58,151 nt of DNA from Sheuella sp. (GTDB lineage Bacteria > Pseudomonadota > Gammaproteobacteria > Burkholderiales > Burkholderiaceae_B): positions 1 through 58,151 of the forward strand of contig JAUSCY010000065.1 of assembly GCA_030650995.1 (NCBI GenBank), written 5' to 3'. The position numbers and the translations under genes are program-made. This document shows, in pieces, positions 1 to 58,151 of the stretch; position 1 is the first letter of the stretch; every line of letters starts with the position of its first letter. The notes below the pieces were generated by a model, which ran no database searches, was not told the origin of the DNA, and saw nothing but the letters and a program-made list of their open reading frames with translations.

Positions 1-59
1 CGATCCACGCGTTGAACGGACACCCCAGGGAGACCTAGGATAGAATCGATTTGGGACAT
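1..59 (-). CDS. N-terminus of a probable ISL3-type transposase (cut by window edge)
   Basis: The frame opens with ATG at 59 and runs off the window; 19 codons are visible (MSQIDSILGLPGVSVQRVD). A GGAG motif lies 9 bases before the ATG, so the start is well supported. The short hydrophobic 'LGLPGV' stretch recalls the first residues of ISL3-family transposases, and the upstream sequence looks like an IS end, but 19 residues are too few for a firm call. It could be any small protein reading away from sspB. Confidence 0.35.
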   Translation of the reverse strand, partial: MSQIDSILGLPGVSVQRVD

Positions 60-141
60 CGGTATTAGCTCCATTAAATGTGTTTCTTCGCAAAAAACAA
101 GTTTAATGAATACCGTTGTCCCCCGTTAATGATGTAGAGCC
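1..141 (-). mobile_element. End of a probable ISL3-like insertion sequence (partial)
   Basis: Read on the minus strand from 141, the sequence begins GGCTCTACATCATTAACGG, which resembles the GGCTCT-type terminal inverted repeats I associate with ISL3-family elements. About 80 bases further in, a reading frame with a good ribosome binding site opens in the same direction (59 to 1). This is the layout of an IS left end followed by its transposase gene. The presumed IS end lies only 5 bases beyond the sspB stop codon. The other end and any 8-bp target duplication are outside the window, so family and boundary are inference. Confidence 0.45.
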
Positions 142-146
142 TGTGT

Positions 147-605
147 TTATTTCACGATAGTGAGTTTAGGGCGCTTTGGATCAGGCTCTGTAGGCTCAGT
201 TGGTGACTTTGCTGCAGTGGATTCATGTGGTTGAGGTTGAGCGGACTGCGTCCCCCCACCAAAACCTTTTGTCGTAGCGTTTCCGGGAACCCCGGTTTCT
301 ACTTCGAAACCCATCCCCGCTCCGGTCTCACGTGCATAGATTGCTATGACAGCACCAATTGGCACGTAGATGTTTTCCGTGACACCACTAAAACGTGCCT
401 GAAACTCTATGGAATCATTGCCGATCACTAGCCGGTTGGTTGCCAGCGAGCCGATATTCAAGGTGATTTGACCGTTACGAATATGTGCCGGCGGAACCAT
501 TGTGTTGGCATCAACCTGAACAGTGATTTGAGCAGTGTAGCCATTGTCCGTACACCACTCGTGCAAAGCACGAATCATGTACGGTTTGGTTGAAGTTTCA
601 GCCAT
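147..605 (-). CDS. sspB: ClpXP protease specificity-enhancing factor SspB
   Basis: This 152-residue protein is the adaptor that brings ssrA-tagged and other substrates to ClpXP in the cytoplasm. The N-terminal STKPYMIRALHEWCTDNGYT block and the following beta-rich substrate-binding domain (residues about 5-105, including IEFQARFSG and the IGAVIAIYARE stretch) are the family hallmark. A low-complexity Pro/Thr/Ser linker follows. The tail ends in RPKLTIVK, the ClpX-docking peptide typical of SspB. The gene lies 38 bases downstream of sspA in the same orientation, the usual sspA-sspB operon. A probable IS end begins 5 bases after its stop codon, so nothing further of the native operon is visible. 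Confidence 0.96.
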   Translation of the reverse strand: MAETSTKPYMIRALHEWCTDNGYTAQITVQVDANTMVPPAHIRNGQITLNIGSLATNRLVIGNDSIEFQARFSGVTENIYVPIGAVIAIYARETGAGMGFEVETGVPGNATTKGFGGGTQSAQPQPHESTAAKSPTEPTEPDPKRPKLTIVK

Positions 606-643
606 GAGTTTCGATCGTCCGTTGAGATGAAAGGTGCGCCAGA

Positions 644-1255
644 TTAACGACGCATGACCTTTTCAGACGGTGTCAGTGCTTCGATATAGGCAGGACGCGA
701 GAAAATGCGTTCGCCATATTTCTGTATCGGTGCAGCGGTCTTTGGCAACTCAATACCGTAGTGATCCAGACGCCAGAGCAATGGAGCCATTGCAACATCA
801 AGCATCGAGAACTCTTCACCAAGCATGTATTTGTTTTTCAACAGCAATGGAGCAAGTTGCGAGAGGCGATCACGAACTGCCGCGCGTGCAACATCCAGAC
901 GTTTTTCGTCGTGACGCGAGGCACGGTCTTCGAGAGCCGCCACATGAATGAATAACTCTTTTTCAAAGTTATACAAAAACAGACGTGTACGCGCACGCAT
1001 AACTGGATCAGCAGGCATAAGCTGTGGATGAGGAAAGCGCTCATCAATGTATTCATTAATGATGTTTGATTCGTACAGAATCAGATCGCGTTCAACGAGA
1101 ATTGGTACTTGCCCGTATGGGTTCATGACAGCGATATCTTCAGGTTTATTGTAGAGATCGATGTCACGGATTTCAAAATCCATACCTTTTTCAAATAACA
1201 CAAAGCGGCAGCGATGTGAGAAAGGGCAGGTGGTTCCGGAGTAAAGGACCATCAT
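644..1255 (-). CDS. sspA: Stringent starvation protein A (glutathione S-transferase fold)
   Basis: SspA is an RNA-polymerase-associated protein of the GST fold that modulates transcription during starvation and stationary phase. The 203-residue product shows the thioredoxin-like N-terminal half (LYSGTTCPFSHRCRFVLFEKG) with the cis-proline region NPYGQVPIL and the LYESNIINEYIDERFPHP segment. An all-helical C-terminal half follows, with FSMLDVAMAPLLWRLDHYG. Two adjacent ATG codons (1255 and 1252) are possible starts. It lies between the bc1 operon terminator and sspB. The family usually lacks GST catalysis; function here is by homology recall only. Confidence 0.95.
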   Translation of the reverse strand: MMVLYSGTTCPFSHRCRFVLFEKGMDFEIRDIDLYNKPEDIAVMNPYGQVPILVERDLILYESNIINEYIDERFPHPQLMPADPVMRARTRLFLYNFEKELFIHVAALEDRASRHDEKRLDVARAAVRDRLSQLAPLLLKNKYMLGEEFSMLDVAMAPLLWRLDHYGIELPKTAAPIQKYGERIFSRPAYIEALTPSEKVMRR

Positions 1256-1282
1256 AATGGAAATCCGTCCTAAAAATTAACG

Positions 1283-1328
1283 CAAATAAAAGCGAAAGGC
1301 CAGCGTCCGCAGCAGGCAGACGCTGGCC
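1283..1328 (-). terminator. Rho-independent terminator of the petABC operon
   Basis: A perfect 10-bp inverted repeat (GGCCAGCGTC at 1298-1307 and its complement at 1319-1328, 11-base loop) lies 12 bases after the petC stop. On the minus strand it is followed by a T-rich stretch (TTTCGCTTTTATTT). It should separate petABC transcripts from sspA-sspB. Confidence 0.8.
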
Positions 1329-1340
1329 CGTAAATACTAC

Positions 1341-2204
1341 TTACTTGACGTGCTTCCAGTAGGGAGCATTCAGACGCCAAGCAACAACCAGGAACAGGCC
1401 AAGAAACAACATGACCCAGACACCAATCTGCTTGCGTGTCTGCTGGATAGGCTCTGACATCCATGTCATGAATGCTGTCAAATCAGCCATGTCATTGTCG
1501 TACGCAGCTGAACGGGCAGCATCAGCAGGCTTGAACTGATATTCAGTTTTAGCTTTGCCGTTGTAACCTTTAACTTCCTCTGTTTTTGAGGTTGCATATC
1601 CTGCTGCATCATAGGTAGTTGTGACACGTTCCCATGTCGCGTTGCCATGACCACCTTTGCTGCCAGCAGCTTCATGCTGGTGCAGGGTAATTTCGGTCAT
1701 CGCGCGTGGGCCCTGGCGTTCCCAAAGGACATGTGGCATGCCAGCGTCGGGGAATGCGAGGTTATTCCAACCGGTTGGTTTAGACGTATCCCGATAGAAA
1801 GTACGCAGATAGGTGTAAATGTAATCAGCACCCGTCACACTCGCGCTCTGAGCTTTGGCGCGTGCCATGACTGAGAGGTCTGGTGGAGGTACGCCAAACC
1901 ATGCTTTACCGTCTTTTACTGTGAGAGAACCAAGCATCAGATCGCCGACTTTTTCACCCGTAAACAGCAAGCTTTCTTTGATTTGCTGGTCGGTTAAGCC
2001 GATGTCTTTGAGCTTGTTGTAGCGCATCGCAGATGCGCTGTGGCAGTTGAGACAGTAATTAACAAATAGTTTTGCGCCATTCTGCAAAGACGCCAGATCG
2101 TTGACACGGTCAGGCGCTTTGTCGAGCGTATATCCACCGCCTGCGGCGCTTGCCGCAGAGCAGGTGATCATCAGGGCAAGAGCACAAAGCAGCTTCTTGA
2201 TCAT
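1341..2204 (-). CDS. petC: Ubiquinol-cytochrome c reductase, cytochrome c1
   Basis: Cytochrome c1 passes electrons from the Rieske protein to soluble cytochrome c on the periplasmic face of the bc1 complex. From the ATG at 2204 (287 residues) it begins with a signal peptide (MIKKLLCALALMITCSAASAA). Heme c binds at CLNCH (residues about 51-55), and the sixth ligand is probably Met about 156 in PDAGMPHVLWE. A C-terminal membrane anchor (IGVWVMLFLGLFLVVAWRL) precedes WKHVK. A longer frame begins with TTG at 2234, overlapping the petB stop, but the GGA eight bases before 2204 and the signal peptide favour the shorter start. It is the last gene of petABC. Confidence 0.95.
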   Translation of the reverse strand: MIKKLLCALALMITCSAASAAGGGYTLDKAPDRVNDLASLQNGAKLFVNYCLNCHSASAMRYNKLKDIGLTDQQIKESLLFTGEKVGDLMLGSLTVKDGKAWFGVPPPDLSVMARAKAQSASVTGADYIYTYLRTFYRDTSKPTGWNNLAFPDAGMPHVLWERQGPRAMTEITLHQHEAAGSKGGHGNATWERVTTTYDAAGYATSKTEEVKGYNGKAKTEYQFKPADAARSAAYDNDMADLTAFMTWMSEPIQQTRKQIGVWVMLFLGLFLVVAWRLNAPYWKHVK

Positions 2205-2230
2205 GGTCATTCCGTAATTAAAGTTTAAGC

Positions 2231-3610
2231 TCAATGGGCGTGGAACGTGACACGGTCAGGGACCGTCTTGAACGTACCGAGACGACTCCATACCGGCATC
2301 AGGAAAAAGAAGCCCAGATATATGAGCGTACCAATTTGCGAGATGAGGTTGAAGATATCCGTTGGGGCCTGCGTACCGAGGTATCCGAGCACGACGAAGT
2401 TCGCAAAGAAAATACCGTAAAGCACTTTGTGCCAGCCGGGACGATAGCGAATCGATTTAACCGGGCTGTAATCCAGCCAGGGCAGGAAAAACAGGAGTAC
2501 CACGGCACCACCCATTGCGACCACACCCCAGAATTTGGCATCAATGCCGCGTAAAAGAACAGCAACAACGATCAGCACGACAGGTACAACAATCTTGACC
2601 AGGCCCTTGTGTCGCAGGAACATCACGATGGCAGCAAGTGCTGCACAGCCGGCCAGCACCCAGGTGAAATCATCCGTTGTTGCACGCAACATCGAGTAGA
2701 ACGGTGTGAAATACCAGACCGGAGCGATGTGTAGTGGTGTGACCAGTGGGTTGGCTGGAATGAAGTTGTTGAATTCAAGGAAGTAGCCACCCATTTCAGG
2801 CGCAAAGAAAACAATCGCCATGAAAATGATCAGGAAGCCAGCTAAACCCATCACATCGTGTACGGTGTAGTAAGGATGGAAGGGAATGCCATCCAGTGGG
2901 CGACCGTATTTGTCTTTCTTAGCCTTAATGTCAACGCCGTCTGGGTTGTTTGAGCCAACCTCATGTAGCGCGACCAGGTGCGCAGCAACCAGACCCAGCA
3001 AAACCAGAGGGATAGCGATCACGTGGAAAGCAAAAAAGCGGTTCAGCGTTGCGTCTGACACAACATAGTCACCACGGATCCAGATCGACAACTCGGGACC
3101 AATGAAAGGAATTGCTGAGAACAGGTTCACAATCACCTGCGCACCCCAGAATGACATCTGGCCCCAGGGCAGGAGATAACCAAAGAAGGCTTCTGCCATC
3201 AGACACAAGAAAATGCCAACTCCGAAAATCCAGACCAGTTCGCGAGGTTTACGGTATGAGCCGTAAATCAGCGCACGTGTCATGTGCAGGTAGACCACGA
3301 CGAAGAACATCGAGGCGCCTGTGGAGTGCATGTAGCGGATGAACCAGCCACCTGGGACCTCACGCATGATGTATTCAACCGACTGGAAAGCCAGCAATGC
3401 ATCGGGCTTGTAGTGCATGACCAGGAAAATGCCGGTCACAATCTGTAGAACTAGTACGACCGTGGCTAAAGAGCCAAAAAAGTACCAGAAGTTAAAGTTC
3501 TTAGGCGCGTAATACTCGGTCACATGCGCTTTCAGTGTAGAAGTCAACGGAAAGCGGCGGTCAATCCAGCCAACTAGTCCTGTCGTTTCGACGGTTTTAT
3601 CGCCAGCCAT
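2231..3610 (-). CDS. petB: Ubiquinol-cytochrome c reductase, cytochrome b
   Basis: This 459-residue membrane protein carries the two b hemes and the quinol/quinone sites of complex III. Heme ligands appear as paired histidines H95 (YMHSTGA), H109 (YLHMTRA), H196 (AFHVIAI) and H211 (AAHLVAL). The Qo-site motif reads PVWY (IAPVWYFTPFY) instead of the mitochondrial PEWY; I recall non-PEWY forms from beta- and gammaproteobacteria. It is longer than mitochondrial cytochrome b because of extra hydrophobic C-terminal segments. The gene lies 50 bases after the end of petA and runs into petC. The protein is intact, which matters for judging the interrupted petA next door. Confidence 0.97.
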   Translation of the reverse strand: MAGDKTVETTGLVGWIDRRFPLTSTLKAHVTEYYAPKNFNFWYFFGSLATVVLVLQIVTGIFLVMHYKPDALLAFQSVEYIMREVPGGWFIRYMHSTGASMFFVVVYLHMTRALIYGSYRKPRELVWIFGVGIFLCLMAEAFFGYLLPWGQMSFWGAQVIVNLFSAIPFIGPELSIWIRGDYVVSDATLNRFFAFHVIAIPLVLLGLVAAHLVALHEVGSNNPDGVDIKAKKDKYGRPLDGIPFHPYYTVHDVMGLAGFLIIFMAIVFFAPEMGGYFLEFNNFIPANPLVTPLHIAPVWYFTPFYSMLRATTDDFTWVLAGCAALAAIVMFLRHKGLVKIVVPVVLIVVAVLLRGIDAKFWGVVAMGGAVVLLFFLPWLDYSPVKSIRYRPGWHKVLYGIFFANFVVLGYLGTQAPTDIFNLISQIGTLIYLGFFFLMPVWSRLGTFKTVPDRVTFHAH

Positions 3611-3660
3611 GAAATGGCTCCTTTGTTCAGTGTCGTGTTGCAGTGTGGATCAAAGGCCGA

Positions 3661-4302
3661 TCAGGCCTTGTTGTTCTCATCAACCCCGACAATGATGCGG
3701 GTGTCGCTTAGGTATTGGTATGGTGGAACTTCGAGGTTGTCAGGCGCGGGTTTGTTTTTATACACGCGACCGGCCATATCAAAGGTCGAACCATGGCACG
3801 GACAAAGGAAGCCGCCGTCCCAATTATTAGGCAAGCCTGGCTGCGCCCCATTAGCAAACTTAGGAGTAGGCGATCATCCGAGGTGTGTACAAATACCAAC
3901 GGCAACAAACATCTCGGGTTTACGTGAGCGCCAGCCATTTTTGGCATATGGCGGGGTAAAACCTGGACGATTTGAGTTGGGATCAGCCAGCTCGGGGTCA
4001 TTAGAGGGGAGCGCATCGAGCTGCTCTTTGGTGCGGCGGATGAGCCAGACAGGTTTGCCGCGCCACTCGACGGTGCGCATTTCACCTGGGGTCATCGTGC
4101 TGACATCTACTTCTACTGGTGCGCCAGCCGCACGAGCGCGCTCTGATGGCGCGAAGGTGCTGACAAACGGGACTGCAGCGGCAACGCCTGCTACTCCGCC
4201 CATGGCACAGGTCGTGCCAATCCAGAAACGGCGCGAGGGGTCGGACGGCAGCGTGGGTGGAACCGCGCCTTCGTCGTCATGCACAATCGAATCCTGACTC
4301 AT
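3661..4302 (-). CDS. petA: Rieske iron-sulfur subunit of cytochrome bc1, with an in-frame UGA at the disulfide cysteine codon
   Basis: The Rieske subunit takes the first electron from ubiquinol at the periplasmic side of complex III. Residues 1-142 include a Tat-type N-terminus (SRRFW near 23-27, then a hydrophobic anchor) and the first cluster motif C138-T-H140-L-G. Codon 143 is TGA (3876-3874). In the same frame the sequence continues as SPTPKFANG, then C167-P-C169-H170-G-S, to a normal TGA at 3663-3661. Cluster ligands C138, H140, C167 and H170 are all present; only position 143, which in this family is the cysteine disulfide-bonded to the C169 equivalent, is a stop codon. There is no frameshift or other damage. 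Possible explanations are sequencing error, a recent nonsense mutation, or UGA recoding as selenocysteine or cysteine. The intact downstream frame and the normal petB/petC suggest the gene is or was recently functional. Confidence 0.85.
3874..3876 (-). other. In-frame TGA replacing the second cysteine of the Rieske CTHLGC motif
   Basis: The codon series reads TGT ACA CAC CTC GGA TGA TCG CCT, giving C-T-H-L-G-stop-S-P where the family has C-T-H-L-G-C-S-P. One base change (TGC or TGT to TGA) explains it. By hand, the RNA after the UGA can form a short CGCC/GGCG stem (bases 2-5 with 27-30 after the codon) with a large irregular interior. This is not a convincing bacterial SECIS element. No selenocysteine machinery genes are in the window. 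Confidence 0.9.
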
Positions 4303-4411
4303 CTTCCTATCCTTGTTGTTGCTCTGGCATTTATATGCCTGGCTGTACTACTTTGATCATTTACTTCGTGTTTCGCAAAGATTTTGCGTCCACTATTCGC
4401 ATCGTATGGGC

Positions 4412-4441
4412 TTGTTGCATATTCCCATAACCCCTTATTAT
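4412..4441 (+). promoter_or_regulatory. Possible sigma-70 promoter of mscL
   Basis: TTGTTG at 4412-4417 and TATTAT at 4436-4441 are 18 bases apart, about 38 bases before the mscL start codon. The 176-base region 4303-4478 also has to hold the divergent petA promoter, for which I see no clear match. Confidence 0.4.
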
Positions 4442-4478
4442 AGCGCTAGCCACGTGGCAACTAAAAGAGGAAAATCAA

Positions 4479-4934
4479 ATGAGCCAAACTAAAGGATTTT
4501 TTAAGGAATTCCGGGAATTTGCCGTCCGCGGCAATGTCGTTGATCTGGCAGTTGGCGTAATTGTTGGCGCGGCTTTTGGAAAAATTGTCGAGTCTATCGT
4601 TAAAGATATCGTGATGCCGCTGGTCAATTTTGTCTTAGGTGGATCCGTTGACTTTACAAACAAATACCTGGTTTTGTCGCGTCCGTCTAATTACTCTGGC
4701 CCTGAAACCTATGCAGAACTCACGCGCGCCGGCGCCACAGTATTTGCCTGGGGCAACTTTGTAACGATTGTGATCAATTTTGTACTGTTGGCGTTCATTA
4801 TTTTCTGGATGGTTAAAGTCATCAATACTGCACGCGCAAGTATTGAGTCAGAAAAAGAAAAAGTGGCGCCCTCGACTCCAGAGGATGTGGCACTACTGCG
4901 CGAAATCCGCGATTTGCTCAAAAACAAACAGTAG
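4479..4934 (+). CDS. mscL: Large-conductance mechanosensitive channel MscL
   Basis: MscL is a homopentameric inner-membrane channel that opens under membrane tension to release solutes on hypo-osmotic shock. The 151-residue product has the N-terminal amphipathic helix ([23 protein letters not shown]), the glycine-rich pore-lining TM1 ([13 protein letters not shown]), a periplasmic loop, TM2 ([19 protein letters not shown]) and a charged cytoplasmic helix ending in [13 protein letters not shown]. An AGAGGA ribosome binding site precedes the ATG. It is transcribed divergently from petA and converges on the nif3-like gene. Confidence 0.97.
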
Positions 4935-4965
4935 TCAGCGATTACGATCCGGCGGCGTCTTTTCG

Positions 4966-5766
4966 TTAAACCGGATTGTCTATATCAATGAAGTCGACCC
5001 GGACATTGAAAGTCCGGGTAATTTCACGCCCTAGCGCCTGAACGCCATAACGCTCGGTGGCGTGATGTCCCGCGCTGATAAAGGCCACGCCTGACTCACG
5101 CGCCAGATGAACGACCGGTTCTGAAATTTCACCCGTAATAAAACATTGCGCCCCAGCGTCAATAGCATCGCCCAACATATTTTGCGCAGCACCTGTACAC
5201 CAAGCAATACGTTCAATTTTCATATCCATGTCACCAATGACCAAAGGGGCGCGGCCCAGGCGTTGCTCTGTTTGTTGTGCAATCTGGCCTAAGTTAGGCG
5301 CGCCGGGCATGCTGCCTAACCAGATCAGATTGCCAGGTCCGGCCGTGACGGGAAGGTTGTTTTCGATGTGTGTCGTATCGAGGAGTGCCTGGCGATCGGG
5401 TATGAGTCCGAGAATTTGAGCTAACTGCGCGTTATTGCCCAATACAGGATGGGCGTCGAGCGGGAGGTGATAGGCGAGCAGATTGATATTGTGCGCCAGG
5501 AGTTTTGCAAGTCTGTTTTTGCGGGTTCCCCGGACCCGGGGATCTTCGCCTTTCCAGAACCAGCCGTGATGAACCAGCAAGGTATCCGCCCCCTTTGCGA
5601 TCGCCTCATCAATTAAGGCCTCACAGGCAGTCACTCCCGCGATAATATGTGAGACTTGTGGTTGGCCCTCGACTTGAAGACCGTTGGGGCAATAATCATT
5701 AAACGACGTTGTGCTGAGTGTGGAGTCGATCCATACACATAGTTCGCGCGTTGATACATTTTGCAT
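4966..5766 (-). CDS. Nif3/YbgI-family dinuclear metal-binding protein
   Basis: This 266-residue product matches the Nif3-like (YbgI) family, conserved proteins with a dinuclear metal site and debated function. The metal-site motif LLVHHGWFW lies near residue 65, and the C-terminal AGHHATERYGVQALG supplies the second set of ligands. NDYCPNGLQVEG is the classic N-terminal family block. The start at 5766 is chosen because GGAAA sits 8 bases upstream; another ATG at 5781 in frame has no such site. The gene is head to head with the protease gene, the two starts being only about 19 bases apart. Confidence 0.92.
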   Translation of the reverse strand: MQNVSTRELCVWIDSTLSTTSFNDYCPNGLQVEGQPQVSHIIAGVTACEALIDEAIAKGADTLLVHHGWFWKGEDPRVRGTRKNRLAKLLAHNINLLAYHLPLDAHPVLGNNAQLAQILGLIPDRQALLDTTHIENNLPVTAGPGNLIWLGSMPGAPNLGQIAQQTEQRLGRAPLVIGDMDMKIERIAWCTGAAQNMLGDAIDAGAQCFITGEISEPVVHLARESGVAFISAGHHATERYGVQALGREITRTFNVRVDFIDIDNPV

Positions 5767-5784
5767 AATTTTTCCGGTCATGTG

Positions 5785-6939
5785 ATGCGTCGAATCTGGT
5801 TACTTTTTGCCCAAACTGTCACGGTTTGTCTGGCTATTTTATTCGTGGTGACGACCCTGCGTCCTGAATGGCTGCGCAGAGCGCCTCCTCAGGCTGTTTC
5901 AGGCGTTGTACCGAGCCTGACGGTGACCGATGCCTCCGCTAGCGGGTTGTCGAACTCTTACGCGGAGCCCGTTGCGCGGTCTGCGCCGGCGGTTGTAAAT
6001 GTGCATACAACCAAGCGTATCGCTGCTCCGCGCATCATCATGCCCGCAGATCCGATATTAAGACGATTTTTTGAGCAGATGCCTGGTTTTAATCAACAGC
6101 AAAAGACCACAAGCCTGGGTTCGGGCGTACTCGTTTCTGAACAAGGTTACGTACTGACGAATCTGCATGTAATTGATGGCGCCGATGAGATCGTGGTTGC
6201 ACTCAACGATGGCAGGCAATCACCTGCCAAGGTTGTCGGGATTGATCCTGACACCGATCTGGCTGTGCTGAAGATCACGCTCAAGGAATTGCCGGTCATT
6301 GCTTTTGCCGCAAATGAGACCCCACAGGTTGGTGATGTCGTTCTGGCAATTGGAAACCCCTTTGGAGTGGGACAGACGATCACGATGGGGATTGTTTCAG
6401 CACTGGGGCGCGGGGGGCTCGGACTCAACACTTTTGAGAACTTTATTCAGACTGATGCAGCAATTAATCCTGGCAATTCCGGCGGTGCCTTGATTGATGC
6501 TCAGGGTCGCTTAATAGGCATTAACACTGCTATTTACTCCAAAAGTGGCGGTTCACTGGGGATTGGGTTCGCAGTCCCTGCACGTACGGCAAAGCAGGTG
6601 CTTGAGCAGATTGTCAGCCAAGGCTACGTCAAGAGGGGATGGCTGGGAATTGAACCGCAAGACATGACTGCAGATCTTGCGCGTGCTTTTGGTCTGGAAC
6701 AGGCCACAGGAGTCATTATCGCTGGAATGTTGCGCGATGGCCCTGCCACCCAAGGTGGGATGAAAGTGGGCGATATTGTGCAGTCAATCGATGGCCGGGC
6801 CGTAGACAATACCCAACAGTTGTTGTCGCGGATTGCTGCGTCAACGCCAGGCCAGCCAATTGAACTTGGCGTATTCAGAAATGGCAAACAAATCAAACTC
6901 AGTCTGATTTCTGGATTGCGCCCCGTCAGGCCGAAGTAA
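5785..6939 (+). CDS. DegS/DegQ-type periplasmic serine protease (trypsin plus one PDZ domain)
   Basis: The 384-residue protein begins with one membrane segment (LLFAQTVTVCLAILFVVTTL) that probably anchors it in the inner membrane. The trypsin-like domain carries the catalytic triad: His in LTNLHVIDGA, Asp in DTDLAVLKI and Ser in NPGNSGGAL. A single PDZ domain (residues about 275-375) follows. A membrane anchor plus one PDZ domain is the DegS architecture, while soluble DegP/DegQ have two PDZ domains. A role in envelope stress, for example cleaving an anti-sigma factor, is inference. No clear ribosome binding site precedes the ATG at 5785. Confidence 0.9.
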   Translation: MRRIWLLFAQTVTVCLAILFVVTTLRPEWLRRAPPQAVSGVVPSLTVTDASASGLSNSYAEPVARSAPAVVNVHTTKRIAAPRIIMPADPILRRFFEQMPGFNQQQKTTSLGSGVLVSEQGYVLTNLHVIDGADEIVVALNDGRQSPAKVVGIDPDTDLAVLKITLKELPVIAFAANETPQVGDVVLAIGNPFGVGQTITMGIVSALGRGGLGLNTFENFIQTDAAINPGNSGGALIDAQGRLIGINTAIYSKSGGSLGIGFAVPARTAKQVLEQIVSQGYVKRGWLGIEPQDMTADLARAFGLEQATGVIIAGMLRDGPATQGGMKVGDIVQSIDGRAVDNTQQLLSRIAASTPGQPIELGVFRNGKQIKLSLISGLRPVRPK

Positions 6940-6949
6940 TAGCTAAGTA

Positions 6950-6975
6950 AAGAGGGGTACGCAGGCAGCCCTCTT
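6950..6975. terminator. Possible shared terminator between the protease gene and the XRE gene
   Basis: AAGAGGG at 6950-6956 pairs with CCCTCTT at 6969-6975 around a 12-base loop, between the stop codons of two converging genes. No long T-run is present, so termination is tentative. Confidence 0.35.
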
Positions 6976-6987
6976 GATTCAGCTAGC

Positions 6988-7317
6988 TTATTCCGGGGTG
7001 TCGGAGTTTTTATGGTTACTGGTAACAAGCGTTGATTCTGCTTGAATTAAAACCAGACGACGTTCTGCAGGACTCAACAGATAAAAAATTTCCTGGAGAC
7101 GCGCATGCTCTTCGTCTTCTGTATAAAACCAGCTGACTGGCATTTTGAGAATCTCAGCGACACGGCACATCAACTGATAGTCAGGTGAGTGTTTGCCGCG
7201 CTCATACTGATTCATTCGTGCGCTGGCAGACATGGGGTCGATGCCAGCGAGTTTGCCGAGTTTTTCTTGGGAAAGACCAGCGCGGAGACGAGCTTGTTTG
7301 AGACGATGTGCGAGCAC
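6988..7317 (-). CDS. Small XRE-family helix-turn-helix regulator
   Basis: The 109-residue protein has an N-terminal Cro/CI-type HTH: residues about 4-60, with LKQARLRAGLSQEKLGKLAGI, then MNQYERGKHSP and MCRVAEILKMPVSWFY. A short helical tail (LQEIFYLLSPAERRLVLIQAES) may dimerise. It starts with GTG at 7317 behind AAAGG. Targets are unknown; two inverted repeats just upstream of its start suggest autoregulation. It converges on the DegS-like protease gene. Confidence 0.85.
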   Translation of the reverse strand: MLAHRLKQARLRAGLSQEKLGKLAGIDPMSASARMNQYERGKHSPDYQLMCRVAEILKMPVSWFYTEDEEHARLQEIFYLLSPAERRLVLIQAESTLVTSNHKNSDTPE

Positions 7318-7338
7318 GTTAGTACCTTTAAGTCTTTC

Positions 7339-7380
7339 TTACCAAACCATATTGGTAAGCATAGAATAGCTTTGCTATTC
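7339..7380 (-). promoter_or_regulatory. Two adjacent inverted repeats upstream of the XRE gene, likely operators
   Basis: TTACCAA at 7339-7345 is repeated inverted as TTGGTAA at 7352-7358 (6-base spacer). A second perfect repeat, GAATAGC at 7364-7370 and GCTATTC at 7374-7380 (3-base spacer), follows directly. They lie 22-63 bases upstream of the XRE start codon. Binding by that regulator is inference. Confidence 0.45.
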
Positions 7381-7626
7381 AGTTACCCAGATCAGCCTGC
7401 TTTTTATACTTAGCATGCTGTCGGCATAAAAAGATATACCGTAATGCGAGCAACAACAAGACATTTCTTGTAATCGATTGTAGTGAAAATTCGCTTGCCA
7501 AGCTGATAACGGCTTCTAACTGACGGTAACTACTACTAATCGCGTACGAACTCGTGGTCCCGCTCACCCAGGAGGTTTAGTTGCGGGATACCCTAGGTAG
7601 TGATTGTTGCTGATCACGCAGAGGTG
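7381..7626. other. Gene-free part of the XRE-tatC intergenic region
   Basis: This stretch belongs to the roughly 309-base gap between the XRE start and the tatC stop. A short minus-strand open frame exists but has no coding character. A weak hairpin (GTCCCGC at 7558-7564 with GCGGGAT near 7583-7589) could act after tatC. I recognise nothing else. Confidence 0.5.
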
Positions 7627-8412
7627 TCAGCTTTGCGGTGGGGTCTGAGCCTCAGTTTCAGAGGCTTCGTCTGGCTTGCGAGGTTTTATGCCACGTGCAA
7701 CCAGAATGCCGACTTCGTAAAGAATGCATAAGGGAACTGCAAGCATGAACTGACTCACGACATCAGGTGGGGTGACGACTGCGGCAATAACGAATGCCCC
7801 AACGACCACGTATCCTCGGATCTCTTTGAGTTTTTGAACGGTCACGATACCCATTCGCACAAGCAGTACGACTGCGACAGGTACTTCAAAGGTCACGCCA
7901 AAAGCCAGAAACATCGTCATGACAAAGCTAAGATAAGCTTCAATATCAGGCGCAGGGGTGATTGATTGTGGAGCAAATGACGCAATAAAACTGAATACAG
8001 ACTTGAACACCACAAAGTAACAAAAAGCCATGCCGGCCATGAACAGGAGCGAGCTCGAAACAATCAATGGCAGAGCGAGGCGCTGCTCGTGTTTGTACAG
8101 TCCGGGTGCGACAAAGGCCCACGCCTGATAGAGCACAATCGGCAGTGAGATGACGAAAGCCGCCATCATGGTGACTTTTACAGGCACCATAAAAGGAGTG
8201 ATCACACCCGTTGCGATCATTCGCGTGCCCTCTGGCAGCGATGCCAACATTGGCGCCGCAAGCAGGTCATAAATAATCGAGGCGCCTGGGTAAATGAACA
8301 AAACTACAAAAACGACCAGGACAGCGACCACTGCCCGCAAGAGCCTTGTTCTCAGCTCAATCAGATGAGACATAAAGCTTTCGCTTGTTTCTTGCTGTTC
8401 TTCAGTGCTCAC
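7627..8412 (-). CDS. tatC: Sec-independent protein translocase subunit TatC
   Basis: TatC is the polytopic receptor of the twin-arginine translocase and recognises the RR signal of folded exported proteins. The 261-residue product has the conserved SHLIELRTRLLRAV start, six hydrophobic segments and the family blocks WAFVAPGLYKHEQR and FAFGVTFEVPV-like LAFGVTFEVPVAVVLL. It starts with GTG, overlapping the tatB stop as GTGA, so the two are translationally coupled. A likely client in this window is the Rieske protein PetA. Confidence 0.97.
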   Translation of the reverse strand: MSTEEQQETSESFMSHLIELRTRLLRAVVAVLVVFVVLFIYPGASIIYDLLAAPMLASLPEGTRMIATGVITPFMVPVKVTMMAAFVISLPIVLYQAWAFVAPGLYKHEQRLALPLIVSSSLLFMAGMAFCYFVVFKSVFSFIASFAPQSITPAPDIEAYLSFVMTMFLAFGVTFEVPVAVVLLVRMGIVTVQKLKEIRGYVVVGAFVIAAVVTPPDVVSQFMLAVPLCILYEVGILVARGIKPRKPDEASETEAQTPPQS

Positions 8413-9020
8413 GTTTTTGATCCGGGCGTAGGTGTTGCAGCTGCAGCGCTGACGCCGTCAATTTCGAGCTGGGTCGGGGGCGATGCGACAAGGGTTGTGT
8501 AGGGCTTGACGATCGTAGTATTGCTCTGCGAGCTTAAAGCAGGGATAGGGGTATTTGACGCGCCTATCGTGACATAAGGCGCGACTTTATGAAAAGTTGG
8601 CTCAGCCGCATCCGCCTGGGCAATCGCCGAGGCCGAGTCAGCAGATATAACCGCTGGTTTAACATCAGCAATCAGGGTCTGGTCGACAAAGGCATCTGCT
8701 GAACCATCGCTACCGGTAGAGCGAAAGGCATCCATCGTGTCTTTTTCGATGCTTTCAATGGGATTGCGAATCGAGGTTTCGGTATTTTGCAGTGAAGACT
8801 TAACCGTTTGGGCGGCATCTTGCACCTGGTCCTTGAGTTTTTTGAATTCATCAAGCTCGACCTCGCGCTGAATATCCGATTTAACGTCGTTGACGTAACG
8901 CTGCGCGCGGCCCACGAGGTGCCCGAGTGTTCGGGCGACCTTGGGTAAGCGCTCAGGACCAATGACGACAAGCGCCACGACGCCCACCACAAGTAGTTCA
9001 GTAAAGCTGACGTCAAGCAT
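8409..9020 (-). CDS. tatB: Sec-independent protein translocase subunit TatB
   Basis: TatB pairs with TatC in signal recognition. The 203-residue protein has the short N-terminal membrane helix (FTELLVVGVVALVVIGPERLP), the conserved LP hinge, and a charged amphipathic helix (ARTLGHLVGRAQRYVNDVKSDIQREVELDEFKKLK). A long Ala/Thr/Ser-rich, poorly conserved tail follows. It lies between tatA and tatC in the standard order. Confidence 0.96.
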   Translation of the reverse strand: MLDVSFTELLVVGVVALVVIGPERLPKVARTLGHLVGRAQRYVNDVKSDIQREVELDEFKKLKDQVQDAAQTVKSSLQNTETSIRNPIESIEKDTMDAFRSTGSDGSADAFVDQTLIADVKPAVISADSASAIAQADAAEPTFHKVAPYVTIGASNTPIPALSSQSNTTIVKPYTTLVASPPTQLEIDGVSAAAATPTPGSKT

Positions 9021-9071
9021 GTTGTTCAGATTGCCAAAGAAGCATGATCGACAAAATATCGATCGATAAAA

Positions 9072-9314
9072 TTAATGGGTGCCGGATTTCTCTTTGGCTT
9101 GAACGTCGATTGTGTCTCCACCTGCCACGCGTTGTGCGGGAGCGGCTTCGGGTGGCGCTTCGCCTTCTTTGGCGTTGGGATCTTTCATCCCTTCTTTAAA
9201 GCCTTTGACGGCACCACCCAGATCCGCACCAATATTACGGATTTTTTTAGTACCAAAAATCAGCGCAACAATGACCAGAACGATTAACCAGTGCCAAATA
9301 CTGAAACTGCCCAT
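9072..9314 (-). CDS. tatA: Sec-independent protein translocase subunit TatA
   Basis: TatA forms the oligomeric pore-like part of the Tat system. The 80-residue form starting at 9314 ([21 protein letters not shown]) has one N-terminal membrane helix, then the [24 protein letters not shown] amphipathic helix and an acidic/Ala-rich tail. The frame is open further upstream into the HIT gene, but the canonical MGSFS start is clearly correct. Confidence 0.97.
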
Positions 9315-9328
9315 AGCGGTTCTCCGAA

Positions 9329-9697
9329 TTAGACTGCAGCGGCCAGTGGACCCTTCCAGGGACGTTTGCCACCAATAATATGAAAATGGAGGTGTAAGAC
9401 TTCTTGCCCGCCATCGTTGCCTGAGTTGGCTACGATACGAAAGCCACCTTCTGAACCAGGATTGCAACCGTTGTCCAGTGCAATCTTAGGAATATTAGAC
9501 ATCATTCTACCTAACCAAACGCCATCTTCGGCAGTTATATCTTGCATGGACACAACATGGTGTCGCGGAATGGCTAACAAATGAACGGGGGCGGCTGGAT
9601 TAATGTCGTGGAAAACCAGACAATCTTCATCTTGGTGCACAACGCGGGCAGGGATTTCACCGCGAACAATTTTGCAGAATATACAGTTTTCGCTCAT
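9329..9697 (-). CDS. HIT-family (HINT-like) nucleotide hydrolase
   Basis: The 122-residue protein shows the zinc-site start [13 protein letters not shown] and the histidine triad HLHFHII near residue 102. Family members hydrolyse nucleoside phosphoramidates and related AMP conjugates. Its place between hisE and tatA is, as I recall, common in Burkholderiales. The physiological substrate cannot be told from the sequence. Confidence 0.95.
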
Positions 9698-9731
9698 GAT
9701 GATGACTTATAAGTAGTGTTTTAGGGTGAAA

Positions 9732-10094
9732 TCAGTCTTTTTTACGACTGGCTTTTTCCTGCAGGCCAGACACGCCTTCACGTCGACCAAGCTCTGCAAG
9801 GACTTGCTCTGGGCGTAATCCATGCTCAGCGAGAGTAACCAGACAATGAAACCATAAATCAGCGGTTTCTGAAATGATACGGTCTGATTGTTTGTCTTTG
9901 ACGGCCATAACAAGTTCGGTCGCCTCTTCGCCAATTTTTTTCAGAGCGGCATCAGGACCCTTTGAAAAAAGTTTTGCGACATAAGAAGTTGCCGGATCAC
10001 CACCTCTGGATGGCAGACGCGTCTCAAGCAGGTCGGCAATGCGCGCCAGCACGAGGTCTGAAGATTGTTGCGAGGAGGTGTTTGATTCAGTCAT
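9732..10094 (-). CDS. hisE: Phosphoribosyl-ATP pyrophosphatase
   Basis: HisE removes pyrophosphate from PR-ATP, the second step of histidine synthesis. The 120-residue all-alpha product contains the MazG-like metal motif [16 protein letters not shown] and the second block [21 protein letters not shown]. It is separate from hisI, unlike the HisIE fusion of enterobacteria, and lies 11 bases downstream of it. Confidence 0.96.
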
Positions 10095-10105
10095 ATTCTG
10101 GGCGA

Positions 10106-10534
10106 TTATTTGTAGATCAGCTCTGGATCTTTCAGTACCGGGTCAACGACGACCCAGGTGGAACTATCTGCCGATGTATCCAGCCGCTGGTAAAAACAGC
10201 TCGCGCGACCGGTATGGCATGCAATACCGCCAAGTTGTTCAACTTTCATGAGAATCACATCGCCATCACAATCGAGCCTGAGTTCCAGCACCTTTTGTAC
10301 ATGGCCAGATTCTTCGCCTTTGCGCCAGAGACGCTTGCGCGATCTTGACCAAAAAACAGCACGTCCGGTACGGGCAGTCTCACCAAGGGACTGCGCATTC
10401 ATCCAGGCCACCATCAGTATCTGACCGGATTGCGCGTCCTGAGCAATGGCAGGGATCAGGCCCTGCGCATCAAACTTGACGGCGTCAAGCCATGCGGGTG
10501 GATTGGAGTCTGTTAACTCGGATGGATTGTTCAT
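10106..10534 (-). CDS. hisI: Phosphoribosyl-AMP cyclohydrolase
   Basis: HisI opens the adenine ring of PR-AMP, the third step of the pathway. The 142-residue product has the [18 protein letters not shown] block, the [13 protein letters not shown] metal-site segment and the cysteines of [10 protein letters not shown] that bind zinc. The frame is open upstream inside hisF; the ATG at 10534 fits the family length. Its start is one base from the hisF stop. Confidence 0.95.
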
Positions 10535-10535
10535 C

Positions 10536-11342
10536 TCAGCACATCCTGACAGGAATGCCCTGTGATGCCATAAATTCTTTCGCCTGACGCACCGTGTATT
10601 CGCCGTAATGAAAAATACTGGCAGCCAATACGGCGCTTGCGCCACCGATCGTTACGCCATCAGCCAAGTGCTGCAAATTACCAACGCCCCCTGAAGCAAT
10701 GACCGGGACAGGTACGCCATCCGACACACGACGTGTCAGCTCAAGGTCAAAACCGGATTTTGTACCATCGCGATCCATGCTGGTCAGGAGAATTTCGCCT
10801 GCGCCGTACTCAGCCATTTTGATTGCCCAAGCGACCGCGTCAATACCGGTTCCTTTGCGCCCGCCATGGGTGAAGACTTCCCAGCGAGGATTAACCGGGT
10901 CTGCATCGACGCGGCGCGCATCAATGGCCACCACGATGCATTGTGAGCCATGGTAGTCAGAACAGGCTCGCACTAGCTCAGGGTTGGCGACTGCTGCGCT
11001 GTTCATCGAAACCTTGTCTGCGCCGGCATTAAGCAGGCGCTGGATATCACTGACCTGACGCACACCACCGCCCACGGTCAGCGGAATGAATACTTCGGAT
11101 GCAACTTGTTCGATGATAGACAGGATCAGATCTCGCCCATCACTTGTCGCGGTGATGTCCAGGAATGTCAGTTCGTCTGCACCCTGTTCGTTGTAACGTC
11201 TGGCGATTTCAACGGGATCACCCGCATCCATGAGCTCCACAAAATTTACGCCCTTCACTACACGACCCGCTGTTACGTCCAGACACGGGATAATCCGTCG
11301 TGTCAGGCCATTAACAATGGGTGTGGAGAGCGTTGTGCTCAT
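10536..11342 (-). CDS. hisF: Imidazole glycerol phosphate synthase, cyclase subunit
   Basis: HisF, a TIM barrel, uses ammonia from HisH to make imidazole glycerol phosphate and AICAR. The 268-residue protein shows [19 protein letters not shown] with the catalytic Asp, the phosphate-binding VGGGVRQ and IASGGVGN loops, and [12 protein letters not shown] with the second catalytic Asp. Its start overlaps the hisA stop as ATGA. Confidence 0.97.
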
Positions 11343-12079
11343 GGGTTGAGTTCGTCGGCGAGTTTTTGTGCCGCTGCAAAGTCAAGGGTGCCTTCGTAAA
11401 TGCTGCGACCCAGAATGGCGCCTTCGACGCCTTCTTCTTCAACGGCGCACAATGCTTCGATATCACGCAGATCGGTCACGCCGCCAGAGGCGATAACAGG
11501 AATGCGTACGTGTTGTGCAAGACGAACGGTTGCCTCGATGTTCACACCGGACAGCATGCCATCACGGCCGATATCGGTATAAATGATGGATTCGCAACCG
11601 TAGTCCTCGAATTTTTTCGCCAGATCCGTCACATCGTGCTTGGTGAGCTTGCTCCAGCCATCGGTTGCAACTTTGCCATCGCGTGCATCCAGACCCACAA
11701 TAATATTGCCTGGAAAGGCACCACAGGCATCATGTAGAAACCCGGGGTCTTTCACAGCAGCGGTACCGATGATGACGTATGAAATGCCAAAATCCAGATA
11801 ACGCTCGATCGTGTCCAGATCACGGATGCCACCACCGATTTGCACAGGGATGTCATCGCCCATTGCAGCGACAATCGCTTTAATCAGGGCTTCGTTTTTA
11901 GGTTTGCCAGCGACAGCACCATTGAGGTCAACCAGGTGCAAGCGTCGCGCACCTTGTTCAAGCCATTGCGTGGCTACCGCAGTTGGATCTTCAGAGAAGA
12001 TCGTTGCGTCGTCGAGGTCACCTTGACGCAGTCTTACACAGCGTCCGTCTTTCAGGTCAATAGCAGGGATGAGCAGCAT
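11339..12079 (-). CDS. hisA: ProFAR isomerase (phosphoribosylformimino-AICAR ribotide isomerase)
   Basis: HisA carries out the Amadori isomerisation before HisHF. The 246-residue TIM barrel begins [21 protein letters not shown] with the catalytic Asp. Phosphate loops IGGGIRD and IASGGVTD, and the second-half YTDIGRDGM with the other Asp, mirror HisF. It lies between hisH and hisF in the operon. Confidence 0.97.
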
Positions 12080-12112
12080 GTCTATTCGTGATCGTTTAAG
12101 AGATCGTTAAAG

Positions 12113-12769
12113 TTAAGGTTTCCAGTCTACAAAATTTCGGTAAAGACGCAAACCGGGTTCAGCACTTTTCTCTGGGTGAAACTGTACGGCAAATATGTTT
12201 TCTGCGGCTACTGCACAGGTAAAGGGCGCACCGTAATCACTCACGCCAACCGTGAGTGTGGCATCAGCAGGTACAGCATAGTAGCTGTGAACAAAATAAA
12301 ATGGTGTTGCATCGGCAATTCCCGCCCACAAGGCATGGGGGCGCACCTGGCGAACTGGATTCCAGCCCATGTGCGGGACTTTAAGATGCTCGATCGTGCT
12401 GTGCTCGCCATTGCTGAGCGTTGCAAAAGCGGGACCTTTGAATTTCCGGACTTCGCCTTTGAATACACCCAGGCTAGGGGTGTTGCCTTCTTCGCTGCGT
12501 TCGAACAACATTTGCTCGCCAACGCAAACACCCAGCAGAGGTTTGCTGCGTGCAGCACGTAGCACCGCTTCACGCAAACCTGCCTCATCAAGGGTACGGA
12601 TACAGTCCGCCATCGCGCCCTGGCCCGGGAAGACAACACGGTCCGCCGCATCGATCTCGCTGGCGAGTTTGCACAACCGGATGTTCGCTTCAGGCGCCGC
12701 ATGTCTCAGGGCTCGCTCAACCGAGTGATAATTCCCCATGCCGTAATCGACGATGGCAATCGTAGTCAT
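12113..12769 (-). CDS. hisH: Imidazole glycerol phosphate synthase, glutamine amidotransferase subunit
   Basis: HisH hydrolyses glutamine and channels ammonia to HisF. The 218-residue class I amidotransferase has its nucleophile in LLGVCVGEQMLF and the His-Glu pair in AVQFHPEKS. The nucleophile elbow reads GVCVGEQ rather than the GICLGMQ of many other bacteria; I recall this form from Bordetella relatives, so it is probably lineage-typical. It follows hisB by 3 bases. Confidence 0.96.
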   Translation of the reverse strand: MTTIAIVDYGMGNYHSVERALRHAAPEANIRLCKLASEIDAADRVVFPGQGAMADCIRTLDEAGLREAVLRAARSKPLLGVCVGEQMLFERSEEGNTPSLGVFKGEVRKFKGPAFATLSNGEHSTIEHLKVPHMGWNPVRQVRPHALWAGIADATPFYFVHSYYAVPADATLTVGVSDYGAPFTCAVAAENIFAVQFHPEKSAEPGLRLYRNFVDWKP

Positions 12770-12772
12770 GGC

Positions 12773-13360
12773 TCAGAGCACACCTTTGGTGGAAGGCACG
12801 ACGCCTTCGATGCGGGGATCACGCTCAAGCGCCATGCGTAAGGCACGACCCGTCGCTTTGAAAATAGTTTCGCACTGATGATGCGCGTTGACTCCACGCA
12901 AGTTGTCGATGTGCATCGTCAGTAAAGCGTGATTAACCAGACCTTGAAAAAATTCAATTGTCAGATCGACATCAAAATCACCCACGCGTGCGCGCGTAAA
13001 AGGCACGTGAAACTGTAGTCCTGGACGGCCAGAGAAATCAACCACCACGCGTGAAAGCGCCTCGTCCAGAGGTACATAGGCGTGACCGTAGCGACGAATA
13101 CCCGTCTTATCGCCGACCGCTTTGGCGATCGCCATTCCAATGGTGATTCCAACGTCTTCGACGGTGTGATGCGCATCGATGTGAGTATCGCCTTCGGCGT
13201 GAACGTCAAGATCGATCAGCCCATGGCGTGCGATCTGGTCAAGCATATGGTCCAGAAAGGGTACGCCCGTATTCAGGCTCTGGCGGCCAGTGCCATCCAG
13301 ATTAATTGCGACGCGAATGCGCGTCTCATTGGTGTTGCGGGTGATCTCGGCGGTACGCAT
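12773..13360 (-). CDS. hisB: Imidazoleglycerol-phosphate dehydratase
   Basis: This monofunctional HisB (195 residues from ATG 13360) dehydrates IGP to imidazole acetol phosphate. The manganese-binding histidine motifs are clear: [25 protein letters not shown]-like [12 protein letters not shown], and [12 protein letters not shown]. The histidinol-phosphatase domain found in enterobacterial HisB is absent. A GTG at 13369 is an alternative start, but [15 protein letters not shown] is the usual family N-terminus. Its product is the substrate of HisC, whose gene is not found next to it as expected. Confidence 0.96.
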
Positions 13361-13460
13361 GTCATGCACTCAGTAGGTCGATTTGACGTATTGTATTGTG
13401 GTCTGAGAGGATTGCACCGACTTTAAGCCGTCGAGATGCAATCATGCTCATTAACGAGGT
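13361..13460. other. 100-base hisB-hisD gap where hisC would be expected
   Basis: Many Burkholderiales carry hisC here. This gap is far too short and shows no remnant I can recognise. It holds an inverted repeat: ATTGCA at 13411-13416 with TGCAAT at 13437-13442, and CGAC at 13418-13421 with GTCG at 13430-13433. This could be a processing site or an attenuator-like hairpin between hisD and hisB. Confidence 0.5.
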
Positions 13461-14768
13461 TTATTTCCCTGGTTGAAGTCGCAAACTCGCGCTTGCCGCA
13501 TGCGCTTGCAGACCTTCGCCTGTCGCGAGTTCTGCAGCGATTTTGCCTAGCGACTGCGCCCCTTCATGCGAGACATGAATCAGGCTTGAACGTTTCTGGA
13601 AATCATACACGCCGAGCGGCGACGAAAACCGCGCTGTACGTGATGTCGGCAATACGTGGTTGGGACCTGCGCAATAATCTCCAAGGGACTCAGAACTGTG
13701 AGGGCCCATGAAAATCGCTCCGGCATGACGAATGTGGCTGAGCCACTGATCCGGGTTGGCAACCGAAACTTCCAGGTGCTCCGGGGCGATCTGATTGCTG
13801 ATCTCACAGGCCTGAGCTAAATCGCGTACCAGGATCAGGGCACCGCGGTCACGCAGACTCGTAGCGATAATTTCTGCGCGCGGCATCGTAGGCAAAAGCC
13901 TTTCGATCGATTGTTGAACCTCATCGAGATAGTCCGCCTCCGGGCATAACAGGATCGCCTGTGCCAGCTCATCGTGCTCCGCTTGTGAGAACAGATCCAT
14001 CGCAATCCAGTCTGCAGGCGTTTTGCCATCACAGATGATCAGGATTTCACTTGGACCCGCAATCATGTCAATCCCAACAATACCAAAGACCCGGCGTTTA
14101 GCTGCTGCAACATATGCATTGCCCGGGCCGACGATTTTGTCGACGGCAGGTATGGTCGCCGTGCCATAGGCAAGTGCGCCGACTGCCTGAGCGCCACCAA
14201 TGGCAAAAATCCGGTCAACGCCCGCAATGGCTGCCGCAGCGAGCACCATCGGATTACGCAGGCCGCCAGGCGTTGGCGTCACCATAATCACTTCTTTGAC
14301 CCCCGCAACCTTGGCGGGAATAGCATTCATCAGAACTGAAGACGGATAGGCAGCTTTTCCTCCGGGTACATACAAGCCCACGCGATCGAGCGGAGTGATC
14401 TGCTGGCCCAGTCGAGTGCCATCTTCTTCTGTATAGGACCAGCTTTCCTGACGCTGATGTGCGTGGTAGCTGCGCACGCGAGCAGCGGCTGTCTCGAGCG
14501 CATCACGTTGTGCTTGAGGCAGGCCAGCCAATGCACTGAGCCACTCGCTACGTGGAATCTCCAGTGCAGCGACGTCAGTAGCCTCGACGCGGTCGAACTG
14601 ACGCGTGAATTGCAGTAATGCAGCATCACCCTGCGTGCGTACATCGTGCAGTATGCGGCCGCACGCAGCCTCAATTGCATCGTCTTGTTCGGCATCGACT
14701 TTGAGCAACTGATTCAATTGGTTATTGAAATCAGGATCACGGGTGTCAAGGCGGGATAAAGTAGCCAT
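13461..14768 (-). CDS. hisD: Histidinol dehydrogenase
   Basis: HisD oxidises histidinol to histidine in two NAD-dependent steps. The 435-residue protein has [21 protein letters not shown], the [14 protein letters not shown] block, [17 protein letters not shown] and the zinc/base histidines of EHLEVSVAN and [21 protein letters not shown]. The ATG at 14768 has GGGGA upstream and gives the family length; the frame is open further back to a TTG next to hisG. It lies 51 bases after the hisG stop. Confidence 0.97.
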
Positions 14769-14819
14769 TTGTGGTGTCCCCTTCTCAGTGAAGGGTAAAA
14801 GAATTCGGGTAGACCCCAA

Positions 14820-15500
14820 TCATGCCACAGCTGCGCGGCTCGCGCGCTCAAAGGCATCCAATATGGGCTGTAATTCTGGTTGCCGGGTTTTGAGCGCCGC
14901 ACGATTCACGACCAGACGCGACGAAATCGGCATAATATCCTCAACAGCAACAAGGTTGTTCGCCTTGAGTGTATTTCCGGTGGATACCAGATCGACAATT
15001 GCATCGGCCAGTCCCACCAGCGGTGCAAGCTCCATCGAGCCGTAGAGTTTGATCAAGTCGACATAAACACCTTTTGCAGCAAAGTGTTCACGCGCAGCTT
15101 CGGTGTACTTGGTCGCGACACGCAAACGCGCGCCTTGTTTGACCGCGGCTTCGTAATCAAATCCATTTTTGACAGCGACCGCCAGACGACATTTGGCAAT
15201 GTTCAGATCGATCGGCTGATACAGGCCGCCTGGATGATTCGCAGCGTGTTCAATCAACACGTCTTTACCTGCAATACCCAGATCTGCTGCGCCGTACTCG
15301 ACATAAGTAGGTACGTCAGAGGCGCGCACAATAATCAAGCGCAAATTTGGATCACTTGTCTCAATGATGAGCTTGCGGGATTGTTCAGGATTTTCGGCGA
15401 CCTGAATCCCAGCAGCTTCGAGCAGAGGCAGTGTTTCTTCAAAAATGCGCCCTTTTGACAGGGCCATGGTCAGCGGGCGCGCACGCACGTCTGTGCTCAT
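14820..15500 (-). CDS. hisG: ATP phosphoribosyltransferase, short form
   Basis: HisG joins ATP and PRPP, the first and feedback-controlled step of histidine synthesis. The 226-residue product is the short form (HisGS), lacking the C-terminal regulatory ACT-like domain. It shows [22 protein letters not shown], the [11 protein letters not shown] loop and the PRPP-binding [18 protein letters not shown]. Short HisG normally works with the HisZ regulatory subunit; no hisZ lies in this window. It is the first his gene, downstream of murA. Confidence 0.96.
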
Positions 15501-15542
15501 GATATTTCCTTCAGCGTATTGCTTGGTTTAATGGCGATTGGT

Positions 15543-16799
15543 TCAACTTGTTGTGCGCTCAATATTTGCGCCTAGCAGCCGCAGTTTATGTTCCATATGC
15601 TCGTAGCCGCGATCAAGATGATAAATCCGTTCGACCAGTGTTTCACCTTCAGCTGCCAGTCCGGCTATCACGAGGCTGGCTGAAGCCCGTAAATCGGTTG
15701 CCATAACAGTCGCACCTGATAATTTAGGTACGCCTCGGACAACTGCCGTATGGCCATCGATGTCAATATGCGCACCGAGCCGACGCAGCTCCTGGACATG
15801 CATAAAACGGTTCTCAAAAATTGTCTCGACGATCACCGAGGTGCCATCGGCCAGCGTGTTGAGCGCCATGAGCTGCGCCTGCATATCGGTTGCAAACCCT
15901 GGATATTCAATCGTGCGCATATCGACTGCTTTGGGGCGTGCGGACATGGTGGCTTGGATCCAGTCAGGACCAACCGAAATTTGTAAGCCAGCCTCCTGAA
16001 GTTTTGAAATCGTGGCCCCCATGGTTTCCGGTGCTGCATCACGCAGCATGATCGTGCCACCTGCTGCGCCAACAGCACATAAAAAACTACCGGCTTCTAT
16101 GCGGTCCGGGATTACACGATGCGTCGCACCATGCAGGCTTGCAACACCATCAATGATGATCCGATCCGTACCGTGGCCCTTGATGCGTGCGCCCATCTTG
16201 ATCAGCAGCTCCGCAAGATCAATCACTTCAGGCTCTCGTGCGGCATTTTCCAGAATCGTCTGGCCTTCAGCAAGAACGGCTGCCATCATCAGGTTTTCAG
16301 TACCTGTAACCGTCACCATATCTGTCCGGACAACGGCACCCTTGAGGCGCGCGGCTCGCGCGACGACAAAGCCGTGTTCGATTTTGATGTCTGCGCCCAG
16401 GGCTGCGAGCCCCTGGATATGCTGATCTACAGGGCGTTGGCCGATGGCACAACCGCCTGGCAGACTGACCCGGGCCTCGCCAAAACGCGCGAGCAAGGGG
16501 CCGAGCACCAAGATCGAGGCGCGCATGGTCTTGACAAGCTCGTAGGGTGCTTCTAGTGTTGTGACTTGATTGGCCGTCATGCTGACGCTGTCGTCGCTGT
16601 TGCGAACCGCACTGACGCCGAGACGGGTTAAGAGCTTGAACGTTGTCGCGATATCGTTGAGTTTTGGAACATTTGTCAGCGTAATCGTGTCCGCGGTCAG
16701 CAGGCTGGCGCACAGGATTGGCAGGGCAGCATTTTTTGCACCCGAAATACTGACCTCACCTTTGAGCGGCTTGCCGCCGATGATGCGCAACTTATCCAT
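15543..16799 (-). CDS. murA: UDP-N-acetylglucosamine 1-carboxyvinyltransferase
   Basis: MurA transfers enolpyruvate to UDP-GlcNAc, the committed step of peptidoglycan synthesis in the cytoplasm. The 418-residue protein shows the substrate-binding [11 protein letters not shown] near the N-terminus and the catalytic, fosfomycin-reactive Cys117 in [13 protein letters not shown]. Its ATG overlaps the bolA stop as TAATG, so translation is probably coupled. The order ibaG-murA is shared with E. coli. Confidence 0.98.
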
Positions 16800-17041
16800 T
16801 AGCCGTTAGCCTTGAATTCAGCAGGGGTTAAGGTCCGCATGGAAAGTGCATGAATTTCTTGTTTCATCCGGTCACCCAATACGCTGTAGACCAGCTGGTG
16901 ACGCGCGATAGGACGTTTGCCTGCAAAGGCTTCACTGACAATCACGGCTTCAAAGTGCGAACCGTCTCCGGTGACTTCGAGGTGTTCGCAAGTCAGACCT
17001 GCAGCAATATATGCACGGATGTCTTCAGGGGTGGGCAACAT
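16799..17041 (-). CDS. BolA/IbaG-family protein
   Basis: The protein (80 residues from ATG 17041; 84 from ATG 17053) is a BolA-like protein. The core reads [22 protein letters not shown], then [30 protein letters not shown]. The conserved His in RHQ and the cysteine in GLTCEHL could help bind Fe-S glutaredoxins, as in the family. A position just before murA and beyond the mla genes corresponds to ibaG of E. coli. AAGGA lies directly before the first ATG, so the second start is spaced better. Confidence 0.9.
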
Positions 17042-17125
17042 GATATGTAGCATTCCTTTTGTTTTTTATGTCGGTAGCGCAAGCGTTATTAAATACGCTT
17101 ATTCTGTGTCAGGACCTTTCTCATG

Positions 17126-17917
17126 TCAGGTCCGCAATTTGTAGCCACTGGCCAATAATCTCAGAGCGAATAGCGCCAGCGCTGCGAACACGCCAGCCAC
17201 TACAGCCAGACTATGCCAGGGTGATACATCCGCCACGCCGAAAAAACCATAACGAAAACCGTCAATGGTGTAGAAAATTGGATTCCAGTGCGTTACCTGC
17301 TGCCAGAAAGGTGGCAAGGAATGCACTGAATAAAAGACTCCAGACAGAAATGTAGCAGGCATGATCAAAAAATTCTGAAAAGCCGCGAGCTGATCGAATT
17401 TTTCAGAAGTCAGACCGGCAATTAATCCCATGATGGCCATGATTCCGCACGACAGCACTGCGAAGGCAATCGCCCAGAGAGGCTCTTTGACTGGTAGAGC
17501 TACAAAGTACAGCGATACAAGCCATACGCAGCCACCCACGGTGATGCCGCGCACGATCGCCGCCAGGACGTAGGCGCTGAAAATTTCACGGTGCGTAAGA
17601 GGAGGCAGCAGCATGAATACCAGGTTGCCTGTGACACGGCTCTGGATAAGGGAGGAAGATGGGTTGGCGAATGCATTTTGCAGCATACTCATCATCATCA
17701 GGCCGGGTATCAGAAAGGCTGTGTAAGGAACGGAGCCATATACCTGGACGTGATCTTGCAACACCTGTGCAAAAATCACCAGGTACAACAGTGCGGTGAT
17801 AACAGGCGCCGCTATCGTCTGAAAACTGACTTTCCAAAAACGTAATAGTTCTTTGCCGAGAAGAGTAGGAAAGCCAGAACGCGAGCCTGGTCGCGCCTGA
17901 AGAATAGGGGTGTTCAT
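17126..17917 (-). CDS. ABC-2 type exporter, permease subunit (YadH-like)
   Basis: The 263-residue protein has six hydrophobic segments in the ABC-2 layout. LLGKELLRFWKVSFQTIAAPVITALLYLVIF comes first, then GLMMMSMLQNAFANPSSSLIQ, and it ends with a last helix before GYKLRT. It starts at ATG 17917, overlapping the ATPase stop as ATGA, so the two form one exporter. The substrate is unknown. A pair like this beside ibaG and mla genes is, as I recall, usual in Burkholderiales and suggests an envelope role. Confidence 0.88.
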   Translation of the reverse strand: MNTPILQARPGSRSGFPTLLGKELLRFWKVSFQTIAAPVITALLYLVIFAQVLQDHVQVYGSVPYTAFLIPGLMMMSMLQNAFANPSSSLIQSRVTGNLVFMLLPPLTHREIFSAYVLAAIVRGITVGGCVWLVSLYFVALPVKEPLWAIAFAVLSCGIMAIMGLIAGLTSEKFDQLAAFQNFLIMPATFLSGVFYSVHSLPPFWQQVTHWNPIFYTIDGFRYGFFGVADVSPWHSLAVVAGVFAALALFALRLLASGYKLRT

Positions 17918-18705
17918 ACTATTGCCTCGGATACGGGGGCGGGCTCGTTCATGATCTGCACAAAAGCCTGTTCCAGACTGCCACCGCCGGTACGCGCCAG
18001 CAGGTTTTGAGTCGTGTCGAGCGCAACGATACTGCCGCGTTTGAGCATGGCGATCCGGCTGCACAGAGTTTCTGCTTCCTCGAGATAGTGCGTAGTCAGC
18101 AAAATCGTGTGCCCTGCCTGATTGAGGCGTGAAATGAACTCCCAGAGACTGCGGCGTAAATCCACATCGACACCGGCTGTCGGCTCGTCCAGCACAATCA
18201 CAGGTGGTCGATGAACCAGCGCTTGTGCCACAAGCACACGTCTTTTCATGCCACCAGACAACGCGCGCATATTTGCATCGGCTTTGTCTGTGAGCCCAAG
18301 ATTCGCGAGAATTTCGTCGATCCAGTCATCATTATTCCTGAAGCCGAAGTAGCCGGATTGAATTCTCAGTGTCTCCCGGACAGTAAAGAACGGGTCATAC
18401 ACCAGCTCCTGCGGCACCACGCCCAGTGAACGTCGTGCTTGCTGGTATTGAGTCACAACATCGAAACCACACACACTCGCGTGCCCTTTCGTTGCGCGTG
18501 AGAGGCCGGCCAGCACAGAAATCAAAGTTGTCTTACCAGCGCCATTCGGCCCGAGCAAAGCAAAAAACTCACCATGATCGATTGTGAGCGAGACATCATC
18601 AAGCGCCTGAAACCCTTCTCCTTGTGGAGCCTGGAACAGTGATTTCCATCCGTTCGTACGAGGCGGGTAAGTTTTCGAGATGTGTTCTATTGATACGGCT
18701 GACAT
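17914..18705 (-). CDS. ABC-2 type exporter, ATP-binding subunit (YadG-like)
   Basis: The 263-residue ATPase shows Walker A GPNGAGKTT, the Q-loop in VVPQELVYDPFFTVRE, signature LSGGMKRRV, Walker B VIVLDEPTAGVD and the H-loop TTHYLEE. It is coupled to the permease gene by a 4-base overlap. An insertion after the strand-1 region (RTNGWKSLFQAPQGEGF) is unusual in length for the family. The substrate cannot be read from sequence. Confidence 0.92.
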   Translation of the reverse strand: MSAVSIEHISKTYPPRTNGWKSLFQAPQGEGFQALDDVSLTIDHGEFFALLGPNGAGKTTLISVLAGLSRATKGHASVCGFDVVTQYQQARRSLGVVPQELVYDPFFTVRETLRIQSGYFGFRNNDDWIDEILANLGLTDKADANMRALSGGMKRRVLVAQALVHRPPVIVLDEPTAGVDVDLRRSLWEFISRLNQAGHTILLTTHYLEEAETLCSRIAMLKRGSIVALDTTQNLLARTGGGSLEQAFVQIMNEPAPVSEAIV

Positions 18706-18764
18706 GTATAGCGCAAGGCCTTGAGTATTGGAGGATTAGGGCTGCGATTGCACGCAGTCATCTT

Positions 18765-19400
18765 TTATTTATTTTTCTGATTCAAGGCGTCGATCAGCCC
18801 GTCAATACCATTTTGTCCGATTTGCTGTGAAAACTGATTCCGGTAGTTTTCAATGAGCCAGACATTCTCAACGTTGATGTCATAAATTTTCCAGCCTTGC
18901 GCTGTTTTTTCAAGACGGTAGTCGAGTTGCACAGGCTGACTGTTCGAGTGTTGAACGACCTGGGATTTCACAACGACATCCTTGGCATCTTCCTCACCAC
19001 GAAACGCGAGCGTTTTCATCGCTGTTGCATCATCGACACGCGTCAGTGCGCCACTGTATGTGCGGCCAAGCGTTGCCCGGAATGCTTTGACAAGCGCGGC
19101 CTGTTGTTCGGGTGTTGCCTGGCGCCAGTAGCGACCAGCGGAGAGCCGCGTTGTTTTTTCAAAATCTATATACGGAAGAATGACTTCGTCGACAATCTGG
19201 TTCACGCGAACAGTATCGCCAGCACGTACTTTGCTGTCTGCTTTAAGTACGCGCAAGGCCTGATCGGCAACTTGCTGCACGAAAACATTTGGTGCGGCAC
19301 TGGCATCCGGTTTGGTTTGTGCGTGTGCTGCTCCGAATAGTCCACATGCAGCAATGAGCAGAGTAAAGTATTTAAGAGATAAAAATCGTTTCATGATCAT
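18765..19400 (-). CDS. mlaC: Phospholipid transport periplasmic protein MlaC
   Basis: MlaC ferries phospholipids across the periplasm between MlaA in the outer membrane and MlaFED in the inner membrane. The 211-residue product begins with a signal peptide ending AAHAQ. The family blocks IVDEVILPYIDFEKTTRLSAGRYWRQATPEQQAALVKAFRATL and YRLEKTAQGWKIYDINVENVWLIENYRNQF are present. GGAAGG precedes the ATG. Only 59 bases separate its stop from the ABC exporter gene, leaving no room for the STAS-domain gene mlaB. Confidence 0.95.
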   Translation of the reverse strand: MIMKRFLSLKYFTLLIAACGLFGAAHAQTKPDASAAPNVFVQQVADQALRVLKADSKVRAGDTVRVNQIVDEVILPYIDFEKTTRLSAGRYWRQATPEQQAALVKAFRATLGRTYSGALTRVDDATAMKTLAFRGEEDAKDVVVKSQVVQHSNSQPVQLDYRLEKTAQGWKIYDINVENVWLIENYRNQFSQQIGQNGIDGLIDALNQKNK

Positions 19401-19411
19401 TTAAAGCCTTC

Positions 19412-20212
19412 CTAGTTCTTCGCAGGGATGCCCAGAGCTTTATCATCAGCCGGCACATCTTCGAAGTCTTCGTAATTGGGGAGCTTTTCAACCTCAGCGT
19501 TTGCACCACGTATTTGTGCCGCACGTCTTTTCAGGTACGCATCGCGGATAAAGCTATACGGATCCGGCGCGGTTCGGTCAACCATGTTGGTGATGTCAAG
19601 CAGCGCCTCACGACGCTGAACAACTTCAAAACCATAGATTGAATTACGCACATCCACGTTGTGCACAAACTGACCGTAGCCATACTGATTAAAGTAAACA
19701 TCGGGGATTTTTCCAGTCCCGTCTCTGAGTGTGGTGCCACCCAGAATGGGCAGGACCATATAGGGGCCTGAGCTCACCCCCCATACGCCGAGCGTGACGC
19801 CAAAGTCGTTCGGAATACGTTTGGCACCGTTCATGCTGGCCAGATCAAAGCAGCCACCAATCCCCATCGTTGAGTTCAACAGAAATCGCCCCATCGTGTT
19901 GAGTGCGTCTTCGTGACGGCCCTGCAATGAACTGTTGATAAAGGACCAGACCTCACCGAGGTTCAGAAAAATATTATTAATACACGAGCGAACTGGCTGG
20001 GGTGTGACGAAAGCATACGCTTCTGCTACGGGCTTTAACAACGCGCGATCGATTGCATCATTAAATTCATAGACAGAGCGATTGGACGCCTCCCAGGGAT
20101 CCGCCGGATTAGGAGGTCCCAGGGTTTTGGTGGCGCACCCCGCAAGGGAGATGACAGTAATAATGCTGACGAATGATTGGAGTATTCGCGGCTTGAATGT
20201 TAACGGTTTCAT
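19412..20212 (-). CDS. mlaA: Outer-membrane lipoprotein MlaA (VacJ)
   Basis: MlaA is the outer-membrane part of the lipid asymmetry system and removes misplaced phospholipids from the outer leaflet. The 266-residue product has a lipoprotein signal with lipobox LAGC. The family core follows: DPWEASNRSVYEFNDAIDRALLKPVAEAY, NLGEVWSFINSSLQG, RFLLNSTMGIGGCFDLA and DFGVTLGVWGV with GPYMVLPILGGTTLRDG. Unlike E. coli, where mlaA is unlinked, it sits inside the mla operon between mlaD and mlaC. The frame extends upstream, but MKPLTFKPRI is the sensible start. Confidence 0.95.
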   Translation of the reverse strand: MKPLTFKPRILQSFVSIITVISLAGCATKTLGPPNPADPWEASNRSVYEFNDAIDRALLKPVAEAYAFVTPQPVRSCINNIFLNLGEVWSFINSSLQGRHEDALNTMGRFLLNSTMGIGGCFDLASMNGAKRIPNDFGVTLGVWGVSSGPYMVLPILGGTTLRDGTGKIPDVYFNQYGYGQFVHNVDVRNSIYGFEVVQRREALLDITNMVDRTAPDPYSFIRDAYLKRRAAQIRGANAEVEKLPNYEDFEDVPADDKALGIPAKN

Positions 20213-20225
20213 TTTCTCAGTCCGG

Positions 20226-20804
20226 TCAGTCTTTTTGGGACTGCTCGGCAGTCGGCGCATTCGCAGAGACTTCAGGTCTTGGTTGTGTTTGTTCCTGCGG
20301 TGTATCAACTACGGCAGGGGCTTTAGCAGGTTCAGTTGCAGGCGTGCCTTGTTTCTCCGCTGTGCTGTAGAGGAATTTGCTGATTAATGTTTCAAGTACG
20401 ATCGCGCTCTGCGTCATGCTGATGACCTGACCGTTTTGAAGGTTTTTGTCTTCACCGCCAGGCTCAATCCCAATGTATTGCTCGCCAAGCAAACCAGAGG
20501 TCAGAATTTTGGCCGAAGAGTCAGTTGGAAACGCGAAGTCTTTTTCCATTTTCAATGTTACGACCGCCTGAAAGGTTTTGTCATCTAGTTTGATGTCTGA
20601 AACACGGCCAACTACGACACCAGCGCTTTTGACCGGCGCACGGACTTTCAGGCCGCCGATATTGTCAAATTTTGCGGACAGGTTGTAGGTCGAAGAAAAC
20701 GTAAAGGTGCTGAGGTTGCCCGCGCGCAGCGCGAGAAATGCCAGAGCGATGGCGCCTAGCAATACAAACAGACCCACCCACCAGTCGTTTTTTTCGTTGG
20801 ACAT
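20226..20804 (-). CDS. mlaD: MCE-domain lipid transport protein MlaD
   Basis: MlaD forms a hexameric MCE ring anchored to the inner membrane on the MlaFE transporter. The 192-residue protein has an N-terminal membrane helix (WWVGLFVLLGAIALAFLAL). The MCE domain spans residues about 38-120 (FDNIGGLKVRAPVKSAGVVVGRV, ILTSGLLGEQYIGIEPGG). A Pro/Ala/Glu-rich tail of about 45 residues extends beyond the domain. It sits between mlaE and mlaA. Confidence 0.95.
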   Translation of the reverse strand: MSNEKNDWWVGLFVLLGAIALAFLALRAGNLSTFTFSSTYNLSAKFDNIGGLKVRAPVKSAGVVVGRVSDIKLDDKTFQAVVTLKMEKDFAFPTDSSAKILTSGLLGEQYIGIEPGGEDKNLQNGQVISMTQSAIVLETLISKFLYSTAEKQGTPATEPAKAPAVVDTPQEQTQPRPEVSANAPTAEQSQKD

Positions 20805-20819
20805 TTTGTGGCTCCAGAA

Positions 20820-21608
20820 TCAGTTGCTGAACATTAAAGCAGTCAGCAGAAAATCAAGTCCCAGTACGGATAGCGAACCGGTGACAACAGTGCGGGTCGT
20901 CGCGCGCGCAACACCCTCGGGGGTTGGCTGCGCCTGCCATCCCTCGTATAGGGCGATCAGCGTCACGGCGATACCGAATACAAAACTTTTAATGACACCA
21001 TTAGCAACATCTTTCCAGACGTCGACGCCGGCTTGCATCTGGGACCAGAAGGCACCCGTGTCAATGCCGATCAGCAATACACCGACTGCCCAGCCCCCGA
21101 GGATGCCAACCATCGAGAATACTGCTGCCAGTACTGGCATGGCGATTACTCCGCCCCAGAATCGCGGAACAAGTACCCGGCGAATCGGATCAACGGCCAT
21201 GACCTCCATGGCGGCGAGTTGTTCACCGGCCTTCATCAGACCGATCTCTGCGGTCAGAGATGTGCCGGCACGTCCTGCAAACAGCAGGGCGGTTACAACC
21301 GGCCCGAGCTCACGGGTAAGCGAGAGTGCGACCAGCAAGCCAAGCGCTTCTTCGGAACCATATTTATTGAGGGTGTAATAGCCCTGCAAGCCAAGAACAA
21401 AACCAACAAACAGGCCAGACACCGCAATGATAAGCAGGGAGTAGTTGCCAATAAAGTGGACTTGTTGCGACACCAGTTGAGGACGTTTAAAAACAATGCT
21501 GCTGCGCGAGAGCAGCATAAAAAAGAAGCGGGCAAAAAATCCCAGTCCCGTCAGGCGCAGACGTGTTTGCTTACCGAGGGAGGTTAGTGCGAGGGAAATT
21601 CGATTCAT
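20820..21608 (-). CDS. mlaE: Phospholipid transport permease MlaE
   Basis: MlaE is the ABC permease at the base of the Mla complex. The 262-residue product shows [77 protein letters not shown] and [19 protein letters not shown], the family core. Its ATG at 21608 overlaps the mlaF stop as ATGA. In E. coli the complex also needs MlaB, which binds the ATPase; that gene is missing here. Confidence 0.96.
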
Positions 21609-22438
21609 GACAGCTCTCTTTGCAACTTGAGCCATACCTGAAAAGCGGGTGTTTCCGGGTAGTCAAAGGCCACGGGACCATCTGCCTGACCCTGAAGGAA
21701 TTGCTGAACATAAGGGTCTGTGGATGTCCCGAGTGTCGCGGGCGAGCCGTGTGCTTTCATCACGCCCTGACCAACGAGATAGACCTGATCAGCGATGGCA
21801 AACGATTCAGCCACATCGTGAGTAATAACAACTGAGGCGCATCCTAGCCGGTCCGACAGGTGACGGATCAGGCGAGCCGTAATGCCCATGGAAATCGGGT
21901 CAAGTCCTGCAAAGGGCTCATCGTATAAAACCAGCTCTGGTTCGAGTACGACGGCACGAGCCAGCGCGACACGCCTGGCCATTCCACCAGATATCTGGGA
22001 GATTTTGAGATGCGCGGCAGCGCGCAGTCCAACAGCATTTAGTTTGTCCAGCACCCGTTCAAGCAATTTCGCTGGCCTCAAGTTGAGATGCTCACGTAGC
22101 GGGAAGGCAACGTTTTCAAATACATTGAGGTCAGTAAATAGCGCCCCTTGCTGAAATAGCACGCCCATACGCTGACGCATGGATTCGATCTGCGCGCGAT
22201 CCGCCGTAGCCAGATTTTGACCGAACACCTCAACCGTACCGGATTTAGCAACCAGTTGACCTGTTGCGGCACGAAGCAGTGTTGTTTTGCCTGAGCCAGA
22301 GCCACCCATCATCGCTACGACCTGACCTCGCGATACTTCAAGCGAGATATTGCGCAATACCGTGAATTCCCCATAGCCTAGCGTTACGTCATCAAGGCGT
22401 AAAACAGGATCACTGGGATACAAAGGTGGCGCGAGCAT
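21605..22438 (-). CDS. mlaF: Phospholipid transport ATPase MlaF
   Basis: MlaF is the ATPase of the Mla transporter. The 277-residue form from ATG 22438 has Walker [11 protein letters not shown]-loop [21 protein letters not shown], signature [14 protein letters not shown], Walker [14 protein letters not shown] and ITHDVAES. The C-terminal [15 protein letters not shown] is typical of MlaF. The start is uncertain: a GTG at 22501 is also in frame and neither has a strong ribosome binding site. A hairpin lies between the two candidate starts. Confidence 0.95.
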
Positions 22439-22476
22439 GGAGGGCCAAAAAGGGTAAGCGGTGGGCCAAAGGGCAC

Positions 22477-22494
22477 GGGCGACCAAAGTCGCCC
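22477..22494. repeat. Perfect hairpin just upstream of mlaF
   Basis: GGGCGAC at 22477-22483 and GTCGCCC at 22488-22494 form a 7-bp stem with a CAAA loop. It lies in the 130-base gap between the Bug gene and mlaF and has no T-run, so it may be a weak attenuator or an mRNA end. A second inverted repeat (GTTTTGCC at 22525-22532, GGCAAAAC at 22544-22551) lies closer to the Bug stop. Confidence 0.4.
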
Positions 22495-22568
22495 AAGGCA
22501 CTCATTGTATCCCGTCTCCTAAGGGTTTTGCCTGATAAGTCACGGCAAAACGGGTTCGGCAAGAATAT

Positions 22569-23558
22569 TTACTCGGCCTTGATTCCCGCTGTCGTAATGA
22601 CTTTTGCCCATTTTTCACGTTCGACTCCGATAAATCTGGCGAAATCATCAGCAGAGCCACCTCTGGGCTGACTTCCCGTATCCGCAATGGCTTTCAGTAC
22701 ATCGGGATCCTGAAGGATTTCATTCAGTACTTTATTCAGCTTTTCAATGATTGCGGGAGGAATCCCTGCAGGGCCGATAATGCCTTGCCAGTTATAGGAT
22801 TCGAAGTCTGCTACGCCGGACTCGGCCATGGTGGGCACGTCAGGCAGGATAGCCAGACGGGTTTTGGACGTGACAGCGAGAGGGCGAATTTTGCCCGCCT
22901 GAATCGAGGGCAGTGCTGAGTTACCCATTTCGAACATCATGCTCAGATGCCCGGCCATCAGGTCTGTTGCAGCAGGAGAGCCGCCTTTGTAAGGAACATG
23001 CGTGATATCCAGACCAGCAATTTCACGGAACATTTCCCCGGAAAGGTGATGCGCACCGCCTACACCGGAGGAACCAAAAGTCAGTGTTCCAGGCGCATTT
23101 TTCGCCATGGCAATGAGTTCGGCCAGATTTTTAACCGGCAGACTATTTGCAACGCTGAGTACCAGTGGACTGCTTTCGATCAAAATAATCGGGGCGATAT
23201 CCTTGACAGGATCGTAAGGCATTTTTTTCATCAGTGACGGGTTCACCGCCAGTGGCGCCATATTGCCAGAACCAATCGTATAGCCGTCAGGCGCCGCTTT
23301 GGCGATGACACTCGTACCAATCACGCCGCCTGCACCACCCTTGTTTTCAACGACAACGGGTTGCCCTAGTTTCTCGGTCAGTTTGCGTGCAAGCAGACGC
23401 ATTCTTGTGTCTGCCGAACCACCGGCAGCATAAGTGGCGATCAAGGTAATACTTTTGGTTGGCCACTCGGGCGCAGGTTGCGCTGAAACCTGGGTCAAGG
23501 GGAGTGCCGCAATGAGGGCGAGCAAGCTGATTTTTAACAGTTGATTAAAACCTTTCAT
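22569..23558 (-). CDS. Bug-family (TctC-type) periplasmic binding protein
   Basis: The 329-residue protein has a signal peptide ending VSAQPAPEWP. The Bug/TctC fold follows with the usual markers WPTKSITLIATYAAGGSADTRMRLLA, VVVENKGGAGGVIGT and YDPVKDIAPI. Such proteins bind carboxylates or similar small ligands for tripartite transporters. No TctA/TctB membrane genes are nearby, so it is an orphan receptor, as often in Bordetella relatives. It starts at ATG 23558 with GGAG 8 bases upstream and closely follows gltD. Confidence 0.92.
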   Translation of the reverse strand: MKGFNQLLKISLLALIAALPLTQVSAQPAPEWPTKSITLIATYAAGGSADTRMRLLARKLTEKLGQPVVVENKGGAGGVIGTSVIAKAAPDGYTIGSGNMAPLAVNPSLMKKMPYDPVKDIAPIILIESSPLVLSVANSLPVKNLAELIAMAKNAPGTLTFGSSGVGGAHHLSGEMFREIAGLDITHVPYKGGSPAATDLMAGHLSMMFEMGNSALPSIQAGKIRPLAVTSKTRLAILPDVPTMAESGVADFESYNWQGIIGPAGIPPAIIEKLNKVLNEILQDPDVLKAIADTGSQPRGGSADDFARFIGVEREKWAKVITTAGIKAE

Positions 23559-23608
23559 GCGGCACTCTCCAAGGTGCGCGTGGATTAAACGCACACAAAA
23601 CACATAGA

Positions 23609-25075
23609 TTAACGCGGCAATACCGAGGAGCCCATCAGGAACTCATCGACTGAGCGGGCGCACTGGCGTCCCTCACGTATAGCCCAGACCACCAGAGATT
23701 GACCGCGTCTCATATCGCCTGCAGCAAATACTTTGCTGACATTGGTCTTGTAGTCCTCTGTGTTTGCACGAACATTGCCACGCGGGTCCTGTTCGACCTC
23801 AAAGGCCTTGAGGACGAGGTTGACCGGAGCTACAAAGCCCATTGCCAGCAGGATCAAGTCTGCTTTGATATCAAACTGTGATCCTTTGACTTCCTGCATT
23901 TTCATCTGACCAGTCGCCTCGTCTTTAACCCACTCTACTTTGGCTGCGACGAGTTTTTCAACTTTGCCGTTTTTGCCTTCGATGGATTTTGTGGTGATCG
24001 CCCAGTCACGCTCCGCGCCTTCTTCATGCGAGGATGATGTACGAAGCTTGGCGGGCCAGTACGGCCAGGTCATTGCTTTGTTTTCGCTTTCAGGAGGACG
24101 TGGCATCAGTTCGATCTGCGTCACTGATGTTGCGCCATGACGGTTGCTGGTACCAACACAATCTGAACCTGTATCGCCACCACCAATCACAACAACGTGC
24201 TTGCCTTTAGCCAGCACCTGTTCAGAAAGCTTATCTCCCGCCACGACTTTATTCTGTGGGCGCAGGAAATCCATGGCGTACATGACTCCCTCGAGTTCCC
24301 GGCCGGATACAGGCAGGTCACGTGGGGTTTCGCAGCCGCCAGTCAATACGACTGCGTCAAACTCTTTCTGTAACGCTGTGGGTGTTTTGACAGTCAGTCC
24401 TGCCGCCGCTTCATCGGTTGCCGCACCGATGTAGTGTGAGGTTTTGAATGTCACGCCTTCAGCTTGCATTTGTTTAATGCGCGCATCGATCAGTTGTTTT
24501 TCAAGCTTGAAATCAGGGATGCCATAACGCAGCAAACCACCAGCACGATCATTTTTCTCAAAGACCGTCACGTCATGGCCGACGCGACCGAGTTGTTGTG
24601 CACAGGCCAGTCCAGCAGGACCCGAACCCACAACGGCAATTTTCTTGCCAGTTTTGGTCGACGAGGGTTGAGGGATGACCCAGCCTTCAGACCAGCCCTT
24701 GTCGATAATCGCGTGTTCAATCGATTTAATACCGACGGCATCATCATTGATATTGAGTGTGCAGGCAGCTTCGCAAGGTGCGGGGCAGATACGGCCAGTA
24801 AACTCTGGAAAGTTGTTGGTTGAATGCAGCACATCCAGCGCACCGCGCCAGTTCTGGCGATAAACCAGATCGTTCCAGTCAGGAATGACGTTATTAACAG
24901 GGCATCCAGTATTGCAGAATGGAATACCGCAGTCCATGCAGCGGGCGGCTTGTTTGCCGGCCTGCTCGTCGCTCAGATGCAGAACAAATTCACGCCAGTG
25001 TTTCAGGCGGCTCGCAGGAGCCTCGGAGCCTTCTTGCAGACGTTCGAGTTCGAGAAAACCAGTAATTTTTCCCAT
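23609..25075 (-). CDS. gltD: Glutamate synthase (NADPH), small subunit
   Basis: GltD oxidises NADPH and passes electrons through FAD and Fe-S clusters to GltB. The 488-residue product has N-terminal Cys-rich clusters ([20 protein letters not shown] and [15 protein letters not shown]), an FAD-binding [24 protein letters not shown] and an NADPH-binding [15 protein letters not shown]. The C-terminal [23 protein letters not shown] closes the FAD site. It starts behind AAGGAA, 9 bases after gltB. Confidence 0.97.
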
Positions 25076-25084
25076 GATGATTCC

Positions 25085-28000
25085 TTAAGCAGCTTTAGGC
25101 TGTGGGTTGGCGGCGCGCCACATCTCGCCGAGTGCGCGCTTGTAGTCGACAGGCATGACTTTGACAAATTTACTGCGGGCACGATCCCAGTCACTGACCA
25201 TGTCGCGCGCGCAGAAGCTGCCTGTGTAACGGAAGTGATTTTCAACCAGTCTACGTAAGATGGCTTCGTCGGTTTCACGTTCTGCGCCACGGATCATGCT
25301 GTGCCAGACATCGATGCCTTGCTCTTTTGTTTGCTCGGCAGAGGACAGAACAGGTTCGATTTCGACCATGGTCATGTTGCAGAGCTCGCGGAATTTGCCT
25401 TCAGGATCCCAGACGTAAGATACGCCCCCCGACATACCTGCGGCAAAGTTACGGCCGGTCTGGCCAAGCACAACAACGGTGCCTCCGGTCATGTACTCAC
25501 AACCATGATCGCCCGTACCTTCGACAACTGTCGCTGCGCCGGAATTGCGGACGGCGAAACGTTCTCCCGCCACACCATTGAAGTAAGCTTCGCCGGCAGT
25601 CGCACCGTAAAGAACGGTATTGCCAACGATGATGTGATCAGGACCAAAACCACGGAAATCGTTTGGTGAGCGGACAATGATGCGACCACCCGACAAGCCT
25701 TTACCAACATAGTCGTTGCCTTCACCAACCAGATCCAGCGTAATGCCGTGAACCAGGAATGCGCCAAAGCTTTGACCAGCTGTTCCGTTGCACTGAATAT
25801 GGATGGTGTCGTCAGGCAGACCTTCGTCTCCGTATTTGGACGCGACACGGCCAGACAGCATTGCTCCAATGGTGCGGTTACGGTTGCGTACGGGTGTGAT
25901 GAAAGATACTTTTTCACCACGCTCGATTGCTGGCAGACTGCGTTCAATCAACTTATGATCGAGGGCTGCCTCAAGACCGTGGTCTTGCGTTTCAATCTGA
26001 CGACGTGAACCTTCGATCAGGGGCTGATAGAAAACTCGACTGAAATCCAGTCCTTCTGCTTTCCAGTGTTCGATACCAGCACGCGTATCCACCAGATCAA
26101 CGCGACCCACCAGCTCATCAAACGTGCGTATACCAAGTTGGGCCATAATTTCGCGGACTTCTTCTGCAACGAAGAAGAAGTAGTTCACAACATATTCTGG
26201 TTTGCCCTGGAATTTTTGACGTAAAACCGGATCTTGCGTGGCCACGCCAACCGGGCAAGTGTTCAGATGGCATTTGCGCATCATGATGCAGCCTTCCACC
26301 ACGAGCGGAGCGGTCGCGAAGCCAAACTCATCTGCACCGAGCAGTGCACCAATCACGACATCGCGACCAGTTTTCATCTGACCATCAGCCTGAACACGGA
26401 TACGGCTGCGTAACTGGTTCAGTACCAGCGTCTGCTGAGTCTCAGCCAGACCCAGCTCCCAGGGCGTGCCGGCGTGCTTGATCGAAGAGATCGGTGAGGC
26501 GCCCGTGCCGCCGTCATGACCGGAGATCGTGACATGATCGGCCTTTGCTTTTGCAACGCCTGCGGCAACTGTACCGACACCCAGCTCAGAGACGAGTTTG
26601 ACGGAGATTGAGGCGCGATCATTGACGTTCTTCAGATCATGGATCAGCTGTGCCAAATCTTCGATCGAGTAAATGTCATGGTGTGGTGGCGGTGAAATCA
26701 GGCCGACTCCAGGAACCGAACAACGCAGCTTGGCAATGTAGTCCGAGACCTTGTGGCCTGGCAGCTGACCGCCTTCACCAGGCTTGGCGCCCTGAGCCAT
26801 TTTGATCTGTATCTGATCAGCGCTTGAGAGGTATTCGGCGCTGACGCCGAACCGACCCGAAGCAACCTGTTTGATTTTCGAGCGCATGGAGTCGCCTGCT
26901 TGCAGAGGGACGTCTGCAGCGATACGGTCCGCACCAAGTTCGCTGGCCAGCGTGGCGCCTGCTTTGATGCCACTCTTGCCTGTGCGTAACTCATTGCGGT
27001 AACGCAGCTCGTCCTCACCACCTTCGCCGGTGTTTGACTTGCCGCCGATACGGTTCATTGCGACAGCCAGTACTGAATGGGCTTCGGTCGAGATCGAACC
27101 AAGCGACATCGCACCCGTTGCAAATCTTTTGACGATTTCTTTTGCTGATTCCACTTCGTCCAGCGCAATGGCACGCGCAGGATCGAGCTTGAATTCAAAC
27201 AATCCGCGTAGCGTCAGATGACGTTTGCTTTGATCGTTAATCAGCTGGGCGTATTCTTTATACGTGCGGTAGTTGTTGGCACGCGTTGCGTGTTGCAACT
27301 TCGCGATCGAGTCAGGTGTCCACATATGTTCTTCACCACGAACGCGGTACGCGTACTCGCCACCCGTCTCCAGCGCATTGGCCAGAACAGGGTCTGTACT
27401 GAATGCCGCACGATGTGTGCGCAATGCTTCCTCTGCGACTTCGAAAATGCCAATGCCTTCGATCGTGCTGGAAGTACCCGAAAAATACTTGTTGACCAGT
27501 ACCGCGCGTAAACCGACCGCTTCAAAAATCTGGGCGCCGCAATAAGACATGTAGGTCGAAATGCCCATTTTGGACATCACTTTATTCAGACCCTTGCCAA
27601 TTGCCTTGATGTAATTTTTGACAGCTTTTTCCGAATGCTCGGACATCGCAGCCAGACTCTCGATTGCAAGGAAAGGATGGATGGCTTCTGCACCATAACC
27701 GCCGAGCAAGGCGAAGTGATGGACTTCACGAGCGGAACCGGTTTCTACGACTAGGCCGGTGTTGGTGCGAAGACCTTCGCGGATCAGGTGCTGGTGAACC
27801 GCTGAGGTGGCGAGTAACGCCGGGATGGCCACTTGCGAACCATCCACATGACGATCGCTCAGGATCAGTACGTTAAAGCCACTATTGACCGCATCGACGG
27901 CGTTTGCACAGAGCGCTGCCAAACGGGCTTCAATGCCATCTGGCCCCCAGGCTGCAGGGTATGTGATGTCGAGCTCAAAGCTGCGAAACTTATCGCCCGT

Positions 28001-29818
28001 CACCTGTGCGATCCCGCGCAGACGCTCCATCTCATCCGAGTCGAGGATCGGTTGCGTGATTTCCAGGCGCAGCGGCGGATTGACGTTGTTGATATCGAGC
28101 AGGTTTGGCTTTGGACCAATGAAGGAAACAAGCGACATCACCATTTGTTCGCGGATCGGATCAATCGGAGGATTGGTGACCTGTGCGAATAATTGGCGGA
28201 AATAGTTGTAGAAAGGCTTGGAGCGGTCAGACAGAATCGCAAGTGGCGCATCGTTACCCATCGAGCCGATGGCCTCTTCGCCACTGTTGGCCATCACCTC
28301 CAGTACAAATTTGTAGTCTTCCTGTGTCCAGCCAAAAGCTTGCTGACGATCCAGCAGTGAAGCCGTGGGTCTTGGTGCCGCAACTTTAGGTACGGGCAGG
28401 GAATCGAGTTTGACACGCAGACGATCGATCCACTGGCGGTATGGTCGTGAGTTAGCGAGCTGAGATTTGATCTCTGCGTCGTCAATGATTCGACCTTGTT
28501 CCAGATCGATCAGGAACATTTTGCCAGGTTGCAGACGCCATTTTTTTACGATGCGATTTTCTGGGATAGGCAGTGTGCCTGCCTCTGAGGCCATGATGAC
28601 CATGTCATCATCTGTAATCAGGTAACGCGCTGGACGCAAGCCGTTGCGATCAAGCGTTGCACCAATCTGACGGCCATCGGTAAAGGCAACGGCTGCTGGG
28701 CCGTCCCAAGGTTCCATCATCGCTGCGTGGTATTCATAGAATGCACGGCGGCTGGCATCCATGTGTGTATGCTGCTCCCAGGCTTCCGGGATCATCATCA
28801 TCATGGCGTGCGAGAGCGAGTAGCCCGACATCACAAGGAGTTCGAGACAGTTGTCAAAAGTCGCCGTGTCTGACTGGCCTTCATAGACAATTGGATAAAG
28901 CTTTTGCAGGTCTTCACCAAGCACGGCTGATTGCATCATGCCTTCGCGCGCGCGTAACCAGTTAAAGTTGCCTTTGACGGTGTTGATTTCTCCGTTGTGC
29001 GCAATCATCCGGTAGGGATGCGCGAGCGGCCATGCTGGGAATGTGTTTGTTGAGAATCGCTGATGGACCAGCGCAACAGCTGAGACTGTGAGTGGGTCGG
29101 CGAGGTCTTTGTAGTAGCGACCAACCTGATCGGCTAACAACAGGCCTTTGTAGACCACGGTCCGTACGGAGGCCGAGGGCACGAAATATTCTTTGCCATG
29201 CGCCAGGCCCATGGCTTGAATAGCGTGACTGGCTGTTTTACGGATGACATAGAGTTTGCGCTCGAGTGCGTCGGGCACCATTACATCCGCACCGCGACCA
29301 ATAAACAACTGGCGAATCACTGGCTCACAGGCGCGCACGGCTGGCGACATTGGCATTTCAGTGTCGACTGGCACATCACGCCAGCCGAGAACGACCTGAC
29401 CCTCGGCGCGCACGGCGCGCTCAAGTTCTTGTTCACAGGCCAGGCGCGAGGCGATTTCCTTTGGCAGAAATACCATCGCAACACCGTATTCGCCGGGTTC
29501 GGGTAACGTAATATTTTGTTTTGCCAGATCCTCACGATAAAAAGCATCAGGAATCTGAATCAGAATACCTGCGCCATCGCCCATGAGTTTGTCGGCACCG
29601 ACTGCGCCACGGTGGTCGAGATTTTCAAGGATTTTCAGACCCTGTTCGACGATCGAGTGGCTTTTATGGCCTTTGATGTGGGCGACAAAACCTACGCCAC
29701 AAGCATCATGCTCATTGGCTGGCGAGTACAGGCCCTGAGCGGGTGGCAACCCGACAGAAGGCGCCAGAACAGGAGCCTTGGTTTTGGCGGGGAAAAAATT
29801 CAATGGGTGTGTTGACAT
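25085..29818 (-). CDS. gltB: Glutamate synthase (NADPH), large subunit
   Basis: GltB makes two glutamates from glutamine and 2-oxoglutarate, the GOGAT reaction of ammonia assimilation. From ATG 29818 (1577 residues, GGAG upstream) a propeptide of about 39 residues precedes the N-terminal nucleophile Cys40 in [11 protein letters not shown]. The class II amidotransferase domain follows, then the central domain, the FMN barrel ([35 protein letters not shown]), the 3Fe-4S cysteines in [19 protein letters not shown] and the C-terminal beta-helix. It forms an operon with gltD. Confidence 0.98.
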
Positions 29819-29864
29819 GTCGTGCTCCGGAGACACCGCTGCTATGTTGCAGTGCGAGGCGGAA

Positions 29865-29893
29865 ACAATACTCGGGAAAGTACGGATATGCAA
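29865..29893 (-). promoter_or_regulatory. Possible sigma-70 promoter of gltBD
   Basis: On the minus strand TTGCAT (29893-29888) and TATTGT (29870-29865) are 17 bases apart, giving a leader of about 40 bases before the gltB ATG. The palindromic REP-like repeat sits directly upstream. Confidence 0.4.
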
Positions 29894-29895
29894 GT

Positions 29896-29926
29896 AAATA
29901 AAATAGGGTGCGTCCCTATTTTATTT
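29896..29926. repeat. REP-like palindrome beside the RAYT-like gene
   Basis: A perfect 13-bp inverted repeat: AAATAAAATAGGG at 29896-29908 and its complement at 29914-29926, with the loop TGCGT. It may also act as a terminator between the RAYT-like gene and gltB, since both strands have A/T-rich flanks. It resembles the GGGACGCACC-type repeats I associate with betaproteobacterial REP transposases. Confidence 0.7.
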
Positions 29927-29945
29927 TGGCATCATCGTGGTGCTG

Positions 29946-29962
29946 AATAAAATGGGGACGCA
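29946..29962 (+). repeat. Second, single-arm copy of the REP-like repeat
   Basis: AATAAAATGGGGACGCA at 29946-29962 repeats, with one mismatch, the minus-strand sequence 29925-29909. The two copies face each other 20 bases apart, and the second directly abuts the stop codon of the RAYT-like gene. Confidence 0.65.
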
Positions 29963-30667
29963 TCATCCGTCCGGCAGAGTGGTGCTTGTTTTAGGTCGGC
30001 CACGCTTAGCGGGCCTGACTCTGCGGCTTGAAACAGGTGAAATCTCATTTAAAAACTGTTCACCACCCAGAGGCCACTGACCCCGCAGGGCTTTTTCAAT
30101 GATTGCATCTGCAGCAGGAGCATTGCCCTCTTGCAGAAGCTTGCGATAAATCGCTTGTCTGTCAAATGGTGTATTGCCGCATGCCCAGTAATCCAGGTGT
30201 TGCATCAGCCAGGCTGGCGTCAGACCTGCAGCCCCTGTATGGGCTGGAACAGAGCTCCAGGGCCAGAGTTCAGGGTCCGAGCAGACGCCTTCTCTGAATG
30301 ATTGCCTCTCGAGCCAGAGTAAGGCTGGCAATACCCAGACCCCAGGCTCGAGCAATGTTGAACGATAGCGGCCAGAAAAAACAGGGCCGGCTTTAAGTGT
30401 TGCCGCTAAATGACGTCCGAGTGCCTGAATAAGTTTAGAGACTCCCTGGTCGTCACCTGGCGTCAACAACAGAAGGAGTGCTTTAGGTGTGAATGACCAA
30501 CCGTGAACGGCAACCTGATAGCGGCTAGCTGCATCGCCAAGCCAGTTAACCAGAAAAGGCAAGGTTGGATTGGTCAGGTCAAACGGAGTAATTGTGGAGT
30601 TGCCAGCAAACTCCGCCATCGCGAGCTGTGTTGCACCAGGAGCATAAAGTCGGGGCAAGCGCGCCAT
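29963..30667 (-). CDS. RAYT-like (Y1 transposase-related) protein lacking the HUH motif
   Basis: The 234-residue protein looks like a REP-associated tyrosine transposase: the start MARLPRLYAPG, the middle GRYRSTLLEPGVWVLPALLWLE with DPELWPWSSVPAHTG, and the tail GRPK. The segment that should read like MPNHVHLL is TPKALLLLL at residues 60-68, so both metal-binding histidines are gone. It is therefore probably not an active transposase and may be a domesticated DNA-binding protein. REP-like repeats abut its 3' end. The alternative, that it is simply a decaying transposase, is less likely given an open frame of full length. Confidence 0.75.
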   Translation of the reverse strand: MARLPRLYAPGATQLAMAEFAGNSTITPFDLTNPTLPFLVNWLGDAASRYQVAVHGWSFTPKALLLLLTPGDDQGVSKLIQALGRHLAATLKAGPVFSGRYRSTLLEPGVWVLPALLWLERQSFREGVCSDPELWPWSSVPAHTGAAGLTPAWLMQHLDYWACGNTPFDRQAIYRKLLQEGNAPAADAIIEKALRGQWPLGGEQFLNEISPVSSRRVRPAKRGRPKTSTTLPDG

Positions 30668-30689
30668 TTTCTCGGCCTAGACTCGCAGA

Positions 30690-31634
30690 TCAGGGCTTGC
30701 GCAAGCGATAAAAAAGGTTGGGCTCACTGACGATGTAAATATTGCCACTGTCATCATTGGCAACACCCTCTGGCCTGGGCATTGGTTTGCCGCCTTTGGG
30801 TGAAAGAGAAAGCATGCCCCGGCCTTCGCCCGTGTCACCATCGAGCTGGATGATCAACTGAGATTCTTCGCTCAGTATAAAAATACGTCCGGTTGTCGGA
30901 TCAACCTCAACCGAGGAAAGGTCTGTAGCAAACGGTATGTCGTCGAGCCAGTAACTGAAGTTCTCGATTCGCAGCCCACGTGATTCGGGTGATTGCAGGT
31001 AATTCAGACCGCTAATGCGATACAACGCGCGGGGGCTGTGCTCTTTAGCGATATAGAGGCGATCCCGTTTAAGGTCATATCCCAAACCATCAAAACCGAA
31101 GTTACTGTCATCACTCTCGCCAAAACGCAGCACTAAAGAAAAGGCACGCGTAACGTCCATTGGCTGTGGAGTAGGGGGGACTTCGGTAATAACCACACGA
31201 CTGCGACGGCCATTGACCATCGCGATCCGGTTGCCGCCGACCCAGGCGATGCCATTGACATCTGAAATGCCCTTTAAGGGATAAACGCCCAGTATCTGGC
31301 CTTCTACCGACATCGCAACCAGGCTAGCCGGTTTATTGGTGACTGCCCAGAGTCTTTTTTGCAACGGATCGTAGGTCAGACCGGCAAAATTACCCTCCAG
31401 CGCGGTGACAGGGATGGGTTTATCTGGTGCAGCGTAGCCAGTGAGGGTATTGCCGCCGGAGGCAGCAATTTTCTTTTCCCACTGCTGCTGTTTGGCAGCA
31501 AGGCCTGAAAGCCAGCGATAAGCTACTTGCTCAGCATGGTAATAGCGCACACCAATGTAGGTTGCCCATCCGACGAGGATGACAAGCACACAGGACAACA
31601 GAATTTTTGAGAGAAACTTAACTAAATCGGACAT
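30690..31634 (-). CDS. SdiA-regulated/YjiK-like beta-propeller membrane protein
   Basis: From ATG 31634 (314 residues) the protein has an N-terminal membrane helix (ILLSCVLVILVGWATYIGVRYY) and a periplasmic part with repeated beta-propeller-like blades: LEGNFAGLTYDPLQKRLWAVTNKPASLVAMS, IAWVGGNRIAMVNG, FDGLGYDLKRDRLYIAKEHSPRALYRIS and LSSVEVDPTTGRIFILSEESQ. This matches the SdiA-regulated (YjiK) family, whose function is unknown. It is divergent from rpoH and 22 bases upstream of the RAYT-like gene. Confidence 0.8.
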   Translation of the reverse strand: MSDLVKFLSKILLSCVLVILVGWATYIGVRYYHAEQVAYRWLSGLAAKQQQWEKKIAASGGNTLTGYAAPDKPIPVTALEGNFAGLTYDPLQKRLWAVTNKPASLVAMSVEGQILGVYPLKGISDVNGIAWVGGNRIAMVNGRRSRVVITEVPPTPQPMDVTRAFSLVLRFGESDDSNFGFDGLGYDLKRDRLYIAKEHSPRALYRISGLNYLQSPESRGLRIENFSYWLDDIPFATDLSSVEVDPTTGRIFILSEESQLIIQLDGDTGEGRGMLSLSPKGGKPMPRPEGVANDDSGNIYIVSEPNLFYRLRKP

Positions 31635-31742
31635 ACCCGGATCCAGGGGGGCGCGTTTCGACAAATTTGCCTCTGCGCCGAGCCCCTTGAGATTAACACT
31701 CCAGAGGGAATTACGGAACTTATATAGAAATTAATAGTCAGA

Positions 31743-31769
31743 TTAGCACTCGAGTCGCAAGAGTGCTAA
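31743..31769 (+). promoter_or_regulatory. Perfect CIRCE element (HrcA operator) upstream of rpoH
   Basis: TTAGCACTC at 31743-31751, nine bases, then GAGTGCTAA at 31761-31769 match the CIRCE consensus exactly. It ends 43 bases before the rpoH ATG. CIRCE is the known binding site of the repressor HrcA, so rpoH is probably under HrcA control. No hrcA gene is in the window. Confidence 0.95.
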
Positions 31770-31812
31770 GATTAAATCGCAGCTTGCACCTCAGTCTAGG
31801 AGCAACAATATC

Positions 31813-32694
31813 ATGACTAGTTCAAACGCTTTGACATTAAAACCCAATCAACTCGCAATGGCGATCTCGAATCCTGGCGCTTTAGGGACCATCGAGGCCT
31901 ACATCGGTACTGTTAACCGCCTGCCTGTGCTTTCGCCCGAGCAGGAGCAGACGCTTGCCCGTCGTCTGCGCGATCAGGAAGACCTTGATGCAGCGCGCGA
32001 GCTCGTTCTGTCGCATTTAAGACTCGTTGTGTCCGTCGCGCGACAATACTTGGGCTACGGATTGCCCCATGCCGATCTGATTCAGGAAGGTAACGTTGGC
32101 CTGATGAAAGCCGTCAAGCGATTCGATCCTGAGCGTGGTGTACGTCTGGTTTCTTTTGCTGTGCACTGGATCAAGGCCGAAATTCACGAGTACATCGTGC
32201 GTAACTGGCGGATGGTAAAAGTCGCGACCACAAAGGCTCAGCGCAAGCTGTTTTTCAACTTGCGCAGCATGCGTCCAGATGGTTTGACGCTTGATCCGGC
32301 TCAAGTCGAGGAAATCGCCAAAACGCTGAATGTAAAGAAAGAAGACGTACGCGAAATGGAAGTGCGTATGTCGGGTCGCGAAATGTCCCTGGAAAATCAG
32401 GATGACGACGATGACTCATATGCCCCAATTGCCTACTTGTCTGATGATGGGCGTTCTGACCCGACACAGGTTCTTGAGCGTCGGGCGACTGACACCATGC
32501 AAGGCGATGGATTGACGCAGGCGCTTGAAACGCTTGATTCACGATCGCGCCGCATTGTGCAGGCCCGTTGGTTGCAGGATGACGGTGGTGCAACGTTGCA
32601 CGATCTGGCCGCAGAGTTTGGTGTGTCGGCCGAACGTATTCGTCAGATCGAGGTGGCAGCTATGAAAAAGATGCGCGTTGCCCTCGCTGGCTGA
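31813..32694 (+). CDS. rpoH: Heat-shock sigma factor RpoH (sigma-32)
   Basis: RpoH directs RNA polymerase to heat-shock promoters. The 293-residue protein has region 2 (LRLVVSVARQYLGYGLPHADLIQEGNVGLMKAVKRFDPERGVRLVSFAVHWIKAEIHEYI), the diagnostic RpoH box QRKLFFNLRS and region 4 (LHDLAAEFGVSAERIRQIEVAAMKKMR). AGGAG precedes the ATG by 11 bases. Expression is likely repressed by HrcA through the CIRCE site and ends at a terminator about 60 bases downstream. Confidence 0.97.
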   Translation: MTSSNALTLKPNQLAMAISNPGALGTIEAYIGTVNRLPVLSPEQEQTLARRLRDQEDLDAARELVLSHLRLVVSVARQYLGYGLPHADLIQEGNVGLMKAVKRFDPERGVRLVSFAVHWIKAEIHEYIVRNWRMVKVATTKAQRKLFFNLRSMRPDGLTLDPAQVEEIAKTLNVKKEDVREMEVRMSGREMSLENQDDDDDSYAPIAYLSDDGRSDPTQVLERRATDTMQGDGLTQALETLDSRSRRIVQARWLQDDGGATLHDLAAEFGVSAERIRQIEVAAMKKMRVALAG

Positions 32695-32750
32695 GCACCG
32701 CCGACCCGGATTTCCGGGTCTTGGGGCTGTAACCAAATAGCATTACCATT

Positions 32751-32775
32751 AAGCATCCTCAGGGATGCTTTTTTT
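32751..32775 (+). terminator. Rho-independent terminator after rpoH
   Basis: AAGCATCC at 32751-32758 pairs with GGATGCTT at 32763-32770 (TCAG loop), followed by a run of T to 32775. A second, T-less inverted repeat (GACCCGG/CCGGGTC, 32703-32720) lies just after the rpoH stop. Confidence 0.85.
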
Positions 32776-32816
32776 ATGATGCTAAAAGTTGGTGCAAAGA
32801 ACTTGGATAAAACAAA

Positions 32817-35369
32817 ATGAATATAGGTTCTTTCGTATTCGGGCTAGCGGGGTTGCTCGCGCTGATCTGCTTCATGCCACCGCTAGCTGGCCGCATTAAG
32901 TTGCCATACTCCGTATTTCTGGCAATTTGCGGCTGTTTATTGGCCTACGCTTCGCACGTATTAAGGTGGGCACCACCTGTTATTGGTGATTTCCTGGGGA
33001 TTATCAACACTTTTGAAATTTCCTCTGAAACATTTCTGATCGTATTCCTGCCAATCCTTCTTTTTGAAACAGCGCTGTCCATGAATGTCCGGCGACTCAT
33101 GGATGATATCGGGCCAATTTTGATGATGGCCATTGTTGCCGTGGTCGTGAGTACGCTATTGGTCGGCCTAGTATTGACGGAATTCAGCGGAATGAGCCTG
33201 GCCGTCTGTCTGCTATTGGGCGCGATCGTGTCAACAACCGATCCGGCGGCCGTGATCGGTATTTTCAGAGAAGTTGGCGCGCCTAAGCGTCTGACTACGC
33301 TTGTTGAAGGTGAGAGTCTGCTCAATGACGCAGCGGCGATCGCGCTGTATTCAGTTCTTCTGGGCGTGCTGTCTAAAGACACAAACTGGGTGATCGGGTT
33401 AGTGGTCAAAGAATTTCTGCTGCTTTTCCTGGGCGGAGGGTTGGCCGGATTTGTAATTGGTCGACTGGCTTGTGCTTCTTTTGCATGGTTGCGTGGATGG
33501 CCTGCTGCAGAGATTTCCCTGACAGTTGCTGTCGCGTACCTGTCGTTTTTTATATCTGAGCACTACTTGCATGTTTCCGGTGTTGTAGCGACTGTAGTGG
33601 CTGGTCTGGTGGTGGGTTCGACGGGTCGTACACGCATGTCAACAACGACATTCGAGACCTTATCGCATTCCTGGCATCAATTCGGTTTCTGGGCAAATTC
33701 GCTGATTTTTTTATTTGCAGCGATGCTGATTCCAAAAATGATCCAGAATATTTCCTGGGTGCATGCAGTACAGATATTGCTGGTGTTTATCAGTACCTTG
33801 ACTGCTCGAGCCGTGGTGGTGTTTGGGTTGATTCCACTTCTTTCCTCGGTAGGTTTTGGCGCGCGTGTCGGGTCAAGATTTAAAACGGTTATCTGGTGGG
33901 GGGGATTGAGAGGCGCAGTATCCCTTGCTCTTGCACTGGCGGTGACGGAGCGCGCAAGTTTGCCAGCCGACGAGCGTGAATTTATTGCTATTTCCGTGAC
34001 CGGTTTTGTGCTGGCAACATTGTTTATCAATGGCCTGACACTTCAGCCCTTGATCCGTATGCTCGGGCTGACCCAGCTGACAAAAAAAGAGCGTGCGTTA
34101 CGCAACCAAGCTGTGGTCGTTGCAGCAACACTTACGCAGCACGAAACAGACGAGATCGCACGTGAAGAACATGTGCCCGACGAAGTTCGCCAGCGTATTC
34201 GTCATGTCTTCGATGAGAGCATGACAACTGCAGCACATACGCATATCGATCATTTTTCCGAGCAAGACCGGATTGATCTGGGTTTATCGATTTTGGCCCG
34301 CAGAGAGTTTGAAATTTATTTTGATATTCTCAAGCATCAGATCATTGATCGCAATATGGCGGAAATGCTGATTGGTAAGGCCGAGCGTCTTGAAGATGCT
34401 GTGCGTGTGCGCGGACTCAGAGGGTTTAATGTGGTCGCGGCTCGCGCGCTGCGTTACCCGCGACGCTTTCGTCAGGCGCTACGCGTTTCTGAAATATTCG
34501 GTATTCAGCGCTGGCTTGCGCACGAGCTGAGTCAGCGGTTTGTTGCACTGATGTGTATGCGATCCGTCTCGAGACAGTTGCTTGTTTTCGCCGATCAGAA
34601 ATTGCGCGACATTCTCGGCAATGAAGCCACAGAGCATGTCAGACAAGCTCATCAGCGCCGGCTGGATCTTATTGCTGAAGGTCTGCAGGCGCTGGAACTG
34701 CAGTACCCCACTTACTCGCTCTGGCTGCATGAGCGTTACCTTGGCCGCATTGCGAGACGCATTGAGCGCGAACGTTACGACGAGATGCTTGAGCAGTCAC
34801 TGATCAGCGGAGAGGTCTACGCAGACTTGACTGAGCAGGTCGGTGCGCGGTGGGGATTTATCGATCGTGATCCTCCGCTCGATATTCAGATGGGCGCTGC
34901 TGATTTGGTGGCGCGTGTGCCGATGCTTAACGGCTTGACACCTGAGGTGCAGCGACAGTTGGCCAAGCTTCTGACTCCGCGCCTGTTTTTGCCTGATCAG
35001 TTGATCTGGAGTCAAAAGCTTCCTCCGTTTGCTCTATATATCGTTGCGTCGGGGGCGGTAAAAGTCTTGTTGCCAGATCACACGCACATTGAATTGGGAT
35101 CCGGTGAATTTTTTGGCGAGCTCTACATGCTGGCTGGTGAAAAAATGGAGGAATTTGAAGTCAGGTCGCTTGGCTACAGTAAATTGTTGTGTCTGCCTGC
35201 ACGCGACTTTGAGGCTTTGCTTTCTCGCGATCCTGTATTGCGCGAGAGCATTGAGCTGGTTGCCAGGCAACGCATGAGAGCACTTGAGGTCTGGCGTAAT
35301 CAGCCAGTCACACAACCCACCGAGCAAACGGAACAAAAGGATCGTCCCGTTGCAGGCACGACAGCCTAG
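32817..35369 (+). CDS. CPA1-family Na+/H+ antiporter with C-terminal cyclic-nucleotide-binding-like domain
   Basis: The 850-residue protein has an N-terminal CPA1 transporter domain (residues about 1-410, some 12 membrane segments). The family motif LGAIVSTTDPAAVIGIFREVGAPKRLTTLVEGESLLNDAAAIALY carries the key acidic residues, and WWGGLRGAVSLALAL is also present. A long helical cytoplasmic region (about 420-720) precedes a cNMP-binding-like beta barrel (about 730-830; FALYIVASGAVKVLLPD, GSGEFFGELYML). Regulation of ion exchange by a bound ligand is inference. The ribosome binding site is weak, and the gene has its own space after the rpoH terminator. Confidence 0.92.
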   Translation: MNIGSFVFGLAGLLALICFMPPLAGRIKLPYSVFLAICGCLLAYASHVLRWAPPVIGDFLGIINTFEISSETFLIVFLPILLFETALSMNVRRLMDDIGPILMMAIVAVVVSTLLVGLVLTEFSGMSLAVCLLLGAIVSTTDPAAVIGIFREVGAPKRLTTLVEGESLLNDAAAIALYSVLLGVLSKDTNWVIGLVVKEFLLLFLGGGLAGFVIGRLACASFAWLRGWPAAEISLTVAVAYLSFFISEHYLHVSGVVATVVAGLVVGSTGRTRMSTTTFETLSHSWHQFGFWANSLIFLFAAMLIPKMIQNISWVHAVQILLVFISTLTARAVVVFGLIPLLSSVGFGARVGSRFKTVIWWGGLRGAVSLALALAVTERASLPADEREFIAISVTGFVLATLFINGLTLQPLIRMLGLTQLTKKERALRNQAVVVAATLTQHETDEIAREEHVPDEVRQRIRHVFDESMTTAAHTHIDHFSEQDRIDLGLSILARREFEIYFDILKHQIIDRNMAEMLIGKAERLEDAVRVRGLRGFNVVAARALRYPRRFRQALRVSEIFGIQRWLAHELSQRFVALMCMRSVSRQLLVFADQKLRDILGNEATEHVRQAHQRRLDLIAEGLQALELQYPTYSLWLHERYLGRIARRIERERYDEMLEQSLISGEVYADLTEQVGARWGFIDRDPPLDIQMGAADLVARVPMLNGLTPEVQRQLAKLLTPRLFLPDQLIWSQKLPPFALYIVASGAVKVLLPDHTHIELGSGEFFGELYMLAGEKMEEFEVRSLGYSKLLCLPARDFEALLSRDPVLRESIELVARQRMRALEVWRNQPVTQPTEQTEQKDRPVAGTTA

Positions 35370-36205
35370 TTGCTCTGTGCGCGCCTGTGCAGATCTTCAG
35401 CAATCACAATTGAAGCCTCGACTGTGAATTCCCCCTGCTGGAGCATTTGAAATACGCGCTCAGGAGCAAGGCACTGTATATCCATCACCTCACCATCACG
35501 ATTTTTGGGTGTGAGGTGGGTTGGTAATACACATTCACACGTTAAAACGTCTTCGACTTGCAGTCCTTCGGGAATTCGCCTGTTCATGCGCGTGATTACG
35601 CGCAGTGGCGAACGATGGGCGATATCTGCGGCATCCAGACCCGCTTCTTCGTCCGTTTCTCGAACGAGAGCTAATTCGATATCCTCCTCGCTGCCGATTA
35701 ATCCGCCAACTAGCGTATCCCACATGCCTGGATCGGTCGCCTTGGTCAGTGCCCGCCTTGCGACCCAGAGACCGCCGTTTGCAGACCAGGCATTCAGGTG
35801 CACTGCACGGGTAATCAGGCCGAGCGGGCGCATGACACCGCGCTCAATCGCCCCAATCCTGAATGACTCTGGGCCAGGCTCCGCCCAGACATCGAGCAAC
35901 TCATTGCGCCATCCTGGTGCACAGCCCGCGGCGCGCAGTGTATTGGCAACGTTTGCCAGCAGGTGGTCAAGTTCCTCCCCGCAAGCGAGATTGTTGCCAA
36001 TGTTCATCTCTGTTGTATTAAACGTAACTCCAGCCAGGTCTTTCAGTGCAATCGCGGCGGCAGGAAATACCCAGCCACACAAATGACCCCCAATTCGCAG
36101 GCGTGCAGAGCCAGGATGCGCGGATTGCTGTGCCTGGTGGATCAGCCCCTGTAGCAAAGACTGGAGCTCTTTGACGGGTAAAGATATGCTTAATTCCGAC
36201 ATCAT
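35366..36205 (-). CDS. NUDIX hydrolase with N-terminal DUF4743-like domain
   Basis: The 279-residue protein has an N-terminal domain resembling DUF4743 (residues about 1-120) and a NUDIX domain. The Nudix box spans GLIGSEEDIELALVRETDEEAGL and fits GX5EX7REUXEEXGU with Thr at the U position. This architecture is shared with proteins related to thiamine-diphosphate-linked NUDIX enzymes of eukaryotes (Tnr3-like), so a role in damaged thiamine derivatives is possible but unproven. It overlaps the antiporter gene's stop codon by 4 bases, convergently. Confidence 0.88.
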   Translation of the reverse strand: MMSELSISLPVKELQSLLQGLIHQAQQSAHPGSARLRIGGHLCGWVFPAAAIALKDLAGVTFNTTEMNIGNNLACGEELDHLLANVANTLRAAGCAPGWRNELLDVWAEPGPESFRIGAIERGVMRPLGLITRAVHLNAWSANGGLWVARRALTKATDPGMWDTLVGGLIGSEEDIELALVRETDEEAGLDAADIAHRSPLRVITRMNRRIPEGLQVEDVLTCECVLPTHLTPKNRDGEVMDIQCLAPERVFQMLQQGEFTVEASIVIAEDLHRRAQSN

Positions 36206-36263
36206 TGCAAGCCAGTTGAGAAAAGACTTTAATTGTAGTGCAGCGAATCCTACGCGCCTCCGC

Positions 36264-36269
36264 TATAAT
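36264..36269 (+). promoter_or_regulatory. Possible -10 element of the cox operon
   Basis: A perfect TATAAT lies at 36264-36269; no good -35 is visible. If used, the coxB mRNA would have a leader of about 150 bases, in which I see only a small GCGAA/TTCGC hairpin and no clear short gene. Confidence 0.4.
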
Positions 36270-36428
36270 CCTCCCGTTTCTTTATGATTCGCGCTGAAGT
36301 GGGTTCGAAGTATGCGAAAAATCCATTCGCAGCACTACGAGGTCATAATCAGCCATCCAATAATTTTTGCGTAAAGTACCTACTGCTATTTCGCACGGGT
36401 TACAGGCGCGACGTGTTTCGAGGTCAGC

Positions 36429-37586
36429 ATGAAGAAGTTGATGGGGTTACTGGGTGCCTGTGCCATGTTTTTCTGTGGTGCTGCGATCGCACAAGTAAAA
36501 GATATGCCGGGCGGCCCTGGTGTAAACCAGCTTAATTTACGCGAAGGCGTCACGCAGATTGGTCAGGACGTCGTATGGCTACACTGGCTGATGCTGATCA
36601 TCTGTCTGGTGATTTTTGTAGCTGTGTTTGGCGTCATGTTTTACTCAATCTGGGCGCATCGCAAATCACGTGGGGCTGTGGCCGCTACGTTTCATGAGCA
36701 TGTCGGCGTTGAAATTGCCTGGACTGTCATCCCTTTCATTATCGTTATTGCGATGGCTTTACCTGCCACACGCACTGTCGTGGCTATGAAAGACACGAGT
36801 GGAGCGGATATCACCATCAAAGTCACTGGCTATCAGTGGAAATGGGGTTATGAATATATCGACGGCCCTGCGGCCGGCGTGAAGTTTCTCTCCAATCTCT
36901 CGACACCAGCTGCACAGATTGCCAATAAAGAACCAAAAGGTCCTTTCTATCTGATGGAAGTTGACAATCCGATGGTTGTGCCTGTCGGCAAGAAGATCCG
37001 TCTGGCTGTCACTGCTGGTGATGTGATTCACTCCTGGATGGTGCCTGATCTGGCAGTCAAGCAGGATGCGATTCCTGGCTTTATCCGTAACACCTGGTTT
37101 CGTGCCGAGAAAGTCGGAGAGTACCGTGGCCAGTGTTCAGAGCTTTGCGGTAAAGACCACGCGTTCATGCCAATCGTCGTAAAAGTTCTGTCCGAGCAGG
37201 ACTACGCCAAGTGGGCTGCCGATCAGAAAAAACTGCTGGCTGCAGCGGCTGATGATCCAAACAAAGAATGGACAGCGGCAGATTTGTCAGCACGTGGTGA
37301 GAAAGTTTACGCAGCAAATTGCGTGGCTTGCCACCAGGGCAGTGGAAAAGGCATTGTGGGTGCGTTCCCCGCGCTTGATGGTAGTAAATTGGTGTTGGGA
37401 CCTAAAGCCGAGCAGATCCAGATTTTGCTCAAGGGAAAGCAGGGTACCTCAATGGCAGCGTTCGCCAGCCAGTTGAATGACGTTGAGATTGCTGCAGTCA
37501 TCACATACACACGTGGTGCCTGGGGTAATGCTGGTAAGGGTCAGGATCCTGTGGTTCAACCAGCTGATATTAAAGCAGCACGTTAA
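36429..37586 (+). CDS. coxB: Cytochrome c oxidase subunit II with fused cytochrome c domain
   Basis: Subunit II accepts electrons at its CuA centre. The 385-residue product has a signal peptide, two membrane helices (WLHWLMLIICLVIFVAVFGVMFYSIW and AWTVIPFIIVIAMALPATRTVV) and a cupredoxin domain with the CuA ligands in CSELCGKDHAFMPIVV. A C-terminal cytochrome c domain carries CVACH (about 298-302) and a candidate Met ligand in GTSMAAFASQL. The fused heme is typical of caa3-like and many betaproteobacterial aa3 enzymes. Confidence 0.96.
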   Translation: MKKLMGLLGACAMFFCGAAIAQVKDMPGGPGVNQLNLREGVTQIGQDVVWLHWLMLIICLVIFVAVFGVMFYSIWAHRKSRGAVAATFHEHVGVEIAWTVIPFIIVIAMALPATRTVVAMKDTSGADITIKVTGYQWKWGYEYIDGPAAGVKFLSNLSTPAAQIANKEPKGPFYLMEVDNPMVVPVGKKIRLAVTAGDVIHSWMVPDLAVKQDAIPGFIRNTWFRAEKVGEYRGQCSELCGKDHAFMPIVVKVLSEQDYAKWAADQKKLLAAAADDPNKEWTAADLSARGEKVYAANCVACHQGSGKGIVGAFPALDGSKLVLGPKAEQIQILLKGKQGTSMAAFASQLNDVEIAAVITYTRGAWGNAGKGQDPVVQPADIKAAR

Positions 37587-37688
37587 TTTATTAATACGTA
37601 AGCATTTGTAAATACGACACTTTCATACAGATCTGCTGACAGTCGCACCAAATGTGTGACTGCAGCCTAAGCAGGATAGGAGTTCACA

Positions 37689-39293
37689 ATGAGCAGCGTC
37701 ACAGCAGACCACGTTTCGGGCCACGGCCACGACGATCACGGCGACCACGGGCAAATGCTTCACGGCTGGCGCCGTTGGCTATTTGCTACCAACCACAAAG
37801 ACATCGGCACGATGTACATGATTTTCTCGTTTGCCATGTTGATGGAAGGCGGCGTGCTGGCCCTCTTGCTTCGTACCGAGCTGTTCCAGCCCGGTTTGCA
37901 GTTTTTCCGTCCTGAACTGTTCAACCAGTTCACGACGATGCATGGTCTGATCATGGTTTTCGGCGCGATCATGCCAGCATTTGTCGGATTTGCAAACTGG
38001 ATGATTCCTTTGCAGATTGGCGCATCGGACATGGCTTTTGCCCGTATGAACAACTTCAGCTTCTGGTTGTTACCAGTTGCAGGTATTTTGCTCACGACAT
38101 CATTCTTTGTTCCTGGCGGCGCAACTGCTGCTGGCTGGACGCTTTACGCACCACTTACCCTGCAAATGGGTCCTGGTATGGATCTGGCGATTTTCGCAAT
38201 CCACATCATGGGCGCTTCATCGATTATGGGTGCGATTAACATCGTGGTCACGATCCTGAACATGCGCGCGCCTGGCATGACCTTGATGAAAATGCCTTTG
38301 TTCTGCTGGACATGGCTGATTACCGCTTACCTGCTGATCGCTGTGATGCCCGTGTTGGCCGCCGCAATCACCATGGTTCTGACAGACCGCCATTTTGGTA
38401 CCGGGTTCTTTAATGCCGCTGCCGGTGGCGACCCAGTCCTGTATCAGCACATTTTCTGGTTCTTCGGGCATCCCGAGGTTTACATCATGATTTTGCCGGC
38501 CTTCGGCATCGTCTCAGCCATCGTGCCCGCCTTTGCCCGTAAACCCCTGTTTGGTTACGCGTCAATGGTCTATGCAACGGCGTCGATCGCAATCCTGTCG
38601 TTCATCGTATGGGCGCACCATATGTTTGCAACAGGTATGCCTGTCACGGGTCAGCTGTACTTTATGTATGCAACGATGCTGATTTCGATTCCGACAGGCG
38701 TGAAAGTATTTAACTGGGTCGCAACAATGTGGAAGGGTTCGATGACATTCGAAACCCCGATGCTGTTTGCAGTAGGTTTCATTTTCGTTTTTACGATCGG
38801 TGGCTTTACTGGTCTGATTCTTTCGATGGCACCAATCGATATTCAGGTGCACGATACCTATTACGTTGTGGCGCACTTCCACTATGTTCTGGTTGCAGGT
38901 TCGTTGTTCGCTTTGTTTGCAGGCACATACTACTGGCTGCCAAAGTGGTGTGGTTATATGTACGACGAGAAATTAGGAAAATGGCATTTCTGGATGAGTA
39001 TCATTTCATTCAACATTACATTTTTCCCCATGCACTTCCTGGGTCTGGCAGGTATGCCACGTCGTTACGCTGACTATGCCGCACAGTTTACCGATTTCCA
39101 TCAGATCGCAACGATCGGCGCGTTCTGGTTCGGATTTTCACAACTCTTGTTCCTCTACATCGTTCTCAAGGCATATGCTGGCAAAGGTACTCCTGCACCT
39201 GCTAAGCCCTGGGATGGCGCAGAAGGCTTAGAGTGGACGGTGCCTTCACCCGCACCCTTCCACACCTTCGTGACACCTCCAGAGGTTAAGTAA
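37689..39293 (+). CDS. coxA: Cytochrome c oxidase subunit I
   Basis: Subunit I holds heme a and the heme a3-CuB centre where oxygen is reduced. The 534-residue protein has about 12 membrane segments, [12 protein letters not shown] with a heme a ligand, the CuB/Tyr crosslink motif [18 protein letters not shown], and the [14 protein letters not shown] heme ligands. AGGAG precedes the ATG by 6 bases. A His/Asp-rich N-terminus ([10 protein letters not shown]) precedes the first helix. Its CuB site would normally be loaded by CtaG, whose gene is not found downstream. Confidence 0.98.
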
Positions 39294-39297
39294 GAAT

Positions 39298-39420
39298 ATG
39301 GCACCGACCCCCGAACAGCGTCGCAATAACAAACGCACTGGTTTGATTTTTCTGGTGATTGTGTTGGTGATGTTTGGCTGGACGATCGGCAAGCAGATTT
39401 ATGTGCATTACTTTTCCTGA
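39298..39420 (+). CDS. Small single-span membrane protein of the cox cluster
   Basis: A 40-residue frame begins at ATG 39298, 4 bases after coxA: MAPTPEQRRNNKRTGLIF and onward, with one membrane helix (LIFLVIVLVMFGWTIGKQI). It ends at 39420, 21 bases before the next gene. Such small proteins at this position are annotated as cytochrome oxidase small assembly proteins in Burkholderiales. Its strict spacing and membrane helix argue that it is real. Confidence 0.75.
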   Translation: MAPTPEQRRNNKRTGLIFLVIVLVMFGWTIGKQIYVHYFS

Positions 39421-39441
39421 CTCAAGAGTCAATAAGGCATC

Positions 39442-39666
39442 ATGAGTCAGGATTTAAAAGAACTAAGTCAGCGTAAGCTGAATTTTTTCCAGACACTCAA
39501 AGCAATTGCGTGGGGCATGTTTGGTGTACGCAAGGGCTCGGGTTATCAGGACGATATGTCCAAGCTCAACCCCGTGCATCTCATTGTTGCTGGGTTGTTA
39601 TGTGGTGTAATTTTTGTGGCTAGTCTGGTATTAGTGGTCCGCTGGGCCGTAGCCAGTCTGAGCTAA
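39442..39666 (+). CDS. DUF2970 family membrane protein
   Basis: The 74-residue protein has a charged N-terminus (LKELSQRKLNFFQTLKAIAWGMFGVRKGSGYQDD) and one C-terminal membrane helix (LIVAGLLCGVIFVASLVLVVRW). This fits DUF2970, a family of unknown function found in cytochrome oxidase operons of betaproteobacteria. A role in oxidase assembly is inferred from position. Confidence 0.85.
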   Translation: MSQDLKELSQRKLNFFQTLKAIAWGMFGVRKGSGYQDDMSKLNPVHLIVAGLLCGVIFVASLVLVVRWAVASLS

Positions 39667-39702
39667 GTGCAGTCTTTAACGAACTGAAGCATGGAGAACG
39701 AC

Positions 39703-40578
39703 ATGAGTGCATCCCACTCGATCCAAGGCAAAGAGGCACCTTATTACTATGTGCCTAATGATTCGGCACACCCCGTGCGCGCAAGTATTGCGTTACTGGT
39801 GTTGATGCTCGGCGCATCGGCCTGGGTGAATAGTATTGAGCTTGGCAAATGGGCTGTATTTGCGGGCCTGCTTGGCTTGGTGGTGGTGCTTTATTACTGG
39901 TTCGGTGATGCCATTCATGAAGAAGAAATCGGCCTGAATAGTAAGCGTGTGGATGTCTCCTATCGCTGGAGTATGAGCTGGTTCATCTTTTCAGAGGTCA
40001 TGTTCTTTGCCGCTTTTTTTGGCGCGCTCTGGTACACCCGCGCAGTGACAACACCCTGGTTGGGTGATCTGGATCACAAACTGCTGCTCTGGCCAACATT
40101 TGTGGCAACCTGGCCTAACAACGGTCCTGCAGGTGTGGTTGAAATTTTCCAGACCGTTGGCCCATTCTGGTTGCCTACAATCAACACAGCACTGCTGTTG
40201 ACATCAGGCGTTACGCTGACGTTTTCGCACCATGCGCTGCGTGAAGATCATCGTGGTTCGGCCAAGTTCTGGCTGTTTGCCACCATTGTTCTGGGATTTA
40301 TTTTTGTAGGCTGTCAGGCGTTTGAGTATTACCACGCTTACCATGACCTTAATCTGAAATTCAGCTCTGGTGCTTACGGATCATTGTTTTACATGTTGAC
40401 CGGATTTCACGGTTTTCACGTGATGATGGGCGCAACAATGCTGACCGTGATCCTGATCCGCATGCTGCGTGGTCACTTCACTGCTAATAATCACTTCGGT
40501 TTCGAAGGCGCCGCCTGGTACTGGCACTTCGTTGACGTAGTCTGGCTTGGCTTGTACTTGTTCGTATACTGGTTCTAA
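39703..40578 (+). CDS. coxC: Cytochrome c oxidase subunit III
   Basis: Subunit III is a seven-helix protein that stabilises the oxidase. The 291-residue product shows WFIFSEVMFFAAFFGALWYTR, the lipid-site region TFSHHALRED, and the C-terminal TGFHGFHVMMGATML and WYWHFVDVVWLGLYLFVYWF, all family marks. The start at 39703 is preceded by GGAG at 7 bases; the upstream ATG at 39691 has none. A terminator hairpin follows 24 bases after the stop. Confidence 0.97.
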   Translation: MSASHSIQGKEAPYYYVPNDSAHPVRASIALLVLMLGASAWVNSIELGKWAVFAGLLGLVVVLYYWFGDAIHEEEIGLNSKRVDVSYRWSMSWFIFSEVMFFAAFFGALWYTRAVTTPWLGDLDHKLLLWPTFVATWPNNGPAGVVEIFQTVGPFWLPTINTALLLTSGVTLTFSHHALREDHRGSAKFWLFATIVLGFIFVGCQAFEYYHAYHDLNLKFSSGAYGSLFYMLTGFHGFHVMMGATMLTVILIRMLRGHFTANNHFGFEGAAWYWHFVDVVWLGLYLFVYWF

Positions 40579-40602
40579 TCGCAGACGCTATGCGAACAAA
40601 CT

Positions 40603-40625
40603 AAAGGCCGGCTATGCCGGCCTTT
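40603..40625. terminator. Bidirectional terminator between coxC and the twin transmembrane gene
   Basis: A perfect 10-bp stem (AAAGGCCGGC at 40603-40612, complement at 40616-40625, TAT loop) has A/T-rich ends on both strands, between two converging genes. Confidence 0.8.
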
Positions 40626-40672
40626 AACATTTCTGGATTGTATAAGTGCAATGCATTCAAACGCGTGGGGAC

Positions 40673-40873
40673 TTAACGTACCCCGGTTGCTTCAATCCAT
40701 CCCATCCAGTGAGCGAAAAGTAAAAATAAGAACAGGGCGACAGATAGCCCAATGCGCACGCTAAGTGCGTTGACGGTTTTGTTAGTCGTACCCTTGTCTC
40801 GCATTAAATAAAACAATGCCGAGGCAAGACTACCCAGGATAACGATGAAAGCCAGTCCCACTACAATACGCAT
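40673..40873 (-). CDS. DUF2909-like twin transmembrane protein
   Basis: A 66-residue protein with two membrane helices (VVGLAFIVILGSLASALFYLM and IGLSVALFLFLLFAHWMGWI) separated by a short polar loop. GGAGGG precedes the ATG. It runs opposite to the cox genes, between coxC and the SURF1 gene, as twin transmembrane (DUF2909) proteins do in related bacteria. Function unknown. Confidence 0.8.
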   Translation of the reverse strand: MRIVVGLAFIVILGSLASALFYLMRDKGTTNKTVNALSVRIGLSVALFLFLLFAHWMGWIEATGVR

Positions 40874-40908
40874 AAGGCCCTCCGCCTAAAAAAGGAATTA
40901 TCGCAGAC

Positions 40909-41709
40909 ATGGCCGCATCGCACACTAAACTGCTCAATCTGATTGCGACGGTATTGCTGGCAATCACAGCTATCACTTGCATCTTGCTTGGTCGCTGGCA
41001 GTTATCGCGCGCGGACGAACGCCGGGAAATTGCCGCCGTTATAGAGCGCGGCCGTCATGCCCAGAGCATTAATCTGAACCACGTGGCGCAGGAGCAGATG
41101 TTGCAAGCCTGGAGGCCTGCAGAGGCCCAAGGCATCTGGAAACCCGAATGGAGTCTTTTGCTCGACAATAGAAATCTGGAGGGTAAGCCAGGCTTATGGT
41201 TAGCGACGCCCTTACTTCTTGCCGATGGTCAGGCGGTGCTGGTCTTGAGGGGCTGGTTTGCACGCCCGATCGGGTCGCAGACTTCGCCAAAGATTCAAAC
41301 CCCGCCAGGACTGCAGAGAGTGACAGGTGAAATTGCTTTGCGGGTACCCAGATTATTTGAGTTATGGGGTGCGCGAGAAAATCCTCAAAGCAGTTTGCCT
41401 GAGGTCTGGCCTGCACATGGTATGACACTCAACGCCGCAGACCAGAGTCAGGAAACGGCTGAGCTTCTGAGACTACAAAATATTGATATTGCTGAACTGA
41501 GTAAAAGACTCAAAGTAGGGTTTTTGCCTGTTGTACTGATGCAAACAGATACTCTAGAGGATGGGCTCAAACGTGTATGGCCAGAGCCCTCTGTCGACTA
41601 CGATAAAAATATGGGTTACGCCATGCAGTGGTTCGGTTTTGCAGCCATTGCCGTCATCGCATGGCTCGTTTTTGCCTGGAGGATGGTGCGACGCAAAAAA
41701 GCTGTATGA
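40909..41709 (+). CDS. SURF1-family cytochrome oxidase biogenesis protein
   Basis: SURF1 helps insert heme a into subunit I. The 266-residue protein has a membrane helix at each end (LLNLIATVLLAITAITCILLGRWQL and FGFAAIAVIAWLVFAWRMV) enclosing a periplasmic domain. GRWQLSRADERRE at the N-terminal side and VLRGWFAR in the middle are family marks. Confidence 0.92.
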   Translation: MAASHTKLLNLIATVLLAITAITCILLGRWQLSRADERREIAAVIERGRHAQSINLNHVAQEQMLQAWRPAEAQGIWKPEWSLLLDNRNLEGKPGLWLATPLLLADGQAVLVLRGWFARPIGSQTSPKIQTPPGLQRVTGEIALRVPRLFELWGARENPQSSLPEVWPAHGMTLNAADQSQETAELLRLQNIDIAELSKRLKVGFLPVVLMQTDTLEDGLKRVWPEPSVDYDKNMGYAMQWFGFAAIAVIAWLVFAWRMVRRKKAV

Positions 41710-41803
41710 AGATTAAAATGCACAAGTCTGGCGCCTGAAAAGTACCGGATGAGAAATGATTCGAATAGTGGAACAACCAGAGAAATAACCAGAGAAACAA
41801 CAC

Positions 41804-42439
41804 GTGAAACCAAGCACTGCTAATTCTGTAGTTTCAAAGCCCCGCTCAAAAACACCAATGGTGCTTATTTTTCTGCTTAGCCTTGCCCCCGTGCTCGCTG
41901 CAGTCCTTGTCTATTTCAATCCGCAGTGGCGTCCTGAAGGCAGCGTTAATTACGGTCAACTCGTTGAGCCACAGCGACCGATGCCGGTAGCTGCTGATCT
42001 ACAGCTGACAACTCTGGATGGCAAGCCCTTTGATCTGAATAGCCTCAAAGGTAAGTGGTTGCTCGTTGCCGCAGACGGTGCGGCGTGCCCCGACTCCTGC
42101 GCAAGAAAGCTCTTTATTTTGCGCAATTCACACGCGAGTCAGGGAAAGAACGTCGAGCGGCTGGCGCGGGTGTGGTTTATCACTGATGATGCGCCCGTTC
42201 CTGAGAAGGTCCTTGAGGCCTACAAGGGTACGACTATGGTACGAGTCAAACCTGAGCAATTACAAAAATATCTCACGACAGTGGGTGTGAAGGCCTCGAC
42301 AGCTTCAGAGGCATTGGCTGAACCCATGTGGATTATCGATCCAAATGGAAATTTGATATTGCAGTATCCGACAGACGCAGAGCCTGAAAAAGTACGTAAA
42401 GATATTAGTAAGCTTGTTTACAACTCTCGGATTGGCTAG
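41804..42439 (+). CDS. SCO/thioredoxin-like membrane protein of the cox cluster
   Basis: The 211-residue protein has one N-terminal membrane helix (MVLIFLLSLAPVLAAVLVYF) and a periplasmic thioredoxin-like domain: LQLTTLDGKPFDLNSLKGKWLLVAADGAACPDSCARKLF, with cysteines spaced CPDSC as in SCO copper chaperones. The C-terminal MWIIDPNGNLILQYP matches the fold. The SCO-type conserved histidine is not obvious, so a reductase role is as likely as copper binding. It starts with GTG. Just upstream is a short tandem duplication of AACCAGAGAAA. Confidence 0.8.
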   Translation: MKPSTANSVVSKPRSKTPMVLIFLLSLAPVLAAVLVYFNPQWRPEGSVNYGQLVEPQRPMPVAADLQLTTLDGKPFDLNSLKGKWLLVAADGAACPDSCARKLFILRNSHASQGKNVERLARVWFITDDAPVPEKVLEAYKGTTMVRVKPEQLQKYLTTVGVKASTASEALAEPMWIIDPNGNLILQYPTDAEPEKVRKDISKLVYNSRIG

Positions 42440-42456
42440 GAGTCTTGGCAAATATC

Positions 42457-43470
42457 ATGTTGAATATGCAACAGGCACGCTACAGAAAAATTTTATTTTT
42501 GACATGGTTTTTAACCTTTGACTTGATTGTGTTTGGCGCTTTTGTACGACTGACAGATTCTGGACTGGGTTGTCCGGATTGGCCTGGGTGTTACGGTAGT
42601 GTGACGCCAGTAGGCGCCATGTCGGAAATTCGTCAGGCTGTTAGCGTAATGCCGGATGGTCCCGTTACGGTCCCGAAGGCGTGGATTGAAATGATCCATC
42701 GCTATGTGGGCGCATTGCTAGGCTTTTTGATTATTTGTATCAGCTTGATGGCTTGGCGATATCGTAAAACGTTGAATCAGTCACCAGCCTTGGCCATTGT
42801 GACCTTAGTTGCTGTCTGTGTGCAAGGCGCTTTTGGTGCCTGGACTGTCACACATAAATTAATGCCTGTTATTGTCACAGCGCACTTACTGGGGGGGATG
42901 TCGTTACTGGCGCTAATGACCTGGCTCGCTGCACGCGAGCGAAGTCATTCACCGGTCTCTGTGGCAATGAAAAGTTATCAACTCTGGATGGCAATTGGCT
43001 TTCTGGTGCTCTTCGTCCAGATAGGGCTAGGCGGATGGGTGAGTACGAATTATGCAGCGCTGGCGTGCATGGACTTTCCAACCTGTAACGGCGTCTGGAT
43101 TCCAGAAATGGATATGTCGAACGGGTATTCGTTGATCCGTGGACTGGGTGAAATGCCTAGCGGAGAAATGATTTCTCAGCCCGCTTTAACAGCAATTCAC
43201 TGGGTTCATCGCAATTTTGCGTTTGTGATCTTTATTTATCTGGGGATTGTTGGTTGGCACTTGCGCAAGGATCAGGGGCTTCGGGGCCCAGCAACCCTGA
43301 TGCTCGCGTTGCTGTTTGCACAGTTGCTGACAGGGCTAACCACGATATTCTTTCAATGGCCCCTATTGATTGCTGTCTTGCATAATGCTGGCGCTGCTGG
43401 ATTGGTGCTCGCGAGCGTAACGCTGTTAGTCAGGCTGAGCCGTTCAGGTACAACAGTGGTTCGTAGCTAA
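42457..43470 (+). CDS. ctaA: Heme A synthase (COX15/CtaA)
   Basis: Heme A synthase oxidises the methyl group of heme O. The protein (337 residues from ATG 42457) has eight membrane segments. It shows FVRLTDSGLGCPDWPGCYG, MIHRYVGALLGF with a heme ligand, ACMDFPTCNGVWIP in the second half, and IHWVHRNFAFVIF and VLHNAGAAGLVL carrying further histidines. A TTG at 42445 in frame lies closer to AGGAG, so the exact start is open. Confidence 0.95.
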   Translation: MLNMQQARYRKILFLTWFLTFDLIVFGAFVRLTDSGLGCPDWPGCYGSVTPVGAMSEIRQAVSVMPDGPVTVPKAWIEMIHRYVGALLGFLIICISLMAWRYRKTLNQSPALAIVTLVAVCVQGAFGAWTVTHKLMPVIVTAHLLGGMSLLALMTWLAARERSHSPVSVAMKSYQLWMAIGFLVLFVQIGLGGWVSTNYAALACMDFPTCNGVWIPEMDMSNGYSLIRGLGEMPSGEMISQPALTAIHWVHRNFAFVIFIYLGIVGWHLRKDQGLRGPATLMLALLFAQLLTGLTTIFFQWPLLIAVLHNAGAAGLVLASVTLLVRLSRSGTTVVRS

Positions 43471-43507
43471 CCGGTACAATCAAACCTGATTGCCTAAAAT
43501 TGAAAAC

Positions 43508-44401
43508 ATGTCCAGTCTCGCCGCCCCTACCCCAGGTCTATTACGCCAGTATCTCGTACTAACCAAACCACGCGTCACACAACTCGCCGTGTTCTGTGCG
43601 GTGATCGGGATGTTTCTTGCTACACCAGGCTTGCCGGATATGCAGCGCGTAGCTGCGGCCACGGTTGGTATCTGGCTGTTGGCTGCAGCAGCGTTTGCAA
43701 TCAACTGCCTCATTGAGCAGCAAGTTGATGCGCGCATGTTGCGTACGGCACGGCGTGCGACAGCACTGGGAACAATTTCTAATTTTCAAGTGTTGAGTTT
43801 GTCGGGCTTGCTCGGCGGCGTTGGTATGATTTTGCTGTATCGCTGGGTCAACCCCTTAACAATGTGGCTGACCTTTGCGACCTTTGTTGGCTACGCTGTC
43901 ATTTACACGGTGATACTCAAGCCCCATACACCACAAAATATCGTGATTGGTGGCCTTTCAGGGGCCATGCCGCCCGCTCTGGGCTGGGCTGCGATAGCAG
44001 ACTCGGTCCCTGCACAGGCCTGGTTATTGGTGCTGATTATTTTTATCTGGACACCACCCCATTTTTGGGCGCTGGCACTCTACCGCACCAACGACTACGC
44101 CCGTGCAGGCTTACCCATGCTCCCTGTGACACATGGTCAGCAATTCACGCGCCTGCATATTTTGCTCTACAGCATTGCACTGCTTGCAACTACTATTTTG
44201 CCTTATGTCATTGGCATGAATGGTTGGCTTTATCTGATTGCCGCTATTGTTCTGGGTCTAATATTCATAGGCTATGCCTGGCGTCTATACAAAAACTACA
44301 GTGATGAGTTGTCGCGCTCATTATTCCGGTTTTCGATCTTGTACCTATCTTTATTATTTGCCGCGTTGCTAATCGATCACTGGTTAATCGTTGGGGCCTG
44401 A
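43508..44401 (+). CDS. ctaB: Heme O synthase (protoheme IX farnesyltransferase)
   Basis: CtaB attaches the farnesyl tail to heme B. The 297-residue UbiA-type prenyltransferase has the motif [19 protein letters not shown] with the Mg-diphosphate-binding acidic residue, the second motif [28 protein letters not shown] and [14 protein letters not shown]. The start at 43508 fits the family; a TTG at 43490 is also in frame. Confidence 0.95.
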
Positions 44402-44412
44402 GGGGGATGCGG

Positions 44413-45027
44413 ATGCAATTATCAACCCTTTTCGCCCAAGCGTTTCGGCGCAATTTACTTGTAGTGCTGATGGCGCTATGCACTGTCGCGACATTGACTG
44501 CTTGCGGAGAGGCAACCACAGCCTTTAAGGGCAGTGACATTACCGGCTCTCATTTAGGTCAGAAATGGTCGTTGACGGGGATGGACGGCAAAACCTATAC
44601 CCCCAAAGATTTTGAAGGCAAAGTCACGCTGGTTCTGTTTGGATTTACGCAATGCCCCGATGTCTGCCCAACTTCATTGGCCGAACTTACGCAGGTTATG
44701 AAACTACTCGGTGATCAGGCCTCGCGCGTGCAAGTACTCATGATTTCAGTTGATCCTGAGCGCGATACGCCAGACGTATTACGCGCGTATGTCTCCGGGT
44801 TTGACTCAAGATTTTTGGGTTTGACCGGTACTCCCGGGCAGATTAAAGAGGTTGCCAGCGCATTTAAAGCTTACTACGCACGAGCTGCGACAGTGAACGG
44901 CAACTACAACATGGATCACAGCGCTAATTTTTATTTGCTTGATACCAAGGGCGAGTCCCGCGTGCTGCTTGCCAATAATACCGGTGCTGAAAACATCGCC
45001 CATGATATCCGGGCGCTATTGCGCTGA
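44413..45027 (+). CDS. SCO1/SenC-type copper chaperone lipoprotein
   Basis: SCO proteins deliver copper to the CuA site of subunit II. The 204-residue product has a lipoprotein signal (lipobox LTAC at about 28-31), the CuA-chaperone motif CPDVC (C81, C85) and the conserved His in NMDHSANFYLLD. The ATG at 44413 has GGGGG 6 bases upstream; the ATG at 44407 is too close to it. Confidence 0.93.
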   Translation: MQLSTLFAQAFRRNLLVVLMALCTVATLTACGEATTAFKGSDITGSHLGQKWSLTGMDGKTYTPKDFEGKVTLVLFGFTQCPDVCPTSLAELTQVMKLLGDQASRVQVLMISVDPERDTPDVLRAYVSGFDSRFLGLTGTPGQIKEVASAFKAYYARAATVNGNYNMDHSANFYLLDTKGESRVLLANNTGAENIAHDIRALLR

Positions 45028-45092
45028 GCCGGTCTTGCGCGCCGGGCTGTCATAGCTTAATTAGTCACAGCTTAATTATTGACTCAGCGCTG

Positions 45093-45317
45093 CTATTTAC
45101 TAAGCGCTGCTTGCCATTCACGGAAAGCCTGCTGTGCGGTATCAGATAGATCAGTAACAGGCAGAGACTGGCGACGCTCAATGATCATGCGCGCATAAGG
45201 TGTAGCGAGTGATGAGGCCTCACGGCACAAACGTAGCTCCTCCCCAACGGAAGGGCTGCGCTGGCGCCAAAAATTGATGGCTGACTCGATCTCGGATAGG
45301 GTAATCAAACTTTGCAT
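45093..45317 (-). CDS. DUF3717 family protein
   Basis: The 74-residue protein (ITLSEIESAINFWRQRSPS, RLCREASSLATPYARMIIERRQSLP) matches DUF3717, a family of unknown function in Burkholderiales. The first 40 codons of the open frame upstream are unlikely to be translated. A 7-bp inverted repeat (CAGCGCT at 45085-45091, AGCGCTG at 45103-45109) straddles its stop codon, and an imperfect 15-bp tandem repeat lies beyond (about 45049-45078). Confidence 0.8.
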   Translation of the reverse strand: MQSLITLSEIESAINFWRQRSPSVGEELRLCREASSLATPYARMIIERRQSLPVTDLSDTAQQAFREWQAALSK

Positions 45318-45469
45318 CCCTCTATTGTCCCAGAATAATGTCTCAGCAGACGATACATGCGTCACATTCATGCGTTTTAAAGGGTAAACCAAGAAGCTTG
45401 GCCCCGATGCGGGTAATATCTCGTACAGGGGCAAACCCCCATCTTCTTCATTGCCAGAAAGGATCCATT

Positions 45470-46198
45470 ATGAGCGTATCGCCTACGAATCCCTTTGTAT
45501 TGCCTGGTCTTGGCCAGAGCGGTGAGCATGCAGCTAATCCTTTGCTCGCGAGTATGGAAATGATGCGTCAAGCCTTTGCAGGTTTGGCGAGTACAGGAGG
45601 ATTTTCATCCGGGATGCCGATGGCGCCTTCGATGAACCCGGAGGATCTTGAGAAAAGAATCTCCGAGTTAAAGACGGTTGAAAATTGGCTCAAGCTCAAT
45701 CTCTCGATGCTGAGCAGCACAATTCAGGGTCTGGAAGTTCAGCTGGCTACGATTGCGACCTTACGTTCTTTTGCAGCCTCTATGAGTCAAACTCAACAGA
45801 CTGCCGGAGCAGATACACCCACAGCACTGGAAGTGATGCTGGGACTTCGGCCACAAACGCGCACATCGCAATCTGAAACTAAACAAGAAACACCGCCAGA
45901 AAAGCCACAACAGCCTGCGCAAGAGCCACAAGAAAACACGACAGTAAAGGCCGCAGCGCCACAGGCAACTGGAGCTACTCAAGATGAATCGAGTAATGTC
46001 CCTGCCGCGGCAAAAGCCTGGTGGGAGATGCTGCAAAATCAGTTCGGCCAAGTTGCTGCGGCAACAGCCGCGACGCTGAAACAGTCTGTTGAAAAGTCCG
46101 CACCAAAAAAGGCAGCAAAGCAATCAACAACTACCTCAAGATCAGTTAAAAAAACCGCTACGGGTCCTGCACGTAAAAAACCAACCACTAAAAAATAG
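45470..46198 (+). CDS. PhaM-like polyhydroxyalkanoate granule-associated protein
   Basis: The 242-residue protein has a conserved N-terminal part with NPFVLPGLGQSG and MNPEDLEKRISELKTVENWLKLNLSMLSSTIQGLEVQLATIATLRSF. A variable Gln/Pro/Glu linker and a Lys/Ala-rich tail (KKAAKQSTTTSRSVKKTA) able to bind DNA follow. PhaM in Ralstonia activates PHB synthase and links granules to the nucleoid; that role here is by analogy. AAGGA lies 8 bases before the ATG at 45470. Confidence 0.82.
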   Translation: MSVSPTNPFVLPGLGQSGEHAANPLLASMEMMRQAFAGLASTGGFSSGMPMAPSMNPEDLEKRISELKTVENWLKLNLSMLSSTIQGLEVQLATIATLRSFAASMSQTQQTAGADTPTALEVMLGLRPQTRTSQSETKQETPPEKPQQPAQEPQENTTVKAAAPQATGATQDESSNVPAAAKAWWEMLQNQFGQVAAATAATLKQSVEKSAPKKAAKQSTTTSRSVKKTATGPARKKPTTKK

Positions 46199-46210
46199 AC
46201 TTTCGCTTAT

Positions 46211-47584
46211 ATGTTGAATATTGTCATTCTGGCCGCTGGGCTGGGTAAAAGAATGCAGTCCAATTTGCCTAAAGTACTGCACACCATCGCTGGCCGTTCG
46301 ATGCTATCCCATGTTCTTGATGGTGCGCGGGCGCTGAACGCAGATAGCATTGTTGTTGTTGTCGGTCATGGTGCCGACCAAGTGAAAGCAGCTTTTTCAG
46401 CACAACAGGATCTGCAGTTTGCTCTGCAGCAGCCACAGCTTGGTACCGGTCATGCGGTACAGCAAGCCCAGTCGCTGCTCAAAGAGGATGGTGAGGATGA
46501 TGTCACTGTCGTTTTGTATGGTGATGTGCCCTTGGTGCAGCTCTCGACACTTCAAGCATTGCTCGATGCACGTAAGAACGGTCTCGCGGTATTGACTGAA
46601 ATACTCGAAGAGCCGACGGGTTATGGTCGAATCGTGCGTGATCAGGCAGGGCGCGTGTGTGCGATCGTTGAACACAAGGATGCCGATGCAGCAGTGCGCG
46701 CGATTAAAGAGGTCAACACTGGCATTATTGCCGCGCCGACCGCCGCCCTCAAACGCTGGCTTTCACAACTCAACAATAACAATGCACAGGGTGAGTACTA
46801 CCTGACAGATATTATTGGTATGGCGGTTGCCGATGGGGTCAACGTAGAGGTGGCGCACCCACAGGCTAGCTTCGAAACACTGGGTGTCAATAGTCGTGTG
46901 CAGCAAGCTGAGCTCGAACGCCTCTGGCAGGCAGAGCAGGCCAGACGTCAGCTCGAGACTGGTGTCACACTTGCAGACCCTGCGCGCTTCGATGTCAGGG
47001 GACAGCTTACTTGTGGGCGCGATGTGTTCATCGATGTGGGTTGCGTGTTCGAGGGCATTGTCACATTAGCTGACGGTGTGCGAGTAGGCCCGCATTGCGT
47101 ATTAAGGGATGTTGAAATCGGAGCCGGTACACAGATCGAGGCCTACAGCCATCTCGATCAAGCGCAGGTGGGGCGCGATGCACGCATCGGTCCTTATGCG
47201 CGACTGCGACCGGGTGCCAGGCTTGCCAATCAGACCCACGTCGGTAATTTCGTTGAAATTAAAAACACCAGTCTTGGAGAGGGCAGTAAGGCGAATCACC
47301 TCGCTTATGTTGGCGATGCCGATATCGGCGCGCGCGTCAATATCGGTGCGGGCACCATTACATGCAATTACGATGGAGTGAACAAGTTCAGAACGACTAT
47401 CGGCGATGATGCGTTTATTGGATCGGACACTCAGCTTGTGGCACCGGTGCATGTCGGACGCGGTGCCACGATCGCGGCGGGGACTACGCTGACAAAAGAC
47501 GCACCCGCAGACCAGCTAACTATTTCACGCGTCAAACAGATTACGGTTGTTGGCTGGAAGCGGCCAGTAAAAAAGACTAAGTGA
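46211..47584 (+). CDS. glmU: Bifunctional UDP-GlcNAc pyrophosphorylase / GlcN-1-P acetyltransferase
   Basis: GlmU acetylates GlcN-1-P and joins it to UTP, giving the precursor of peptidoglycan and LPS. The 457-residue protein has the N-terminal nucleotidyltransferase domain ([30 protein letters not shown]) and a C-terminal left-handed beta-helix with hexapeptide repeats ([50 protein letters not shown]). Its stop overlaps the next start as GTGA. glmS, acting earlier in the same pathway, lies a few genes downstream. Confidence 0.97.
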
Positions 47585-48984
47585 GTACATTGACTGAACC
47601 GAACAAAGCGGAGCCGGTAGCCGCTGAACCGATGGAGGGGCTGCCCAATCCCCGTCGTCGCTGGGCCGCGTTGACCTTGCTGGTAGGTATTGGCATGTCG
47701 GTGCTTGACTCCTCGATGTCTAACGTCGCATTGCCAACGATTGCGCGAGAGCTGAATCAAAGTGCTGCGGCAGTTGTCTGGATCGTGAACGCATATGGTC
47801 TGACTTTGGTGATGACGCTGTTGCCCATGTCGGCAATCGGTGAACGCACAGGATTTAAGCGTTTATTCAAATATGGATTGTTGTTGTTTACCGTCGCTTC
47901 GGTTGCGAGCTCCATCGCACCTTCTTTACCCTGGTTACTGGTCTGCCGTGTTTTGCAAGGCCTGGGTGGTTCGGCCATCATGTGTTTGTTCGGGGCTTTA
48001 GTGCGTCACATTTATCCGCCTCAGATGATGGCGCGTGGTATTGGTATCAATGCGATGATGGTGGGTGTGACCTCTGTGCTTGGACCTACGATCGGTTCAT
48101 TCATTTTGTCCGTATCGAGTTGGCACTGGATCTTTGCAATCAATATTCCAATCGGTTTGCTGGCGCTGCTCGGCGTTAAATACTTGCCTGATGTCGCGCC
48201 AATTAAAGGACGTTTTGACTGGCTTTCTGCTTGCCTGAGCATGCTGACGGTTGGACTGATTATCGTCGGCATTGATTATCTTTCCACCTATACCTGGCAG
48301 TCACTAGGCGCCATTGTGATGGGAATATTGACCGGTGTGGTGCTCATGCGCCGCAGTAACCAGCAGGTAGCGCCACTGGTCCCTGTCGATCTTCTTAAAA
48401 TTTCATCCTTGCGATTTGCGATTGCAGCCTCGTTGTGTACTTTCTCTGCACAGATGGCGACATTTATTTCACTCCCCTTCTATTTGCAACAGACCTTGCA
48501 TCGTTCGCAGTCCTCCGTCGGGATGCTGATGGCCGCCTGGCCGATGGGCGCGGCACTCATCGCGCTGATAGCGGGACGTATGTCGAATATCTATCCCGTT
48601 GCGATTCTGAGCGGGCTGGGAGCCGGTGCGATGGCTACAGGCATTGCCATTATTGTGCTGATGCCAGAGCACGCCAGTGACATCTGGCTGATGCTCGCAA
48701 TGGGACTCGCAGGTGTTGGCTTCGGATTTTTCCAGACGCCCAATAACCGTGTCATCATTGGCTCCGCACCTCGACACCGAGCCGGTGCATTGGGTGGTTT
48801 GCAGGCAACAACGCGCGTCTTTGGTCAGACCTTTGGCGCAGCGATGGTAGCCTCCGCCTTTAGTCTGAGCGTATCGGTTGGACCAACCCTTGGCCTGATC
48901 GTTGGCATTACATTTGCATCTGTTGCTGTGTTAGTGAACGTCGTTCGCCATCGCCAGGCTGGTGCATCGCGTAGCGAAGGCTGA
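47581..48984 (+). CDS. MFS efflux transporter, DHA2 (EmrB/QacA) type
   Basis: The 467-residue membrane protein has the DHA2 start ([29 protein letters not shown]), motif A-like residues after TM2 ([14 protein letters not shown]) and motif C-type [30 protein letters not shown]. About 14 membrane segments are expected. It starts with GTG overlapping the glmU stop. The substrate is unknown; members export drugs or metabolites. Confidence 0.92.
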
Positions 48985-48990
48985 CAGAAT

Positions 48991-50064
48991 ATGTCCCATC
49001 CTGCGATGCGTATTTTGCAGATTAATACTGAGCGCGGCTGGCGTGGTGGTGAGCGACAGACCTTATTAACGGCCTTATATCAACGCAAGCTTGGGCATCA
49101 GGTCGAGCTTCTGGTACATGCGAAGGGTGAGCTCGCAAAGAAGGCTGCTGAACATGGACTTACTGTTCATGGTGCCTCTAGCGCAGCCGGGTTTGGTGTG
49201 TGGCTCGCTCTGCATGGCAGACGCTATGATATTTTGCATGCGCAGACGGCTAAAGTCGTTGCGTGGGCTGTTCTATCCAAAGTATTTCATCGTCGCCCGA
49301 TTGTTTTCTCCAGGCGTACGAGTTTTCCAGTTGGTTCAAACAGATGGGCGACACAATGGAAATGGCAGCGCGTGGATCAGCTCGTTGCGATCAGTGAAGC
49401 GGCTGCGGCGGCTCCGCGCGCAATGGGCTTACAACCCATCGTGATTCAGAGCGCTGTGCCTATCGTTACCCCCGATCCTGAGCGCGTACATGCATTCCTT
49501 AAACAGAACAAGCTGGATGGCAGACGTCTGGTCGGTACCGCATCTGCACTCTCCCCAGAGAAAGATCCGGTTACGCTGATCCGTGCGGCGGCAATCGTTT
49601 GTCGTCAATTTGATGACGTCAGTTTTGTGCACTGGGGAGCTCCCGGACATGCGAGCGCTGCGGCAAAGGAATGTATTACTGCGCATGGCTTGCAGGATCG
49701 CTACCTCATGGTTGGTTTTACGCCTGGCGTGGAGCAACTCTATCCGGCACTTTCTGTATTTGTGATGGCATCCAAATTCGAAGCGCTTGGCTCAAGTGTG
49801 CTTGATGCAATGATGCAGCACGTACCTGTCGTGTCAACGGATGCAGGTGGTTTGAAAGAAACGTTGACCAATGGTCGCGGCTTGCTTTGTGCGGTGGGTG
49901 ATGCCGATGCCATGGCGCTGAGTATCATTGAACTTCTTGATCAGCCGCAAAGAGCTGCAGCCATGGCTGAGCACGCTTTTGCGGAAGTCAATGCTGAATA
50001 CGATGTGGAACGTATGGCACTTCGCTATTTGAATGTTTATGCCTCTGTGCTGTCCCGACGCTGA
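48991..50064 (+). CDS. GT4-type glycosyltransferase
   Basis: The 357-residue protein has the GT-B fold marks: MRILQINTERGWRGGERQTLLTAL at the N-terminus, the mid-protein GTASALSPEKDPVTLIRAA and the C-terminal MASKFEALGSSVLDAMMQHVPVVSTDAGGLKE. In this last segment the usual second Glu of the EX7E motif is Asp. It follows the MFS gene closely and probably shares its transcript. A role in LPS or other surface glycan assembly is inference. Confidence 0.88.
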   Translation: MSHPAMRILQINTERGWRGGERQTLLTALYQRKLGHQVELLVHAKGELAKKAAEHGLTVHGASSAAGFGVWLALHGRRYDILHAQTAKVVAWAVLSKVFHRRPIVFSRRTSFPVGSNRWATQWKWQRVDQLVAISEAAAAAPRAMGLQPIVIQSAVPIVTPDPERVHAFLKQNKLDGRRLVGTASALSPEKDPVTLIRAAAIVCRQFDDVSFVHWGAPGHASAAAKECITAHGLQDRYLMVGFTPGVEQLYPALSVFVMASKFEALGSSVLDAMMQHVPVVSTDAGGLKETLTNGRGLLCAVGDADAMALSIIELLDQPQRAAAMAEHAFAEVNAEYDVERMALRYLNVYASVLSRR

Positions 50065-50135
50065 AATATTGATCAGTAGGTCAATTGCCTGTCCACCCCC
50101 CCCAATCTGCTTACCACCTGAGTCAGCTCAATACT

Positions 50136-50615
50136 TCACACAGTTGCGCTCACTGCAATCGTTGTTTCAAACTTACTGCGGTGCACGGAAAAGAAACTGC
50201 GTACATTGCGAACGTTTGCCTCTGCGGTTAGTGCCCGATGCACCAGCGCATGATAGGCGGGCATATCAGCCACCTGCGTAATTAATACGAAGTCGGGTCC
50301 AGTCGATACGCGATAGCATTGCAATACAGAAGGCTCCTGGTCTATACGCTGTTCAAACTGCAGAAGTTTTTCGGCGCTCTGTACATCCAGCGTGACTTCG
50401 ATAATGGCAGTCAAAGTGTTGGCGACTTTGGAGGGGGCGACGATGGCGATCTGCTTTTCAATGACACCCGCCTCAGTCAGTCTGCGCACACGCCGCATAC
50501 AAGTCGGAGGTGAGGCATGTACAACCTCTGCCAGCGCCTGGTTTGTCAGGCTGGCGTCTTTTTGTAGTTGATTCAGGATACGTACATCAAGATCATCGAG
50601 CGTGATGTTTGCCAT
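50136..50615 (-). CDS. Lrp/AsnC-family transcriptional regulator
   Basis: The 159-residue protein has an N-terminal winged HTH (LDDLDVRILNQLQKDASLTNQALAEVVHASPPTCMRRVRRLTEAGVI) and a C-terminal RAM ligand-binding domain (residues about 75-150). It is transcribed away from glmS. The 166 bases between the two genes contain three copies of a palindromic site, so autoregulation and control of glmS are likely. An amino-acid effector is typical of the family. Confidence 0.93.
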   Translation of the reverse strand: MANITLDDLDVRILNQLQKDASLTNQALAEVVHASPPTCMRRVRRLTEAGVIEKQIAIVAPSKVANTLTAIIEVTLDVQSAEKLLQFEQRIDQEPSVLQCYRVSTGPDFVLITQVADMPAYHALVHRALTAEANVRNVRSFFSVHRSKFETTIAVSATV

Positions 50616-50664
50616 GTGCCTTGCCTCAAGCATGTGCCGTTCGTGAAATTAAACAGAAATGATG

Positions 50665-50679
50665 TGAAATTTTATTTCA
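50665..50679. promoter_or_regulatory. Lrp-type palindromic site 1
   Basis: TGAAATTTTATTTCA is a near-perfect palindrome, extended by flanking G and C at 50664 and 50680. It is nearest the regulator gene, 50 bases before its start. Confidence 0.7.
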
Positions 50680-50693
50680 CAGTTGTGTATGTA

Positions 50694-50708
50694 TGATATT
50701 TTATTTCA
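50694..50708. promoter_or_regulatory. Lrp-type palindromic site 2
   Basis: TGATATTTTATTTCA differs from site 1 at one position; its centre is 29 bases from that of site 1. Confidence 0.65.
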
Positions 50709-50723
50709 TATTCATTAAATATA

Positions 50724-50738
50724 TGAAATTTTATTTCT
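50724..50738. promoter_or_regulatory. Lrp-type palindromic site 3, close to the glmS promoter
   Basis: TGAAATTTTATTTCT differs from site 1 only at its last base; its centre is 30 bases from site 2. It precedes a possible -10 (TATAGG at 50745-50750), so a bound protein would contact or block RNA polymerase at glmS. Confidence 0.65.
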
Positions 50739-50781
50739 ATCTGTTATAGGCACAATAGAGCCATTACAAGGAGAGTGCAAT

Positions 50782-52614
50782 ATGTGTGGCATCGTCGGTG
50801 CAGTGGCTTCGCGCAATATCACGCCCATTCTGGTCGAGGGCCTCAAACGTCTTGAGTATCGCGGTTATGACTCGTGTGGCGTCGCGGTGTATGACAACGG
50901 CGGATTGCGACGGGTACGCAGTACTGAGCGGGTAGCCGTCCTCGAAGAGCAGATCACACGTGACCATGTTGCAGGATTCACAGGGATTGCCCATACCCGT
51001 TGGGCGACTCACGGCGCGCCGGTCACACGTAATGCGCACCCCCATTTTTCAGGCCACGCCAGTGATGGCCCGAGTATCGCACTGGTACACAACGGTATTA
51101 TTGAAAATCACGAAGAATTACGTAAAGAATTGCAGGATGCAGGATACGTCTTTGAGAGTCAGACCGATACAGAAGTGATCGCACATCTGGTGCATCATCT
51201 TTATCAGGGCGATTTGCTTGATGCCGTCCAGCAGACAGTCAAGCGACTGCATGGCGCCTATGCAATCGCTGTGTTTTGCCGTGATGAACCGCACCGTATT
51301 GTCGCCGCCCGTCAAGGCTCGCCTCTGGTCATTGGCCGAGGTAAAAATGAAAATTTCCTGGCTTCAGATGCACTGGCTTTAGCAGGTACAACCGATCAGA
51401 TTATTTATCTTGAAGATGGTGATGTCGCTGATCTCCAGTTGGGTAATGTCTGGATCATGGATCATGAGGGAAAAGCAGTCACACGAACGATCCATACCGT
51501 GCATGTACACACGGGTGCCGCAGATCTCGGTCCTTACCGTCATTACATGCAGAAGGAAATTTTCGAGCAACCTCGTGCTGTGGGCGATACGCTTGAGGAG
51601 ATCATGTCCATCACGCCTGAATTATTCGGTGATGAAGCATACAAAGTTTTCAAACAGATAGACCGTGTACTGATCCTGGCTTGCGGGACAAGTTACTACG
51701 CAGGCCTGACCGCCAAATACTGGATCGAGTCAATCGCCAAGATACCTGTTGCCGTCGAGATCGCGAGTGAGTATCGCTACCGCGATAGCGTGCCTAACGC
51801 TGACACGCTGGTCGTCACGATCTCGCAGTCAGGCGAGACTGCAGACACACTCGCCGCGCTTAAGCACGCACGAGGTTTAGGCATGGAGCAGACGCTCACG
51901 ATCTGTAATGTATCGACAAGCGCGATGGTGCGTGAATGCAAACTTGCCTTCATTACCCGGGCAGGTGTTGAGATCGGCGTGGCCTCGACCAAGGCATTCA
52001 CGACACAGCTAACGGCCTTGTTCATGTTGACGCTCGCGCTTGCGCAAGTGCATGGTCAGCTGACAGATGAACAAGAAACAGAGCATGTGAAAGCACTGCG
52101 ACATCTGCCTTCCGCAATTAGCGCAGTGCTCGCACTCGAGCCGCAGATCATGGCCTGGTCGGATCGCTTCGCCGCAAAAGAAAATGCCTTATTTCTTGGT
52201 CGCGGTATGCACTACCCCATCGCACTCGAAGGCGCCTTAAAGCTTAAAGAGATCAGCTATATCCATGCAGAGGCTTATCCCGCAGGCGAGCTCAAGCATG
52301 GTCCACTTGCTTTGGTCACAGAGCAAATGCCGGTCGTGACCATTGCGCCAAACGATGCCCTGCTGGAGAAACTCAAATCCAATATGCAGGAAGTCCGCGC
52401 ACGCGGTGGTGAGCTGTATGTGTTCGCTGATGCAGGTACGAAAATTGTCAGTAGCGAAGGCGTTCACGTGATTCGTATGCCAGAGAATTACGGACCTCTT
52501 TCGCCTATTCTGCATACGATACCGTTGCAGCTACTCGCGTACCACACGGCTTGTTCAAGAGGAACGGATGTGGATAAGCCAAGGAATTTGGCTAAGAGCG
52601 TGACGGTGGAATAG
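50782..52614 (+). CDS. glmS: Glutamine-fructose-6-phosphate aminotransferase (isomerizing)
   Basis: GlmS makes glucosamine-6-phosphate, the entry to cell-wall amino sugars. The 610-residue protein has the Cys2 nucleophile (MCGIVGAV), the class II amidotransferase domain with HTRWATHG and HNGIIENH, and two SIS domains ([69 protein letters not shown]). It ends in the typical [21 protein letters not shown] precedes the ATG. I see no glmS ribozyme. Control by the divergent Lrp-type regulator is likely. Confidence 0.98.
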
Positions 52615-52649
52615 TGCTGTAATAATTTACATATATTAGCGAGACTTCG

Positions 52650-53834
52650 ATGATCGAGAATGCACTAAACGGGATTCGGGTTGTAGACCTCTCCCGCATA
52701 CTGGCCGGTCCATGGTGTACGCAAAACCTTGCGGACCTTGGCGCGGAAGTCATCAAGATCGAACGATCAGGAACTGGTGATGATACGAGAAGTTGGGGTC
52801 CTCCATTCTTGACATCAGAGGATGATGAAGAAAAGGTCTCTGCTTATTTCACATGTTGCAATCGCAACAAAAAATCTGTGTGCCTAGATTTTAAAGATGA
52901 AGAAAACCTTCAAAAGTTATTGTTATTAATAAAGTCTGCTGACGTAGTGGTTGAAAACTATCGCGTTGGAACATTAAAACAATATGGATTGGATTATGAC
53001 AGTGTCAAAAAAATCAATCCCAGAATCGTCTACCTGTCGATAACTGGTTACGGTCAAGACGGTCCTAAAGCAGATCGCCCTGGATATGATTATATTTTTC
53101 AGGGCCAGGGCGGACTGATGAGTTACACCGGCCGAGCCGATGGCGAGCCTGGCGCAGGTCCTTTACGCGCAGGCGTAGCGGTTGTGGATTTAACTACAGG
53201 CATGTATGCAACCTCGGCAGTATTGGCGGCACTTTTTCAGCGACACCAAACGGGCAAAGGTGCATATCTTGATATCGCTTTGTTGGATGTTGCCGTTGCA
53301 ATGAATGCAAATCAGGCTTCAAATTTTCTAGTGTCAGGCAACAATCCCGAGCGCACAGGCAATGCACATCCAAATCTTGCGCCGTATGAAGTCTTTCAAG
53401 CGCAAGATGGCTATTTTATTCTTGCCGTAGGAAATGATGCGCAGTTTGAACGACTGTGCAAAATGATCGAACTCCCAAATCTTTATGTAGATTCAAGATT
53501 CTCTACGAATGCCAGCAGATTAAAAAATCTGGCTGAGTTGAGAAGTATTTTGGCTACCGTTTTTCTTCGCGCATCCCGCGAATACTGGGGTATGAAGTTA
53601 CAAGAGCAAGGTATTTCATGGGGTAAAGTCAATGCTCTGGATGAAGTATTCAGAGATGAGCAAGTCGTACACCGGGATATGTTACAAAAAATCCATCACC
53701 CTTTGTATGGAGAAATAGCACTTGTGCGAAACCCCATGTTGTCAGAGCCTTCGTCGCGCACCAAGCCGATGCAGCCAATACCAACACTGGGTGAGCATAC
53801 AGAAGAGGTGCTGGCGATGATATCGCGGCTATAG
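52650..53834 (+). CDS. CaiB/BaiF-family (class III) CoA-transferase
   Basis: The 394-residue protein moves CoA between carboxylic acids. It shows GIRVVDLSRILAGPWCTQNLADLGAEVIKIER, the SITGYGQDGPKADRPGYDYIFQGQGGLMSYTG block and the probable Asp nucleophile in VAVVDLTTGMYATSAV. The substrate is unknown. It starts an A+T-richer three-gene block with a Bug protein and an enoyl-CoA hydratase, suggesting use of an imported acid via its CoA ester. Confidence 0.92.
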   Translation: MIENALNGIRVVDLSRILAGPWCTQNLADLGAEVIKIERSGTGDDTRSWGPPFLTSEDDEEKVSAYFTCCNRNKKSVCLDFKDEENLQKLLLLIKSADVVVENYRVGTLKQYGLDYDSVKKINPRIVYLSITGYGQDGPKADRPGYDYIFQGQGGLMSYTGRADGEPGAGPLRAGVAVVDLTTGMYATSAVLAALFQRHQTGKGAYLDIALLDVAVAMNANQASNFLVSGNNPERTGNAHPNLAPYEVFQAQDGYFILAVGNDAQFERLCKMIELPNLYVDSRFSTNASRLKNLAELRSILATVFLRASREYWGMKLQEQGISWGKVNALDEVFRDEQVVHRDMLQKIHHPLYGEIALVRNPMLSEPSSRTKPMQPIPTLGEHTEEVLAMISRL

Positions 53835-53890
53835 ATTGCAGTATAAAAATTAGAATTAAAAAACACGTTAAATCGTTGAGGAGCAACACA

Positions 53891-54859
53891 GTGAATTGCA
53901 AGTTGATTAAATATTTTCTGGCCGCAGCACTATATTCAACTCCCTATTCAGTCATGGCCGCCTACCCAGAGAAACCGATTCAGTTTGTAGTGCCTTACGC
54001 ACCGGGAGGCACAACAGATCTGATTGCTCGTGTGGTCGCACCCAAGTTAGGCGAAATTCTCGGTCAGCCTGTTGTCATTATTAATAAGCCGGGGGCGGGT
54101 GGTGCTGTTGGAAGTGCTTATGCAGCCAAAGAGCGACCAGATGGCTACACGATTGTTATGGCTGTAGAAAGCTCGCATGCCGTGAACCCAAGCGTACAAA
54201 AAATTCCTAGTTATGATCCGTTAAAAGATTTTTCACCGATCAGTAACCTAGCCAATGTTCTTGGCGTGCTGGACGTAAGTGCTAGTTCAGATATCAAAAC
54301 ATTTGATCAGCTGATTCGTGCATTAAAAAATAATCCAGGAAAAATGGCCTACGGTTCCTCGGGAAACGGGGGCTATAGTCATTTGTTCGGACAGCTTTTT
54401 TCCTCGGTCACTCAAACAGATATGTTGCATGTCCCTTATAAGGGATTAGGTCCTGCCATGATCGACTTGTTGGCAGGACAGATTCAGGTGATATTCGATA
54501 ATTTACCGTCGTCAGCGTCTCAGATTGAGGCTGGAAATATCCGTGCCTTAGCCGTCGCATCGCCAACGCGCGTCAAGAGCATGCCAGAAGTACCTACCTA
54601 TGCTGAGGTGGGTTACCCACAACTCAATACACCGTCATGGTTTGGTTTGGCGGCTCCTGCGGGCGTACCCGAGAATGTATTAGAAATATTGAATCAGGCG
54701 GTCAAAAAAGTTTTACAAGATCCTGGTGTCATGGCACAGATAGAGAAACAAGGAGCTGTGGCTGATTACACCTCCCGCAATCAATTCACGGACATGATAA
54801 GAGCATCTAACAAACAATGGCAGGATATTGTTGCCGCGATTAAATTTGAAAAAATTTAA
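53891..54859 (+). CDS. Bug-family (TctC-type) periplasmic binding protein
   Basis: The 322-residue protein has a signal peptide ending SVMAAYPEKP and the Bug markers PIQFVVPYAPGGTTDLIARVVA, VVIINKPGAGGAVGSAYAAK and YDPLKDFSPIS. The GTG at 53891 follows GAGGAG by 7 bases and is preferred over a TTG 5 codons earlier. It lies between the CoA-transferase and hydratase genes and probably binds the acid they process. Confidence 0.92.
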   Translation: MNCKLIKYFLAAALYSTPYSVMAAYPEKPIQFVVPYAPGGTTDLIARVVAPKLGEILGQPVVIINKPGAGGAVGSAYAAKERPDGYTIVMAVESSHAVNPSVQKIPSYDPLKDFSPISNLANVLGVLDVSASSDIKTFDQLIRALKNNPGKMAYGSSGNGGYSHLFGQLFSSVTQTDMLHVPYKGLGPAMIDLLAGQIQVIFDNLPSSASQIEAGNIRALAVASPTRVKSMPEVPTYAEVGYPQLNTPSWFGLAAPAGVPENVLEILNQAVKKVLQDPGVMAQIEKQGAVADYTSRNQFTDMIRASNKQWQDIVAAIKFEKI

Positions 54860-54887
54860 TGCATTAGCTATACAACAGGACAAAAAA

Positions 54888-55676
54888 ATGAGTTTTAAAA
54901 ATAAATACGCAGAGCTTACCTTGGCTGCGAATGGTGTCGGCACGTTGACCATTTGCAATGCCGGCTCATTGAATATTCTGGGTTCGCCTGTCATAGATGG
55001 TTTGCTTTCTGCCCTTGAATATATTGCAGGGTCGACTGAGGTACGCGTACTTGTTATGCGTGGGCAAGGCGATAAAGCTTTTGTGGCGGGCGCTGATATT
55101 AAAGAAATGGCTACCTTAGATCAGCAAAGCGCTACGATATTTATTGATAAGCTTCGTCAACTATGTGATGCCGTACGCTTGCTTTCTATACCCGTTATCG
55201 CAAGAGTGCCAGGCTGGACGCTGGGCGGCGGACTGGAGTTCGCACTTGCTTGTGATATGCGTATCGCTTCGAAAGATGCCCGCCTTGGTATGCCCGAAGT
55301 ACAAGTAGGCATACCCTCCATTATTCACGCGGCATTAATGCCAAGGTTGATTGGCAAAGCACGAACCTCGTGGTTGTTATTGACAGGCGAGGTGCTCGAT
55401 GCTGACCAAGGACTTAATTGGGGATTGCTCGACAAGGTTGTCGCAGCAGATGAGCTAGACAAAGAGATTTCACGCGTCGCTGATATGCTGGCCGGATTCG
55501 GCACTAAAGTACTGGCTCAGCAAAAGCGATTGTTACGTGAGTGGGAGGATGAACCCTTAGAGACTTCAATCCAAAATGGAGTAAAGGAATTTGCCGCAGC
55601 ATTTAATACGGGCGAACCGCAACGCTTTATGGGTAAATTTCTTGAGGAAAAAGCACACCGAGCTACTGAAAAATAA
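54888..55676 (+). CDS. Enoyl-CoA hydratase/isomerase family protein
   Basis: The 262-residue crotonase-fold protein has the oxyanion-hole segments FVAGADIKEMATLD and GWTLGGGLEFALACDMRIAS. Candidate acid residues lie in GGGLEFAL and GMPEVQVGIPS, the positions of the two catalytic glutamates of enoyl-CoA hydratases. In the next block the usual GGTQRL reads IIHAALMPRLIG, so substrate and reaction (hydration, isomerisation or decarboxylation) are open. AGGA precedes the ATG. It belongs with the two upstream genes. Confidence 0.9.
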   Translation: MSFKNKYAELTLAANGVGTLTICNAGSLNILGSPVIDGLLSALEYIAGSTEVRVLVMRGQGDKAFVAGADIKEMATLDQQSATIFIDKLRQLCDAVRLLSIPVIARVPGWTLGGGLEFALACDMRIASKDARLGMPEVQVGIPSIIHAALMPRLIGKARTSWLLLTGEVLDADQGLNWGLLDKVVAADELDKEISRVADMLAGFGTKVLAQQKRLLREWEDEPLETSIQNGVKEFAAAFNTGEPQRFMGKFLEEKAHRATEK

Positions 55677-55722
55677 AAAAAACATGCGGCGAGTATGTGA
55701 GGTGGATTCGCAAGTAGTCGAA

Positions 55723-56310
55723 TCAACCGCACAGCATAATCAAATTGTTGATTTCTGCCTCAGCCATTTCATTCATTTTCTTGCTGTTATCGATCAGCGC
55801 CTCTAGGTCTGAGGTGCTGAGCTTATTTTCTGGAGGCATATTAATAATCTCCAGATACATCGCGATCAGTTCTTCAAGCACGTTGATGCTTTCAGCCGCA
55901 TCGAGGTCAAGATCAAAATCCTCCTGATCCTGAAAAAAGCCGTCCATAAACGCATCGAGCTCTTCACCGCGAATACGCGCTTGGGCAATTAATTCGTCAA
56001 TCGATGCAGGAACACCGAAAGGAGTCAGCGTGAATGGGTCATCCTGATCGGTGTGGGCAGACAGAGCATCCCACAGACGTGTCAGAAATGTATCTTGCAG
56101 TTCTTTGACCGCATCGTCAGAGTCGAGCTCAGGAAACTCCCCATCCCATAAGGCATGCAATTCAAAAGCAGGGTCCACGACAAAAGGACTCGCGATCGCA
56201 CCCATGAAAGCAGCCCTGACTTCGTGAAGTTGGTAAGGGCATTCATATTTGGTGAGCAGGCGTTGGATGTCTTGATTGAGCATGGCTTTTGAATTTGATG
56301 AAGTAAGCAT
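55723..56310 (-). CDS. Conserved acidic protein, possibly UPF0149/YecA-like
   Basis: The acidic protein (195 residues from ATG 56310; another ATG at 56283) is mostly helical. Motifs such as LHEVRAAFMGAIASPF, then ARIRGEELDAFMDGFFQDQEDFDLDLD, and LEELIAMYLEIIN recall UPF0149-type proteins (domain order helix, GF motif, acidic helix), but I cannot be sure. No zinc-binding SEC-C tail is present. It overlaps nothing but is 14 bases from the divergent DCC gene start. Function unknown. Confidence 0.6.
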   Translation of the reverse strand: MLTSSNSKAMLNQDIQRLLTKYECPYQLHEVRAAFMGAIASPFVVDPAFELHALWDGEFPELDSDDAVKELQDTFLTRLWDALSAHTDQDDPFTLTPFGVPASIDELIAQARIRGEELDAFMDGFFQDQEDFDLDLDAAESINVLEELIAMYLEIINMPPENKLSTSDLEALIDNSKKMNEMAEAEINNLIMLCG

Positions 56311-56324
56311 ATGATTGGGAGTAT

Positions 56325-56726
56325 ATGACACCCTTACAAAAACTCACGCTTTTCTATGACGCCGCTTGCCCGCTCTGCAGAGCAGAGATATTGTTTCTGA
56401 CTGCACGCAATCAACAGGGCCTGCTTGATTTTGTAGATATCAATTCGGAACGTTATCGGCCTGAGCAGGTGGGGGTGTCTTGCGAACAGGCGCTCGCTGC
56501 GATGTATGGCCAATACGCTGACGGAACACTGATTAGCGGCGTGGAAGTATTTTCAGCAGCTTATCAGCGTGCGGGTCTCAGTGGTCTAGCCTGGCTGTTT
56601 TCACGCAAGTCCTTGCGACCTGTGCTGAATTGGAGCTATCGATTTTTCGCTAAAAATCGTCATGCGATTTCAAAAATATTTGGGCCTTCTGCTTTGTGGT
56701 TAGTGAAGCGCACAAAGCAGAAGTGA
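56325..56726 (+). CDS. DCC-family thiol-disulfide oxidoreductase-like protein
   Basis: The 133-residue protein starts with LTLFYDAACPLCRAEILFL, giving the DxxCxxC motif of the DCC1 family (DUF393), thioredoxin-like proteins of unknown substrate. The following DFVDINSERY and GVEVFSAAYQRAG blocks and the basic C-terminal half fit the family. GGGAG precedes the ATG by a short spacing. Confidence 0.88.
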   Translation: MTPLQKLTLFYDAACPLCRAEILFLTARNQQGLLDFVDINSERYRPEQVGVSCEQALAAMYGQYADGTLISGVEVFSAAYQRAGLSGLAWLFSRKSLRPVLNWSYRFFAKNRHAISKIFGPSALWLVKRTKQK

Positions 56727-56757
56727 ATCGCCGCAAGCCTAGCTCTTTGTCAGATTT

Positions 56758-57729
56758 TTAATCCTGAGCAGCCTTGATTCCCGCATCCTTAATGATTTTG
56801 CCGAATAGCTCGTAATCTGCTTTGTAGCGTTTGGCCATTTCTTCAGGGGTGCTGGCAATAATGTTGTAACCACTCGCGCGCAGTTTCTTGGCGACCTCTG
56901 GATCTGCCAGCGCTTTGAGCAGACCTTCGTTCAATTTTGCGACGGTCGCTGCCCGGGTTTTACCCGGAGCGGCCAGACCCCACCAGATCGACTGGTTAAG
57001 TTCCTTAAAGCCACTTTCTACAAAGGTGGGTACATCTGGCAGCACGGGTGAGCGTTCAGTCGCAACGACCCCGAGCGCACGAACTTTTCCAGACAGAATC
57101 TGAGGCAATAAACTTGCGACTGAACCCGTATAGAGATCGATGCGTTGACTAATCAGATCGGTGTAGGCAAGTGCCCAGCCGCGGTAGGGAATATGCGTGA
57201 GATGAACTTTGCCGGTTGAGCGCCAGAGATGGCCTAGCAGATCACCGGTACCGCCAGCACCTGGAATGCCGAGGGTAAGCTTGCCGGGATTTTTAGCTGC
57301 AGCGGCAGCGACATCTGCCAGTGTTTTGTATGGAGAGTCAGGAGCAACTACAAAGACGCTAGGCGAAGAGGCGACCAGGCCAACAGGGGTGAAATCCTTG
57401 AATGTGTCGTATGGCAGCTTTTCATACAGCCAGGGATTGAGCACGATATTGTCAGTCTGTGCGAGCACCAGTGTGTAGCCATCGGTGTTGGCCCGCGCTG
57501 TTGAGTCAAGCGCCAGATTACCGCCCGCACCAGGTTTGTTTTCAACGATTGTTTTCCACCCCATTTTTTCTGTCATACCGCCTGCGACGAGTCGGGCAAG
57601 TGTGTCAGTGCCGCCACCCGGAGGGAAGGGTGAAATGATCGTGATCGGCTTGCTTGGGAAGTCTTGTGCTGCGGCTAGGGATGCCATTGCAGAAAATACA
57701 GAGGCGAATAGAAAAGTTTTAAATTTCAT
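56758..57729 (-). CDS. Bug-family (TctC-type) periplasmic binding protein
   Basis: The 323-residue protein has a signal peptide ending LAAAQDFPSKP. Bug markers are present: PITIISPFPPGGGTDTLARLVAGG, IVENKPGAGGNLALDST and LPYDTFKDFTPVGL. It is the third such protein in the window, alone on the minus strand with no transporter genes nearby. The ligand is unknown. Confidence 0.92.
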   Translation of the reverse strand: MKFKTFLFASVFSAMASLAAAQDFPSKPITIISPFPPGGGTDTLARLVAGGMTEKMGWKTIVENKPGAGGNLALDSTARANTDGYTLVLAQTDNIVLNPWLYEKLPYDTFKDFTPVGLVASSPSVFVVAPDSPYKTLADVAAAAAKNPGKLTLGIPGAGGTGDLLGHLWRSTGKVHLTHIPYRGWALAYTDLISQRIDLYTGSVASLLPQILSGKVRALGVVATERSPVLPDVPTFVESGFKELNQSIWWGLAAPGKTRAATVAKLNEGLLKALADPEVAKKLRASGYNIIASTPEEMAKRYKADYELFGKIIKDAGIKAAQD

Positions 57730-57889
57730 GAGGAATCAAATTTTTAAGTAAGAAGGAGTGTGATTTATAAAACTTTAACCCATCATCCAACATTCGTATA
57801 AGCAAAGCTTTAGATGCATTAATAATAATAAAAAAATATTATCTTCGGCGTTGCGAGTGTTACGATCAACGGACTTTGATATGTTGGAG

Positions 57890-57919
57890 TTGACTTGACT
57901 ATTACGTTGAGAGTGTTAT
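57890..57919 (+). promoter_or_regulatory. Possible promoter of the terminal membrane-protein gene
   Basis: TTGACT at 57890-57895 and TGTTAT at 57914-57919, 18 bases apart, lie about 30 bases before the ATG at 57948. The rest of the 218-base gap from 57730 is A+T-rich with no gene seen. Confidence 0.35.
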
Positions 57920-57947
57920 CAACAATCAAGGGCTTGGAGGCACTCCT

Positions 57948-58151
57948 ATGTACGGAGTCTTAAAGTTTTTCTATTTTTTGTTCCAAAAAGCTCGCAGTAT
58001 TTTAGATCCCAACCTCAACCCTTTGCGGCATGCACCGACACACGTTCGGTACATCGCCAGCATACTATTGTTATGTTTCTGGTGTTTGGCTTTCGGACTT
58101 TATATCGGTAAGCCACTGTCCATCGGATACAACATGCTAGGCCATATCGCG
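57948..58151 (+). CDS. Unknown membrane protein, N-terminal part (cut by window edge)
   Basis: A frame opens at ATG 57948, with GGAGG 7 bases upstream, and is still open at the window end after 68 codons. It begins MYGVLKFFYFLFQKARSIL, then DPNLNPLRHAPTHVRYIA, then a membrane helix (ILLLCFWCLAFGLYIG). I do not recognise the family. The good ribosome binding site and amphipathic start argue that it is a real gene. Confidence 0.65.
   Translation, partial: MYGVLKFFYFLFQKARSILDPNLNPLRHAPTHVRYIASILLLCFWCLAFGLYIGKPLSIGYNMLGHIA

Follow-up and report, generated by a model that had tools for sequence, protein, structure and literature searches.

An in-frame TGA at the disulfide cysteine codon of petA in one draft Sheuella genome: a probable nonsense change, with selenoprotein status not supported

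In a draft genome of Sheuella sp., the gene petA, which encodes the Rieske iron-sulfur subunit of the cytochrome bc1 complex, carries an in-frame TGA at codon 143 (3874-3876, minus strand), the position of the disulfide cysteine in the motif CTHLGC. The observation itself, made in a preliminary description of this DNA, is confirmed by translation and alignment; petA as a new selenoprotein is not supported. Very likely, codon 143 shows a single-base nonsense change in an otherwise ordinary petA, in this one draft genome. The window that we analysed (58,151 nucleotides) is the entire contig 100 of the 151-contig draft genome, here called G000 (3.13 Mb, 91.4% complete and 0.23% contaminated). Its source bacterium probably comes from a freshwater habitat. 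Rfam gave zero matches in the window at gathering score, and zero in locus L003 at E≤10.

The gene lies at most 4.3 kb from the contig end and runs on the minus strand from 4302 to 3661, with 213 codons, one internal TGA, and a terminal stop that is likewise TGA (3661-3663). The strand was missing from the preliminary description, and the plus-strand translation of 3661-4302 is not petA. On the minus strand the translation reads MSQDSIVHDD...VGICTHLG*SPTPKF...FLCPCHGSTFDMAG...ENNKA*, such that the open frame, both cluster motifs (CTHLG*SP and CPCH) and the partner cysteine Cys169 are present as had been described. Read through the internal TGA, the protein scores 213.5 bits with the profile TIGR01416 for the bc1 Rieske subunit (cut-off 97.4), and its top match in the PDB is chain C of 8smr (3.8e-61); the 142 amino acids ahead of the TGA reach 122.9 bits on their own. 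Downstream on the same strand follow the genes for cytochrome b (petB, 2231-3610) and cytochrome c1 (petC, 1341-2234), both of which are intact, as had also been claimed. A frameshift in place of the stop is ruled out, because petA aligns gap-free with its near relatives. A petA search of the contigs of the draft genome found no second petA, and the two other Rieske-domain hits, open frames of 111 and 432 amino acids, were unmatched by this search and were rejected as an intact extra copy.

TGA-143 precedes the second cluster-binding loop, and petA has no uninterrupted frame that contains both loops. If UGA is read as a stop, the product as written would comprise 142 residues and would be without the second loop (C167, H170). 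Because the stop removes this loop, the truncated PetA should carry no cluster, and what is known of the family suggests that a working bc1 complex would not be formed.

For comparison, we used 117 petA loci from two overlapping collections, one of which consists of the best 80 of 544 relatives; 88 loci are full length and gap-free, and 61 of these, the window petA counted in, are unique. Codon 143 is TGC in 89 loci, TGT in 27 and TGA in the window petA only, and thus none of the 116 other loci (one collection being the best 80 of 544) shares the TGA, whereas an in-frame UGA common to several members is what one looks for in a bacterial selenoprotein. The partner Cys169 is conserved in 117 of 117 loci, including that of the window. 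At the level of genomes, petA is matched in 39 of 41 (G000 and 40 relatives). Among the 32 genomes of the same genus, 31 have a match, and an internal stop occurs in G000 only. The more distant genome G027 has one TAA within its petA match, which is 56% identical. The nearest relatives by petA, G001 and G003, are both 96% identical to the window gene and have TGT and TGC, respectively, at codon 143. A 23-base pattern around TGA-143 had no matches in the viral_contigs collection. Some metagenome assemblies titled Bordetella parapertussis (L061, L064, L080) contain a petA that is 86-87% identical to that of the window, and these titles look wrong. The adjoining codon 142 (3877-3879) is GGA, which is found in two of the 60 other unique petA genes; the unusual third bases in these adjacent codons prove nothing.

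Comparison with the nearest relatives also covers the sequence on both sides of the stop. Against G001, the codons before 143 contain 36 synonymous and 4 amino-acid differences and those after it 21 and 4; against G003, the corresponding counts are 30 and 5 before and 26 and 4 after. All four amino-acid differences after the stop fall within codons 150-156, and three of them are residues that are common elsewhere among petA members. The exception is Asn151: the 60 other unique genes all have a different residue at this place, Thr in 54 of them. Since the differences after the stop are mostly synonymous in the comparison with G001, this part of petA appears to have been constrained throughout most of its past, and the gene looks as if it was constrained on either side of codon 143 until recently.

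Such constraint would be expected if a suppressor or near-cognate tRNA decoded UGA-143 as cysteine or some other residue, so that a part of the PetA made were full length. However, the constraint is explained equally well if the stop arose recently, and we consider decoding of this kind very unlikely. A genome-wide reassignment of UGA was ruled out, since TGA ends 24 of 54 hand-picked ORFs of the window (TAA 21, TAG 8, one uncounted) as well as petA itself. Release factor RF2 is present in G000, and its tRNA-Cys (anticodon GCA) and tRNA-Trp (anticodon CCA) are both normal. UGA is therefore a normal stop in this genome. The classic UGA-suppressor tRNA-Trp has a change at G24, but the tRNA-Trp of G000 retains G24 in its D-stem (GAGC). 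Furthermore, a TCA anticodon was found at none of the 26 tRNA places read in G000, an incomplete set. In favour of such decoding, passages of PMC7609411 describe tRNA-Cys species with a UCA anticodon in some bacteria.

The alternative that attracted attention to this gene is the insertion of selenocysteine at UGA-143, which would form a selenenylsulfide with Cys169. The position of the TGA at a redox cysteine invites this idea, but the machinery argues against it, and we regard it as extremely improbable. A match to selA at E≤0.001 was not found in G000, which is 91% complete, nor was selA found in G001 or G003; the selA profile is above cut-off in 20 of 41 relatives. Six matches to the selB profile in G000 are all below cut-off and were rejected as selB, because they score best as other GTPases, namely IF-2, CysN or its bifunctional relative, LepA, TypA, PrfC and Der. 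Of the 32 genomes of the genus, selB is above cut-off in 20; the 12 without it include G000, G001, G003 and G047. A tRNA-Sec with a UCA anticodon (selC) was not found in G000 either. Three candidates below the gathering score turned out to be tRNA-Leu, tRNA-Asp and tRNA-Trp, and the same method detects tRNA-Sec in the loci L177 and L178 of relatives. The absence of selC is weak evidence taken alone, because G000 is incomplete and yielded 26 tRNA matches only; that of selA and selB in G000 and its two nearest relatives is stronger.

The preliminary description counted an absence of all selenocysteine machinery, together with a lack of full-length PetA, against recoding. In this 91% complete draft, such absence holds for selA, selB and selC but not for selD, which scores 415.4 bits (cut-off 125). 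This gene, the occurrence of selB in the genus, and the probable selenoprotein genes and tRNA-Sec of relatives speak for selenocysteine, as does the incompleteness of G000. However, the genome has selU as well (352.1 bits, cut-off 219.75), which can explain why selD is there, as selD and selU suffice for 2-selenouridine in tRNA. Indeed, in the part of the work of Romero et al. that bears on this point (PMC1273633), the signature of selenocysteine decoding is selB together with selC, and selD is common to both traits.

The RNA that follows UGA-143 likewise resembles chance sequence. It folds worse than the mean of its shuffles (z +1.30 for 61 bases and +1.03 for 51 bases). We also applied a bacterial SECIS rule of our own, which demands a stem of at least 4, a loop of 3-14 that has G as its first or second base, and a loop start 13-37 bases after the UGA. 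By this rule the petA hairpin has a value of -3.1 kcal/mol, which was equalled by 217 of 500 shuffles, and with a lower limit of 16 bases the petA value was reached by 441 of 1000. In contrast, five UGSC-type TGA sites from three relatives, two of them checked by translation and profile and the other three found by a motif only, gave -11.1 to -13.6, values reached by 11-22 of 500 shuffles. Their fold z-scores are less uniform (-2.11, -1.48, -1.43, -1.11 and -0.48), and a separate fold run on two such sites gave z -3.85 and -1.17; for the latter, 24 of 200 shuffles did as well. The SECIS element looked for after the UGA was thus not borne out.

The UGSC genes deserve a description of their own. 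In L174 (G017:C139:9000-21000), positions 1797-7219 hold two genes of the UGSC family that carry in-frame TGA and strong hairpins, followed by an ORF of 346 amino acids and then by a second type of selB; by coordinates, the order is similar in L175 and L176. Two of the proteins, read through the TGA, score 124.6 and 46.8 bits with the family model NF041046, both below its curated cut-off of 125. One of the genes (L174 1797-3515) continues past its TGA into a long C-terminal part, for which Pfam gave no match at E≤1e-4 and part of which resembles, by eye, the neighbouring 346-amino-acid ORF (DGLPIVPPT / DGLPVVAPT). At least two selB matches above cut-off, some of them partial, occur in 12 of 32 same-genus genomes, and the first type of selB adjoins selA, for example in G023 and G004. 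In G017 (83% complete), the second type is the only selB above cut-off and selA has no match, yet UGSC genes with in-frame TGA are kept. A tRNA-Sec was not found in three 12-kb stretches around second-type selB. It is possible that a dedicated SelB serves the UGSC proteins.

In sum, of the two explanations put forward in the preliminary description, a sequencing error or recent nonsense mutation is supported, and reading of UGA as Sec or Cys is not: selA, selB and tRNA-Sec were not found, the RNA is not structured beyond chance, and TGA is absent from the 116 other loci (one collection being the best 80 of 544). Because read-through machinery was not found, the most likely account of the stop is an error in the sequence or a gene copy that was broken recently, rather than a new selenoprotein. 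It is very improbable that the TGA is real and read through by an unrecognised route, which would yield a Rieske subunit of bc1 whose disulfide residue is recoded.

The stop very likely arose by a single-base nonsense change at codon 143, either as an error in the consensus or as a recent mutation in the sampled population, and it is indeed one base away from the Cys codons of the relatives. How often would such a change strike this residue? The two nearest relatives have an intact petA, in which a stop would be created by 55 and 57 single-base changes. Of these, 5 affect Cys codons and 1 affects codon 143. If all changes are equally likely, random nonsense in petA hits any Cys codon about once in 11 and codon 143 about once in 56. 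The position of the stop on the redox cysteine is therefore suggestive, not compelling.

To gauge how error-prone the assembly is, ORFs of at least 100 amino acids were taken from 620,000 bases of three relatives, of which 574 were left after removal of overlaps, and compared with 395,255 of the 3,132,701 bases of G000; a stop was ignored if it fell within the initial 12% or the final 5% of an ORF. With identity of at least 60%, 182 ORFs were matched. They correspond to 125 distinct places, and a small number of these are perhaps not genes. Apart from petA, no real gene among these comparable places has an internal stop, and no frameshift was flagged. One further ORF with an internal stop (9079-9531, plus strand) is antisense to minus-strand ORFs and was not counted as a gene. 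As the sample is otherwise clean, errors are infrequent in the sampled assembly; for a lone error, this neither proves nor excludes.

We would put the chance that TGA-143 is an error in the assembled consensus at about even. A true null mutation in the sampled population, such that the strain has lost its bc1 complex, is the other form of the nonsense change and is somewhat less than an even prospect. The clean sample and the single-base distance from the Cys codons of relatives are in keeping with it. However, petB and petC are intact, petA has no further break, a lone consensus base in a draft metagenome assembly is weak evidence, and loss of the bc1 complex would presumably be costly to an aerobic bacterium. 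This cost, the clean sample and the placement of the stop on a redox cysteine are also the points against a plain nonsense change as a whole.

If recoding were true, a recoded residue, perhaps containing selenium, would lie within the core of aerobic respiration. The case counsels caution: where a draft genome shows a single TGA at a redox cysteine, the gene should be called a selenoprotein only if selB, selC, a SECIS element and a second example are there too. The selenoproteome study of the GOS sequences, in the sections relevant here, took a similar line (PMC2398784). It accepted single sequences only with a match to known selenoproteins and a strong SECIS element, and it left unrelated lone TGA-containing sequences undecided because sequencing errors were possible. 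Among the literature matches listed on Rieske together with selenocysteine or selenoprotein, judged by title and opening of the abstract, there was no Rieske selenoprotein.

With the UGSC-family (seleno)proteins of same-genus relatives (NF041046), petA has in common an in-frame TGA within an otherwise open gene, but a selB gene is located close to the UGSC genes, and their TGA is followed by a strong hairpin; petA has neither. With the proteobacterial bc1 Rieske protein (TIGR01416; 8smr chain C) it shares the whole protein, both cluster motifs and the gene order with cytochrome b and c1, the difference being TGA in place of the Cys codon at 143. The Rieske subunit AioB of the NT-26 arsenite oxidase, as portrayed in excerpts of PMC3758308, is a Rieske protein that likewise lacks the disulfide; in AioB, Phe and Gly replace the two cysteines, whereas in the window petA the reading frame ends instead.
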